Shown here: positions 1-64,000 of the stretch, piece after piece | How positions within the stretch are numbered: the stretch's first letter is position 1 | Layout: each line of letters opens with the position of its first letter | NCBI GenBank assembly: GCA_022822625.1 | Contig: JAJEAV010000050.1 | Span: 1 to 64,000 of the forward strand | DNA length: 64,000 bases | Origin: Gammaproteobacteria bacterium | GTDB taxonomy: Bacteria > Pseudomonadota > Gammaproteobacteria > Arenicellales > Poriferihabitantaceae | Direction: 5' to 3' | Program-made: the position numbers and the translations under genes | Notes under the pieces: generated by a model | The model's database searches: none | The model's input: only the letters and a program-made list of their open reading frames with translations | What the model was told of the DNA's origin: nothing

Positions 1-6
1 TTCACA

Positions 7-18
7 AATAGGCACTAA
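7..18. repeat. left copy of 12-bp direct repeat AATAGGCACTAA flanking the transposase gene
   Basis: identical 12-mer at 1750-1761, same orientation. Confidence 0.6.
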
Positions 19-29
19 CATATTTCGGC

Positions 30-1754
30 ATGCACGTCTCCATCACCAGCACCACCATCCGCGGCAAGTCCTATCACTACAAGCTGCTTCGCGAAACCTA
101 CGTCGACCCGCAAGGCAAGGTCCAGAAGCGCACACTGGCCAGCCTCAACGCACTCGATGACCGGGCCATCGAACTGCTCAGGGGACATCTTGCCGGACAG
201 ACCTTCGTGACCGCCGATCAGGCATTCCGGATCGACAGCAGCCGGATTCACGGGCCGGTGCTTGCGGTCCTGCGTGCCTTCGAGCATCTCGGAATCCCCC
301 GGCTGATCAGCTCGACAGCCAGCCGACAGAGGGACCTGGTGTGCGCGATGATTGCCGCCCGCATCATTCAGCCACATGCCAAGCTGGCCACCACACGCTG
401 GTGGAACACCACCACCCTGGCCGAACACTATGCGGTGGCGGATGCCGAAGTCGAAGAGCTGTACGAGGCCATGGACTGGCTGTTCCGGCGTCAGCACCGG
501 ATTCAGGGTAAGCTGGCGAAGCGCCTGCTGGCGGATGCGGACCTGGTGCTGTATGACCTGACCTCGACCTGGTTCGAGGGAGCGACCTGCGACCTGGCCC
601 GGTTCGGATACAGCCGTGACCGCAAGAGAGGAAGGCAGCAGCTGAACCTCGGCCTGCTGTGCGACCGTCTGGGGCGGCCGGTGTCGGTCTCGGTGCATCC
701 GGGCAATGTTTCCGATGCGAAGACCCTGATGGACGAGGTACGACGCCTGAAGCAGCAGTTCTCGCTCGAGAGGGTAGTGCTGGTCGGCGACCGTGGGATG
801 ATGGTCCAGGCACATATCGATGCGTTACGCAGACACCACCACTTCGACTGGATTACCGCGATCAGGAGCGGCACCATCCGCAAGCTGCAGCGGGGCGGAT
901 TCATCGATCCCGATGACCGGGCCAGTCTGGTGGAGATGACCCATCCCGATTTCCCTGGCGAACGGCTGCTGGTGTGCCGCAATGCGGCACTGGCCCGGCG
1001 ACGGGCCCACCGGCGGGAGGAACTGCTTCAGGCGACCGAGAGCGCGCTCGGGGAGATCCGCGATGCGGTAGGGCGCAACACTCTTCAGGGAGCCGACAGG
1101 ATCGGCATCCGGGTCGGGGAGCGGATCAGCCGGCACCGCATGAAGAAACACTTCACGTGCGAGATTACCGATCGGTCGTTCACGTTCCGGCGCAACCGGC
1201 AATCGATCCTCGCCGAGCAGGCTCTTGACGGCCTTTACGTGATTCGCACCTCACTCTCGAAACGACAGGCGAGTGCCGCCGACTGCGTTCGCGGATACAA
1301 GTCCCTGTGTGCCGTGGAACGGGCCTTTCGGACACTCAAGACCACCCATCTCCAGGTCCATCCGATCCATCACCGGCTGACCGACCGGGTCATCGCCCAC
1401 CTGTTCCTGTGCATGCTCGCCTATCATGTCGAGTGGCACATGCGGGAAGCCTGGCGCCCGATCACCTTCGCCGATACCGAACTTCGGGACGAGGCTCCCG
1501 GAGGTGACCCGGTGGCCCCGGCAAGGCGCTCCGCATCGGCGGAGCGCAAGGCCCATACGGGATTGCTGGAAGATGGCACCGCCGCCCACAGTTTCGATAC
1601 ACTGATGCAGTACCTCGCAACGATCACCCGGAACCGATGCCGGGTCGAGGGCACCGGAGTCACCTTCGACACCACCACGCAACCCGATTCGCTGCAGGAC
1701 ACCGCCCTGTCCCTGCTCGATGACATCAGGAAACTGGCCAGGAAATCCGAATAG
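30..1754 (+). CDS. IS1634/IS4-superfamily DDE transposase
   Basis: 574-aa ORF with IS4-type signatures: LVLYDLTSTWFEG, LNLGLLCDRLGRPVSVSVHPGNVSD, VVLVGDRGMM, and a C-terminal CAVERAFRTLKTTHLQVHPIHHRLTDRVIAHLFLCMLAYHVEWHM (Y-R-E-K-like region). Confidence 0.88.
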   Translation: MHVSITSTTIRGKSYHYKLLRETYVDPQGKVQKRTLASLNALDDRAIELLRGHLAGQTFVTADQAFRIDSSRIHGPVLAVLRAFEHLGIPRLISSTASRQRDLVCAMIAARIIQPHAKLATTRWWNTTTLAEHYAVADAEVEELYEAMDWLFRRQHRIQGKLAKRLLADADLVLYDLTSTWFEGATCDLARFGYSRDRKRGRQQLNLGLLCDRLGRPVSVSVHPGNVSDAKTLMDEVRRLKQQFSLERVVLVGDRGMMVQAHIDALRRHHHFDWITAIRSGTIRKLQRGGFIDPDDRASLVEMTHPDFPGERLLVCRNAALARRRAHRREELLQATESALGEIRDAVGRNTLQGADRIGIRVGERISRHRMKKHFTCEITDRSFTFRRNRQSILAEQALDGLYVIRTSLSKRQASAADCVRGYKSLCAVERAFRTLKTTHLQVHPIHHRLTDRVIAHLFLCMLAYHVEWHMREAWRPITFADTELRDEAPGGDPVAPARRSASAERKAHTGLLEDGTAAHSFDTLMQYLATITRNRCRVEGTGVTFDTTTQPDSLQDTALSLLDDIRKLARKSE

Positions 1755-1761
1755 GCACTAA
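1750..1761. repeat. right copy of 12-bp direct repeat AATAGGCACTAA, overlapping the transposase stop codon
   Basis: identical 12-mer at 7-18. Confidence 0.6.
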
Positions 1762-2059
1762 ACTACAAAAAAAGATACGCCGATAATTGCTCTATACGCT
1801 TGATTTGCATAGATATACTGACCTGAACATGCTCAGAACTTCAGGTTAAACTTAGGTTGGGTTACGTACTGTTTCCACTCCCGGGCACAAATCGGCATAG
1901 ATATTCTTTACGCCGAATAAATTCACCATATCCGGGCGCAGTTCAAGAGCGGAATTCTCCTGCCGACTATTCTGCTGGCAATAGATGCTCGAAGCACCGG
2001 TTTGTCAGCGTTCTGAGAAACGCTACCAGCACATCAATGCGTCGATTGTCCGATGCCGG

Positions 2060-3157
2060 TCAGTGTCGGCCCCGGACATGTGCCCCCAGATCAGGCAGGC
2101 CAGCTCGCGGAAAAACTACCATGTGCTGCAGGTCCAGGCGAATCCTGATCTCTCCCCCGGGTTGGTGGGCATGATGGCTCGGCACTTGGCACATGACCCG
2201 GGATCCATCATTCAGCACAAGAGTGTAGAGATGGTCGGCGCCACGAAATGCACTGGACTCGACCCGGGCCGTGATGTGGCCCCGGGGATCATAGTGAATA
2301 TCATCCGGCCTGAGCAAAAGATCCACCTCGGTGCCGTTGGGATAGGACACGGACATTTCCCCGGCAAGCACCCCGAAGGTGGTATCCAACTGGTTTTCAT
2401 CCAGCACCCTGGCCTGTATGAAGACTCCACGCCCGATAAATTCGGCGATGAATCGATTCGCTGGCCAATGGTACAGGTTGTAACCGAAGTCCCACTGGTG
2501 TAGCCGACCGCTGTTGATTACGCCCACCAAGTCGGAAAACGCAAACGCTTCCAGCTGGTCATGGGTGACCAAGAGAGCGGTGACACCATCCTGACGCAAT
2601 ACCTCGCGGATCTCACGGGCCAGCTGTTCCCTGAGTTCCAGATCCTGACCACTGAACGGCTCATCCAGAAGCAGTAGATCTGGGCCTGGTGCGATGGCGC
2701 GGATCAATGCCACCCGCTGTTGCTGGCCGCCCGACAACTCATGCGGATACATGTCCGCATACCGTTCCAGACCGACCAGTTCCAACAGTTTGAACACACG
2801 CCGGCGGATTGCGTCTTGACCCCTCTGCCGGATACCGAAGCCCACGTTACCGAAGACGGTAAGATGGGGAAACAAAGCCAGGTCCTGAAATACCATGCCG
2901 ATTCTGCGGCGCTCCGGCGCCAGATGTTGGCCGGCTCCAGAGACAGTCTGGCCGCGGATCTGGATCCGACCCTGGGAAGGCTGTTCAAAGCCGGCTATGG
3001 TACGAAGAAGGGTAGTTTTTCCACAGCCACTGGGACCAAGCAAGCTGCCTATTTCTCCGTCTTCCAGGGAAAAACTCACGTTGTCGACAACCCGGAACCC
3101 TCCGAGCTCAACGCTGACACCACTGATTTCCAGATGATTCTGGGATTTCGTATTCAT
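2060..3157 (-). CDS. fbpC: Fe(3+)-type ABC transporter ATP-binding protein
   Basis: Walker A GPSGCGKTTLLRTIAGFEQPSQG, signature LSGGQQQRVALIRAIAPGPDLLLLDEPFSGQD; next to permease and binding protein. Confidence 0.88.
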   Translation of the reverse strand: MNTKSQNHLEISGVSVELGGFRVVDNVSFSLEDGEIGSLLGPSGCGKTTLLRTIAGFEQPSQGRIQIRGQTVSGAGQHLAPERRRIGMVFQDLALFPHLTVFGNVGFGIRQRGQDAIRRRVFKLLELVGLERYADMYPHELSGGQQQRVALIRAIAPGPDLLLLDEPFSGQDLELREQLAREIREVLRQDGVTALLVTHDQLEAFAFSDLVGVINSGRLHQWDFGYNLYHWPANRFIAEFIGRGVFIQARVLDENQLDTTFGVLAGEMSVSYPNGTEVDLLLRPDDIHYDPRGHITARVESSAFRGADHLYTLVLNDGSRVMCQVPSHHAHQPGGEIRIRLDLQHMVVFPRAGLPDLGAHVRGRH

Positions 3158-4839
3158 ATGGGTCGGGTACCGGCCCGTGATCTGCTGATGGCCCCACTCA
3201 GCAGAATCACGGGGATGATGCCCACGGCAACGATGGCGAGCGCGGCGGTCGAGGAATCGGCCAGGCGTTCGTCTGATGCAAGTTCGTAGGCTCGCACCGC
3301 CAGGGTATTGAAGTCGAATGGGCGGAGAATCAGCGTTGCAGGCAACTCCTTCATCACATCCACGAATACGATTACGATAGCGGTCAGCAGGCTTCCCTTC
3401 AAAATCGGCAGGTGAATTTCACGCAGTACGGAAGCCCGGTTGCTACCCATGGATCGGGCAGCATCATCCATGGCAGGTTTGACTTTCTCAAGTCCTGCCT
3501 CAACGGTTTGCAGGGAAACCGCAAGGAAACGGACCGTGTAGGCGAAGAGCAGTACGAACACGGTGCCGCTGAACATCAGCCCCACACCCATATCGAAATA
3601 TTCCCGGGTCCAACGATTCAGCGCGTTGTCCAGTGCACCGAACGGTATCAGTACGCCTACGGCGATCACGGTGCCCGGTATGGCATAGCCCATGGATGAC
3701 AGTCGTGAGAAAAACCGCATGGCTCTTGAAGGGTGAATGCGGTTTCCGTAACCTAGAATCAGCGCGGCCACCCGCGCCACGACAGCAGCCCCCGCCGCCA
3801 GGGAGAAACTATGCCAGGCCAGGGTGACAAACCTGCGATCGATCATGGTCTCATAGGTTTCCAGGGCCCAGATGATCAGCTGTATGGTCGGTATGACAAA
3901 ACCAAACAGAAATGGCAACAGGCAGGCGATGAAGGCGAGTGCTGCCCAGCCGCGGGAAAGCCTGATATCCGGCAACCGCTGGTAGCGGTTGGTGGTATGG
4001 TGAAAGTGTGCGCGGCGGCGGGACCAACGTTCCAGCAGAATCAGGGCGAACACGAAAATCAGCAGAAACGCCGAAAGCTGTGCTGCCGCAACGGCGTCGA
4101 ACATGCCAAACCATGTGCGGTAGATGCCGGTGGTGAAGGTGCTGACACCGAAATACTGCACGGTGCCGAAATCCGCCAGGGTTTCCATGAGTGCCAGGGA
4201 CAGCCCAGCCACGATCGCAGGCCGTGCCAACGGCACGGCGACTTTGGAAAAACTTTTCCAGGGACTACAGCCCAGGGTCCTGCTCACCTCCAGCACGCAG
4301 ACCGACTGGCCGATGAATGCCGCCCTTGTAAGCAGATAGACGTAGGGGTACAGCACCAGTGAAAACATGACAATGGCGCCACCGATCGAGCGCACCTCGG
4401 GAAACCAGTACTCCCCGTACGATAGCCCGAACGAACCGCGAATCCATCCCTGAAATGGGCCACTCACATCCAGCATCCCTGTATACGTATAGGCAATGAT
4501 GTATGCCGGCATTGCCAGTGGCAGTAGCAGTAGCCAGGTCAGAAGGTTCCGTCCCGGGAATCTGTACATGCTGGTGAGCCATGCTGTGGTGATGCCAATG
4601 CTCCCCGCGCCCAGGGTAACACCCACCATGAGCCACAACGAGTTCCTGACATACTCCGGCAGGACAGTGTCAACCAGATGTGGCCAGTTCTCGCTCGCCG
4701 GGGTAAAAAGGTAAACGCAGACAGCGCCAATGGGCATCAGTATGATCAGCGACGTCAACGCGCCGGCGATCGCCCAGCCACCGGGCAACCGCAACAGACC
4801 CAGAGCGTTTCCCCCGGCAGGTAATGCAACGCTACGCAT
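3154..4839 (-). CDS. fbpB: iron ABC transporter permease (fused double permease)
   Basis: 561-aa multi-TM protein with two EAA-like permease regions; overlaps fbpC. Confidence 0.87.
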   Translation of the reverse strand: MRSVALPAGGNALGLLRLPGGWAIAGALTSLIILMPIGAVCVYLFTPASENWPHLVDTVLPEYVRNSLWLMVGVTLGAGSIGITTAWLTSMYRFPGRNLLTWLLLLPLAMPAYIIAYTYTGMLDVSGPFQGWIRGSFGLSYGEYWFPEVRSIGGAIVMFSLVLYPYVYLLTRAAFIGQSVCVLEVSRTLGCSPWKSFSKVAVPLARPAIVAGLSLALMETLADFGTVQYFGVSTFTTGIYRTWFGMFDAVAAAQLSAFLLIFVFALILLERWSRRRAHFHHTTNRYQRLPDIRLSRGWAALAFIACLLPFLFGFVIPTIQLIIWALETYETMIDRRFVTLAWHSFSLAAGAAVVARVAALILGYGNRIHPSRAMRFFSRLSSMGYAIPGTVIAVGVLIPFGALDNALNRWTREYFDMGVGLMFSGTVFVLLFAYTVRFLAVSLQTVEAGLEKVKPAMDDAARSMGSNRASVLREIHLPILKGSLLTAIVIVFVDVMKELPATLILRPFDFNTLAVRAYELASDERLADSSTAALAIVAVGIIPVILLSGAISRSRAGTRPI

Positions 4840-4986
4840 TACGGGAGCGCCGAATCATTGGGGGATCCCCATTGCAGGTCGACGCGACAATGCCGTGCAT
4901 CGGGCCGGCTTGTTATGGGCAATACCAAAATACGATCAAATGACTGGAGGCGGGTCGCGGATTATACCTGACACTTCGCGCAGCAC

Positions 4987-6018
4987 TCAACGCCATCCGG
5001 CCCGATCCATCAGTTGCAGCGCCGCCTTGTTGTTTTGACCAAGCAGTGTCAGGTTGAGGGTATCGGCCCTGAACTCCCCTAGCTGGCGTAGTGTATCCGA
5101 AATGGGCGCCCCAGGCACAACCGGATACTCGTTGTTGACTTCGGCGTACCAGCTTTGCGATTCCGGCGTCACAAGAAATTCCAACAGGGCTTCTGCCGCA
5201 TCCTTGTGACGGGCATAACGAACAATGCCGGCACCGCTGACATTGACGTGGGCTCCACGGCCGTCCTGATTCGGCCAAAACACTCCTATTTTTTCCGCAG
5301 TCGCACGATCCTTTTCCTTGTCGCTGTTGAGGAGGCGCCCGAAATAATAAGTATTGACCAGTGTAATATCGCATTGCCCGGCAGCCACCGCGTGCAGTTG
5401 GTCCGTATCACCTCCGCCAGGTTTGCGGGCAAAATTCGCCACCAGCCCCCGGGCCCATTCCTCCGTCCTCTCCTCACCCAGATGCTCGATCATGGAGGCA
5501 ACCAGTGACTGGTTGTAGATATTGCTCGACGAGCGTATGCAAAGGCGGCCGCGCCATTTTCCGTCTGCCAGTGCTTCATAGGTGGATAGTTCCACCGGGT
5601 CAACCCGATCCCTGGCGTAGAAGATAACCCTGGCACGACGGGAAAGACCGAACCACTGGCTGTCCTCGTCCCGCAGATGAAGTGGAATGGTGTCATTCAG
5701 AACGGGGTTACTGATCGATTGCAGGATACCCGCGGACTTGGCGCGCTGCAGCCGACCGGCGTCCACTGTGATGAAGACATCCGCGGGTGTCGCCTCACCC
5801 TCGATTTCAATCCGCTTCAGAAGGCCGTCCGCCTTTCCGGTAACAAGCCGGAAGCCGATTCCCGTGTCCGCCTCGAATCTCTGCAAGAGTGGGAGTATAA
5901 GCGCCTCCTTTCGCGCGGAATAGATATTAACGACATCCTCTGCAGCCACCGGTGCAGAACCCGCAATCATCGATGCCAGCGCCAATGCCAGGCGGAAGTG
6001 TGAATTAATCGATTTCAT
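4987..6018 (-). CDS. fbpA: Fe(3+) ABC transporter substrate-binding protein
   Basis: signal peptide, VVNIYSARKEALILPLLQRFEADTGIGFRLVTGKADGLLKRI...ADVFITVDAGRLQRAK typical of FbpA/FutA. Confidence 0.9.
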   Translation of the reverse strand: MKSINSHFRLALALASMIAGSAPVAAEDVVNIYSARKEALILPLLQRFEADTGIGFRLVTGKADGLLKRIEIEGEATPADVFITVDAGRLQRAKSAGILQSISNPVLNDTIPLHLRDEDSQWFGLSRRARVIFYARDRVDPVELSTYEALADGKWRGRLCIRSSSNIYNQSLVASMIEHLGEERTEEWARGLVANFARKPGGGDTDQLHAVAAGQCDITLVNTYYFGRLLNSDKEKDRATAEKIGVFWPNQDGRGAHVNVSGAGIVRYARHKDAAEALLEFLVTPESQSWYAEVNNEYPVVPGAPISDTLRQLGEFRADTLNLTLLGQNNKAALQLMDRAGWR

Positions 6019-7042
6019 AAATGGCTCGGTTGCTTTGATATTGATCGGTTGGCACCAGAGGTGGGGTCAATTGCCTGCGCCAGCGCCGGATAAAAATTCG
6101 GTGAAGAAACCCCACCCCTTCCCGGAAAGGCAAAAGATACAGGGTGTACAGTGAATGTGGATCGGCTACGGCCGGCCCCAGACCGTAGCGAAGTTCCTGG
6201 TTCGGCTCGGAATGACAGTAGGTGCCGAACAATCGGTCCCAGCAAGCCAGCACCACTCCGAAGTTTCGGTCATGATGCCGGGGATTCTCAGAATGGTGAA
6301 TCTGGTGTTGCGCAGGTGATAGCAGAAAATTTTCCAGCCAGGACCAGTAGCGGATGGGCACCTCGCTGTGGCGCAAGTTGGCTCCCAGGGCATTGAACAC
6401 AAACTTGAACGCGTTGGCACCGAGTACCATGACAAGACTGACCCGGTCGCCAAAACCATACACGAATATCCCGATGCACAATCCCTGCACAAGTGCACCG
6501 CGCAGGACAAACAGGATTCCCTCCACCGGGTGAGTGCGAAGCACCGTCAGCGGGTTCAATCGGGTTGCGCTGTGATGCACCTTGTGGAATGCCCACAGTA
6601 GCGGAACGGCGTGCATGAGGCGGTGGACGACGTAACGGGCTAGGTCGTCCACCACGAACAACACCAGGGTAAATCCTGCGGCAATGGCCCAGGCCGGCGC
6701 GTCGGGAAGCAGGCTTGCCCTGCCATCGAATAGGTCATGCAGCAGCGAAAAGCAGAATACGGCCACAGCCGCATGACCCAACAGCCGGGGCACGATGGAT
6801 CCCATGAGGATTGTATTGATCAGGAATACCGCATAATCCGCGCGGGCACTGGCGGAACACCAGAGATCCCGCGCAAGCAGTTTCCTGCATGCACTGACGG
6901 GGCGTTCACGCCCGAGCAGGACCATCCAGATCAGCGCAATGAGGAATGCCGAACCCAGATACCCCCAGAACAGTCTTTTTCTGGGATCGAGGAACTGCCC
7001 CGCCCAATCGGCCAACAGGTTCTGGGCGGTCAGTTCAAACAT
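6005..7042 (-). CDS. sterol desaturase / fatty acid hydroxylase family membrane protein
   Basis: His-box motifs HRLMH, HKVHHS, HQIHHSENPRHHDRNFG; TM segments. Confidence 0.85.
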   Translation of the reverse strand: MFELTAQNLLADWAGQFLDPRKRLFWGYLGSAFLIALIWMVLLGRERPVSACRKLLARDLWCSASARADYAVFLINTILMGSIVPRLLGHAAVAVFCFSLLHDLFDGRASLLPDAPAWAIAAGFTLVLFVVDDLARYVVHRLMHAVPLLWAFHKVHHSATRLNPLTVLRTHPVEGILFVLRGALVQGLCIGIFVYGFGDRVSLVMVLGANAFKFVFNALGANLRHSEVPIRYWSWLENFLLSPAQHQIHHSENPRHHDRNFGVVLACWDRLFGTYCHSEPNQELRYGLGPAVADPHSLYTLYLLPFREGVGFLHRIFIRRWRRQLTPPLVPTDQYQSNRAIYEID

Positions 7043-7062
7043 GGTCAGGCATCAGGGATTGA

Positions 7063-8475
7063 TCAGTCATTCTCTGTTGCGAGACTCTCCCCCAGGGATT
7101 CAATCAGGTTCTCGAGCTCTGCTGTGGCGTCATTCTTCCTGGCGCTCAGGCTGTATGCCTCAGCCAGCAGTTTCTGCAACTTGAGCATATGGACCATGTA
7201 GTTACCCATGTCCTGATTGCCACCGATCACATAATCTCCACTGGCGTCGATGCCGATCACCTGGCCGCCGCCAAGCAATACCGGGCCGTATCCGATGAGG
7301 CGATTCATCCTGACACCGACCTCACCCAGATCCTTGCCCCCCGCTTCCAGCGCCATGGCGAAGCCCTTCAATTCGCCCCAGTGTTTTCCGTAGGCCCTGA
7401 AAGCGTCATTGGCGTCGCCGCCGGACTCAACGATCGTTTGAAGTTTTTCCAGGTCCTTGTATACCGATCCCGCATACTTGAACGCCGCTTCTGCAATGAC
7501 CTGTTCCCAGTTGGTCTTGATGGTGTCTGCATAACCAATCAATTGTGCGCGCTGGGCATCTGACAGAGCTTCGCCTTCAGCGGCGGTGATCAGTTTGCGG
7601 CCGTCCAGGAAAGCCCGGAAAATAGTATGCAGATAGTTGGTCCCACTCTTGTCCGCATCTGCGGCATAGTAGGCATGGGCATAGGTCATCTCCCGGTAGA
7701 GGTCCACCTTCCCGTCCTTGTTGTAATCCGCAACACCGATGTCCTTCTTCTTGGCAATTCCATAGGCCTGCTTCGCGTCGAGGCTCAGGGCATGTGCCGG
7801 TGCACCGAAATACCCGAATCCCTCGTCCCAGGAGTGCTCCTTGCCGGTGTAATGCTTGCCCTCGCTGTATGGCTTGTTGTTGGGCTTGTTGTTGGCCGCC
7901 AGTTTTTCATCCAGGTAGTTGTCCACGGCCTGGTTATAGAACACGGCGCCCATGGCAAATTTTGAGATCAACTGGGGGTAGTCGTATCCAGTCAGTGGAT
8001 CAAACCCGCCCTTGGCTGTGGCCGCCTTGTCGATCATGAACTCAATGACCTCGGAACCGGTCATCTTGCGGGGCCAGCCATTGACAACGCCTTTATAGGT
8101 TTTTCCCTTCAAGTCCTTGCCCTTGGAAATCTGATCAACTTCAGTCTGAAGGACAACGAAGTCATCCTTGGATTTGGGATCCAGGATTGCACGACCCTCC
8201 TCCTTGCCGGCGTAGTACGCCATCATTTGCGACTTGATCTCAGCTGCATTGGAACCATCGCCCATTCCGGCAAGTTTCTTGAGGGAGTTGTGGAGAACCT
8301 GGCGTGCAGCCTGACCAGTATATGAGGTTGAATCCGACTTGTCACCGCCATATCCCTTGACGGTGACGGGGAAGGGTCCATAGGATTCAGCCAACGCAGG
8401 CCCACTGATCGCAAGGAGACCGGCGGCAGCAAGTACTAGACAATTCTTTAAAGTCATGAAATTTATTCCTGTCAA
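7063..8475 (-). CDS. DUF4856-like secreted protein
   Basis: signal peptide; SYTGQAARQVLHNSLKKL, GAVFYNQAVDNYL, HSWDEGFGYFGAP motifs resembling DUF4856 proteins. Confidence 0.7.
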   Translation of the reverse strand: MTGINFMTLKNCLVLAAAGLLAISGPALAESYGPFPVTVKGYGGDKSDSTSYTGQAARQVLHNSLKKLAGMGDGSNAAEIKSQMMAYYAGKEEGRAILDPKSKDDFVVLQTEVDQISKGKDLKGKTYKGVVNGWPRKMTGSEVIEFMIDKAATAKGGFDPLTGYDYPQLISKFAMGAVFYNQAVDNYLDEKLAANNKPNNKPYSEGKHYTGKEHSWDEGFGYFGAPAHALSLDAKQAYGIAKKKDIGVADYNKDGKVDLYREMTYAHAYYAADADKSGTNYLHTIFRAFLDGRKLITAAEGEALSDAQRAQLIGYADTIKTNWEQVIAEAAFKYAGSVYKDLEKLQTIVESGGDANDAFRAYGKHWGELKGFAMALEAGGKDLGEVGVRMNRLIGYGPVLLGGGQVIGIDASGDYVIGGNQDMGNYMVHMLKLQKLLAEAYSLSARKNDATAELENLIESLGESLATEND

Positions 8476-8510
8476 TTGTTCGATGAATATAGAATGCCAA
8501 TATGCGTAAT

Positions 8511-8532
8511 GTAAATGATAATCATTATCATT
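8511..8532. promoter_or_regulatory. Fur box
   Basis: GTAAATGATAATCATTATC (8511-8529) matches GATAATGATAATCATTATC at 17/19 positions; directly upstream of the 8475->2060 iron operon. Confidence 0.82.
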
Positions 8533-8730
8533 ACAATATTTTTTAACAATTTAATGGAAGTGCCTGGCTGGACATGGAGCACCAGGTCAGTCCGGAGGCA
8601 TCTGCACTCCGCATAATCGCGAAATGGAAATTCCCAGCAGGATGGGGGCAACCCTGTTGCGAGCAAATAGATTGTCAACAACTGATATTTCCCATAGAAT
8701 TGGGGGGTACGGTCATCTGCGAAAACCCCC

Positions 8731-9339
8731 TTGAATTTGCACCGACATACCCTGACTAGTTTCGCCATGCTTGCAATTGGTTTGGGCAGTGCATGGGCCC
8801 AGGACTCCTCGATATCGCTCGGAGAGATGCACAATTGCACAGAACTCAAGATTCCCGAATTTGACGAGACCATGACTCGCCAGGAAAGAGTGGCAATTCT
8901 GGATGCCCTGCTAAATGACGTACTGAGCCGAACAGGAGGATGCGAGACAATGACGACCCATTCTGTCAGTGTAGGGTCCGGGAGTGCCGACGAACAGTTA
9001 CGAGGCACCTCACGAACAGATGCCCTGTCAACGGAAGAAACGGAGGGTGAAGCATCTGGGCAAACCCTGGTTGGGCTTGAATCGGGGCAAGCTGGGTCCG
9101 ATCCTGACCTACAGGAAAACCTTGTTGTATCAGAACCGCAATCGGCCTATCAGGCAATAGCCCCAGATCCCGGAAAACTGCCGGAAGACATTCCACCTAG
9201 CGATTCCGATGATGTAATTGCCAAACAGCTTCGTAAAGCCGCAATCGCCGAAACCGACCCGGAGAAACAAGCCAGGCTATGGAACAAGTACCGACAGTAC
9301 ATGAACCTGCCAACAAGGGAAGCATCGCATGAATTGTGA
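8731..9339 (+). CDS. secreted hypothetical protein (first gene of TolQ/vWA cluster)
   Basis: signal-peptide-like N-terminus (SFAMLAIGLGSAWAQDSS), acidic body; co-directional with downstream genes. Confidence 0.6.
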   Translation: MNLHRHTLTSFAMLAIGLGSAWAQDSSISLGEMHNCTELKIPEFDETMTRQERVAILDALLNDVLSRTGGCETMTTHSVSVGSGSADEQLRGTSRTDALSTEETEGEASGQTLVGLESGQAGSDPDLQENLVVSEPQSAYQAIAPDPGKLPEDIPPSDSDDVIAKQLRKAAIAETDPEKQARLWNKYRQYMNLPTREASHEL

Positions 9340-9355
9340 CTAGAACTACACAGTA

Positions 9356-10606
9356 ATGAGAAACCAGAAGCCGAACATCCTGAAAAGCATCTCCCGCCTG
9401 CTAATGCCGGGCATTTTCCTTGTCCTGGCAGGCTGTGGCGGCGGGGCAGCAGTTAATCAAGACTATGAGTCGACATCTGCCGCACACCAGGTCGGTCCAA
9501 CAGCCTCAACGAAAAAAACAAGGGGCGCCGAAAAAGCATCCGAGCTGCAGCCTCTTGAAATTGCGGTACTGCTCTTTGATCCGAATATCCCCGAAGACCC
9601 CGCCGATCTTGAGAAACTTGAAATCTGGCCCGAATTGCGCCGAGTGGAATCCACCCGCTTTGCACTAAACATGAAAGCAAGCCTACAGGACACCAATGCG
9701 GTCGGGCGAGTTCGTGTTGTGCCGAGCAATGAAGCAACTTCCGACTTATACATAGCCGGAAAAATTCTCAAATCGAATGGCGAAGACATCGAAATTCACA
9801 TTACCTGCAAGGACATATCCGGACGCAAATGGTGCAACAGGAAATTCAAGCATCGCGTGCATGAATCGTTCTACCGTGATTTGCGAAACAAGGGCAAGGA
9901 TGCTTACGAACCGGTTTTTGCGACTGCTGCAGACTACATCATTGAAAAACTCGCAAAACGTGATGCCGCGTATCTGCTAGAGCTGCCCACACTGAAGGAA
10001 ATCCGCTTTGGAAACAGCATTTCCACCGAGACCTTTGCAAAATATCTGGATTACAAGGCAAAACATGTCGAATTGTCTTCCTTGCCGGCCAGTAACGATC
10101 CCATGCTTGAACGCATTCGCAACATCCGTATTCAGGATCAGTTGTTTGTGGACAGACTACAGGCGCAGTTTGAGGATTTCAATTATCAGATTGATGACAG
10201 TTATCGTGTTTGGCAGGAGCAAAGCCTTCAGGATGTCAGAACTGCCCGGGAATTGCGACGCAAGGCCCAGGGACAGAAATTTCTCGGAGCACTGCTCCTG
10301 ATAGGCGGTGCTATAGGTGCGGCCAATGCGGATTCCAATACCAGTGAAGTTGCCAGTGCAGCGGCTCTGGTTGGCGGTGCAATGGCCTTGTCACAGGGAT
10401 TTCAGAACAGCAATGAAGCAAAGTTTCACCGTGACTCCATCAACGAGATTGGTCGAACTGCAGATTCCGCTGTTGCACCGCATGTCATTCGTTTCGAGGA
10501 AGAAAAAAAAGAACTGAAAGGTACTGCCGATGAACAATATCGGCAATGGATCGAGTTGCTCCGGGAAATCTATCTGCTGGAAGAAACGCCACAAGTACAG
10601 CTTTGA
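9356..10606 (+). CDS. putative lipoprotein
   Basis: lipobox-like PGIFLVLAGCGGG; 16 bp downstream of previous gene. Confidence 0.7.
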   Translation: MRNQKPNILKSISRLLMPGIFLVLAGCGGGAAVNQDYESTSAAHQVGPTASTKKTRGAEKASELQPLEIAVLLFDPNIPEDPADLEKLEIWPELRRVESTRFALNMKASLQDTNAVGRVRVVPSNEATSDLYIAGKILKSNGEDIEIHITCKDISGRKWCNRKFKHRVHESFYRDLRNKGKDAYEPVFATAADYIIEKLAKRDAAYLLELPTLKEIRFGNSISTETFAKYLDYKAKHVELSSLPASNDPMLERIRNIRIQDQLFVDRLQAQFEDFNYQIDDSYRVWQEQSLQDVRTARELRRKAQGQKFLGALLLIGGAIGAANADSNTSEVASAAALVGGAMALSQGFQNSNEAKFHRDSINEIGRTADSAVAPHVIRFEEEKKELKGTADEQYRQWIELLREIYLLEETPQVQL

Positions 10607-10635
10607 TCTATTGACCTTGATCCATTCGAAGTTTT

Positions 10636-12087
10636 TTGGATGCCACTCGTCATCTGAACATGTACCGGACCCTGCAATACTTCCCCTGCCTGTATTTGCT
10701 GATAGCCTTCAATCCTTTCGCCGTGGTCCAGCCTAGCGACCTGAATCAACCGCTGAATTCCACTTCCCAATTCTCCGACCATGGTTTCGAAAGAAACGAG
10801 CAGGTCCGGAATATAACGAATTCCCTGGAAGAATCACCCATACAGGTCGCACAAGCCTCCGACCCTCGTGAGCGTTTCATCAAGGAATACCGGCGATACC
10901 TCGAGGAGGTTGAACCGCAATTGACAGAATTGAATCTTCATGATTGGGCACCAACAACGCTGTCTCATATCCTTGAACAGGTGGAATCTGCACGTGAACA
11001 ATTCCAGATGGGTGAATATGAGTCGGCCTACATCAGCATGAACAATGCGATCATGGATGTGGGCGTCATTTCAGTTGAATATCAGTCCCGTTTGGAAAAT
11101 TTCATTGAAAACGTGAATCAGGCCTACCGAGAAGGACAATTCCGAGAGGCCAGTCAACAAGTCAACGATGGTCTGCGGCTTGATCCAGACCATGTTGAAT
11201 TGATCGAGTTTCAATCAAGACTTCAAGTGGTTGAACAGGTCAATCAATTGTTGGTGCAAGCAAATCAGGCAAAAACGGCAAACCAGAAAGATCGGGAAAT
11301 TGCTCTTCTGGAGAGAGTCCTGCGCCTTGACCCTCGACATCGGGAAGCGAACAAGCGTATCGAAAACCTAACAGCAGAAAAGCTCTACCAGGCCTATTCC
11401 GATGCAATTGCCACAGCAGACCGGGCACTTGATGACAGGAACATCCCAGAAGCAAGGAAGTATATGCAGATGGCCAGCAAATTGAAGCCAGGCAATCAGG
11501 ATGTCAAGCGACTGCAGAGTCGGATTCTGGAGATTGAAGCCAAGCAGAAATACCTAGAGCAAATCACGCTTGCCATTGCGACAACCGTTGAAGATGACTG
11601 GGTCGCTACAGTTAGGCACTATGAGCAAGCACTCAAAACGAGGCCGTTTGATGCATTTGCTACCGAGGGTCTTGGGAGTGCCAAAGCCATGATTGGGCGA
11701 ATTGAATCCTTGAAGCAGGCGCTCAAGCATGAAAAGCGGTTCGTGAATGCTCGTGCTGTCAAGGCTGCGCATAAACTTCTAACCGACACCGAACCGTTTC
11801 TGGATCAGAGCGAGCAACTCGGAAAGCTGCATTTCGAGATAATTTCCAAGCTGGAAGCCTACAGCATGGAAACAGAAGTCATGGTAATTTCCGATAGTAA
11901 AACCAGCATTGTCGTAAAGGGAGTCGGCATTGTTGGTCATATTTCCCGCCATTCCATTCGTCTGAAACCCGGGGACTATCAATTTGAAGGAACCAGAGAT
12001 GGCTACAGGTCAATAATCGTCCCCGTGACCATTTCTCCGGGAGATGACCCTATCGAGGTTGAGGTAATTTGCAGTGAACGAATCTAA
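10636..12087 (+). CDS. TPR-type repeat protein with C-terminal PEGA-like domain
   Basis: repeated helical units (YREGQFREASQQVNDGLRLDPDHVE, LERVLRLDPRHREANKR, HYEQALKTRPFDAFATEGL) and C-terminal HSIRLKPGDYQFEGTRDGYRSIIVPVTI. Confidence 0.7.
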   Translation: MDATRHLNMYRTLQYFPCLYLLIAFNPFAVVQPSDLNQPLNSTSQFSDHGFERNEQVRNITNSLEESPIQVAQASDPRERFIKEYRRYLEEVEPQLTELNLHDWAPTTLSHILEQVESAREQFQMGEYESAYISMNNAIMDVGVISVEYQSRLENFIENVNQAYREGQFREASQQVNDGLRLDPDHVELIEFQSRLQVVEQVNQLLVQANQAKTANQKDREIALLERVLRLDPRHREANKRIENLTAEKLYQAYSDAIATADRALDDRNIPEARKYMQMASKLKPGNQDVKRLQSRILEIEAKQKYLEQITLAIATTVEDDWVATVRHYEQALKTRPFDAFATEGLGSAKAMIGRIESLKQALKHEKRFVNARAVKAAHKLLTDTEPFLDQSEQLGKLHFEIISKLEAYSMETEVMVISDSKTSIVVKGVGIVGHISRHSIRLKPGDYQFEGTRDGYRSIIVPVTISPGDDPIEVEVICSERI

Positions 12088-14107
12088 CCCCATGTCCAAT
12101 GAAATTGAACGGTCAATTCACCGGGCACAGCGTGGTTCCGTACTTAAGATGGTTGTGGCTTCAGCCATCTTTCTGGGTATCTTGATCGTGGTAATGCTTC
12201 TCCTGTACTATCCGAGGGCAGTGACTGTGGAAGTTGTCCCGGAAGAAGCAAGAGAGTTAGCCGATTACTCGATTTCAGATGGCCGGGCGATATTCATATT
12301 CAACAGGGCCATCTTGGTCGGGGACCAGGCAACTGCCAGGATTTCCGCGCCGGGCTTCATTCCTGAAACGGTCCAGTTATCCACGGACCAGAAGACTGCA
12401 AATATAGAATTGATGCCTCTTCCGGCGCGACTTGTCCTGATGACCGAACCAGCATTGCCGGATATTGAGTGGAGCCTTAACGGTATTTCAGCGTATCGCG
12501 GCGAGACTCTGGATCTTGAGACAGAACCAGGAGCTGTGGTTGTAGAAATAAACCACCCGTACTATCGACCTGAAAGTATTGAAATTAAGCTGCCCAAAGG
12601 GAAGAGAGTCGAGCAAACCATCGAGTTAGCCCGAATCTCTGGCAACCTCAGTCTCAGTTCATTTCCAAAGGGAGCAACGGTATTCATCAATGGTGAAACC
12701 AGGGGCCAAACGCCACTTGTTCTAGATAGCGTTGAGGGCGGGGTTCTGGATATCGAACTGAAACTAAAGGACCATCTTCCGGTTCGAGACAGGGTGTCCA
12801 TCACCAACGGGAATGATGAGGTATTTCGTGACTACATCATGCAGATTCAGTCGTCTTCGCTTGAAATTAACGTTTCTCCAGCCCATGGCGATCTCACCGT
12901 GAATGGCAAGTCAGCCAAGCCAGCATCATCGATCATGCTGCCGCCGGGAATGGAACATTTCATTCGCTACCAAAAGAAGGGCTACATTTCTCAAAGCTCC
13001 TCGGTTGTTCTGTCCCCCGGCGAAAACAAGTCGGTCAGGCTTAAACTGGCCGAAGAGAAGGGGCAGATAACGATCCGTTCAAACCCACCTGCAACCCTGT
13101 TCCTGAATGACAGGGAAGTGGGCATGACCCCTCAGGCATTCGAATTACAGACAGTTGAACATACTGCCATGCTTGTGCTTTCTGGATACCGTGAGCAGGT
13201 AGTTCGTTTTACGCCAGATGCAGATTTCCCGTCATTGATTGAGAAAACCCTGCAAACCGAAGCAGAAGCAAGCATTGCTGAGGCGAAGCCTCAAGTCACA
13301 GGTCCGGCTGGTATCAAGTTAAAATTGTTCAAACCGGGCGGTGTTCGTTTTACCATGGGTGCGCCGCCTGACGAACCCGGACAACGCGCCAATGAATTTT
13401 TACGGAGTACTGTTCTGGAAAAGCCCTTTTATGCGGGAGTCACGGAGGTCACCAACCGGCAGTATGACAAATTCAGTAATGAGAAAAACCCTAGGCCATC
13501 TTTGCCCAAGACCAATTTGTCGTGGACCGATGCTGCCAGATTCTGCAACTGGTTAAGTAATCAGGAAAGGCTTGAGCCCGTATATCGGTTTGATTCATCA
13601 GGCAACGTTACTGGGCATAACCATCAGGCGACAGGGTATCGATTGATTTCAGAGGCTGAATGGGAGTGGCTGGCGAGGTTGGCCGGTCGTTCCAGAATGT
13701 TTCGTTTCCCTTGGGGGGACAGTCTTGTAATTCCTGAGAAGACCGGCAATTTTGCTGATGAGAGCGCCAAGGGGGTATTATCAAGAACCATCCCTGATTA
13801 CAATGACGGTTTTCCGGGAATATCGCCAGTGGGATCTTTTCTATCTGATGCAAATGGCCTGCATGACATGGCCGGCAATGTCAGTGAATGGACACATGAT
13901 GTTTATCATCTGGATCCACCGGCATCCGGTACAGTCAGGGTTGATCCGATGGGGTTACAGAGAGGGTCGAGCCACGTTGTGAAGGGAAGTAATTTTCAAA
14001 CTGCAAGAGCAAGTGAGATGCGATCAAGTTTTCGCGAGGGGGTCTCGGAACCCCGGAAGGATGTTGGATTCAGGATTGCACGTTATGTTTATGGCGAGGA
14101 ACAATGA
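12074..14107 (+). CDS. membrane-anchored PEGA-repeat protein with formylglycine-generating-enzyme-like (FGE/SUMF1) domain
   Basis: N-terminal TM; PEGA motifs (FPKGATVFINGETRGQTPL, NPPATLFLNDREVGMTPQAFEL); C-terminal YAGVTEVTNRQYDKF...GYRLISEAEWEWLAR...FPWGD...DMAGNVSEWTHD...KGSNFQ...DVGFRIAR. Confidence 0.83.
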   Translation: MNESNPMSNEIERSIHRAQRGSVLKMVVASAIFLGILIVVMLLLYYPRAVTVEVVPEEARELADYSISDGRAIFIFNRAILVGDQATARISAPGFIPETVQLSTDQKTANIELMPLPARLVLMTEPALPDIEWSLNGISAYRGETLDLETEPGAVVVEINHPYYRPESIEIKLPKGKRVEQTIELARISGNLSLSSFPKGATVFINGETRGQTPLVLDSVEGGVLDIELKLKDHLPVRDRVSITNGNDEVFRDYIMQIQSSSLEINVSPAHGDLTVNGKSAKPASSIMLPPGMEHFIRYQKKGYISQSSSVVLSPGENKSVRLKLAEEKGQITIRSNPPATLFLNDREVGMTPQAFELQTVEHTAMLVLSGYREQVVRFTPDADFPSLIEKTLQTEAEASIAEAKPQVTGPAGIKLKLFKPGGVRFTMGAPPDEPGQRANEFLRSTVLEKPFYAGVTEVTNRQYDKFSNEKNPRPSLPKTNLSWTDAARFCNWLSNQERLEPVYRFDSSGNVTGHNHQATGYRLISEAEWEWLARLAGRSRMFRFPWGDSLVIPEKTGNFADESAKGVLSRTIPDYNDGFPGISPVGSFLSDANGLHDMAGNVSEWTHDVYHLDPPASGTVRVDPMGLQRGSSHVVKGSNFQTARASEMRSSFREGVSEPRKDVGFRIARYVYGEEQ

Positions 14108-14265
14108 AACGAACCCGCAAGATAATTGTTGTAGGTATTTCGATGAGTCTGGCTCTGCTTATTGCCTCAGCATGGTTCTTTTATCATGAAGAAGTCTCGG
14201 CACAGGATGAGAAACCCTATTCCGTGAGTCTGAATTCTCCATTAACATTTCCGGTCGACATCTAA
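14104..14265 (+). CDS. 53-aa single-TM small protein
   Basis: MKRTRKIIVVGISMSLALLIASAWFFYHEEVSAQDEKPYSVSLNSPLTFPVDI*, start overlaps upstream stop (ATGA); below the ORF-track size cutoff. Confidence 0.5.
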   Translation: MKRTRKIIVVGISMSLALLIASAWFFYHEEVSAQDEKPYSVSLNSPLTFPVDI

Positions 14266-14327
14266 GTCTCGGAAATATCCCATGATCGAGAATCTGGTCT
14301 GAAACCCGTAATATCCCGCGACAAGTC

Positions 14328-15149
14328 GTGATTAAGGCATCAGCATACAAACGCATCGTACCGCTCGGCAGTCTATTGGCACTTGCCATCAGCACGGTGG
14401 TAGTTCACTTTGTCTATCTTGAATTGATATGGCCCCAAGCCGAAGCCGACCTGGCATTGGCGCAAGAAGCAGGGCAGTCGACGGTACGGACCCTGGCGGT
14501 CATCCTCAAGGATGTTGAGCAGGAAATATGCATCATCCTGATGCTGTGGGGCACGTACCTGATTGCCGAGAAGTCAATGTCAATTATTCGCAACCGTCAT
14601 TTGTTTGACATTGACTTCCTGCATACACATTCCGGAAGCGAATCTCTGGATGCCAGAGAAAACATCAATCAACAAATGGAAGACAGTTTCAATACACTCC
14701 GGCAACTGCCGGAGAAAGTCCAGTCCACGCCCTTGATTCAGACCCTGAGTGCTTCTATAAGGAGGTTCATTATCACCCGTAGTGTTCACAATACTTCAGA
14801 GGCGATCATCACCGGCGTAGAGGCTCTAGCCCATCAAATGGAGTCCGAAAACGCAATGATACGCTACCTCATCTGGGCGATTCCATCCATTGGATTTATC
14901 GGTACGGTACGAGGTATTGGTGAAGCGCTGACCCATGCTGACGAGGCACTTTCTGGCGACATCGCAAATATGGCATCCAGTCTCGGGGTTGCCTTCAACT
15001 CCACATTCGTTGCTTTGATAATCAGCATATTCCTGATGTTCTTCCTGCACCAACTGCAACGCATTCAGGATAGTCAGATTACTGAAATTCGATCCTACTG
15101 CGAACAGTTTTTACTGAATCGCATAGGCAAGGCGGATGCCGAGGAATAG
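14328..15149 (+). CDS. MotA/TolQ/ExbB proton-channel family protein (GTG start)
   Basis: RYLIWAIPSIGFIGTVRGIGEALTHAD...IANMASSLGVAFNSTFVALIISIFLMFFLHQLQ is the TolQ/ExbB/MotA TM3-TM4 signature. Confidence 0.85.
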   Translation: MIKASAYKRIVPLGSLLALAISTVVVHFVYLELIWPQAEADLALAQEAGQSTVRTLAVILKDVEQEICIILMLWGTYLIAEKSMSIIRNRHLFDIDFLHTHSGSESLDARENINQQMEDSFNTLRQLPEKVQSTPLIQTLSASIRRFIITRSVHNTSEAIITGVEALAHQMESENAMIRYLIWAIPSIGFIGTVRGIGEALTHADEALSGDIANMASSLGVAFNSTFVALIISIFLMFFLHQLQRIQDSQITEIRSYCEQFLLNRIGKADAEE

Positions 15150-16221
15150 ACAGGCTGCTTCATCTTTTGGACTGGCATTTCTGGATGTAATGGCATGTGG
15201 GCTTGGTGCGGTCACACTTATCTTCATGCTGGTCAAGTACCACACCAATGTTTTGGAGGCAGAGACGGACCACGGCAATCTGGATAGTGATATTGCCGAA
15301 CTGCGTGCCCAGCAAAGCACGATGGAACGAGAGTTCGCAGAACTGACTGCGGCATACAGGGCATTAACCGAAGAGCAGGATGGTCAGAAAGACCGGATGA
15401 CCTCTCGGGCGGCTGAACAGGAGAGCAAGGAAAGGAAGCTTCAGCAGGTAATGATGGAAATACAGACTCTTGAGAAAGCTGCGGAAGAACTCAAGCTCGC
15501 CAGTAGCGAGGAGCCAGCGCCGATTGTCGAGACACCTGAGCCAACGCAAAATCATCTGCTCGGAATTCGAGTTGAGGGAAAGCGTATATTGATTCTGATC
15601 GATCGTAGTGCTTCCATGACCGATTCCCGAATTATCGATATCGTAAAAACCCAGGTATCCGATGATGCAGCCAAGCGCAAGTCTCCAAAATGGCAAAGGA
15701 TGCTGAGGGCAGTTAACTGGCTGGTTGAGCGCATTCCCGAAGGCAGTCAGTACATGATCGTCCACTACGCCAGGAAAGCGGATTTCCTGATTGGCAATCG
15801 ATGGGTCAAGCCGAACGACAGCAAGCAAACCGAAAGAGCCATGAAGGCCCTGTCGAATCTGGTTCCGGATGGTTCGACTAATTTGCACAGTGCGATTGAG
15901 TTCATTGTCAGCCGTGGCATCAATCCCACGAATATTTACCTGATCACCGATGGATTACCCACTCTGGGGCCAACTCCGGCGCTGACCACGCTTACCCGTT
16001 TGGGTTGCAACCCCATCGGGTTATCCGGGAACACGATCTCGGGCCCATGCAGACTGGCGTTATTTGCTGGTGCGCAAAACCTGTATCATGCCAGTATCAA
16101 GGCAACCATCAGTACCATACTCATGCCGCTCGAGGGAGACCCTCATGCAGTTTATGCCTATTGGACACTGGCTTCTTCCACAGGAGGCACCGTGACAAGC
16201 CCAGGGGTAGGCTGGCCATGA
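15136..16221 (+). CDS. vWA-domain protein with N-terminal ExbD/TolR-like TM segment and coiled coil
   Basis: N-terminal FLDVMACGLGAVTLIFMLVKY; MIDAS ILILIDRSASM; DGSTNLHSAIEF; YLITDGLPTLG. Confidence 0.8.
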   Translation: MPRNRQAASSFGLAFLDVMACGLGAVTLIFMLVKYHTNVLEAETDHGNLDSDIAELRAQQSTMEREFAELTAAYRALTEEQDGQKDRMTSRAAEQESKERKLQQVMMEIQTLEKAAEELKLASSEEPAPIVETPEPTQNHLLGIRVEGKRILILIDRSASMTDSRIIDIVKTQVSDDAAKRKSPKWQRMLRAVNWLVERIPEGSQYMIVHYARKADFLIGNRWVKPNDSKQTERAMKALSNLVPDGSTNLHSAIEFIVSRGINPTNIYLITDGLPTLGPTPALTTLTRLGCNPIGLSGNTISGPCRLALFAGAQNLYHASIKATISTILMPLEGDPHAVYAYWTLASSTGGTVTSPGVGWP

Positions 16222-17171
16222 GCGAACCGGGACAAAGAAGAAGCAACTTCACCAGCACTTCGTTTCTTGACATTATTGCCTGCGGGTTTGGTGCGATTGT
16301 GTTGCTGGTTCTGCTTGCCAAGGACAGTCCAGACCCTTTGGTGTATGACGCACAAGCAGCCGTTGCTCAGCTTGATGCACTGGCTACCGAGATGACCAGG
16401 CGTGATGAAGCCATGAGTCGAATTCGTGAAGTCCGGGAGCAGATTGCGAGGGAAAAAACAAGGATTGCATTGGGTACGGAGATGATTGATCTAACCGAGC
16501 AGAATCTTGGTGATATCGATCGCAAGATTGACGAGTATGAACAACGCGCTGTCGCCCTCAAAGAGAGCATCAAGCAAGTGAGCAGTGAGAAAAAGGCTCC
16601 CGCTCCGTCCCCAAGGATCGAAAATGTGGGGGGAATTCCGGTTGACCGAAAGTATATTGTTTTCGTGATTGATACTTCAGGCAGCATGCAGCAGATTTGG
16701 CCACGAGTCATGGCGCAGGTGAAAAGCCTTTTGGAAGCTCATCCGAAGGTGGAGGGTTTTCAGGTGATGAATGACACTGGAAGCCACCTGATATCAACGT
16801 ACGCTGGAAGGTGGATACCCGATTCACCGGCGAGACGAGCGTCGGTTTTACGAGCGATAAAAAACTGGGCAACAATGTCCTATAGCGATCCTGTGCCTGG
16901 CATCAAGGCTGCACTCGGCGTTTACTCGGCCTACCGGAAAGATCTTTCCATTTATGTGATGGGAGACGAGTATTCTGGGGGGTCTTACGATATCTCGCTG
17001 GAACAGATATCGAGACTCAATACAGATCCCACGACTCGGAAAAGTCAGGCACGAATTCATGGCATAGGATTTTTCAACCCGCTTACACCGATCACAAATC
17101 AACAGTATTCGACATTCATGCGGGAGGTTGCCCGCCAAAATGGAGGGGCTTTTGTAGCGATTGCCGGATAA
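16218..17171 (+). CDS. second vWA-domain protein with N-terminal ExbD/TolR-like TM segment
   Basis: ATGA overlap with upstream gene; MSEPGQRRSNFTSTSFLDIIACGFGAIVLLVLLAKDS; MIDAS YIVFVIDTSGSMQ; the track's start at 16005 lies inside the upstream gene. Confidence 0.8.
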   Translation: MSEPGQRRSNFTSTSFLDIIACGFGAIVLLVLLAKDSPDPLVYDAQAAVAQLDALATEMTRRDEAMSRIREVREQIAREKTRIALGTEMIDLTEQNLGDIDRKIDEYEQRAVALKESIKQVSSEKKAPAPSPRIENVGGIPVDRKYIVFVIDTSGSMQQIWPRVMAQVKSLLEAHPKVEGFQVMNDTGSHLISTYAGRWIPDSPARRASVLRAIKNWATMSYSDPVPGIKAALGVYSAYRKDLSIYVMGDEYSGGSYDISLEQISRLNTDPTTRKSQARIHGIGFFNPLTPITNQQYSTFMREVARQNGGAFVAIAG

Positions 17172-17592
17172 CTGACCGTTGACTCCGAGAGAAGCACAGG
17201 TTTCGTTCCGGCATCTCGGCTTCGTTGTTGAACTGGAACACGGTAACCAGGCGGATGTTGTTCACAATGATATGGTATCGTGAATTGTTTTTTCCTTACG
17301 TCACAGCAGGTCTGATCGAGGCTACTGATCTTGTGGGATATCTCAATCATTCTGTATAAGTTCGAGAATCACGGCATGTACCTACGCACAAGAAGGCATC
17401 GCGATGCATTCTGGCTTTTTACATGACAACTCTTGAGAAGGCCAGTATTGGTCAGGATATTCTCCCTTTTGTGCAATTTGTGGCGAAAAGACCGGACGGA
17501 GCAATTGCATTGACGGAATAATCCACGCCGCCACCGATCATGATCCGGAAAACTGGAATTTCATGAAGGTTGCAATGTGACCACCCTCAAAC

Positions 17593-17601
17593 TTATCCAC
17601 A
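17593..17601 (+). promoter_or_regulatory. DnaA box TTATCCACA
   Basis: perfect consensus 9-mer upstream of dnaA. Confidence 0.6.
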
Positions 17602-17963
17602 AAATCGGCAGACAAGACTGTGGATGAAACAAGCTGGAAACCCGACCTGCCTGTCCTTAAGGCATATCAAGGATGAGCTGGCTGAATTTGTAGCAGATTG
17701 CTCCTGTATATTGCTTCAATTGCCCCAAATGCCGAAACACTCCAATCCATCATTCCACCCTAACACAACCAAGAATATCCGGGTTCGTCAAATGCAGGGT
17801 AATGCACATGTCTAAGACCTCAACCCGACTCGAAACACCTTGCTACCCCTTGACTATTTCAAGACTCACGCCACCTGCCGGCTCCTTGATGTGTGGCACA
17901 CATAACAGCACCTCTCCCGGTTCCGGAAAACCCCTTAAAAACAGAAAAATTTTTCGCTTTTCC

Positions 17964-17972
17964 TGTGGATAA
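17964..17972 (-). promoter_or_regulatory. DnaA box TTATCCACA
   Basis: TGTGGATAA on + strand, upstream of dnaA. Confidence 0.65.
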
Positions 17973-18136
17973 CAATTTTTGTTTGGAATAGAATGACTGT
18001 ATATCGTTAGTGCCTTATCGCAAGTCTGGATGATAAATTAATAAAAATTCAATAAGTTATTTCATCCCTTTTCTGATATTTTGTTCTATAAGAATGTGAT
18101 TTCATTTTAATTTTTGGTTGTGGAGAATTTTTTACT

Positions 18137-19474
18137 ATGGATGAGTTTTGGGGAGAGTGCATAGAAAAACTAAGGGAAGTCATGACCGAAAAAGAAATTG
18201 ATTCATCGATTTCCGTTCTTCACTGCCATAGGAAAAACTCGGTGCTGAAACTGTTGGCACCGAACCAGTATGTCCTCGAACATATTCGCAGCAACCTTCT
18301 GGATGACATAAAGAGCTGTCTGATTTCTACTGATACCGGGCTAACGGACGTACGTTTGGATATCGGGAGTTATGAACTTGAAAAAAAATCGTTCAGGACA
18401 ACGGAATCATTCACAGGGGAAACCGCAGAAACGCCTCCTCTGGATATTTATGAGGAAATCAGCAGGCCAAATGAAATATTTACGTTTGATAACCATATTG
18501 AGGGAAAGTCCAACCAGATAGCCCGGGCAGCCGCCCTCAATGTAGGCAAAGAACCGGGGTCATTCAACCCCCTGTATATTTACGGGGGAGTAGGCCTTGG
18601 CAAAACCCATCTCATGCACGCTGCAGGCAATGAGATAATCAGGAACTTTCCCAACGCCAAGGTTTTCTACATCACATCGGAGCGTTTCGTGATAGACCTG
18701 ATCAAGGCCATCAAGGATAACCAGATTAACGAATTCAAGCAATTATATCGATCTGTCGATGCGCTGCTCATTGACGACATTCAGTTTCTGGCCAAAAAGC
18801 AGCAGTCCCAAGAAGAATTTTTCCACACGTACAACGAATTAATCGGGATTGGATGCCAGATCATAATTACCAGTGATCGAATCCCTGATGCGATGAACAA
18901 CATCGATGACAGACTGAAATCGAGATTCAAGGGCGGTCTGACAACCCTGATTGATGTTCCGGAACTCGAAACCCGGGTAGCAATACTTCTGAAAAAGGCT
19001 TCTCACATAGGTATTGATCTACCGGACAACGTAGCTTTTTTCATTGCCAACCTGGTGCGTTCCAATGTCCGTGACCTCGAAGGCGCACTACAACAGATTG
19101 CGGCAGCATCACGATTCACACAAAGTAAAATCGATCTTGTCCTTGCCCAGGAAACCTTCAGGGACCTGATGTCTCACCGGAAAAAACAGCTCACTGTTGA
19201 GAATATTCAGCAGGTGGTTGCCAAATACTTCAAAATCAGGGTTTCGGACCTGTTCTCGAAAAGCCGCTCACAGGATATCACGAGGCCCCGGCAATTTGCC
19301 ATGTACTTCTGTAAGGAATACACCGATACCAGTTACCCGAACATTGGTGATCAGTTTGGCGGTCGGGACCATTCGACCGTCATTCATGCCTGCAATAAAA
19401 TAAGGGAATTGATTGAATCCAACCTGAAGGCACGTGAAGATCACGACAACCTGAACAAAATATTTGGGGGTTAG
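18137..19474 (+). CDS. dnaA: chromosomal replication initiator protein DnaA
   Basis: NPLYIYGGVGLGKTHLMHAAGN, LLIDDIQFLAKKQQSQEEFFHTYN, C-terminal GGRDHSTVIHACNKI. Confidence 0.98.
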   Translation: MDEFWGECIEKLREVMTEKEIDSSISVLHCHRKNSVLKLLAPNQYVLEHIRSNLLDDIKSCLISTDTGLTDVRLDIGSYELEKKSFRTTESFTGETAETPPLDIYEEISRPNEIFTFDNHIEGKSNQIARAAALNVGKEPGSFNPLYIYGGVGLGKTHLMHAAGNEIIRNFPNAKVFYITSERFVIDLIKAIKDNQINEFKQLYRSVDALLIDDIQFLAKKQQSQEEFFHTYNELIGIGCQIIITSDRIPDAMNNIDDRLKSRFKGGLTTLIDVPELETRVAILLKKASHIGIDLPDNVAFFIANLVRSNVRDLEGALQQIAAASRFTQSKIDLVLAQETFRDLMSHRKKQLTVENIQQVVAKYFKIRVSDLFSKSRSQDITRPRQFAMYFCKEYTDTSYPNIGDQFGGRDHSTVIHACNKIRELIESNLKAREDHDNLNKIFGG

Positions 19475-19723
19475 GGCGATGATTCGATTCCAGAAAAACC
19501 GCGTAAAAGATAACCGTATAATGTGGGCAACCTGTTAACTGTTTGTGGATAAAATGGGGATAGTATTTAATAACTCTGCTGTTTATGACACTATCCACAA
19601 CAGAGGCTGGTTATCCACACGGAAATCAACAGTTTTATAAACAATGATTTTATTATAAGATATTGATATTTATATAAAATTATTTTTTTTCACAGTACCA
19701 ACAGGGCTTACTACTACAACAAA
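19475..19723. other. probable oriC (dnaA-dnaN intergenic region)
   Basis: DnaA boxes at 19544-19552 (-), 19611-19619 (+) and a one-mismatch box CTATCCACA at 19591-19599, followed by a strongly AT-rich stretch 19630-19690. Confidence 0.72.
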
Positions 19724-20887
19724 ATGAAATTTAATCTAAATAGAAATGTTTTAGTGTCTCCATTGACATTGTTGAATAGTGTCATCGAAAAGACACAAAC
19801 GTTACCCATACTGTCCAATGTTTATTTTAGTATTGAAGATGGTGTGCTTACCTTGATCGGCTCGGATCTTGAAGTTGAAATTACCCAGACTATTGAGAAC
19901 GTAAAAAGTGAGAATGGGTCATTTACCGTTTTGGGTAAAAAGATCATGGATATTATCAGAGCGCTTCCCGATAATGCTGAAATTTCGTTTGATCATAACC
20001 CCGGCAATCATGATCTTGTCGTAACTTCAGGAAAAAGCAGGTACAAGCTCAAGACATTGCCTGCAGACAACTATCCAAAACTAAAAACCGATGATTGGGA
20101 AGAACGATTCAGGATAAACTCGAAGGCTCTAAAGGAAACGATCGATAGAGTTTCATTTTCGATGGCCATGAGTGACCACCGTTTTTCCTTGAACGGAGTA
20201 TCGTTTTTTATAGAGAACAAGCAGTTGACTGCAACCGCGACTGACGGACATCGACTGGCCAGAACGAAAATTGACCTGGAAGTGGATACGGAAAACGAAA
20301 GACAGGTAACCATTCCCCGTAAGGCGGTATCTGAAATCAGCAGAATGATCGATATTGGCCTTGCTCGCTCGGACCAGCCAAAAGAAGACAGCCAGAAATT
20401 GGTTGATAAGTCGATGGTTACCTTCGAATACTCCCGAAATCATATTCGGTTTACGGCACCCGGAAGAATTCTCATCGCGAAACTGATAGATGGCAAATAT
20501 CCAAAATTCGATGACGTGATCGAAGCAGGCGAAGACAATATCGTACTCAGTCTTGATCGCCGAAAACTAACCGATATTCTCTCACGAGTTGCAGTTATTG
20601 GTGACGACAAGTACAGGGGTGTAGGCATTCGCCTGTCCTTGGCTGACAAAAAACTGAAAATCAGTGCCAATACAACCGAACAACAGCACGCTTATGATGA
20701 AATGCAGGTTGACTATGATGGCGAAGAAATACTGTTCGGATACAACGCCGCCTATTTGCTAGACATATGCAGGGTTATCCAGACGAACAAGGTTGACATA
20801 ACGCTCGACAACAAAAGCAATATCTGTTATTTCCACCAGCCCAGGGATGAACACTCGGTGTGGCTGGTCATGCCGATGAGGCTGTAA
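19724..20887 (+). CDS. dnaN: DNA polymerase III beta sliding clamp
   Basis: MKFNLNRNVLVSPLTLLNSVIEKTQTLPILSNV...C-terminal VWLVMPMRL. Confidence 0.98.
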   Translation: MKFNLNRNVLVSPLTLLNSVIEKTQTLPILSNVYFSIEDGVLTLIGSDLEVEITQTIENVKSENGSFTVLGKKIMDIIRALPDNAEISFDHNPGNHDLVVTSGKSRYKLKTLPADNYPKLKTDDWEERFRINSKALKETIDRVSFSMAMSDHRFSLNGVSFFIENKQLTATATDGHRLARTKIDLEVDTENERQVTIPRKAVSEISRMIDIGLARSDQPKEDSQKLVDKSMVTFEYSRNHIRFTAPGRILIAKLIDGKYPKFDDVIEAGEDNIVLSLDRRKLTDILSRVAVIGDDKYRGVGIRLSLADKKLKISANTTEQQHAYDEMQVDYDGEEILFGYNAAYLLDICRVIQTNKVDITLDNKSNICYFHQPRDEHSVWLVMPMRL

Positions 20888-21000
20888 GGCCTCGCGGATG
20901 TCAGCCTCAATATGCGCAACGTGTTTTTAGCGAAATCAGGCATTTCATCAGCCTAATTTTCGAATGCCGGTCGAGGCAGGGGGATCCAGTCCATGCTCCG

Positions 21001-21016
21001 TGTTTCACGTGAAACA
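21001..21016. promoter_or_regulatory. parS (ParB-binding) site 1
   Basis: perfect 16-bp palindrome TGTTTCACGTGAAACA. Confidence 0.9.
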
Positions 21017-21313
21017 TTCCGTGAGCAGGCATACAAGTCGGTCCTGATGTTTTTTCATGGTTTGCTCCCATGGGAGCGGAAAATCCATGTCTGGGTGTTC
21101 CCCGCCCGAGTTGACACGTTCTCGCCATGAGTGGCACGGCAAGGACCCCAGTGATGCGAAAGCAGCCAGACTGGCAGGACAGGCGGTCAGAATTGGCAGG
21201 GTTCGAATGCAACCATGCAACAAAATACAATGCGGATAGGGTATAATTCGAGACCATGATTTTCATGCAATCTGAGATTTAGGGGCGGTTGCCGCTTCGC
21301 ATTTTTTACCGGG

Positions 21314-21329
21314 TGTTTCACGTGAAACA
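21314..21329. promoter_or_regulatory. parS (ParB-binding) site 2
   Basis: perfect 16-bp palindrome TGTTTCACGTGAAACA, 313 bp from site 1. Confidence 0.9.
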
Positions 21330-21381
21330 TTGATCGATTGTTTTTCCCCACTTTTGTTTATTTCCACAAGTTTCAGGCTGA

Positions 21382-23844
<2,463 letters not shown>

Positions 23845-23856
23845 GCCACGCCGGCA

Positions 23857-24480
23857 TTAAGTGAATTCGGGTTTCGGGTTCGAAAAAACCCGCTCAACCA
23901 TCGGCCTGAAAAATTCAAGATCCCGTGATTTAAATGCAGGATCGAAGCAGTTCTGGTCATAATTATGACAGAAGTCAACACAATCCTGATACCAGACATG
24001 GTCCTTTAATACTTCTCTTGCATTTCGGTCCCGGCCCAGGTGGTGATGGTAATAGTAGGTCTGAAACAGACCGTGATGCCTGATTATCCAGTACACGCGT
24101 TCTGAAACATAAGGTCGAAGAATTGCCGCGGCCATTTCACTGTGCGCAACTGGTGCAAGCTCATCGCCAATATCATGCAACAGGGCGGCAACCACCAGTT
24201 CTTCCGGTTCACCTGCATCATGAGCACGGGTGGCGGATTGTAAAGAATGTTCGAGACGGGTGATGGGGTAACCCGGTAGGGTTTTCTGAAGTCTCGACAA
24301 GGCATCCATTAAACGATCGGGAAGTTCGCGAACATATTGTTCTTCCAGTTCCGAAAGAAGAGCATAATCCTCAACCGTGCCATTTTCCATGCGTGTAAAA
24401 CCAACCGTATTCATCATTCGGACTCCAAATTGTGTGTTACCTAACCTGGCATGGCCAGAACCGAAGCTTGCCATGACCAA
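23857..24480 (-). CDS. HD-domain protein (possible PhnZ/TmpB-like diiron oxygenase fold)
   Basis: LEHSLQSATRAHDAGEPEELVVAALLHDIGDELAPVAHSEMAAAILRPYV...HHGLFQ. Confidence 0.65.
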   Translation of the reverse strand: MVMASFGSGHARLGNTQFGVRMMNTVGFTRMENGTVEDYALLSELEEQYVRELPDRLMDALSRLQKTLPGYPITRLEHSLQSATRAHDAGEPEELVVAALLHDIGDELAPVAHSEMAAAILRPYVSERVYWIIRHHGLFQTYYYHHHLGRDRNAREVLKDHVWYQDCVDFCHNYDQNCFDPAFKSRDLEFFRPMVERVFSNPKPEFT

Positions 24481-24717
24481 GTCTTATTTGCACGGTCGAA
24501 AGAAACCATGCTAGATATTCCCGTGTGCTTTCTGTGCAACTTTTCATGGGTAAGGGGCTAAAACAGCAATATCTATATGTTCGTGATAATGTTGCGGCTC
24601 GAAGCAGGGACTGACAAGAGAGTCTGTTTTTTTGCAGTTCTGCCAAACACTCGTGAAGTATCAGAATCAGCCACTCATATCATCCAGCCCAGAACGTGAA
24701 TCGTACTTCAAAATCCT

Positions 24718-27012
24718 TCATTTGTCGTGAACATTGTGGACGCATGGTGAATAGGAAGCAGGTTGTGTACCGGGTACGAACGGAAGAGTTATTCGATTTG
24801 CGCACTCGTTGTCTGCCAGCAAGCCATTTTCCGCATCAACCTGCACAAAACGTAAGTTACCCTTGCTGGAACTGGCTGTTTTGACCAGGTCCAAATTTAT
24901 CATCATAGCCTCCCAGACACGCATCGCGCCGCTGGACCCAGTTAGCCCGATAGGGCGGTTATCGTCACGCCCAACCCAAATCACGGCCAGTAGATTGCCG
25001 CTGTATCCTGCAAACCAGCTATCCCGATACTGGTTTGTGGTGCCGGTCTTGCCTGCCAGATTGAGATTTGGCGGGAACGTCCTGCCCAATCTGGAAGCAG
25101 TCCCGAACTGGACACTCTGACTTAGAGCGTGATGCACAAGCCGTGCACTCGCCTTCGGAATTGCCTGGACGGTCTTGACTGGAAACTGCGCGATAGTCTC
25201 CCCTTTAGAGTTTGAGATTTTGGTTAAACCCCGAAGCGGGATTCGCGATCCCGAATTGGCAATAACCTGATATGCCTGCGCCATTTCCATGGGATTATGC
25301 TGGCTGGAGCCGAGTAGTATCGAAGGGTATGGCTTGATCTCACGGACCAGACCTAGCTGGTTCAGGGTCTTGATGGTTTCATCAATACCAAGCGCCATGC
25401 CAAGGTGCACAGCAGGAAGGTTGTAGGAATGTGCCAGGGCCTTGTACAAGGGAACCGAATTTCGATATTCTCCATCATAATTCTTTGGTGACCAACGGTT
25501 GCCATCTTCCAGAACCAGACTGATCGGCCTGTCTGGCAGGGTGCTGGCCAGAGTGTATCCATGGCCCGGCTTCAGGGCAGTTAGATAAACGGCCGGTTTG
25601 ACTAGCGAGCCAATTTGTCTTTCGATATCGGTGGCCCGGTTAAATCCCGAATTGTGTGCCAGGCGGTCCCCAACCACAGCAAGAACGCCTCCGCTTGTGG
25701 GCTCAACGACGATCACTGCACCCTGTAATGTGCCCGACGTTATCTTCCTGTCTGTTTCCAGTTTATCGAGAGTCTGGGTCAAAGCATGTTGCGCAGCATA
25801 CTGAATGTCAAGATCCAGTGTAGTGTGTAGATTCAGGCCGCTGGTACGCAATATATCTTCTGAATAGAAAAGTCTGAGATGGCGCTGCAAATAATCAAAA
25901 TATGCCGGAAAGCCACTCAGTTTCTCCTGACTTCTGGAAGTGACGCCAATTGGCAGCTGCATGTATCGAGCGGAAGCTTCAGGAGTCAGTGTTCCATATT
26001 CTGCCATCTTGTCAAGTGTCAGATTTCGTCTTTGTACTGCGCGCTCGGGGTTGCGATGGGGGTTGTAGTATGAAGGAGCCGAGATAATGCCAACCAATAG
26101 AGCAACCTCATGTGGTCTCAAGTCCCAGACTGGCCGTCCAAAATAGTATTCACTGGCCAGTGGAAAACCATGGATGGCACGACTTCCGGATTGACCCAGA
26201 AAAACCTCGTTCAAATAGGCTTCAAGGATTTCGGTTTTGCTGTAACGCCACTCAATCACTAATGCATATGCTGCTTCCTTGATCTTTCTTGTGAATGTTT
26301 TCTCCGGACTCAGAAACAGGTTCTTGACCAGCTGCTGGGTAATTGTGCTCCCACCCTGAATGGTCTTGCCCGATATCAGGTTCGAGACTGCTGCACGAAG
26401 TATGGCTTTCAGGTCAACACCGTGATGCTCACTGAACTTGCGATCTTCCATGACCAGCAAGGCGTGCAGGAGGGTTTCCGGCATCTGATGGAGCTTGAGC
26501 GGGATACGATCCTGATGGGGTCCGAGCTGCAAAGTCCCGATCATTGGCGATTCAAGAGCAATGCTGCTCAAGGACTGACCAGTCTTCACATTACGGATAG
26601 CGACGACTCGCCCGTATCGAGTTTGGATCGCCACCGGCATCGCGGACTGCCCTGGAATACTGGTATTGGTGGTTTTTCGAATAAACAGATTGGCCATCGA
26701 CTGGTCAATTGAGTAATCCCCGGGTTGGGATATCTGGGTTGTCTTGTGATATCCATAGCGGTCAAGCTTGCGCGAAAGGTGCACAAGCGACAGTGGGTCG
26801 CCCTCCCGGATACTCAGTGGTCGAGCATAAACATGCGATGGCTCAGAGTGGATTTCGCCATCCATGATGTGGCGAATCCGGGTGTCTATGTAAAGCAAGG
26901 TAATTGATCCGGCCAAGAGGAGTGCCAGACATGAACTCGGAAGCAACGAACGGATGAGCCCCCTGCGGTGCGCTGATGGCTTTCCGGATGCTTTTCGGGG
27001 TTTGCGACTCAA
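24718..27012 (-). CDS. mrcB: penicillin-binding protein 1B (bifunctional transglycosylase/transpeptidase)
   Basis: VYARPLSIREGDPLS, EDRKFSEHHGVDLKAILRA...GGSTITQQLVKNLFLSPEKTFTRKIKEA, IGSLVKPAVYLTAL, AGKTGTTNQYRDSWFAGYSG. Confidence 0.92.
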   Translation of the reverse strand: MSRKPRKASGKPSAHRRGLIRSLLPSSCLALLLAGSITLLYIDTRIRHIMDGEIHSEPSHVYARPLSIREGDPLSLVHLSRKLDRYGYHKTTQISQPGDYSIDQSMANLFIRKTTNTSIPGQSAMPVAIQTRYGRVVAIRNVKTGQSLSSIALESPMIGTLQLGPHQDRIPLKLHQMPETLLHALLVMEDRKFSEHHGVDLKAILRAAVSNLISGKTIQGGSTITQQLVKNLFLSPEKTFTRKIKEAAYALVIEWRYSKTEILEAYLNEVFLGQSGSRAIHGFPLASEYYFGRPVWDLRPHEVALLVGIISAPSYYNPHRNPERAVQRRNLTLDKMAEYGTLTPEASARYMQLPIGVTSRSQEKLSGFPAYFDYLQRHLRLFYSEDILRTSGLNLHTTLDLDIQYAAQHALTQTLDKLETDRKITSGTLQGAVIVVEPTSGGVLAVVGDRLAHNSGFNRATDIERQIGSLVKPAVYLTALKPGHGYTLASTLPDRPISLVLEDGNRWSPKNYDGEYRNSVPLYKALAHSYNLPAVHLGMALGIDETIKTLNQLGLVREIKPYPSILLGSSQHNPMEMAQAYQVIANSGSRIPLRGLTKISNSKGETIAQFPVKTVQAIPKASARLVHHALSQSVQFGTASRLGRTFPPNLNLAGKTGTTNQYRDSWFAGYSGNLLAVIWVGRDDNRPIGLTGSSGAMRVWEAMMINLDLVKTASSSKGNLRFVQVDAENGLLADNECANRITLPFVPGTQPASYSPCVHNVHDK

Positions 27013-27050
27013 GAAGCGAAGCCGGGCTGTTGATTAAGGGACTACGAGGA

Positions 27051-27356
27051 CTACGCAAGAAGTACGGTATGACACATCCAGCAGATTTCAAAGCTCTCGG
27101 GGTTCCGTTCACCACACTTCTCACACGATATTTCCCCGGAGGGTGGTTGAGCGACATCAAAATCCCTGATGACTCGAGATGCTCGTTCTGCGTCATGATC
27201 GCGCTTGACCCAGATTTCCGGTGGACTGACCGGCAGCTCACCAAGACCGCCGGATAGATTGCCGTTAACCAGGATTGCCGGGATGTCGATGTTCTCGAGC
27301 ATGTCGAGAACCAGTTGGGCATCAATCAGCGACTCAGCCTCATAGACTTTCAGCAT
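27051..27356 (-). CDS. DUF2007-type putative signal-transducing protein with C-terminal zinc-ribbon-like motif
   Basis: start at MLKVYEAESLIDAQLVLDMLENIDIPAILVNGNLSGGLGELPVSPPEIWV; C-terminal CEKCGERNPESFEICWMC. Confidence 0.75.
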   Translation of the reverse strand: MLKVYEAESLIDAQLVLDMLENIDIPAILVNGNLSGGLGELPVSPPEIWVKRDHDAERASRVIRDFDVAQPPSGEISCEKCGERNPESFEICWMCHTVLLA

Positions 27357-27360
27357 TTTC

Positions 27361-28422
27361 TCAAGAACCTTCAGGTTGCGGGGGGGTTGGCCAGGCAACA
27401 ATGATTGCATTGACCAGTGTGGCCAGTGGAATGGCAAAAAATACTCCCCATAACCCCCACAGGCCGCCGAACAACAAAACCGCAACAATGATCGCTACCG
27501 GATGAAGGTTTACCGCTTCAGAGAAGAGCAAGGGCACTAGTAGATTTCCATCCAGCGCCTGAATGACCAGATAGGTAACGGTCAATATAATCAATTCCGA
27601 TGACCAGCCCCACTGAGCCCAGGCAAAAAGTACTACCGGAATGGTGATAACTGCAGCGCCGATATAGGGAATCAGTACTGAAATCCCAACCAGAAAGGAC
27701 AACAGCATGGCGTAGTTGAGGCCCAGGAATGAAAACGCAATCAGGGTAACCCCCCAGACGATCAGAATTTCCCAGAATTTCCCGCGGACATAGTTTGCAA
27801 CCTGAATATCAACATTATTCCAGATCTGGGCAGTCAGTTCGCGGTCTTTCGGCAAGAACCGAATCAAGTAATTCAGAATCTTTTTCTTGTCCTTTACGAA
27901 AAAGAAAATCAGGATCGGCAATAGAATCAGGTAAATCATCCAGGTGATAATGCTGGCCGCTCCAGACAATGAAATGCTGACCAGCTGCTGTCCATAATCA
28001 GTCAACTGTGTTCGTATGGCGGTGATCAACTCCCGGACCTGTTCGACCGAGAACAGCTCTGGATAATGCTCGGGCAACTGTACAAGCTCAAGTTGTCCGC
28101 GGTAGAGCAGGGCGGGAATTTGCTGAACCATTTGGGTCAACTGACTATACAGCACCGGAAATACGACCAGCAAAGTACCGATCACAAACACAATAAACCC
28201 GATGTAGACAAATCCAACCGCCACCGGCCTTGGCAAGCCAAGATCGGTAAAGCGCCCGACTAGGCCTTCCAGAACATACGCGATTACGATTCCGGCAATC
28301 ACGGGCGCCAAAATTGTCCCGGCATATGAAATGATTAGTGCTGTTGCCAGCAGAAACAGCGTCAGAAAAACGATTTGAGGGTTGGAGAGCTGAACCTTGA
28401 GCCAATCGACAAAATAATTCAT
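27361..28422 (-). CDS. AI-2E family transporter / PerM-like membrane protein
   Basis: multi-TM; [89 protein letters not shown]-type region. Confidence 0.88.
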   Translation of the reverse strand: [353 protein letters not shown]

Positions 28423-28437
28423 GTCTTCATTTCTCCC

Positions 28438-28863
28438 TTATGTGATGGGATCTGGATGAACTGTCGTGGTATGCGAGATGCATGCAGTGGATTCCAGCAT
28501 TTTTCCGACGGAACAATATTTCTCTACCGCAAGCTTAACTGCACGCTGCACTTTTCCCTGATCCAGGTTGTTGCCGAAAACAGCAAAGTGGAGCCGGATA
28601 TCGCTGAACACGGCAGGTATCTGGTCGGCTCGTTCTCCGGTGACTTCGATACGACAGTCTGATACATTCTGCTTCATTTTTTTCAAGGTCGACATTACGT
28701 CAATGGCACTGCATCCAGCCAGCGCACCAAGCACCATTTCCATTGGCCTTGCTCCCCTGTCCTGCCCACCCACAGCCTCGGAACCATCGATTTCAAATCG
28801 TTGGCCGCTCTCCGTAGATGCAGAGAAGTGCACGCCATCATTCAAGTGTAATGCAACTTTCAT
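28438..28863 (-). CDS. OsmC family protein
   Basis: GARPMEMVLGALAGCSAIDVMSTLKKMKQ...AVEKYCSVGKMLE. Confidence 0.88.
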   Translation of the reverse strand: MKVALHLNDGVHFSASTESGQRFEIDGSEAVGGQDRGARPMEMVLGALAGCSAIDVMSTLKKMKQNVSDCRIEVTGERADQIPAVFSDIRLHFAVFGNNLDQGKVQRAVKLAVEKYCSVGKMLESTACISHTTTVHPDPIT

Positions 28864-29657
28864 ACAACCTCTTCAAATAATTCACGGAGTTTCGACCCCG
28901 GGTCCTCGGCACGCATCAAGGATTCTCCAACCAGAAAGACATTGACTTGATTGGCTCGCATCAGGGCAACGTCATACTTGCTGTGGATACCGCTTTCGGT
29001 AACCACAATCCGATCTTCCGGAACTGCATCCAGCAACCTGATCGTGGTCTCAAGCGAAGTCTCAAAGGTATGCAGATTGCGATTGTTGATGCCGATCAAC
29101 CTGCAAGGCAGCGCAAGTGCCTGCTCAAGCTCTGCGGCATTGTGAACCTCGACCAGCACATCCAGGTCGACCTCATACGCAATCTCGGCAAGCCGCTTCA
29201 GTGCTGCAGGTTCCAGGGCGGCAACGATCAACAAGATGGCATCAGCACCAAGTGCCCGCGATTCATGAACCTGATAGGGATCGATTATAAATTCCTTTCT
29301 AAGCACGGGCAGGGAACAAGTGGTCCTGACGGCTTCGATAAAACGGTCGTGACCATGAAAATAAGTCTCGTCAGTCAACACGGACAAGCAGGTCGCGTTT
29401 GCGTTTTCATAGCTCCTTGCAATTGATGCCGGGTCAAAATCCTTGCGAATAATGCCCTTGCTCGGTGAAGCCTTCTTGATCTCGCAAATTACTGCAGGCA
29501 GGTCTTTCGAAAGCCGCCTTTCAATGGTAGCGGCAAATCCGCGACATGGCAACAAATCACGGTTTCGCTCAATCAGTTCATCCATCGGCAAAACAAGGTT
29601 GCGAGTATTGACTTCACTGATTTTTGTAGAAATGATTTGCTTGAGGATGTCACGCAT
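28860..29657 (-). CDS. trpC: indole-3-glycerol-phosphate synthase
   Basis: VICEIKKASPSKGIIRKDFDPASIARSYE, LRKEFIIDPYQVHESRALGADAILLI, IGINNRNLHTFE, VTESGI. Confidence 0.95.
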   Translation of the reverse strand: MRDILKQIISTKISEVNTRNLVLPMDELIERNRDLLPCRGFAATIERRLSKDLPAVICEIKKASPSKGIIRKDFDPASIARSYENANATCLSVLTDETYFHGHDRFIEAVRTTCSLPVLRKEFIIDPYQVHESRALGADAILLIVAALEPAALKRLAEIAYEVDLDVLVEVHNAAELEQALALPCRLIGINNRNLHTFETSLETTIRLLDAVPEDRIVVTESGIHSKYDVALMRANQVNVFLVGESLMRAEDPGSKLRELFEEVV

Positions 29658-30239
29658 TCAGAGGCCTTTCAGTGATGAGTGCCCCAGAAAATTTTCGAGC
29701 AGGTCATAGCCGAAATGGGTGGCAATGGACTCGGGATGGAACTGCACGCCATCAACTGGCAGTTCGCGATGCCTGACCGCCATGATTTCCTGATCGTCGG
29801 TCCATGCGGTGATTTCAAGACAATCCGGAATGGAATTGCGCTCAATGACCAGCGAGTGATAACGGGTTGCCTTGAACGGGTTATCCACGCCCTCGAAAAT
29901 GCCGTCATCAGAATGATAAACCATGGATGTTTTTCCATGCATGACTTTTTCTGCCTTGACTATTCTGCCCCCGAATGACTGGCCGATGCTTTGGTGACCA
30001 AGACACACACCCAGAATCGGGATGCTGCCTGCCAGATGATTCACCGCAGAGACTGAAATGCCGGCTTCGTTGGGGGTGCAGGGGCCGGGCGAGATGACTA
30101 GGTATTCAGGAGCCATCCGTTCGATTCCCTCCGGGGATACCTGGTCATTGCGAAGTACCCTTACATCCTGCCCCAGTTCCCCGAAATACTGAACGAGGTT
30201 GTAGGTAAAGGAGTCATAATTGTCAATGATGAGAAGCAC
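29658..30239 (-). CDS. trpG: anthranilate synthase component II (glutamine amidotransferase)
   Basis: [57 protein letters not shown]. Confidence 0.93.
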
Positions 30240-30293
30240 AGTTCAAATTGCTCATTGCTCCGAGACGGGGAGTAAGATCCTGTTCCCGGTTGT

Positions 30294-30782
30294 TCAGCTG
30301 TTCAGCCAGCCAACGAGGGCCTTGTCAGGATCGCTGATTTCACTGATTGACTGATACCAGTATCGTTCCCAGCCCTTTTTGGGAAGCGAGGCAAACAACA
30401 TCAGGTTAAGTGGATAGTGTTCGCTATCCGTACATTTGCGAAAATCATCCCTGAACAGGAATATGGCCTTGTTCCATGCCATGGCAAGACCCAGTTCCAC
30501 CATCACCCCCTCATCTGGTGGACAGCCGTTGACCACGGCGAACAGTCCATCTGCCTCCCGAACATCGGACACATCATTTTGCGCAACCCGATAGGCCCAG
30601 CCAGACTCTGCGAAATCAATCTGATTGTTTCGGGCGAAAGGTTCCCAGACTTCCGCTCCCACGGATTCAAGTGCACCCGCAAGATCAACCAGAGGGCCAT
30701 CCTGGAGTTGTTTGGCAAACCCATACGGATTGGCAAGATAAAGGGTCTTTTTGGGCATGTTTACATCATTTGCTTTTTCCAT
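30294..30782 (-). CDS. nucleoside 2-deoxyribosyltransferase family protein
   Basis: LYLANPYGFAK...VREADGLFAVVNGCPPDEGVMVELGLAMAWNKAIFLFRDDFR. Confidence 0.78.
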   Translation of the reverse strand: MEKANDVNMPKKTLYLANPYGFAKQLQDGPLVDLAGALESVGAEVWEPFARNNQIDFAESGWAYRVAQNDVSDVREADGLFAVVNGCPPDEGVMVELGLAMAWNKAIFLFRDDFRKCTDSEHYPLNLMLFASLPKKGWERYWYQSISEISDPDKALVGWLNS

Positions 30783-30872
30783 TAAGTATAACCCGATGAT
30801 TTTGCTGTATGGACATGCATCTTTCGGGAATTATATACAAAAGTAACATGTGAGCTTGTGCTATGCGCCATG

Positions 30873-31037
30873 ATGATTCGGACGATTGCCCAGACGGCCA
30901 AGGTCAGCAGGCCTACCCACATGAATCTTGACGCATTTCTGCGTCAACAGACTGAATTGTGGAACACCACACTGGAGGGGAGGCAAGACTGCTACGAGAA
31001 GACAGGACGCAGAACAGTATGTTACTTGAATATATAA
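30873..31037 (+). pseudogene. possible N-terminal remnant of an IS200/IS605-type TnpB/OrfB
   Basis: hand translation MIRTIAQTAKVSRPTHMNLDAFLRQQTELWNTTLEGRQDCYEKTGRRTVCYLNI* resembles TnpB N-termini (LDxxLxQQxxLWNxxLExRxDxYxKTG). Confidence 0.4.
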
Positions 31038-31195
31038 TTCCTCATCTTCACACTGTATTTTGCACTGTAGTGTATAAGGTTCAAGTTGTCCGCACGAAGT
31101 GTTTTTGATGCTTTTGTGTCATCTATACAGTCATGATTTCATGTCTCTATGACTCATCTACGATGGGGCTTTCTGCGCCAAAAGGTCCTGGCATC

Positions 31196-32692
31196 TCAAT
31201 TTTCACTGGATCCGTACAGCCCTTCACCAACCATTTCAATGGCGCGCAAGACGGCACTGGCCTTGTTCATCGACTCCTGCCACTCTGCTAATGGTTCTGA
31301 GTCAGCAACAATTCCCCCGCCCGCCTGAACATGAGCCTGCTGGTCCCTTACGACAGCGGTGCGGATGGCAATCGCCATATCCATGTTCCCGTTCCATCCG
31401 ACATATCCGATTGCTCCGGAGTAGACACCTCTTCGATGCGGTTCAAGTTCTTCGATTATTTCCAGAGCACGGATTTTCGGTGCACCGGACAGCGTCCCCG
31501 CTGGAAAAGATGCCCCCAGGACATCGATGGCATCAAGCCCCTCCTTGACTTGACCGGTGACATTGGAAACGATATGCATGACATGCGAATATTTCTCGAT
31601 AGTCATCATGTCGGTAACCGAGACAGTGCCTGTCAGGGAGACTCTGCCCACATCGTTTCGGCCGAGATCAACCAGCATCAAGTGCTCGGCATTCTCTTTT
31701 GGGTCGGCCAGAAGTTCCGTGACCAGGCCTTCATCTTCCTCCTCCGTGGCCCCGCGATGGCGTGTGCCTGCGATTGGGCGCAGGGTAATTGTGTCGTTTT
31801 CAAGTCGTACCAGTACTTCCGGTGATGATCCGGCAATATGGAAATCACCGAGGTTGAAATAATACATATAGGGTGAGGGATTGAGGGTGCGAAGCGCCCG
31901 GTAAAGATCAATCGCCCGTCCAGGATAATCCAGGGCAAGTCGTTGCGACAGCACGATCTGAAATGCATCGCCTTCGTAGATGTAGTGCTTGCACTTGTCT
32001 ACCGCATCGAGATACTTTTCCCTTGGAAAAAAATACCGTAATTCGGATGGCCCTGATGCTTCCGAATCGACAGGTGGTTTCATGCCTGTTTGCGGGCGCT
32101 GCTCGCGTAGACGTTGAATCAGGTGGTCGAGACGCGACTGCCCCTTCTCCCATGCATCCGGATGTTCAGGGTTGGCATGGATGACCAGATACATGCGACC
32201 TTTCAGGTTGTCAAAAACCACCACCTCACTTGAGTTGAGCAACAGGATGTCCGGAGTATTGGCAGGGTCCGCAGTTGCACAGGTATCGAGGCGTGATTCG
32301 ATATATTGAATCGTGCCGTACCCGAAATATCCCACCAGACCTCCAGTAAATCTGGGTGCATTCGCAATCTCCGGTGACCGGTAGAGATTCTTGAACTTGC
32401 GAACTTCGTTTAATGGATCATCGCTTTCAAATTCCTGTACGACATCACCATCAACAATTCGCACCGTATGGGCATTGATCTCGAGACGGCTGTTGCAGGC
32501 AAGGCCAATAATGGAGTAGCGGCCCCATTTTTCGCCACCCTCGACGGATTCAAGGAGATATGACCAGGGTTCATCCGCAAGCTTGAAATAGGTGCTGAGA
32601 GGGGTATCAAGATCGGCCAGCAGCTCCCGAATCAGGGGAATGCTGTTGTAACCCTGTTGACCCAGTCTGGCAAGCTCTTCCCTGCTAATCAT
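31196..32692 (-). CDS. trpE: anthranilate synthase component I
   Basis: FPREKYLDAVDKCKHYIYEGDAFQIVLSQR, RPIAGTRHRGATEEED, FPAGTLSGAPKIRALEIIEELEPHRRGVYSGAIGY. Confidence 0.95.
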   Translation of the reverse strand: MISREELARLGQQGYNSIPLIRELLADLDTPLSTYFKLADEPWSYLLESVEGGEKWGRYSIIGLACNSRLEINAHTVRIVDGDVVQEFESDDPLNEVRKFKNLYRSPEIANAPRFTGGLVGYFGYGTIQYIESRLDTCATADPANTPDILLLNSSEVVVFDNLKGRMYLVIHANPEHPDAWEKGQSRLDHLIQRLREQRPQTGMKPPVDSEASGPSELRYFFPREKYLDAVDKCKHYIYEGDAFQIVLSQRLALDYPGRAIDLYRALRTLNPSPYMYYFNLGDFHIAGSSPEVLVRLENDTITLRPIAGTRHRGATEEEDEGLVTELLADPKENAEHLMLVDLGRNDVGRVSLTGTVSVTDMMTIEKYSHVMHIVSNVTGQVKEGLDAIDVLGASFPAGTLSGAPKIRALEIIEELEPHRRGVYSGAIGYVGWNGNMDMAIAIRTAVVRDQQAHVQAGGGIVADSEPLAEWQESMNKASAVLRAIEMVGEGLYGSSEN

Positions 32693-32885
32693 ATTATTCT
32701 ACTGATCAAGTGATACGATTCGGGAACCACCCCAAACCCTCTGGAAAATCAGACACAATGTGGAATTTTGTCGACATGATCAATGAATATTGATGCTTTT
32801 CTACACAAGATAACGACACTTTAGATTGAAGCACTATTTTCCCGATTACTGATAAATGATGCGGTCTCGATTCGAGCATGCAGGT

Positions 32886-33590
32886 TTATGCGCTCTTGAT
32901 TGCAAACCGCATCTGGTTGATCACGGTGTTGTAGCGATTGGAGTCCTGATCGAGTCCTGCCCCGAATATCGCACTGCCGGCAACAAAGGTATCGGCACCG
33001 GCCGTGGCAATTTCGGCAATGTTGCTTGGGCTTACGCCGCCATCTACCTCAAGTCTGATTGGTAGTGTATTCTGATCAATGATGCTTCGCATCTTGGCTA
33101 GTTTTGCCAGCGTTCCGGGGATGAAGTTCTGCCCGGCAAATCCTGGATTAACGGACATCAGCAGGACCATGTCGAGCTTGTCCAAAACATAGTCGAGGCA
33201 GGTGAGTGGGGTCGAGGGGTTCAGGGCCAGGCCAGGTCTGCAACCATGATCATGGATCAACTGCAGGGTCCGGTCAACATGGTTGCTTGCTTCGGGATGG
33301 AACGTGATATAGGTAGCGCCCGCTTCTGCAAAATCAGGGATTAGTCGGTCGACGGGCTTGACCATGAGGTGAACATCAATTGGTGCGGTGATCCCATGAT
33401 TTCTGAGGGCACGGCAAATGATGGGGCCAAAGGTCAGGTTTGGCACATAGTGGTTGTCCATGACATCGAAGTGCACGAAGCCAGCTCCCGAAGCCAGAAC
33501 ATCCTCAACTTCCTGCCCGAGTCTTGCGAAGTCAGCGGAAAGGATGGAGGGTGCAATTACTGGGTCCTGTCTCATTTCGAAATACTCCAT
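32886..33590 (-). CDS. rpe: ribulose-phosphate 3-epimerase
   Basis: [64 protein letters not shown]. Confidence 0.95.
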
Positions 33591-33612
33591 CTATTGGAGG
33601 TTGGTAGAAGTG

Positions 33613-35028
33613 CTATCCCTGAATCCCCAGAAACAGCGGATTGCCATTACGTATCAATTGTATGAGAAACCGCCCTCGAGCATTTTGAATAACGTTTTTA
33701 AGTTCGGCGACACTGGTGATTTTCTTCCGATTCACATTGAGTATGATATCGTCCTGCATAAGACCGGATTTCTCGGCAGCAGATCCGGGGTCAACACTCT
33801 CGATGATGACTACCTGACCATAATTGCCATACGAGCCATTCACGAATGCAGCGCCTTCGAATCTTGACGACAGGGTGGTTCTGCCGAGGGCTTTTCGGCT
33901 ATCATCTCGGGCCTTGATGGTGATTTCTTCCGAATACAGGACCCCGTCGCGATAATACTCTATATCGAACGAATTGCCGGGTCGGACCAGTCCGATGGCA
34001 TTTCTGAGATCGGAAGAGCTGTTCACGGGATTGTCATTCAGTCGGATTACGATATCGCCTTCCTGAAGCCCGGCCTCATCGGCGACGGTGTCTTCAACGA
34101 TGTCAACAATGATGGCCCCGCTCTGGCCTTCCAGATTGAACGCTTCTGCAAGTGCCGGGGTCATGTCCTGGATACGAACCCCGAGAATGCCACGTTTGAC
34201 ATTTCCATGCTCAACAATCTGTTCCATGAGGCTCATCGCCATGTCAATCGGAATAGAAAGGCCAATTCCGATACTGCCCCCGCTCCTCGAAAAGATTGCG
34301 GAATTGATGCCGACCAATTCACCATGCAAATTGACCAGTGCACCCCCGGAATTACCGGGATTGATAGAGGCATCGGTCTGAATGAAGTCTTCATAGCCAC
34401 CGAGGCCCAGCCCGCTCCGACCGAGGCCGCTCACTATTCCCGAAGTCACGGTCTGGCTTAAACCGAATGGATTGCCTATGGCCACCACAAAGTCCCCGAC
34501 CCGCAGGTTTTCGGAAATGCCGATTTCGATTTCTGTCAGGTTATCCGGTTCGACCTGAATCACGGCAACATCACTGGCCTTGTCGGTACCGACCACCGTG
34601 GCAGTAAATTCACGCCCGTCTTCGGTAGTCACCAGAATCTCGTCAGCCTTGTCGATCACATGGTGATTGGTCAGGATATGTCCCTGCCTGGCATCGACGA
34701 TGACGCCGGATCCCAGACTGCTTGAGCGGTTTCTCTGTTGTGGAATATTGAAGAAGCGCCGAAACATGGGGTCGCGCAGGATCGGGTGATCGTCATAGCT
34801 GATGTTCGTGGTGGTGGAGATGTTGACGATCGCCGGTCGAATAGTCTCCAGCATCGGTGCAAGGCTTGGAACAGCACCGGAGGCTATCAGCGATGACAAT
34901 GCGCCCGAAGCCAGTGTCGGGGTTATCGACGAGAGCATCAACAAGGAGCCGAACATGGCACTGACTGCCAGTTTCCAAACCCTGGGCATACTGGCTCCAG
35001 GTTGAATCTTGCTGTTGATGGTCTTCAT
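33613..35028 (-). CDS. DegQ/HtrA-like periplasmic serine protease with two PDZ domains
   Basis: GSGVIVDARQGHILTNHHVIDKADEI, TDKASDVAVIQVE, QTDASINPGNSGGALVNLHGELVGINSAI; start at MKTINS gives ATGA overlap with upstream gene. Confidence 0.92.
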   Translation of the reverse strand: MKTINSKIQPGASMPRVWKLAVSAMFGSLLMLSSITPTLASGALSSLIASGAVPSLAPMLETIRPAIVNISTTTNISYDDHPILRDPMFRRFFNIPQQRNRSSSLGSGVIVDARQGHILTNHHVIDKADEILVTTEDGREFTATVVGTDKASDVAVIQVEPDNLTEIEIGISENLRVGDFVVAIGNPFGLSQTVTSGIVSGLGRSGLGLGGYEDFIQTDASINPGNSGGALVNLHGELVGINSAIFSRSGGSIGIGLSIPIDMAMSLMEQIVEHGNVKRGILGVRIQDMTPALAEAFNLEGQSGAIIVDIVEDTVADEAGLQEGDIVIRLNDNPVNSSSDLRNAIGLVRPGNSFDIEYYRDGVLYSEEITIKARDDSRKALGRTTLSSRFEGAAFVNGSYGNYGQVVIIESVDPGSAAEKSGLMQDDIILNVNRKKITSVAELKNVIQNARGRFLIQLIRNGNPLFLGIQG

Positions 35029-35876
35029 CTTTGTTGTTGGGTACATGACTTCAGACAGGCAGAGCGATACCCGTCTTTTCGGAATATAACCGGAAAAAAA
35101 CTCTCGTCCATTTCAGTGCTGCCGTATTTCCTGTAGCGTCCGTAAATTGGCCCGACATTTCCGGCATGAAAGCGGCTGTCTGAAGACATGCAGTGCGAGA
35201 CCACGGTATGCCGAGGCTGCCGGGAGTGATTGCAGCCTGAACCGTGCCAGGTCTTTCCATGGTGAAATACCACGTCACCAGCATTAACTTCAATCGCATC
35301 AATCGAGTAATCATCAATTCCCAGCTCTTTTGCCGTGTACTTGAGTGCCTCATGATAATCATCGGGAGCATGAAAGGTGAATTTCCGGGTTTGCAGGGGC
35401 CAGTGATTGGAGTGGCGTACGTATTCGATTGTGCCGGCATTCCTTCTTGTTTCATCCAGTGCCATCCAGCAGGTGACCATGGAAGGCGGATCAACCCATT
35501 CCTGATAGGTGTCGTCCTGATGAAAGCCTACCTGCCTGGCTCCTGGCGGTTTCCAGATTACATTGTCCTGATTGATGCGGGAGCCGGGCCAGCCCATCAG
35601 TTCTGCACAAATCTGGCCGACCCGTTCATCAAGAACCAGTCGTGCAATCGCACGGTCGGATTTCCAGCCATTGCAAATCTGCCGGGTCAGGCTGGTGTCT
35701 GAACTGCCGAAACGCCAGTTCCACTCGTCTGGCTGCAGCCCGGTTTCAAATTCACCGCGAAACAATTTCCCGAATCTCGATCGGGCTTCATCTACCCGTT
35801 CTCTGGAATTGAAATTCCTGACGACAAGGTAGCCGTTTTCCTCGAATTCGGCGCGTTGTTGTGAGGTCAGAGTCAT
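35025..35876 (-). CDS. phytanoyl-CoA dioxygenase (PhyH) family protein
   Basis: FEENGYLVVRNF, GFHQDDTYQEWVDPPSMVTCWMALDETRRNAGTIEYVRHSN, GDVVFHHGKTWHGSGCNHS. Confidence 0.88.
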   Translation of the reverse strand: MTLTSQQRAEFEENGYLVVRNFNSRERVDEARSRFGKLFRGEFETGLQPDEWNWRFGSSDTSLTRQICNGWKSDRAIARLVLDERVGQICAELMGWPGSRINQDNVIWKPPGARQVGFHQDDTYQEWVDPPSMVTCWMALDETRRNAGTIEYVRHSNHWPLQTRKFTFHAPDDYHEALKYTAKELGIDDYSIDAIEVNAGDVVFHHGKTWHGSGCNHSRQPRHTVVSHCMSSDSRFHAGNVGPIYGRYRKYGSTEMDESFFPVIFRKDGYRSACLKSCTQQQR

Positions 35877-36122
35877 GGTTGGCAGTCATTCAGTCAGTTT
35901 GAATGGTGTCGTTCGGGTTGGTCAACAACAGTGGACACCTGATGAATAGATCGACTGCTTCGTGGTGATCCGATACATGCTATCAAGGGCGAACATCACC
36001 AGTCCAGGCAGTATAGGGGGTCATCAAGTCAGGGCCAAAGTGTTGGTAGTTTTGGTATTATGTAGCATAATCCATATTCAATCAACGAAACCTCAAGACT
36101 CTAATCACCGTTTCAATATCTT

Positions 36123-37523
36123 GTGATGCAGCATTTTGACGTAATCATCATTGGCAGTGGCCCTGCGGGCAAGACAGCGGCCATTCAGGCGGCCAAGCTT
36201 GGCAGGCATGCCGCAATTATTGATGGCATGGTTGGGGTCGGCGGCGTCTGTGTGCATACCGGCACCATACCAAGCAAAACCTTGCGTGAGACGGTACTCA
36301 ATCTGACCGGATGGCGAGAACGTGGATTTTACGGTCGTGCCTACCGTGCCAAATCCGATATTCAGGCTTCCGATCTGATGCAGAGACTCAGCATGACGCT
36401 GCAAAGCGAGGTGGATATCCAGCAAGACCATCTGGTTCGAAACGGGGTGCAGATTGTGCAGGGGTTTGCACATTTTATTGATGTCGGGACCATAGGTGTG
36501 GACATACCCAATGGAGACATTCTTTCCCTGTCGGCCGATCGCTTCATCATTGCTGTCGGTACCCAGACCTATCGGCCTGATGATGTACCGTTTGATGGTG
36601 AAAGAGTGATTGATTCAGACGAGGTCACATGCATGAAGAAGCTTCCACGCACCCTGACCGTGATCGGTGCCGGGGTGGTTGGGGTTGAGTACGCAACGAT
36701 TTTCAAGACGCTGGATATAAATGTCACGTTGGTCGAACCCCGAGAGGGCATGCTGGATTTCATGGATCAGGAAGTACTGATGCATTTCCGTCATGAGATT
36801 GTCGATAGCGGTCTGAGGCTGCAATTTGGACAGGCAGTCAAGAAGATTGAGGTCAGGGAGAACGGCAACTGTGCAGTGATTCTTGAAAACGATCGGGGGA
36901 TTGCTTCAGACATGGTCTTGTTTGCTGCGGGCCGGGTTGGAAACACCGGCAGGCTTGGACTTGAAAACATAGGAGTGGAAACGGACCATCGAGGACGCCT
37001 AACCGTGAATGATCGATTCCAGACCGCACAGCCGAATGTGTATGCCTGTGGTGACGTGATCGGTTTTCCGAGTCTGGCATCAACTGCGCTGGAACAGGGT
37101 CGAATTGCGGTACTGGATGCATTGGGCGAGAAAGTCTACAACAAGCCGAAATATTTTCCTTACGGTATTTACGCGGTTCCGGAGATGTCTACTGTAGGCA
37201 TGACGGAGGAGGAGGTAATAAAAAGGAAGATTCCATATGAAACAGGCCTTGCAAAACTCCGTGAGACTTCTCGCGGCAAGGTTATGGGCCTTCGTTCGGG
37301 TGTTCTGAAGGCGATCTATTCCACAAAGAGTCGAAGGTTGCTTGGTGTGCATATTGTCGGGGAAGGAGCTACAGAGCTGATTCACATTGGTCAGGCGGTG
37401 TTAACCCTGAAAGGCACCATTGACTACTTTCTGGAAAATGCCTTCAATTATCCGACTCTGGCTGAAGCCTACAAGGTAGCAGCATTGCATGCTCACAACA
37501 GAATGATCGAACTGGAGCATTAG
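36123..37523 (+). CDS. sthA: soluble pyridine nucleotide transhydrogenase (Si-specific)
   Basis: FDVIIIGSGPAGKTAAIQAAKLG, GGVCVHTGTIPSKTLRETVLNLTGWR, YACGDVIGFPSLASTALEQGR. Confidence 0.92.
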   Translation: MMQHFDVIIIGSGPAGKTAAIQAAKLGRHAAIIDGMVGVGGVCVHTGTIPSKTLRETVLNLTGWRERGFYGRAYRAKSDIQASDLMQRLSMTLQSEVDIQQDHLVRNGVQIVQGFAHFIDVGTIGVDIPNGDILSLSADRFIIAVGTQTYRPDDVPFDGERVIDSDEVTCMKKLPRTLTVIGAGVVGVEYATIFKTLDINVTLVEPREGMLDFMDQEVLMHFRHEIVDSGLRLQFGQAVKKIEVRENGNCAVILENDRGIASDMVLFAAGRVGNTGRLGLENIGVETDHRGRLTVNDRFQTAQPNVYACGDVIGFPSLASTALEQGRIAVLDALGEKVYNKPKYFPYGIYAVPEMSTVGMTEEEVIKRKIPYETGLAKLRETSRGKVMGLRSGVLKAIYSTKSRRLLGVHIVGEGATELIHIGQAVLTLKGTIDYFLENAFNYPTLAEAYKVAALHAHNRMIELEH

Positions 37524-37536
37524 GCGGCGTGGTTTC

Positions 37537-37818
37537 ATGATGGGTTTTCTGAAGAACCTGTTTGGGTCAGGGCGAGCGACTGTCAAAAAACAGGAGACAG
37601 TGACCTACAAGGGGTTTACCATTCAGCCCTGTCCAAAAAATGTGTCACATGGATGGACGACGGAAGCAGTCATGACGTTTGAGAGGGATGGACAGACGCA
37701 GACCCGCCGGTTTATTCGGGCGGATATTTCGTTGAGTCGTGAAGATGCGGTTGACCTGACCCTGAACAAGGCACAGGCCATGATTGACTTTATGGGCGAG
37801 AAGTCATTTCGAGAGTGA
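37537..37818 (+). CDS. HlyU family protein
   Basis: YKGFTIQPCPKNVSHGWTTEAVMTFERDGQTQTRRFIRADISLSREDAVDLTLNKAQAMID. Confidence 0.8.
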   Translation: MMGFLKNLFGSGRATVKKQETVTYKGFTIQPCPKNVSHGWTTEAVMTFERDGQTQTRRFIRADISLSREDAVDLTLNKAQAMIDFMGEKSFRE

Positions 37819-37869
37819 GCGAAGCCTCCGGCACTCCATGCCGACAAATCAGCAGAAGTGCTTTACAGT

Positions 37870-40764
37870 CTATCTGCTCAAGAGAGAGTACATCAACATT
37901 GCAACATGAATTGCTTCTCGCTCCGTTCCCAGCGCAATCTGGTGCCTACATGATGTTCCGTCAGCCAGGATGATGGCCTGGTGGTCGGCCTCCCGTACTG
38001 CGGGAAGCAGGTCAAGTTCGGCCATGGCCTGGGAAACCCGGTACGTGTCTTTTGCGTAGCCAAAAGCACCTGCCATTCCGCAGCAACCCGATGTGATGGT
38101 CTCGACTTCAAGGCCTGGAATTCGCGAAAGACTGCGTTCCACATGAATCATCTGGTCAAAGGATTTCTGGTGGCAGTGGCCATGCAGCAGGGCAAGGCCA
38201 CTGGCTTGCTGAAATTCCAGTGCCGGGTTTTCCATTTCGATAAATTCTTCGAAGAGATACGACATCATGGCAAGCTGTTCCGATTCCTGATTCCCCATCA
38301 ATACCGGTATCTCATCGCGTAGTCCCAGCATGCAGCTCGGTTCAAGTCCGACGATCGGTATGCCTTTTTCAAGATAAGGCCTGGTAGCTTCAAGCAAGCG
38401 TTGAACTTCCTGCCTTGCTTCGTCAATCATGCCGGTAGTCAGATAGGTACGTCCGCAGCATAAAGGCCGATGCCCATCAGCGCTCATCAGGGCATGTACT
38501 CGAAAGCCAGCTGTAGCCAAGACCTGTCTTGCCGCATGCAGATTAGACGGTTCAAACCAGGTATTGAAGGTGTCGGCGAACAATACAACGGGCTTGCCAT
38601 CTGCTGGGCCTTCGGTTGCCGGATTGAGGTAGGGATTTGCAGACCATCTGGGCAGTGGTCGCCTGTAGCTCATGCCCGTAGCAGGCTCTATCCATCGGCG
38701 AAGACCCTTGAAACGCGAAGGAAGGTTGCTCAAGCCATACATGCGTGAAGCATAAGGGGCATATCTCGGCAAATGCGCAATCAGTCTCTGATGAAGGTCT
38801 GAGCCCAATGCCTCATGTCGTGCCGCGTTCACCTCAATTTTCATTCTGGCCATGTCCACGCCAGTCGGACATTCGCGGCGGCAGGCCTTGCAACTGACGC
38901 AAAGCCGCATGGACTCCTTCATTCGTTCATCAGTAATGGCCCCTTTGCCGAGCTGGCCCGAGATGGCCAGACGCAACACGTTTGCCCTGCCTCTCGTTGC
39001 ATGACGTTCATCCCGAGTTGCACGAAATGACGGGCACATCACTCCTCCGGCAAGTTTTCGGCAGGCACCATTGTTATTGCACATCTCGACAGCGCCCTGA
39101 AGTCCGCCGCCCTGACCGGTCCATCCGTGCCAGTCAAGTGCTGTCTTCATCGCTGGTACCGAATAATCCGGTGGAAATCGAAATAGGCTTGCGTTGTCCA
39201 TCCTAAGTGGATTGACGATCTTGCCAGGATTCATGAGGCCATCAGGGTCAAACAGTTTTTTTACTTCCTTAAAGGTCTCGGTGATCCGCTTCCCATACAT
39301 TTTCTCGTGAAATTCCGAGCGGCAGATTCCGTCACCATGTTCGCCCGAGTGTGAACCCTTGTACTCAAGTACCATGTCGAAGCATTCCTCGGCGATGGCA
39401 CGCATTGCCTTTCTGTCCTGATCAAGGCGAAGATTCAGAACCGGTCGGACATGCAGACAACCGACTGATGCATGTGCATACCACGTTCCCTCTGTCCCGT
39501 GCTTGTGAAAGATATCCGTCAGTCGGCTCGTATACTCGGAAAGATCTTTCAGTTCCACCGCACAGTCTTCCACAAAAGACACGGGTTTTCTGTCGTCACG
39601 CATCGACATCATGATATTGAGTCCGGCTTTTCTGACCTCAAAAACCGAATTTTGAAATGCAGTGTCAATGGCTTCGACTACCCCGCCCCGTCGCTCTTTC
39701 GGATTGGTGAAGCTGTAACCCAGATCAGACATCATCTCGCTCAATGCCCGTAGCCGCTGACGGTTTTCATCCGGATCTTCCTCGGCAAATTCGACCAACA
39801 GTACGGCCTCGGGTTCACCGTTCAACATGCTTTCCATGGTGTTTTGGAACAGCGGAATTTCTCGGGAAAGATCAATCATGGTCCGATCCATCAATTCCAC
39901 GGCAACCGGCCCCAGAGATACCAAATGCTGGGTAGCATCCATGGCTGCATGGAAGGTCGGAAAATGACAAATTCCGAGCAATTTGTGTTTTGGGATCGGG
40001 GATAGTTTCAGGGTGATGCTCCGAAAGTACGACAGAGTTCCTTCCGAACCAACCAGCAGGTGCGAGAGATTGGGGGATTGCATTCTGGGGGTTAGTGCAT
40101 CAATGTTATAGCCCCCTACGCGGCGCAACACCTTTGGAAACCGGCGCTCAATCTCATGTTGTTCGCGATTTCCAATATTCAGCAGGGCCATGATCAGCGG
40201 ATGAACATCCGTGGAATGAATATCGACATCCGAAAAACCGATTGTTTCCGCATTGGGTAGCATGGCATCGATGCGGACCACGTTATCGCGCATGAGTCCG
40301 TACCGGATTGATCGACTTCCGCAGGAATTATTTCCAGTCATGCCGCCCAGGGTTGCCCGACTGCTGGTTGAGACATCAACCGGAAACCACAGGTTGTGGG
40401 GCTCTAGCTTCCGGTTCAGTTCATCCAGGACAATACCGCTTTCAACCTGACACTCAAGATTATCCGAATCAATGTCCAGCAGACGGTTGAGGTGCTTGCT
40501 GGTATCCACCACAATACCCTCGGTTACAGTCTGACCACACTGGGATGTTCCGCCGCCCCGTGGCAGTATCGGAATGCTGTTTTGCGAGGCATAGTCGAGA
40601 ATCTCGGCAATATCTTCTTCACGTTTTGGAACCACGACCGCAAGTGGCATCATTTGATAGGCTGACGCATCCGTTGCATAAAGGCCCCGGTCAAAGTGAT
40701 CGGTCAATACCTCGCCCTGTACTCGTCTGGCCAGGTCCTTCTGCAAAGCATGGATTTCAAGCAT
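37870..40764 (-). CDS. FAD-binding / 4Fe-4S oxidoreductase (D-lactate dehydrogenase/YdiJ-like)
   Basis: PRGGGTSQCGQTVTEGIVVD (FAD_binding_4), CVSCKACRRECPTGVDMARMK (Fe-S), C-terminal CCG motif TSGCCGMAGAFGY; start placed at MLEIHALQ. Confidence 0.9.
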   Translation of the reverse strand: MLEIHALQKDLARRVQGEVLTDHFDRGLYATDASAYQMMPLAVVVPKREEDIAEILDYASQNSIPILPRGGGTSQCGQTVTEGIVVDTSKHLNRLLDIDSDNLECQVESGIVLDELNRKLEPHNLWFPVDVSTSSRATLGGMTGNNSCGSRSIRYGLMRDNVVRIDAMLPNAETIGFSDVDIHSTDVHPLIMALLNIGNREQHEIERRFPKVLRRVGGYNIDALTPRMQSPNLSHLLVGSEGTLSYFRSITLKLSPIPKHKLLGICHFPTFHAAMDATQHLVSLGPVAVELMDRTMIDLSREIPLFQNTMESMLNGEPEAVLLVEFAEEDPDENRQRLRALSEMMSDLGYSFTNPKERRGGVVEAIDTAFQNSVFEVRKAGLNIMMSMRDDRKPVSFVEDCAVELKDLSEYTSRLTDIFHKHGTEGTWYAHASVGCLHVRPVLNLRLDQDRKAMRAIAEECFDMVLEYKGSHSGEHGDGICRSEFHEKMYGKRITETFKEVKKLFDPDGLMNPGKIVNPLRMDNASLFRFPPDYSVPAMKTALDWHGWTGQGGGLQGAVEMCNNNGACRKLAGGVMCPSFRATRDERHATRGRANVLRLAISGQLGKGAITDERMKESMRLCVSCKACRRECPTGVDMARMKIEVNAARHEALGSDLHQRLIAHLPRYAPYASRMYGLSNLPSRFKGLRRWIEPATGMSYRRPLPRWSANPYLNPATEGPADGKPVVLFADTFNTWFEPSNLHAARQVLATAGFRVHALMSADGHRPLCCGRTYLTTGMIDEARQEVQRLLEATRPYLEKGIPIVGLEPSCMLGLRDEIPVLMGNQESEQLAMMSYLFEEFIEMENPALEFQQASGLALLHGHCHQKSFDQMIHVERSLSRIPGLEVETITSGCCGMAGAFGYAKDTYRVSQAMAELDLLPAVREADHQAIILADGTSCRHQIALGTEREAIHVAMLMYSLLSR

Positions 40765-40884
40765 GGTGTGAGCCAATATAAGTGATAAGACTATGATACC
40801 CTGAGTTTCCACTGCAAAGTAGAACTCGGGAAACAAGAGAGCCGAGGCTTTTGCGTTGGAGCAAATTTCCGATAGCCGACATGA

Positions 40885-41290
40885 TCATGCGGCGAGGTTT
40901 CTGACGATCGAGCGCATGGACTCATGGCATCTGGAGTCGATTGCGAAGTTCGCCATCGCCAGCATGGTGGTCAGTGAAACCGTAATGTGGAACGTGACCG
41001 CCCTGATGCCCTGCACCGACAGGTCATCCATCATGAAGTGCCTTCACGGAACGCTTCGCATAGGCCTTTTTCCACTTGGGTGTGGCCGGAGGCAGCACGT
41101 TGACATTGCGCAGGTGATTGGGGTCAACCGTCATGCACACAGTTCCCGCCCTCCGTCCCCATCGCCATGGTGATCCGAAAGTCAATCGGAAGCCTGTAAT
41201 CCACGTCACTGAGCATATGCAGCCCGCATCGAGAACCCTCTTCCCGGTCATTGCCCGGAAAACACGCACTAAGATGTGGCATATCAGCCT
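40885..41290 (-). pseudogene. frameshifted 3' remnant of a DDE transposase
   Basis: across minus-strand frames: RLPIDFRITMAMGTEGGNCVHD / TVDPNHLRNVNVLPPATPKWKKAYAKRSV / DDLSVQGIRAVTFHITVSLTTMLAMANFAIDSRCHESMRSIVRNLAA*, resembling transposase C-termini (PKWKKxYAKRxxxERVNxR...GLKxMxxxxxLxxxxMLAMA...MRSLV). Confidence 0.45.
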
Positions 41291-41309
41291 TTTCACCAGC
41301 CAGTCTGCA

Positions 41310-42800
41310 TCAGGTCGATTTCTTGAAGAAGCAGGAATATATGCTGTTCAACAGGGTGAGCACACCTGCAATGATCAGGGTAATCGCAATCGGTCTCGAG
41401 AAATACCCGGACCATTCGAAGTGCAGCATCTGCATGGCCTGGGCAAACGTTTGTTCGCCGATTTTTCCCAGAATCAGCCCAAGCACGATCCCGGCCACGG
41501 AATATCCGGACCGACGCAGGAAAAACCCGACAATACCGGCAATGAACATCACCACAATATCAATCGGCAAGCCCCTGACCGCATAAGCACCAACGGTAGC
41601 AAGCAAGAGAATCACCGGAGCCAGAAACTGAAATGGTATACGGAGCAGGTTAATGATGGTCTTGGTCTCAAGAAATCCAATCAGCAGGATGGACAGGTTG
41701 GCAAAGAACATGGCAGCGAAAACAACCCACACCAGATCGGCACTGTTTAAAAACACCAGGGGACCGGGCTCCATGTCATGCATCTGGAAAACAGCAACCA
41801 TCATTGCGGTCAGTGCACCACCGGGAAGCCCAAGAGCCAACAGCGGAATCATTGCAGCACCGGTAGCCGCGTTGTTCGCCGTTTCCGAGGAAACCACCCC
41901 TTCCATTTTTCCCGTGCCGAATTCCTTGCTGTCCCTGGACCAGCGCACCGCTTCGTTATAGCCCATGAATGCCGCCAGAGTGGCCCCAATGCCGGGCAGA
42001 ATACCGCAGAAAAAGCCAATCACGATGGATCGAAGGACTGCAACCTTCTGGGCAAACAGTTCTGCCAGACTCGGAAAATCGACTCCGACCTTGGGTGCAC
42101 TGTAAGAACCTCGGGCTTTCTTTTCGACTTGCACAAGTACTTCCGAAACCGCAAAAAAACCGAGAATTGTCGGGATGAAGTGAATACCCGCCAACAGGTA
42201 GGGCATGCCAAAATCCCAACGCTCGATACCGCCGACCGGGTCCAGGCCGACCACCGCAATCAGCAGGCCAAGCAGGATCGACAGCCACCCTTTCCAGAAG
42301 GTCTTGGCTCCAACGGAGGAGGCTACCGCCAGCCCGAAAAACACCAGGGCAAAAATCTCCGGCGGACCAAACGCGGAGATCGCCCAGCCGGCAATCGGCG
42401 CGGTAGCAATCATCATGATAACGGCAGAGACGGTACCGCCGATCGCAGAACAGGTTACAGCGGCTCCTACGGCCTTGCCCGCCTGCCCTTTTTGAGTCAT
42501 GGGATAGCCGTCAAAGGCAGTCGGTGCATTCTCCGGTGCTCCCGGAATATTGAACAGGATTGCGGTAATCGCACCGCCGTAGACACCCGTACAGTAGATT
42601 ACGGAAAACAGCATGATGCCATGTTCCGGGGAAAGGTGCGCCGTAAACGGAAGCAGGATGGCTGCCAGGGTCAGCATGCTGACACCGGGTATCGCACCGA
42701 ACAGCATGCCGCCAATTACCCCTCCCAAAAAAATCAGGATGCCAAGCGGGTCACCGAATAACGCAATGGTTCCGTTTATGAAATTGTTCAGGGTGTCCAT
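41310..42800 (-). CDS. tripartite tricarboxylate transporter large permease TctA
   Basis: GGVIGGMLFGAIPGVSMLTLAAILLPFTAHLSPEHGIMLFSVIYCTGVYGGAITAILFNIPGAPENAPTAFDGYPM. Confidence 0.93.
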   Translation of the reverse strand: MDTLNNFINGTIALFGDPLGILIFLGGVIGGMLFGAIPGVSMLTLAAILLPFTAHLSPEHGIMLFSVIYCTGVYGGAITAILFNIPGAPENAPTAFDGYPMTQKGQAGKAVGAAVTCSAIGGTVSAVIMMIATAPIAGWAISAFGPPEIFALVFFGLAVASSVGAKTFWKGWLSILLGLLIAVVGLDPVGGIERWDFGMPYLLAGIHFIPTILGFFAVSEVLVQVEKKARGSYSAPKVGVDFPSLAELFAQKVAVLRSIVIGFFCGILPGIGATLAAFMGYNEAVRWSRDSKEFGTGKMEGVVSSETANNAATGAAMIPLLALGLPGGALTAMMVAVFQMHDMEPGPLVFLNSADLVWVVFAAMFFANLSILLIGFLETKTIINLLRIPFQFLAPVILLLATVGAYAVRGLPIDIVVMFIAGIVGFFLRRSGYSVAGIVLGLILGKIGEQTFAQAMQMLHFEWSGYFSRPIAITLIIAGVLTLLNSIYSCFFKKST

Positions 42801-42807
42801 TGCGCGG

Positions 42808-43521
42808 TTACTGCAACAGATTCACGATGCCGGTACCGAACTCATAAAACGGACTGATGACTCCGGTCGGCAGACCAACATAAAGCAGACTTACGAATAA
42901 CGCCAGCATGATGCCCATGACCAGCGCACCGATCATGACCATGTTTTTCCAGCGTCTCTCCCCCATCAGGTACATCGTACCCAATATGAAAAATGGCGCA
43001 GTGAAGTAAAAGCCGAAATCCTGGAGAAAAGCACCGAACAGCAAGGGCAGAGTCAGCATCCCGCCAATATGATTGCCGCGAATCGCCAACAGGAATATGC
43101 CCAGCAAGACTGCAGCAGTCAGCAGTTTTGCCTGGTTCAGGCCGGCCTTGTCCAGAGACAGCCAGTCGCCCACAATCCCCGGTACATTCATGTAGAAGAA
43201 GGGAATCGTCATTATCAGAAATGTCCATGCAAGCCATTTCGGATTATTGTGGTCCGAAAGTTCTGCCACCCGTTCGGCGCCATCATCAGAGGCCTTGCCC
43301 AGCATTTCCGATCCCTGTGAATCGCCTCGCAGCCATTGGCCGAGCAACTGGCCAATGGCAGCAACTACAATCAACAGAAGCAGTGCCCTGGGCCATGCAG
43401 AAGCCCCATACCTGTAAATTTCGATTTCCTGATTGAAATCAAACGAGTTGACAAACAGCAACAACGCGAGCGAAAGCCAGGCCGCTGCCTCGACGATATG
43501 GGCAACACGCAGGTTCTTCAT
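42808..43521 (-). CDS. tripartite tricarboxylate transporter TctB family protein
   Basis: small multi-TM protein between TctA and TctC genes. Confidence 0.8.
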   Translation of the reverse strand: MKNLRVAHIVEAAAWLSLALLLFVNSFDFNQEIEIYRYGASAWPRALLLLIVVAAIGQLLGQWLRGDSQGSEMLGKASDDGAERVAELSDHNNPKWLAWTFLIMTIPFFYMNVPGIVGDWLSLDKAGLNQAKLLTAAVLLGIFLLAIRGNHIGGMLTLPLLFGAFLQDFGFYFTAPFFILGTMYLMGERRWKNMVMIGALVMGIMLALFVSLLYVGLPTGVISPFYEFGTGIVNLLQ

Positions 43522-43543
43522 GCTGGAGTGAAATCAGGCAATA

Positions 43544-43566
43544 CCCTGGCATCCGAAATGCCAGGG
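43544..43566. other. intercistronic hairpin between tctC and tctB
   Basis: CCCTGGCAT-CCGAA-ATGCCAGGG, perfect 9-bp stem, 5-nt loop. Confidence 0.65.
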
Positions 43567-43588
43567 CACGTGAATTCAGGGAAGCAAT

Positions 43589-44614
43589 CTATTTGACATC
43601 AAGGCCCATCTCCTTGTAGACCTCTCTGTATTGATCGATGGTGGCAGCAATCAGTTCGCGAGCACCTTCCGTATCCCGATAACTGTCGATTAGATGCATG
43701 TACTTGCTTTCGTTGTAGTCCTGATAGCTCTGTTGGCAATAGGCTTTCTGAAATGCCCACTTCAGCCATGCGACCCGGTCAGCTGGTGCATCCTTATGTA
43801 CGTAGAAACCGCGAAATCGATACAGCGGGTCAAAATCAAGTCCGGCATCAGAAAGAGCAGGGACATCAGGAAAAGCCGAAGGCGCTTCTGGAAGAATGGT
43901 CAGGATTGGCTTGAAAGTGCCTGCATCCAGAAATTTTCGGACATCGCCGGGTTGCTCGAACAGTGCATCAACCTGACCCCCGGCCAGAGCACCGTATCGC
44001 GGCGCACCCTTGTCAAAGGAAATCTGCTGAATGCTTATGCCGGTCGCATCGGATATGGCCTTCATGGTTACCCGTTCCATGGACCCTTCCTTGGATACAT
44101 TGGCGATGGTGGCTTTTCCATCCTGTGCCTTTACCCATTCTACAAAAGAGTTCCAGTCGGTATACCGGTCTTCGTTGGTTCGGATGAAGATTTGTGAAAA
44201 GGTGATTTGTGAAATAACCAGCGGAATCAGGTCAGAAGCCGGGTTGGGCTTGCTTGAGTCCAGCGCATGGGCACTTGAAGCATCGTCAATATGTTCCAGT
44301 ACGGAGTATCCGTCGGAGGGTAGCGCCATATAGGCAGTCATACCGACTGTTCCGGAGCCGCCGGGCTTGTGGTCGCGATTGATATTGACGTCGGTCAACT
44401 CGGTTACAGCCTGGGCCATGGCTTGTGCGACCTGCCCGGAACCCCCGGCCGGACCATAGGGTACGATCATGGTCAGGGCACGTTCCGGAAAACCATCCGG
44501 ACCCGCAAGACTGGCTGGCAGAGCGTCGGTGGCGCATGCAGCAAACGATGCATTCGAGACCAGCGTCATGCTGCATGCAAGCAATCCCGAAGCAATATAT
44601 TTTGTAAGTTTCAT
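43589..44614 (-). CDS. tripartite tricarboxylate transporter substrate-binding protein (TctC/Bug family)
   Basis: FPERALTMIVPYGPAGGSGQVAQAMAQAVTELTDVNINRDHKPGGSGTVGMTAYMAL. Confidence 0.9.
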   Translation of the reverse strand: MKLTKYIASGLLACSMTLVSNASFAACATDALPASLAGPDGFPERALTMIVPYGPAGGSGQVAQAMAQAVTELTDVNINRDHKPGGSGTVGMTAYMALPSDGYSVLEHIDDASSAHALDSSKPNPASDLIPLVISQITFSQIFIRTNEDRYTDWNSFVEWVKAQDGKATIANVSKEGSMERVTMKAISDATGISIQQISFDKGAPRYGALAGGQVDALFEQPGDVRKFLDAGTFKPILTILPEAPSAFPDVPALSDAGLDFDPLYRFRGFYVHKDAPADRVAWLKWAFQKAYCQQSYQDYNESKYMHLIDSYRDTEGARELIAATIDQYREVYKEMGLDVK

Positions 44615-44900
44615 TCTTAATCCTCATTCATTGGTTCAAACGATGGCGGCAAAAACCACCATCGAAAGTATTGGTTATCTGTCTGGAATGGGTGCCCGGA
44701 ACTGCGGTCATAACCGAATTGCGAGCACGCAATGTTCGACTTTGTAATTGATGAGCTCAATCGCTCACATGCGTGGATTCTACACCATCGAGCCTGATTA
44801 CAGACGAATTTGCGACTTGACCGAGTTGCCGTCCTTGATCGGGGTAGATGCCGGCAATCTATCATTATTGGCTTGCAATGAGCCGGTTCACCGGAATTTC

Positions 44901-45656
44901 TCAGAGCAGTGCCCGCCAGATCATGCTGCCGCCGGAGGCGATCAGCACTCCAAGAATCAGGCGATAGAAAATTGAATCCTTGACATGTTTTCGGATTGAT
45001 CGCCCGATCAGCAATCCCATCGAAAGCGGAATCACGGCGAGTCCCGAGAGCAGTGCGAGTCGAGCATCCATTACCCCCATGACGACCAGCAATACGGCCC
45101 AGGGAACAACAGCACCAACGTAGAGAAAACTGATGGTATTGACGAACTTGTCCTTCGAAAGCGTTGGCAGGGAGACAAGATACAGAATCATCATTGGTCC
45201 GAACATGGAAGAGAGACCGCCAATCAATCCGGCACTTCCGCAGAATGCAACGCCAGCGAACCTCTCGAAATGAGCGGGTATCATGATCTTGCGTTTGGAC
45301 CCCTGAATCAAGGTAAAGCAGATGACCATTATTCCTACAATTGTCAACAATACCTTCTCTTCTATGCCGGAGAGAATCCAGACACCGAACCAGGTTCCGG
45401 CAAACAGGGCTGTCAAGGCGGGCCAGAACCGCCTTATAGTCTCAAGTGGTCGTTCGGCGTCGTACGCTTGCCAGAGGTTGGCGACTACTACGGGAATTGC
45501 CATAATGACAACGGCTTCATGAACAGGCAGAACCAGTGCCATCATGGGCACAGTGAGAAGGGGCGTTCCAATCCCCAGAACTCCCTTTATCAGTCCCCCG
45601 CAGGCCATGGCAAGGGCACACCAGACGAGTATCCATGGCGCGAGATCCAGATTCAT
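44901..45656 (-). CDS. TauE/SafE family sulfite-exporter-type permease
   Basis: CGGLIKGVLGIGTPLLTVPMMALVLPVHEAVVIMAIPVVVANLWQ, GLIGGLSSMFGPMMILYL. Confidence 0.88.
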   Translation of the reverse strand: MNLDLAPWILVWCALAMACGGLIKGVLGIGTPLLTVPMMALVLPVHEAVVIMAIPVVVANLWQAYDAERPLETIRRFWPALTALFAGTWFGVWILSGIEEKVLLTIVGIMVICFTLIQGSKRKIMIPAHFERFAGVAFCGSAGLIGGLSSMFGPMMILYLVSLPTLSKDKFVNTISFLYVGAVVPWAVLLVVMGVMDARLALLSGLAVIPLSMGLLIGRSIRKHVKDSIFYRLILGVLIASGGSMIWRALL

Positions 45657-45855
45657 TTGAGGATTACATGTTTCAGTAATCCCAATTCCACAGGGTGTTG
45701 TATCTCATAGTGGAATAGGGGAAAGAAATTTCATTATGAATCAGGATTTTGAGCAAAAATTCGGGCAAAATATCGCCTAGAACTTCAGTCTAAATGGTCC
45801 TTGCCCGCCCAATTGCTTCTCATCGGATTCTCATGCTGCGAAACACGATTTCTCC

Positions 45856-46488
45856 CTATGCATTATTCGGGCATTGCGTTCCTTCAGGCATGTTCAGAAT
45901 CAAGAATCGGGCTCCAATTTCAGAATGAAGCCTGTTTAGGCTGGACAAAATTTTGTCTCTCAACTCCAAAGCTATAACTCGTGTAAGTTTTTCTGCCTCC
46001 ATACCTTCATGAAAAACTGCTTCATGTATCTTGTCATAGAAATCCAGATGCTTTTCATTTCGCTTCTTGGGCAATTCGTTTTTGGCAAACTCAAAACAGT
46101 ACTCCTGAATTTGATAAGCATTGAAATCCTTGACCTGCTCAGTTGCATTAGTCAATTCCATGTCGGAAATTTCTGATGCGCCAATCTCCTGTGATGGTTT
46201 CTTGCCATAGTCCGCCAAGGATATTGGACTAGTTCTTTTCTCAAGCGGTTCATTAGGAAGAGAATGAAATATTTTTTCTAATTTGTCATTTATTTTCTCA
46301 ATCTTCTCTTCAACCCTCTTCATGAATTCCTCGAAGGATTTTCTGTCGGAGTTGAAATTCCCTACCCATTTTCCAAAAGCAAAAATAATTCCAGTTGCCA
46401 TAAAAACCACGGCAACCCAAATCCAGGGTGGTATTTCCTTCATGACAGATTCTTCAGCAACTTGCACTTGCTTTTCATAACATATCAA
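45856..46488 (-). CDS. membrane-anchored protein of unknown function (paralogue of 63369-63905)
   Basis: TM then FGKWVGNFNSDRKSFEEFMKRVEEKIEKINDKLEKIFHSLP...SPISLADYGKKPSQEIGA; start may be M at 46443. Confidence 0.65.
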   Translation of the reverse strand: MICYEKQVQVAEESVMKEIPPWIWVAVVFMATGIIFAFGKWVGNFNSDRKSFEEFMKRVEEKIEKINDKLEKIFHSLPNEPLEKRTSPISLADYGKKPSQEIGASEISDMELTNATEQVKDFNAYQIQEYCFEFAKNELPKKRNEKHLDFYDKIHEAVFHEGMEAEKLTRVIALELRDKILSSLNRLHSEIGARFLILNMPEGTQCPNNA

Positions 46489-46819
46489 GCAAACTATATC
46501 ATATATCGTAGTGCCACACCGTTTTTTATTTCTTTCAGAATCAATCTGTTAAGCTACTGCATGTTAAATCTGGGATAGCATGTCTCCATTAGTTCAAATT
46601 CATATGTGATTGTTGTGCTGTCAAAGATATACCGCTTTTATAGTCAACAGAGATTCCTATTGCGCCGCAACACGCAGAATGATATGTTGCTTAACTATAT
46701 ATTTCCATTCATTTTATTCCATGTTTATTGAGTCGGCTGTCTTGACTGGATACAATCCGCATTGGATGGTTCCGCAAACCATCCGAATCAAATAGATTAT
46801 TGGACAAGCCGGTCATTAC

Positions 46820-48238
46820 ATGTCGTCACAAATCGAGAATAACGCTGAACGTCGGATTATAAGGGAATCAATGACTAGGGCCCGATCAGCGATGCTGGCT
46901 ATAGCGGGCTATAGCCAGGAGCAGATCGATGAACTGGTCACCGCTGTAGCCTGGTCCCTGTACAAACCGGAAAACGCACGCAGAATAGCCGAACTTGCGG
47001 TTCAGGATACCGGAATTGGCAATGTTGAAGACAAGGTCATAAAAAACCAGAGGAAGACCTTCGGCACCTTGCGTGATTTGATGCGCGCAAAAACCGTGGG
47101 GATTATTGAGGATTCACCACACCGCGGACTGGTCAAATATGCCAAGCCGGTCGGGGTGGTGGCCGCCATTACGCCATCAACCAATCCTTCTGCAACACCC
47201 GTGAATAAGTCCATGATGGCATTAAAGGGGGGCAATGCGATTGTATTGGCCCCCTCTCCGGCAGGCTGGAAAACCACTTCGGAGACAGCTGACCTGATGC
47301 GTAACGCAATTGCAAGAATTGACGCCCCCAGAGATCTTGTGCAAGTCCTGCCCGCACCAGTCTCCAGAAACATGACCAGAATGCTGCTTGAAGCTGCCGA
47401 CCTGATCGTGGCTACAGGCTCCCAGACAAATGTGCAAAGCGCCTATACCAGTGGCACTCCCGCAATTGGTGTTGGGTCGGGCAATGTGCCGGTGATTATT
47501 GACGAGACCGCGAACCTGGAAGAAGCAGTCTCCAGGATAAAGGCCTCGAAGACCTTTGACAACGCAACCTCCTGCTCATCCGAGAATTCGCTGGTTGTTC
47601 TTGATGACATCTATGATTCAGCAATGAATGTTCTGGTTGAGGCCGGAGCGTATCGGGTACCACCGGATCGGCAGCCAGCAGTCCAGCAAGAACTCTGGAA
47701 AGATGGAAAACTGTCGCGCGACTTGATTGCGCGAGATGCAGACGTATTCGCCCGCGGCCTGAATCTCGGCGAAGAGGCGGAGCACTCGAAGTTCTTCCTG
47801 GTCGAGCAGGAGTCGTTTAATCCAGACTCGCCGTTTGCCGGTGAAAAGTTGTCCCTACTGCTAACCGTGTACAAGGCCAGTGACTTTGATCATGCCATAC
47901 AACTGGTCAAGAACATATTGCTGGTCAACGGCCGCGGTCACTCGTGCGGGATCCATACATCCAGCCATGAACGAGCTGCCCGACTGGCCGAGGAAGTGGA
48001 TGTGGTTCGAGTGCTGGTGAATCAGGCACATGCATTTGGCAACGGGGGAAGCTTCGACAATGCCATGCCGTTCACCCTGTCTATGGGTTGCGGTACCTGG
48101 GGCGGTAACAGCATCAGTGAAAACCTGAATTACCGCCACTTCATCAATATCACCCACCTGGTCACCACCATCGACGAGGACCGGCCCGAAGAGAAGGATC
48201 TGTTTGGAGCGTATCTGGAAAAATATGGGGAAAACTGA
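46820..48238 (+). CDS. acylating aldehyde dehydrogenase (sulfoacetaldehyde dehydrogenase SauS-like)
   Basis: PVGVVAAITPSTNPSATPVNKSMMALKGGNAIVLAPSP, SKTFDNATSCSSENSLVV (catalytic Cys), typical of CoA-acylating ALDHs. Confidence 0.8.
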   Translation: MSSQIENNAERRIIRESMTRARSAMLAIAGYSQEQIDELVTAVAWSLYKPENARRIAELAVQDTGIGNVEDKVIKNQRKTFGTLRDLMRAKTVGIIEDSPHRGLVKYAKPVGVVAAITPSTNPSATPVNKSMMALKGGNAIVLAPSPAGWKTTSETADLMRNAIARIDAPRDLVQVLPAPVSRNMTRMLLEAADLIVATGSQTNVQSAYTSGTPAIGVGSGNVPVIIDETANLEEAVSRIKASKTFDNATSCSSENSLVVLDDIYDSAMNVLVEAGAYRVPPDRQPAVQQELWKDGKLSRDLIARDADVFARGLNLGEEAEHSKFFLVEQESFNPDSPFAGEKLSLLLTVYKASDFDHAIQLVKNILLVNGRGHSCGIHTSSHERAARLAEEVDVVRVLVNQAHAFGNGGSFDNAMPFTLSMGCGTWGGNSISENLNYRHFINITHLVTTIDEDRPEEKDLFGAYLEKYGEN

Positions 48239-49772
48239 CGTCCTGATCAAGATGCCTACTGTTTCCTCAATCATCAGCCAGCATGCTGCAGAGCAGCCTG
48301 AAAAGGCCTTCCTGATCCAGCCGGAGACGAATCAGTCAATCTGTTTTGCTGACTTGAAGCGAAATGTTGATGATATTTCACGCCACCTTGACGACATGGG
48401 GGTTTGCCAAGGCTCCAAAGTGGCTTTTATGCTGGACAATGGAATCTGGTCTGCCCAGCTCTTGCTTGGAATTATGGCCAGCAGCCGTGTTGTCGTACCG
48501 TTGAATGTGGTTGCTGGACAGAAGCATCTTGAATATGTGCTTGAGCATTCAGACGCTGAGGTTGTTTTTGTTGAAGCATGCCACATGCAGTTGCTTGAGA
48601 CACTGATATCCGATACCAACTGCACTGCAGGCACTGTAATGGTGGATCCTGTCAGCGGCCCCATGTGGCCGAACCTCTCCGCCAGTGCAACCCCGGCTCA
48701 CTCACCCAGCGAGGATGATTCCGCCCTGTTGTTGTATACATCGGGTTCTACCGGACTGCCCAAAGGTGCATTGCTGTCACATCGTGCCATCGTCAGCGGC
48801 GGCACCAATGTAGTCAGCGGGCATCAGCTTACAGAAGGCGATCGGGCACTTTGTGTGTTGCCTATCTATCATATCAACGGGGCCATGGTGACAATTGCTG
48901 CTCCGTTGGTCAGCGGCGGCAGCGTAGTCATCCCAAAACGATTCAGCGCCAGTACTTTCTGGAAACGGATCGCAGAGTATCAATGCTCATGGTCGAGTCT
49001 GGTCCCTACGATAATCAAATACCTGCTTGACCGATCCGCAGATGAAGAATTCACGTTTGGTGATGATGCAAGGCTTGAATGCTTTCGATTTGCCCGTTCC
49101 GCATCGGCTCCCTTGCCGGTGGTTGTCATGCGCGAGTGGGAGAGTACGTTTCATGTGCCGATGATTGAGACCCTGGGTTTAACCGAGACTGCCGGAACGG
49201 TGGCCTCCAACCCCATGCCCCCGGCACCGCGCAAGCCGGGCTCCGTGGGCATTGCATATGGCAATGACATAAGAATTTTTGACGAGTCCGGCAAGCAGTG
49301 TTTGCAGGGAACACGCGGCGAAATGGTCATACGGGGAAACAATATCCTGGACTGTTACTACAAGAACCCTGATGCAACATCGGCAGGATTTTTTGGCAAC
49401 TGGTTCAGAACCGGGGACATCGCTTATGAGGATGAGGATGGCTATCTGTTCATTACCGGACGCATCAAGGAATTAATCATACGGGGAGGAGAAAATATCG
49501 CGCCCCGAGAAATCGATGATGTGCTGTACAGGCATCAGTCTATTCTGGAGGCGGCGGCGTTTGGGGTGCCTGATGAAAACTACGGTCAGGAGGTGGCAGC
49601 ATGCGTGGTGGTGCGTGATGGTCACTCCTGCAGCGAAGACGAACTCCGGGGTTTTTGTGAACAGTCGGTGGGTGCAGTCAAGGCTCCGAAGAGAATCTAC
49701 TTCATGGACGAGTTGCCCAAGGGGGCTTCTGGCAAGATTTTCCGGTTGCGTCTGGCCGATCTGGTTTCCTAG
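48225..49772 (+). CDS. AMP-forming acyl-CoA synthetase (sulfoacetate-CoA ligase SauT-like candidate)
   Basis: LLLYTSGSTGLPKGALLSHRAIV, ETLGLTETAGTVASNP, WFRTGDIAYEDEDGYLFITGRIKELIIRGGENIAPREID, PKGASGKIFRLRL; overlaps upstream ALDH by 14 bp. Confidence 0.85.
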   Translation: MGKTDVLIKMPTVSSIISQHAAEQPEKAFLIQPETNQSICFADLKRNVDDISRHLDDMGVCQGSKVAFMLDNGIWSAQLLLGIMASSRVVVPLNVVAGQKHLEYVLEHSDAEVVFVEACHMQLLETLISDTNCTAGTVMVDPVSGPMWPNLSASATPAHSPSEDDSALLLYTSGSTGLPKGALLSHRAIVSGGTNVVSGHQLTEGDRALCVLPIYHINGAMVTIAAPLVSGGSVVIPKRFSASTFWKRIAEYQCSWSSLVPTIIKYLLDRSADEEFTFGDDARLECFRFARSASAPLPVVVMREWESTFHVPMIETLGLTETAGTVASNPMPPAPRKPGSVGIAYGNDIRIFDESGKQCLQGTRGEMVIRGNNILDCYYKNPDATSAGFFGNWFRTGDIAYEDEDGYLFITGRIKELIIRGGENIAPREIDDVLYRHQSILEAAAFGVPDENYGQEVAACVVVRDGHSCSEDELRGFCEQSVGAVKAPKRIYFMDELPKGASGKIFRLRLADLVS

Positions 49773-49775
49773 ATG

Positions 49776-49810
49776 GTGTCTGCCGGAAACCCCTGTTTTT
49801 CGGCAGACAC
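49776..49810. terminator. strong hairpin after the acyl-CoA ligase gene, putative terminator/3' stabilizer
   Basis: GTGTCTGCCG ... CGGCAGACAC perfect 10-bp stem extended by AAA/TTT; no T-tract follows. Confidence 0.5.
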
Positions 49811-50086
49811 GAAATAGAGGTGCCAACCCGTTTGTCCCATATGTGAAGCGGGAATTGGCATTGCATTGTCCAACAGTCCCTCGTATCATTCCGGCAAGGC
49901 GTGATTACAGATCATCATTTCGCAATCCCGCCCCCGCATTCCGATATGGTTCTTGCCCAGTTATCGGAAATCGGGAGGGATTTTATGCTTTCCTGGTTGA
50001 ACTGGGATGAGTGAAAACAAGCCAACTGATTGATGCGATCTGCCTGGCAGCACCGTGGACCGTCTTGAGTAAAGAACAACATAAAC

Positions 50087-50881
50087 ATGCATGCTTTCAG
50101 GATGATTAACCGAAATCCACAATACTCGCCTCCCCGCCTTCTATTGTTGTTTCGGGTTTTCCTGTTTTCCCTGTTGACACTGGGGCTGGTGGGATGCGCC
50201 AGTAACGGAACTCAGAATTCAGGCAGGGACCCGCTGGGGCCATATAACCGCTTTATGCATGATTTCAACATGGCTGGCGACCGCATTCTGATCAAGCCGC
50301 TCGCGCAAGCATATGACCAGGTATTGCCGGGGCCGGTCAAGACCGGGGTCGGGAATTTCTACAACAACCTCCGCGAACCCGCAACCATCACCAACGATCT
50401 TTTGCAGGGGAAGCTGACCATGGCGGCCGAGGATACATTAAGATTCCTGATCAATACGACCTTTGGCATGCTGGGCTTCATCGATATCGCCAGTTATCTG
50501 GGCCTGCCAAGGCATGTTGAGGATTTTGGCCAGACTCTTGCGGTCTGGGGTATCCCGTCAGGACCTTATCTTGTGCTGCCCTTACTGGGGCCGAGCACCA
50601 TTCGCGATTCGTTTGGAGTTGCAGTACATTCAATATATACCGATCCCATGAACGAGCTCGAATCACCCGAAAGTGAGTATTCGTCCGTGCTTCGCCTGCT
50701 TTCGGTTCGAGCTGAATTTCTGCCGGCAGACAAGGTACTCGAGGCGCAACCCGATCAGTACCTGTTTACTCGCGAGGCCTGGCTGCAACGACGAAACCAA
50801 ATGATTCATGATCACGAAAGAAAGCCGGACGAATCCCGAAAGGTCGAAGAAGAACTGATAGACGATCTGCTGGAAGAATAG
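50087..50881 (+). CDS. mlaA: MlaA (VacJ) family lipoprotein
   Basis: lipobox LVGCAS; DPLGPYNRFMHDFNMAGDRILIKPLAQAYDQVLPGPVKTGVGNFYNNLREP. Confidence 0.92.
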   Translation: MHAFRMINRNPQYSPPRLLLLFRVFLFSLLTLGLVGCASNGTQNSGRDPLGPYNRFMHDFNMAGDRILIKPLAQAYDQVLPGPVKTGVGNFYNNLREPATITNDLLQGKLTMAAEDTLRFLINTTFGMLGFIDIASYLGLPRHVEDFGQTLAVWGIPSGPYLVLPLLGPSTIRDSFGVAVHSIYTDPMNELESPESEYSSVLRLLSVRAEFLPADKVLEAQPDQYLFTREAWLQRRNQMIHDHERKPDESRKVEEELIDDLLEE

Positions 50882-50996
50882 AAGGATGGCCAGTACATGC
50901 CTGCATGCGGTCTGGACAGCAACGCCCGTGTTGCCCCGGACGTATGATCATAAAACGATGGCGGCGCAGCCGTCTACGCCGTGATGGTGGGCCGCT

Positions 50997-51812
50997 ATGG
51001 CTATCTATGCAATCGGTGATATTCAAGGGTGTGTGATGCCTCTGGAGCAGCTTCTCGAGCGTATTGGATTCGACCCTTCCGGCGACCAGCTCTGGCTGAC
51101 TGGCGACCTGATCAATCGCGGCCCGAATTCGCTGGCGACATTGCAGCTCCTGCGAAGTTTCGGGGATAGCGTGGTAACGGTTATAGGCAACCATGACATG
51201 CATTTTCTTGCAGTTGCGAACGGTGTACGGCGTTTGGGAAGAAATGACACCCTGACCACGCTCCTCAAGTCTCCGGATCTGGCGGATATTGTAGACTGGA
51301 TGCGAACACGCCCGTTCATGCATTGTGATGAGTCCATCAGGACCATTATGGTGCATGCCGGCATCTATCCGGGATGGAGTCGCAAACAGGCACAGGCCCG
51401 GGCATCGGAAGTTGAATCAGCCCTGCAGGGAGACGACTACATCGATTACATCAGAAGCATGTATGGCAATCGACCTTCCAAGTGGAGTTCTGACTTGAAT
51501 CCTAAGGAACGCTTCCGGTTCATAGTCAATACCTTCACCCGCATGCGGTATTGCGACCGAAAGGGCAATCTCTCTCTTGTACGAAAAGGGCCGCCGGGCA
51601 CACAGCCCAAACGTTATCGCCCCTGGTTTGAACATGACGGTGTCAAGTGCAGGAGCTGGAGAATAGTGTTTGGGCACTGGGCATCACTGGGATGCCATCA
51701 GTATGGGCGATTTATCAGCCTGGACAGTGGATGTGTATGGGGAGGAAAACTGACCGCAGCACGGCTTGATGAGCGGTTCTATGTTCCGATGTGGCATATT
51801 GGCTGCTCTTGA
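50997..51812 (+). CDS. apaH: symmetrical bis(5'-nucleosyl)-tetraphosphatase
   Basis: MAIYAIGDIQGCVMPLEQLLERIGFDPSGDQLWLTGDLINRGPNSLATL, VIGNHDMHFLAV. Confidence 0.95.
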   Translation: MAIYAIGDIQGCVMPLEQLLERIGFDPSGDQLWLTGDLINRGPNSLATLQLLRSFGDSVVTVIGNHDMHFLAVANGVRRLGRNDTLTTLLKSPDLADIVDWMRTRPFMHCDESIRTIMVHAGIYPGWSRKQAQARASEVESALQGDDYIDYIRSMYGNRPSKWSSDLNPKERFRFIVNTFTRMRYCDRKGNLSLVRKGPPGTQPKRYRPWFEHDGVKCRSWRIVFGHWASLGCHQYGRFISLDSGCVWGGKLTAARLDERFYVPMWHIGCS

Positions 51813-51885
51813 GCGAAGGGTCCTGGCGATATCAATCCCGTTCGAAACAATCGACAATCATGTGACGTGTATTAGCTGAATAGCC

Positions 51886-53175
51886 ATGAATAACCAGATC
51901 AACGACCTGCTCGGATTTCTTGCTGACTCACCAACCCCCTTTCATGCAGTGAAGAACATTTCACGGCGACTGGAGGGGGCCGGTTTTGAGCGACTGGAGG
52001 AAGCGAAGGCATGGAAGATTGAACAGCCGGGCAATTATTATGTAACTCGAAATGACTCGTCTCTGATTGCCATGCGGCTCGACCAGGTCAGCGGTGATGC
52101 CGGTTTTCGGATGGTCGGGGCGCATACGGATAGTCCATGTCTCAAGGTCAAGCCCCATGCCACCCAGTGTCGTAATGGTTGTGTCATGCTGGCGGTTGAG
52201 GTCTACGGAGGGGCACTTCTGAACCCCTGGTTTGACCGCGACCTTGGTCTGGCTGGTCGAATCAATATCAAGACCTCAGCCGGAGCCATGACATCCAGGC
52301 TGTTGCGAACCGGTCGCCCGGTTGCGTTTATTCCCTCTCTGGCAATCCACCTTGATCGTAGTGCAAACGAAGGACGAAGCATTGATCGACAGAATCATCT
52401 GCCGGCAGTGCTGATGAGAACGGATGAGGACCAGCATGATTTTGGGGGCTTGCTGAAGATGTGGTTGATCGAGGAGGAACCTGGACTGGATATTGACAGT
52501 ATTCTGTCCTTTGAGTTGTCTCTGTATGATTGTCAGCAACCTGCGCTGGTCGGCCTTCATGATGAATTCATTGCTTCGGCAAGACTGGACAACCTGCTGA
52601 GCTGTCATGCTGCGACAGAGGCCCTGATTTCCTCAACGAGTCATGCCAACAGAATGGTTGTCCTGAATGACCATGAAGAGGTTGGCAGTGCCTCAACGAG
52701 CGGTGCGGCCGGCCCGTTTCTGGAATCGGTGTTATCGAGGCTTTGCAATGACCACGAAACTCTCGGGCGCTCGCTTGAACATTCGATGCTGATCTCCGCG
52801 GACAATGCGCATGCTGTTCACCCAAATTATGCGGACCGGCATGAACCGGATCATCGTCCACTGATGAATGCCGGACCGGTAATCAAGATCAACCACAATC
52901 AAAACTATGCCACCAACAGTGAGGGCGAGGCGTTGTTTCGGGTCGTTTGCGAGGCAAACGGCATTGATTATCAATCCTTCGTGATGCGTAGCGATCTTGG
53001 ATGTGGTTCAACCATAGGCCCGATCACGGCAACCCGGATCGGGGTCAGGACGGTTGATATCGGGGTTGCCCAGCTGGGCATGCACTCGATTCGGGAGCTG
53101 GCCGGAGTCCGGGATCAGGTCGATCTGGCTCATGTACTTCGGGGGTTCTTCAACTATCCGGACTGGCCTTTTTGA
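51886..53175 (+). CDS. apeB: M18 family aminopeptidase
   Basis: DLLGFLADSPTPFHAVKNISRRL, GAHTDSPCLKVKP, DHEEVGSASTSGAAGPFLE, DNAHAVHPNY. Confidence 0.93.
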   Translation: MNNQINDLLGFLADSPTPFHAVKNISRRLEGAGFERLEEAKAWKIEQPGNYYVTRNDSSLIAMRLDQVSGDAGFRMVGAHTDSPCLKVKPHATQCRNGCVMLAVEVYGGALLNPWFDRDLGLAGRINIKTSAGAMTSRLLRTGRPVAFIPSLAIHLDRSANEGRSIDRQNHLPAVLMRTDEDQHDFGGLLKMWLIEEEPGLDIDSILSFELSLYDCQQPALVGLHDEFIASARLDNLLSCHAATEALISSTSHANRMVVLNDHEEVGSASTSGAAGPFLESVLSRLCNDHETLGRSLEHSMLISADNAHAVHPNYADRHEPDHRPLMNAGPVIKINHNQNYATNSEGEALFRVVCEANGIDYQSFVMRSDLGCGSTIGPITATRIGVRTVDIGVAQLGMHSIRELAGVRDQVDLAHVLRGFFNYPDWPF

Positions 53176-53272
53176 TTGCGGAAAACACGGCAGGCCCGAT
53201 GGAGCAGGATGGTCCTGTCAGACCATCTGTCCAACCGTGTTTCAGGCAGGGTCAAATGGTGGCCACTGATTT

Positions 53273-54229
53273 TTATGCTGCACTCATGCTGAACAGCAAA
53301 TCTTCCATGCTCAGACATTCAAGCAGTTCCTGACAGCTTATAGGACGCGCTGTTTCCATGAGTCCACAGCTTGCCGCCAGTTCACCGATCAGTAGTTCGG
53401 GCGTCCGGTTCCGGGATTTCCATGTTTCGAGAGAGTCCGAGCCATCCCGTTTTGCCATCCGCCCACCGAGGGAATCACGCATCAGCGGGGCATGCAAAAA
53501 ACGTGGGCGAGGGAATCCAAGTGCATCGAACAGGGCGAGTTGACGCGGCATCGAGTCGCTGAGGTCTGAACCTCTTACTATGTCGGAGATGCCCATCAAC
53601 CCATCATCGGCCACTGTGGCAAACTGATAGGCATACAGGCCATCCTTGCGCCTGATAACGAAATCACCAACGGTGTTGTCGAGTTCGACTGTTGTGGCTT
53701 CCGATAGTTCGGCTTGAGATGTGATTGTGATGTTTCGGGTCAGAAAACGCCATGAAACCGGCTTTCTATTTGCGGGAACCTGTCGTGACAACTCTTTCGA
53801 GGGCCGGCAGGTTCCGGGATAGACGGGCTCGACCTGACCTGCATGGGGGGCGCTTTGGGCGAGTTGAACATCTTTTCTCGAGCAGATGCAGGGAAAGATG
53901 AGGTGGGAGGCTTTGAGCTGATCAAAGAATCTCTCATAGTGATCAAGTCGCTCACTTTGCAGGTATGGCCCATTGGCACCTCCGATATCCGGCCCTTCAT
54001 CCCAGTCAAGTCCCAACCAGGAAAGATCGGCAATAATTTCCTCGATAGAGCCGGACTTGTTTCGGGGGGTATCGAGATCGTCTATGCGCAGAATGAACCG
54101 GCCCTGCGAGAGCCGCGCATGTAGCCATGCCAGCAGTGCTGTTCTGAGATTGCCGAGATGCATGCGACCGGTTGGACTTGGAGCATACCGTCCTCGGTAG
54201 GTCGAGTCTGCATCTGGCCCATGAATCAT
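53273..54229 (-). CDS. gluQ: tRNA glutamyl-Q(34) synthetase
   Basis: YRGRYAPSPTGRMHLGNLRTALLAWLHARLSQGRFILRIDDLDTPR, CICSRKDV; 318 aa GluRS-like catalytic core without anticodon-binding domain. Confidence 0.9.
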   Translation of the reverse strand: MIHGPDADSTYRGRYAPSPTGRMHLGNLRTALLAWLHARLSQGRFILRIDDLDTPRNKSGSIEEIIADLSWLGLDWDEGPDIGGANGPYLQSERLDHYERFFDQLKASHLIFPCICSRKDVQLAQSAPHAGQVEPVYPGTCRPSKELSRQVPANRKPVSWRFLTRNITITSQAELSEATTVELDNTVGDFVIRRKDGLYAYQFATVADDGLMGISDIVRGSDLSDSMPRQLALFDALGFPRPRFLHAPLMRDSLGGRMAKRDGSDSLETWKSRNRTPELLIGELAASCGLMETARPISCQELLECLSMEDLLFSMSAA

Positions 54230-54280
54230 GTCAATTGTTCAACAGGGGGAGGTTCATGCCAGGGAGAGCAGTCGACCCGG

Positions 54281-54637
54281 TCAACGGGGCTGAAGAATCT
54301 CCAGAACAATACGGTCTGCCGCACCTGAACCCGGGAGTACATTGAGGTGATTCCCCGGCACACCGAATGCGGTCAGCCATTCGGCGACGGATTCGCCCCA
54401 AAGGCGACCCTCTGCTCCTCCCGGGAAACGTATTTCGATGATGTGCCCCCGGGATTCGTCAAAGTTTCCGAGTATTTCCCGAATTTGGGTGAGTTCCAGC
54501 ATGTTGACACTGGTCTGGATTTCAGGCCATTCATTGAAAAGAATCACTGCCTGGCTTTCTTCGAACGCAGACGCGCGATCGATAGCGATAACCAAAAGGC
54601 ATAGGACGAAGATCAATCCCAGCCGCAGCGCGTTCAT
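54281..54637 (-). CDS. secreted hypothetical protein
   Basis: signal-like MNALRLGLIFVLCLLVIAIDRASA; body IEIRFPGGAEGRLWGESVAEWLTAFGVPGNHLNVLPGS. Confidence 0.5.
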   Translation of the reverse strand: MNALRLGLIFVLCLLVIAIDRASAFEESQAVILFNEWPEIQTSVNMLELTQIREILGNFDESRGHIIEIRFPGGAEGRLWGESVAEWLTAFGVPGNHLNVLPGSGAADRIVLEILQPR

Positions 54638-54705
54638 TTGGGCACTACCAGGATCGGTTGACATAATTTGCGGTGGTTCGATGAATTGCATCAATAACAC
54701 AATGG

Positions 54706-56586
54706 CTACACTTCGATCAGCCCCATTTCACCCAGAAATCTGGAGGGGCCCTTGCTCCAGCCAAAGTACTGTCCCGAATAGCTCAAATACAAATTCCTAG
54801 ACGACCTAGTCACTGCCACAAAGCAGTTTCGGCGTTCTTCCTGGATAGCAGAATCACCATTCCTGATAGAGAAGTAGGTTGGAAACTGGTCCTCGACCAA
54901 GCCAATGATGAACACGTTTTCGGATTCCATTCCCTTCGCTGTGTGTACCGTCTGAAGTCTGACACAGTCCCTGGAGAGGGTCTTGGCCTTTGGTGACAAG
55001 TCCATCTCCTGCAAAAACGAATACAGGCTCAGGTTATCCCCGCGCGCATGGTGAATTTGTTTCGAAATTCTTTCCCAACTCTCCTTGTCGCAATCATAGT
55101 CGGGGAATGCTTCTCCGACTTCTCCTGTTTGATTGAGCGCATCAAAAATGTTGATTGCCTCTCGTGCGAAACTCATGTAGTCTAATGAATCACAAAGCAA
55201 CGTAACCCCTTGAGTTGCAATCAGCTTAAGTGTGTCACGTCCAGCAATTTGGGAGAAAAACGCTCGGAGTGGTACCACACCCTCTACCCGGGCCTGCGCT
55301 AGGACATCTTCCGCAGAGAGCACTTCACCGTCGACAAGGCCTGTGGCAACGCATAATTTGTTGAGCAAACTTCGGGATTCCGGTGCATTGGCTAGTTTCA
55401 TTGCATAATACATGACCTGGATCGGAGGACTAATAAAATCCGGGCTGTTGCTTACAATTTCCGCATTTACTCCCACCGAGGTCATATCTTCTTTAACCTG
55501 TATCAACAATTTTTTACTGCGGGCGATAACGAGACAGGTCTCGCGCTGATTCTTGGAAATCAGATTTATTTCGGAAATCAGGCCGGAGACTTCTTCATTA
55601 AAGTCCCCGAAGGATTTCATCCTAATGTTGCCCGGAGCATCCCTCTGGGCAACACTCATCTTCTTTATTTCAATACGCTCGGAGTTATGAGCTATAAGCC
55701 GGTTGGCCATCTCCACAACCTCTGCTGGACAACGATAGTTTTCGGGGAGTTGTACAATCTTTGGGCGGTAGTCCCTCTTTAATTCTTCCAGCCGTTTCGG
55801 ATTCGCCCCATTCCATTGAAAAATAATCTGATCATCGTCAGCTACAACGAAAAGATTTGAAGTTGTCTCCGGACATAGTAAACGAAGCACTTGGTACTGG
55901 GCTAGATTTGTATCCTGGAACTCATCCACACACACATATCGATAAACCGTGCGAACCTGTCTCGCTATACGTGGCTTGCTTCCAAGCAATTCCCGCGTGA
56001 AATAGAGCATCGAACCGAAGTCGAGCTGGTTCGCCCTGACCAGCCATTCCGTATAGCCAATGAAGATTTCCTGAAGTGCTCTGCATTGGTCATTTTTCGC
56101 TTCCCCAAAATATCGTGGAAGTTCTTGTGGCGTGATGCCATGTCTGAACATCGTATCAATCTGTTTCAGCGAGCTTTCAGGGTCATCAACTTCAGCTTGG
56201 ACCTGATCTTGTAGTTCTTTTAGTATCGATATGCGATCCATGTCGCTCGTGATCACTTCGAAGTCCGGACGAAAATTCAATTGACTCCCATGTTGACGCA
56301 AGATGTCCGTGCAGAATGAATGGAAGGTACGAAGCTGTATTCTTCTTGAATCTTTGCCTAGTAGGTCGCGAAGACGATTCTGCATTTCATTGGCAGCCTT
56401 AACGGTAAAAGTAAGTCCAAGAATGCGATGATTCTCTTGCGGACTTTTTGAAATCAGATTGGCTATACGGAGGGTCAGGACAGAGGTTTTCCCTGAACCA
56501 GGCCCCGCTAGAACAAGTAAGGAACCCTTATCCCATTCGACGGCCCGCCGTTGATTTTCGTTCAAGTCCGAGATGTCGATGTTCAT
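54706..56586 (-). CDS. gajB: UvrD/Rep-like SF1 helicase, Gabija GajB-like
   Basis: LNENQRRAVEWDKGSLLVLAGPGSGKTSVLTLRI, YVCVDEFQDTNLAQYQVL, LQTVHTAKGMESENVFIIGL; ATGA overlap with upstream gajA-like gene. Confidence 0.82.
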   Translation of the reverse strand: MNIDISDLNENQRRAVEWDKGSLLVLAGPGSGKTSVLTLRIANLISKSPQENHRILGLTFTVKAANEMQNRLRDLLGKDSRRIQLRTFHSFCTDILRQHGSQLNFRPDFEVITSDMDRISILKELQDQVQAEVDDPESSLKQIDTMFRHGITPQELPRYFGEAKNDQCRALQEIFIGYTEWLVRANQLDFGSMLYFTRELLGSKPRIARQVRTVYRYVCVDEFQDTNLAQYQVLRLLCPETTSNLFVVADDDQIIFQWNGANPKRLEELKRDYRPKIVQLPENYRCPAEVVEMANRLIAHNSERIEIKKMSVAQRDAPGNIRMKSFGDFNEEVSGLISEINLISKNQRETCLVIARSKKLLIQVKEDMTSVGVNAEIVSNSPDFISPPIQVMYYAMKLANAPESRSLLNKLCVATGLVDGEVLSAEDVLAQARVEGVVPLRAFFSQIAGRDTLKLIATQGVTLLCDSLDYMSFAREAINIFDALNQTGEVGEAFPDYDCDKESWERISKQIHHARGDNLSLYSFLQEMDLSPKAKTLSRDCVRLQTVHTAKGMESENVFIIGLVEDQFPTYFSIRNGDSAIQEERRNCFVAVTRSSRNLYLSYSGQYFGWSKGPSRFLGEMGLIEV

Positions 56587-58286
56587 GGTGATTCCCCGGA
56601 TACAATCGTCAATATTTCCTGAATCTCTGTGGGAACTGCTGGCTCGCCCCTTTGTTGCTTCTCACGCATCAACAATAGCGCATTGAGTGCAGCGGCTGGT
56701 TTGGATTTGCTTTTTTTTATGACATCACACAACTTATTCCAATAGCCATGTTCGCCAGGTTTCAGTGTAAGCTTGCTCTTTTGCTGTACGCCAATAATAT
56801 CTTGATATGGGGCACCATAACCCGCCTCACAAAGTAGCACCTCCATGTTCTCTGCATTCAGAATTCTGATGTGACGCTCTTCGTCTCTACTGCCCAAAAA
56901 TTTTTTTGCTGATTTGGCATTTTTTCTCCCCGGTTCATCACCATCTGATACTAGGAACCACTTGATGTCTAAAGCATCAGCCAGTGTAATAAACATTTTA
57001 TGATCGACCTGCCTGTATTCAACGATTCTGACACCTGCTTTATGCAGGTCTAGTTGAAGCATTTGCGCACATTCAGCAAATACGGAGACATCCGTTTCCC
57101 CTTCAACCAAAAGCCAACAGCGAGCAAACAGCAATTCGCCACGATTACGGCGCACATGATGATTGAATTTTCGCAATTCTTCTTCAGTCAATGACTTATC
57201 CGTTACGTATTTGCATTGAATGACGTCATGTTTGCGACTCATCCTTCGAAGTTTGTATATGGGAACCTCGGTAAGAATATCCCCTGAGTGGGTTGCCACA
57301 ATCTTCTGTCCTGGCATACCCTCTAGTAGTTTCCATACTGTTCGAACGGCATTAGGGTGCAGGTGAGCCTCCGGTTCTTCAATCGCTATAATCGGTTCTG
57401 CATATTGATCGACGTTAGATTGAAGGCGGGTGTGTAAGTAGGCATTGAACAAAAGCAGGACGGACAGGCTTTGTGTTCCCTCGCCATGGCTATGTATTGG
57501 AATTTTGGCATTGGAAGTCGTTAATAGATTTACATCGGTATACTTAAGAACCTTGTACACGTCGGCAGGAATAGGGTCAATGGTTACGGCATTCGCCTGA
57601 CCAACAGTAACGAGCTCAGATAGTTTTTTCAATTCTTCGGTGACATCCCTGAAACTGGCATGTACGTCCACGATTTTCTGATTGAGATTTTGAAGTTCGT
57701 CTTCCAAATCACGTTGCAACGCTTTATCAATGTGCCGATCATTCAAAAACGATGCCCAATACGTAGACTGGCTATGAAACTGCTTTTTTGCATCCCGCAA
57801 AGCAGTCTGAAAGAAGAATGGTCGAAGTCGTCTTAGTACTCTGATTGTTTCGGCTCGACCACGAAGCTCATTATCGGAATTATCCAAGAAACTCCAGCTT
57901 TGAAGAGGTCGTTCAGCCTCCACATCAAATTTTGCTGTGACTTGAAACTTGATCTCCGAAAAATGGTCGCCGACAATAACTTCATTCAAGGCTTGCGTAA
58001 TGTACTCAGGCCATGGATCATCTTCTGCCTCGAGAAAGTTGAGCCTGATCCTGATTGGATCACACTCTTCAAGTTTTCCGTGACTCCCATCCCGGTAGAA
58101 GTCGTATTCAGTAAAATTAAAGGCCTTGTCAGATTTCACGACATCAAGGCACAAGCGCAACGCCTCCAGAATAGTTGTTTTTCCTGTATTGTTCTCGCCA
58201 ATCAGGACTGTAATGTCGCGTTCTAATTCAACGACTATGCTCTTAATGCCACGGAAGTTTTCGATTTTTATCTGGCTGAGTCGCAT
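56583..58286 (-). CDS. gajA: OLD-family ATP-dependent nuclease with TOPRIM domain, Gabija GajA-like
   Basis: Walker A LIGENNTGKTTILEALRL, IAIEEPEAHLHPNAVRTVWKLL, IVATHSGDIL, TOPRIM LLVEGETDVSVFAE and FLVSDGDEPGRKNA. Confidence 0.85.
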   Translation of the reverse strand: MRLSQIKIENFRGIKSIVVELERDITVLIGENNTGKTTILEALRLCLDVVKSDKAFNFTEYDFYRDGSHGKLEECDPIRIRLNFLEAEDDPWPEYITQALNEVIVGDHFSEIKFQVTAKFDVEAERPLQSWSFLDNSDNELRGRAETIRVLRRLRPFFFQTALRDAKKQFHSQSTYWASFLNDRHIDKALQRDLEDELQNLNQKIVDVHASFRDVTEELKKLSELVTVGQANAVTIDPIPADVYKVLKYTDVNLLTTSNAKIPIHSHGEGTQSLSVLLLFNAYLHTRLQSNVDQYAEPIIAIEEPEAHLHPNAVRTVWKLLEGMPGQKIVATHSGDILTEVPIYKLRRMSRKHDVIQCKYVTDKSLTEEELRKFNHHVRRNRGELLFARCWLLVEGETDVSVFAECAQMLQLDLHKAGVRIVEYRQVDHKMFITLADALDIKWFLVSDGDEPGRKNAKSAKKFLGSRDEERHIRILNAENMEVLLCEAGYGAPYQDIIGVQQKSKLTLKPGEHGYWNKLCDVIKKSKSKPAAALNALLLMREKQQRGEPAVPTEIQEILTIVSGESP

Positions 58287-58302
58287 ATCTATCTATTTCC
58301 CA

Positions 58303-58539
58303 TTATAGCCCTTGATCGCACAACAAGTAGTCTGGCTTCTTTTTTAGACATTTTCTCCAATTGGCATTATGACTCGATAAATGGAAGACCTCTTTGAATA
58401 TAGTGATAGTATGGCCTGTAGGATGGTCTACACATTGAAAGCACACTTTAGCTGCTTGAAATCCAATGACAACGCCGATTATCACAGGACGATCCCATTC
58501 TAACTGATTCGGAACAAAAGCTACTGTACTCTCATTCAT
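58303..58539 (-). CDS. possible 78-aa small protein between gajA and maf
   Basis: MNESTVAFVPNQLEWDRPVIIGVVIGFQAAKVCFQCVDHPTGHTITIFKEVFHLSSHNANWRKCLKKKPDYLLCDQGL; non-overlapping part of the 58303-58722 ORF. Confidence 0.3.
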   Translation of the reverse strand: MNESTVAFVPNQLEWDRPVIIGVVIGFQAAKVCFQCVDHPTGHTITIFKEVFHLSSHNANWRKCLKKKPDYLLCDQGL

Positions 58540-58582
58540 TCCGGTTAGATGAGATCTTTTTTCGGCAGTCGTATAGCCGCCT

Positions 58583-59155
58583 TCATGAGGCGTCCGTTTC
58601 AGCAAACAGTAGCTGGTGAGTCTCCCATAGCGATAGCCCAATAACTCCGGTATAACTACCCGACAGTTTCTCGACAAAACTGCCTGCAGAACTCTGGATT
58701 CCATACCCGCCGGCCTTGTCATAGGGGTCTTCGGTTAGGCAGTAACGCTGGATTTCATCAGCAAGCAATTTCCTGAAAGTAACCCTGCTTCGACTGAGCA
58801 GGGATCGACAGCCCTGAGGGCTACAAAGTGCAACCGAACTGTACACGGTATGGGTGGTTCCCGAGAGATCGGTCAGCATGGAGACCGCATGGTCATGGCT
58901 GGTGGGCTTGCCGAGTATCCGGTCTGCGATAACGACGGCTGTATCTCCGCCGAGCACCCGTACATCCGGCCCTCTTTGCCGATAGACGGTGCTGGCTTTT
59001 TCGACAGCCAGGCGATGTGTCATGGCTTGCGGCGATTCATTAGCAAGCCGGGCCTCGTCAATGTCGGGACCTATCACCTCAAAATCCGGGACGAGCAATG
59101 CAAGCAGCTTTCTGCGCTGCGGTGAACTTGAAGCCAGAATCAAGGGCATGTTCAT
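58583..59155 (-). CDS. maf: Maf family nucleotide pyrophosphatase
   Basis: LILASSSPQRRKLLALL, VLGGDTAVVIADRILGKPTS, EDPYDKAGGYGIQ. Confidence 0.93.
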   Translation of the reverse strand: MNMPLILASSSPQRRKLLALLVPDFEVIGPDIDEARLANESPQAMTHRLAVEKASTVYRQRGPDVRVLGGDTAVVIADRILGKPTSHDHAVSMLTDLSGTTHTVYSSVALCSPQGCRSLLSRSRVTFRKLLADEIQRYCLTEDPYDKAGGYGIQSSAGSFVEKLSGSYTGVIGLSLWETHQLLFAETDAS

Positions 59156-59622
59156 CGGTGGTATGGCAGCCCTTGCAGGATTGAGTAGCCTCGATACAGT
59201 TGTTCGGCAACGATCACCCTGGCCAGACCGTGTGGGAAGGTCAGGTCCGAAAGCGACCAGATTTCATTGCATTTCCCTGTAAATTCCTCGCTGAAACCCT
59301 CTGGCCCGCCAATTGCCAAGGCAACCGGTTCACGCTGGTCCAGCCAGTTTTTCATGTTTTCTGCAACCTGTTCGGTTGTCCGATGCAAGCCTCGCTTGTC
59401 CAGTGCAATGAGGCATGCTGAATTCGGGGCCGAGGCAAGGATTCTGGATTCTTCCTGTTGTTGTATCCTTGCCATATCAGCGCCCCTTGGTCTGCGTAAC
59501 GCAGGTATTTGAACGAGACCCAGCCGGAAAGGTCTGCCGATGCGTTTCTGGTATTCGGAAAAGCCCTGATTAACCCATGCTGGCATTCGATCGCCGACTG
59601 CGAGTAGGGTAATTTTCAACAC
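59152..59622 (-). CDS. rlmH: 23S rRNA (pseudouridine1915-N3)-methyltransferase
   Basis: GTG start giving VLKITLLAVGDRMPAWVNQGFSEYQKR; LALAIGGPEGFSEEF; LTFPHGLARVIVAEQLYRGYSILQGLPYHR. Confidence 0.92.
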   Translation of the reverse strand: MLKITLLAVGDRMPAWVNQGFSEYQKRIGRPFRLGLVQIPALRRPRGADMARIQQQEESRILASAPNSACLIALDKRGLHRTTEQVAENMKNWLDQREPVALAIGGPEGFSEEFTGKCNEIWSLSDLTFPHGLARVIVAEQLYRGYSILQGLPYHR

Positions 59623-59800
59623 TCGGGGCAGACCATGATTCAGTACACGGGTTGTGGCGTGTAATTTTTGGAGAATGTGTTCATGTTTGTCCATAAGTCG
59701 CCCCATGATCTCCTGGAGAAAATTGGAGAATTTGCATGATACTGTCTTGAGCAATTCTCCTGGAAATCCCGTTCTGCTGGATCGCTCGATATCGGGTTTT

Positions 59801-60211
59801 TCATGTCCCTTGTGTTTCCTGGAGCGATAATTCATCGTCGCCGAGAGAATTGTCCCAGAGTCCCTCAAGATCGTAGTGCTTGCGTGTTTTATCGCGCATG
59901 ATATGGGCAATCACGTCTACATAATCCACCAATACCCAGTTTTTCGAGTCCTCGCCTTCGACACCGATCGGACTGAAGTTTCGGGTACTCATGAATTCCA
60001 GCACCCTTTCAGAGAGGGTTTTGACGTGTCGGTCGGAACTGCCGGTGACAATCACCATAAAGTCGGTTACATCAGTCAGTTTACGGACATCGAGAACCTT
60101 GATTTCGATGCCCTTGGCTTCTTCAAGTGCAGACACAATCACGTCTTTCATGGTATGAGCATCTGCATCCTTGTTGCGGGTTCTTGCCGATGGCTTGGGG
60201 TTTAGGGTCAT
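59801..60211 (-). CDS. rsfS: ribosome silencing factor RsfS
   Basis: ALEEAKGIEIKVLDVRKLTDVTDFMVIVTGSSDRHVKTLS, GEDSKNWVLVDYVDVIAHIM. Confidence 0.93.
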   Translation of the reverse strand: MTLNPKPSARTRNKDADAHTMKDVIVSALEEAKGIEIKVLDVRKLTDVTDFMVIVTGSSDRHVKTLSERVLEFMSTRNFSPIGVEGEDSKNWVLVDYVDVIAHIMRDKTRKHYDLEGLWDNSLGDDELSLQETQGT

Positions 60212-60843
60212 ATTGGATATAGGTTGTGGGTGTTTATGTATTTCTGGACGGCTTCTGGCACAAGGTGGTCAATATCCGAATTATTCGCGAGGCAAGCGCG
60301 AATTTGTGAAGAGGATATTGCACATGGATGGATCGCCGGGAAATAAATCCGCCCTGCCGTAGATTGGCGAAGATCTTCCATTGAATCGGCTTGTCCCCGC
60401 CGCCACCATTCTGGCAACGGATCCGGCGCAGGCAATCCGGGTCGATCCATGACAATGAGGTGGGTGGTCAACAACAGTTCAGACCAGCGGTGCCACGATT
60501 CAAACTCGAGTAATGCATCGAGGCCAAGAATGAAGCAGAACACACGTTCAGGGTAGATAGTGCTCAGTTCCGTCACGGTGTCATAGGTAAAGCAGGCTTG
60601 TTTCCGATCAATTTCGATGCTGTTGACATGTAATTGTGGATGGTCCGTGAGTGCCAGGTTTACCATCTGATAACGGTCCGTAGCCGAGGCGAAGGGATGT
60701 CGTCGGTGTGCGGGAATTCCGGTTGGTATCCAGCACACGTCCTCAAGTTGACAGATATCCAGAACAGACAGTATGGTTTCAAGGTGACCGTTGTGTACAG
60801 GATCGAATGTACCTCCATACAGGCCATATAAAGGATGACTCAT
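60208..60843 (-). CDS. nadD: nicotinate-nucleotide adenylyltransferase
   Basis: start at MSHPLYGLYGGTFDPVHNGHLETILSV; IPTGIPAHRRHPFASATDRYQMV, ISSSQIRA. Confidence 0.9.
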   Translation of the reverse strand: MSHPLYGLYGGTFDPVHNGHLETILSVLDICQLEDVCWIPTGIPAHRRHPFASATDRYQMVNLALTDHPQLHVNSIEIDRKQACFTYDTVTELSTIYPERVFCFILGLDALLEFESWHRWSELLLTTHLIVMDRPGLPAPDPLPEWWRRGQADSMEDLRQSTAGRIYFPAIHPCAISSSQIRACLANNSDIDHLVPEAVQKYINTHNLYPI

Positions 60844-61085
60844 GGCTTTGTGGATTGAATCACGGACATTCTGGCACCCACCCCATTCTACTATGCCATA
60901 TAACCAGGCCATAAAGCGAGCGAGGTTCATGTGCGCCCCCGAGTGCGTGGTCTCGGAGGGTTTTGCCCGTTAATCTCTCAAACATTCCGGAGTATTGTCG
61001 AAAGAGCCATGCTCGGGTTTCAAGGGTATGCAACAAACCGTCAGGATGGAAAACAGGATGTTGAGTGAAACGGTACTGCCAACAT

Positions 61086-61556
61086 TTAGCTACGGGTTTG
61101 CGTGACCTTGAATTCCCATTCAACAGTGCCCTGGGGAGATACCGCTTCAAACGAGACATATCTTGACAAATCTCGTGACTGGCCGGGCGGGATGACCAAA
61201 TTGACGCGTTCTTCTTCCTGTCCAATGACAGTACAGCTGCTTCGGTCGTTGGTGAGACAGTCAAACATGGTGATGCTGATTGCAGAATCCCTCAATGTGG
61301 TCGAGTCGTTTTGATTAATCAGGCGAGCGCTTAAGGTATAGCCATCCCGGTAGCCCGGCGTCATAACCGGGTTCTCGATGATGATGTCCTCGGCTGGTAA
61401 TTTTGCTCGTGCATTTTCACCACGTTCGCTGGTGGTGATGATGATAAAAATGGCGCAAACAACCAGTACTCCCAGTATGCTGAAGCCGGTTTTCGGATAG
61501 AACCTGGACAGATACAGCAAGCCCACGACAATGATGGTCAAAAGAATCCACTGCAT
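61086..61556 (-). CDS. membrane protein of unknown function
   Basis: two N-terminal hydrophobic segments then soluble domain; 156 aa. Confidence 0.5.
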   Translation of the reverse strand: MQWILLTIIVVGLLYLSRFYPKTGFSILGVLVVCAIFIIITTSERGENARAKLPAEDIIIENPVMTPGYRDGYTLSARLINQNDSTTLRDSAISITMFDCLTNDRSSCTVIGQEEERVNLVIPPGQSRDLSRYVSFEAVSPQGTVEWEFKVTQTRS

Positions 61557-61965
61557 ACAATCACTCCAGGCTGGTTTGATACTCTATACAATAGCGACTA
61601 TAAAGTGATTTCTCAAGGTGTTGCTCTCGGAATTGGTATTTATTGGTGAATTTTACAGACGCAAGTTACGTCCAGTCATGAAGTATTCATCCTTCAATCC
61701 TGGACTGGCGATTTGCCCTGCGGCCTCCCGTAATCGTGAAAACCAGAAACTATTTGTTCGTATGCGCGCCGCATGACAATTTGCCTGGGCGGTACACACA
61801 ATAAAATTCTGGTGGAAAACGTATAAAATAGCCATTAGAAACGATCAAGCCAATAACTCAAAATAGCCATTCGCTACATTGTTATTTAGTGGGGTAACAT
61901 CATAATCCTCTTGTCTGTGACACCCTTGTGTCCGGCATGTTCATAAAGCAAGACCCATCAGACCC

Positions 61966-63342
61966 ATGAACTATTATGAATCCATCATCGATACCATTGG
62001 CAATACCCCTCTGGTTAAGTTGAATTCCGTCAACCGTGGAGTTCCAGGCACCATATTGGCCAAGGTAGAGTATTTCAATCCCGGCAACTCAATGAAAGAC
62101 CGGATGGCCATCAAGATGATCGAAGATGCCGAAGCCAAGGGTGACCTGAAACCGGGAGGGACCATCGTTGAGGGAACCTCTGGTAATACTGGTATGGGAT
62201 TGGCTCTCGCTGCAATTGCCAAAGGTTATCGGTGTGTGTTCACATTGGCCGACAAGCAATCCCGGGAGAAGATTGATATTCTACGTGCGGTTGGGGCTGA
62301 GGTTATTGTCTGTCCAACTGCGGTTGCACCAGAGGATCCACGTTCCTATTATTCGGTGGCCCAGCGCATTACCGAAGAGACCGAGAACTCCTATTACCCG
62401 AACCAGTACAACAATCTGTCAAATACGGTTGCCCATTATGAAACCACAGGTCCTGAAATATGGCGGGATACCAAGGGCAAAATCACGCACTATGTGGCAG
62501 GTGTCGGCACTGGAGGCTCGATGTGTGGGGTGTCCCGATACCTGAAGGAGCAAAATCCGGATGTGATAACGGTCGGTATTGACACTTATGGTTCGGTTTT
62601 CAAGAAATACAAGGAAACCGGGGTGTTCGATGAAAAGGAGGTTTATCCATATCTCACCGAGGGGATTGGCGAAGATATTCTGCCGGCAAACGTTGATTTT
62701 TCACTGATAGATCATTTTGTAAAAGTCACTGACAAGGATGCAGCAATCATGACTCGAAGATTATCCAGAGAGGAAGGAATGTTTGTTGGATGGTCCTGCG
62801 GTTCTGCTGTTTGGGGAGCACTGGAGTGGGCAAAAGATCATCTGAAGGACGATGATGTCATGGTCATCATCTTGCCGGATCATGGTACCCGTTACCTGGC
62901 CAAGGTCTATAACGATGATTGGATGAAGGATCATGGTTTTCTTGAGAATCGAGAATATTCGACTGCCTCCACAATCATTTCGAAACAAAGTGGAGAGGAT
63001 GCACTGACCACGATATCGAAGGAGTCGACGGTAGCAGAGGCACTGAGTCTGATGACTTCCGCAAATATTTCCCAGTTGCCAGTGGTTGCCAATGATGAAT
63101 TTGTGGGTAGTCTTAGCGATACAGGGCTGTTGTCGAACTTGATTGATGATCCGGCAATCCGGGATATTGCGGTTCAGAAAGTAATGGAGCCGCCATTTCA
63201 GTTTGTGCCCGCTGATACGACCCTGGATGTCCTGTCCTCGTTGATCAATCGAGAGTGCCAGGCGGTTATGGTGCGGGATAGACAGGGGTTGCCGAGAATC
63301 ATTACACAGCACGACTTGCTTGAATCGATATCGGTGGCTTGA
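61966..63342 (+). CDS. cystathionine beta-synthase (PLP domain plus CBS pair)
   Basis: IGNTPLVKLNSVNRGVPGTILAKVEYFNPGNSMKDRMA, EGTSGNTGMGLA, GVGTGGSMCGVSRYLKE; C-terminal CBS-domain pair. Confidence 0.9.
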   Translation: MNYYESIIDTIGNTPLVKLNSVNRGVPGTILAKVEYFNPGNSMKDRMAIKMIEDAEAKGDLKPGGTIVEGTSGNTGMGLALAAIAKGYRCVFTLADKQSREKIDILRAVGAEVIVCPTAVAPEDPRSYYSVAQRITEETENSYYPNQYNNLSNTVAHYETTGPEIWRDTKGKITHYVAGVGTGGSMCGVSRYLKEQNPDVITVGIDTYGSVFKKYKETGVFDEKEVYPYLTEGIGEDILPANVDFSLIDHFVKVTDKDAAIMTRRLSREEGMFVGWSCGSAVWGALEWAKDHLKDDDVMVIILPDHGTRYLAKVYNDDWMKDHGFLENREYSTASTIISKQSGEDALTTISKESTVAEALSLMTSANISQLPVVANDEFVGSLSDTGLLSNLIDDPAIRDIAVQKVMEPPFQFVPADTTLDVLSSLINRECQAVMVRDRQGLPRIITQHDLLESISVA

Positions 63343-63368
63343 CTATAAAGAAATAGTTGAAATAACCT

Positions 63369-63905
63369 TTACCCATCACTTTTATCCTGGCAATTGAGTG
63401 ATGGAGGCAGAAGGCCGCGTTCGCTGAGAATGCGATCACGTAATACAACGCCTAGAACCCGCCGTACCCCTTCCAGTTCAAGTCCGTTATCAAATGCACT
63501 GGCCCTCATCCTGGCAAGCAATTTTTCGGATGGGACAAAATCAAGGGCATGTTTGAAAGCAATAGTCTGAATCTCAAACTGGTCTTTTCCTTCAGTTTTA
63601 TCGAAAATCAAAATCGCTTCGGACTCAACATCCGCCTATTCCTCCGCACCCGTTTCTCGAGATATACGCTGTCCGAGATCAGTCAAGCGTATCGGACTGC
63701 CTGTGGTGAGTGGTGGGGGCGGTGGAAGACGTTCGAAAATCTTGTCTAGTCTGGTTCTGACTTCATACATGAAATCCTTGAAGTTAGACCGGTCAGAATT
63801 GACTTCTCCGTACCATTTTCCAAATTTGAACGTAAAGCCAATGGTAGCCAGTGTTACTGAAATACCCAAAGCCCGAAAAACTTCCACGACGAATCCTCTT
63901 GTCAA
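63369..63905 (-). pseudogene. membrane-anchored protein of unknown function, interrupted by an in-frame TAG at 63636-63638
   Basis: 63905-63636 (FGKWYGEVNSDRSNFKDFM...SPIRLTDLGQRISRETGAEE*) and 63611-63369 are in the same frame, separated by TAG plus eight sense codons; both halves align to the intact 45856-46488 protein. Confidence 0.65.
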
Positions 63906-64000
63906 TCGGTTTCAACGAATGATATTAATTCCAACCTAAGTTCTACTTATACCATACTTTATTTACAGCAATTCTTACAGCAATTCTAGTTTTGCGGAGT

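Follow-up and report, generated by a model that had tools for sequence, protein, structure and literature searches.

The chromosome of this gammaproteobacterium carries two perfect parS palindromes in the gap between dnaN and gyrB, the usual place of recF, a gene for which the genome gives no match above the cut-off. We regard it as roughly an even call that the centromere has here outlived its host gene: one parS would have been built into recF codons (spelling FHVE) in a gammaproteobacterial ancestor, and recF would then have been lost, while selection kept two parS between dnaN and gyrB in most of a recF-less order. The parS sites and the ParABS system itself are ordinary and of a known kind; what is added here is their relation to recF. 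Both this relation and the absence of recF go beyond an earlier note on this DNA, made from its letters alone, that had recognized the pair as chromosomal parS.

The stretch of DNA analysed (64,000 nucleotides, hereafter the window) encodes DnaA (18137-19474), DnaN (19724-20887) and GyrB (21430-23844), all on the plus strand and all assigned through Pfam, which places the sites between dnaN and gyrB as the earlier note had it. The two 16-mers are exact at the coordinates it gave: an exact-match search finds the palindrome TGTTTCACGTGAAACA, which reads the same on either strand, at 21001-21016 (site 1) and an identical one at 21314-21329 (site 2), 313 bp further on from start to start and 100 bp before gyrB. 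A 19-mer, GTGTTTCACGTGAAACATT, is repeated exactly and encloses both. At up to three mismatches the window holds two matches to the 16-mer against 0.32 expected from shuffles, an expectation that counts sites with up to three mismatches, when both observed parS have none. The genome-wide count, which the note had proposed as a check, came to two: at up to two mismatches, the 2.56 Mb searched (a draft in 92 contigs, 94% complete) contain both dnaN-gyrB sites and no further match, and the reversed pattern, used as a control, has none genome-wide. A draft in so many contigs might be thought to invite an artefact of assembly, yet the same pair occupies the same place in congeners and in independently assembled relatives; as for chance, there is no further near match in the genome, and shuffled gaps yield none. 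We therefore give chance or artefact a practically negligible probability.

As is typical of chromosomal parS, the sites cluster near the replication origin, with dnaA and dnaN adjoining. The gap between these two genes (19475-19723) is an oriC candidate with exact DnaA boxes at 19544 (minus strand) and 19611 (plus strand) and a one-mismatch box at 19591; these boxes stand 1.4-1.8 kb from the sites, in keeping with the distance of about 1.3-1.8 kb from the putative oriC that had been claimed. Because exact boxes also occur upstream of dnaA (17593 and 17964), in a 965-bp stretch (17172-18136) whose ORFs are all shorter than 120 aa, there are two oriC candidate gaps. The GyrB of the window has at most about 62% identity to its matches in named genomes, and a megablast-type comparison with plasmid records matched distant dnaA-dnaN-gyrB only.

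The proteins expected of such a system are encoded as well. The earlier note had named a genome lacking ParB as the case against its reading and had left parAB to be located; a full ParB follows directly after a chromosomal-type ParA and RsmG, in the order rsmG-parA-parB, on contig C20 and not on the contig of the window. It is the single chromosomal-type ParB of the genome, with ParB_N, HTH_ParB and ParB_C domains (TIGR00180, 188 bits) and with GERRWRG and ENIQR as CTP-binding motifs. Its closest solved structure is 6t1f (E 6.5e-52), which we take to be the ParB of Caulobacter. Residues were read by motif alignment, with the numbering of PMC7383237. The protein keeps R173 and G201, reported as absolutely conserved in ParB (PMC7383237), together with S172, N178, G170 and R204, and has H at 162 and C at 171, where Caulobacter ParB has Q and K. 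At 179 and 184, positions that vary among ParBs, it has L and N, so that the set R173, L179, N184 and G201 is of the ParB type as against the Q173, K179, K184 and R201 of Noc. A Noc binding site was considered and rejected: it needs a CCCGGG centre, positions 1 and 6 being A and C, as well as a Noc with Q173 and R201, whereas the sites are CACGTG-centred and the sole ParB-family match in the genome, carrying R173 and G201, falls below the Noc cut-off.

The 16-mer class, the ParB family and R173/G201 are shared with the ParB/Spo0J-parS systems of Caulobacter and Bacillus (ParB 6t1f; Spo0J 1vz0 and 6sdk). Unlike in those systems, and provided that the draft contigs are correct, the distance between parAB and parS would be about 41 kb or more, since parB is on another contig; a search of 20 kb around parAB found no parS there, and for several further members of the order the coordinates put parB 10-20 kb from parS. 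An SMC (1018 bits) is encoded on the ParB contig. The identity claimed for the sites is well supported by this single chromosomal-type ParB with its parS-reading residues, and we hold it highly probable that both 16-mers are ordinary chromosomal parS of a standard ParABS, with predicted ParB binding. As searched in the draft, they are predicted to be the sole chromosomal centromere sites of the bacterium, and the pair probably marks the segregation centre in this lineage, which is represented here by a draft genome.

In ParABS systems ParB loads at parS and spreads in a CTP-gated manner, ParA drives the movement of the origin region, and SMC is loaded. Here, ParB dimers would recognise each palindrome through the HTH domain and, loaded as clamps that depend on CTP, would spread across dnaA-gyrB; ParA-ATP would move the origin region once it has been copied, and SMC would probably be loaded by ParB. 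A further effect is conceivable at gyrB. A TATAAT at 21242-21247 (plus strand), between both parS, is a candidate -10 element, and four of four congeners have it 71-74 bp ahead of parS 2. Alignment of these four is weak outside both parS, the TATAAT and the start of gyrB; a consensus promoter scan of the region returned no full sigma-70 match. Taken by itself, this TATAAT suggests that the gyrB promoter lies between the sites and parS 2 in the gyrB leader, and because of that probable position ParB at site 2 may also damp gyrB transcription. Could the 16-mers then be mainly operators, through which ParB or another regulator controls gyrB or dnaN, and not a centromere? The conserved TATAAT would fit, as would the report that excess ParB lowers gyrB in Pseudomonas aeruginosa (PMC5521831), but no other parS was found in this genome, which has ParA, ParB and SMC, so that the centromere role has no other candidate, and we consider a mainly regulatory role very unlikely. 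Between the TATAAT and parS 2 there is also a terminator-like hairpin with a T-run (21282-21298), a possible terminator of dnaN transcripts or attenuator of gyrB; such hits number two in the scanned region versus 0.8 expected. In one congener, more than 1 kb of additional DNA separates both parS (L065:6640-8170, genome G005), and its ORFs match no Pfam or NCBIfam family.

What distinguishes the locus is the missing gene. The gene recF is often found between dnaN and gyrB (PMC1193525). The dnaN-gyrB gap of the window (20888-21429, plus strand, 542 bp) holds neither recF nor a remnant of it and has no family match; its longest ORF (20907-21266, minus strand) matches nothing in Pfam, and RNA families sought in 17100-21600 gave no hit. 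RecR is present in the genome. Of 60 genomes of the order that were searched, counting that of the window, 58 lack recF, and the RecF matches in the other two are probable contaminants, on small contigs (G015:C272 and G037:C361) within public genome bins of a recF-less order: both genomes also hold a recF-less dnaN-gyrB locus, and the former contig carries a second, more distant dnaA-dnaN-gyrB set. A small parS-bearing contig of another genome (G018:C848) is probably contamination too, and was treated as such because it also carries a Caulobacter-like ParB. RecF is the least frequent member of RecFOR (PMC1193525), and since it was found in 150 of 184 genomes of a class-wide sample, its loss is not unique to this order.

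Where recF has been kept, parS is often part of it. The comparison loci were those encoding a GyrB relative, fetched irrespective of parS, and sites with up to two mismatches to TGTTYCACGTGRAACA were counted as parS-like. In 72 gammaproteobacterial loci recF adjoins gyrB. A site of this kind falls within recF in 46 of them, and in 45 of these it lies at nt 403-430 in a shared reading frame, where it encodes FHVE or FHVK; the intergene between recF and gyrB has one in 62. Of 38 recF-less loci (the window among them), 37 have two such sites, no more and no fewer, between dnaN and gyrB, at start-to-start distances of 23 to 1568 bp, and the remaining locus has a single one; here presence is biased, because most were fetched via parS hits, and location and number are unbiased. 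Shuffled versions of these gaps contain no sites. Three loci found through GyrB and not through parS (L113-L115) likewise have two sites in this gap, and in a genome picked only for lacking RecF (G130) the dnaN-gyrB gap, about 115 bp long, contains two sites with one mismatch each. In a tree of GyrB and DnaN, for which loci were sampled with no aim of covering further lineages that lack recF, one split with a support of 0.98 parts recF-less from recF-bearing loci; L124, a locus that gave no recF, is counted among the latter.

A close known parallel is that of P. aeruginosa, in which two high-affinity parS with the same palindrome core sit at the dnaA-dnaN-recF-gyrB operon (PMC4368675, PMC5521831). 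There, parS1 and parS2 were published as within recF (PMC5521831), whereas here recF is gone and the sites are intergenic; its sequence, TGTTCCACGTGGAACA or the form ending in ACC, differs from TGTTTCACGTGAAACA, and it has ten parS in all against two here. The number of two sites, the recF-internal and intergene sites of relatives, and the fit of the P. aeruginosa recF parS lead us to think it somewhat better than an even chance that the pair descends from a recF-internal and a recF-gyrB site, kept in what is now non-coding DNA after the loss of recF. This is said of the pair, as 16-bp palindromes with barely alignable flanks cannot prove the ancestry of single sites.

The main rival is that the pair is functional and yet not of recF age, its sites having been re-formed or duplicated locally after the loss, one copied to give the second. 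It owes this standing to two observations: both sites are identical in 19 of the 37 gaps, and in Methylococcales (such as L120, L128, L144 and L184) both lie in the recF-gyrB intergene alone with recF intact, so that neither the appearance nor the movement of sites need depend on recF. Members of genus g3, in the same family, also have the same unusual variant twice, as copying or conversion would produce. However, the other 18 pairs are non-identical, and exactly two sites recur over most of the order and beyond, two being the common number in recF-bearing loci. We take local re-formation to be possible, on balance not probable. The drifted pairs of g3 (L226, L076 and L073, from genomes G014, G020 and G017) are TGTTTCATATGAAACA twice, TGTTTCATGTGAAACA twice, and TGTTTCACGGGAAACA with its reverse complement, the last being half parS and half Noc-site centre; a switch of ParB specificity behind these variants is unsupported, R173 and G201 being unchanged. 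The genomes of family f11 (L233-L235) have one TGTTCCACGTGGAACG site as their best, at a distance of 2-3 kb from parAB; the pair arrangement was not seen in them, and the 20 kb fetched encode no DnaN or GyrB.

Descent from the recF-era sites, if true, would make this order a natural experiment on centromere placement, in which the host gene is gone and the two sites stayed. Two parS kept as the rest of recF vanished would mean that a pair at the dnaN-gyrB position is itself under constraint. Our comparison further suggests that part of the recF coding sequence also serves as a centromere in many gammaproteobacteria, and that the conservation of recF in that part may therefore act partly at the level of DNA.
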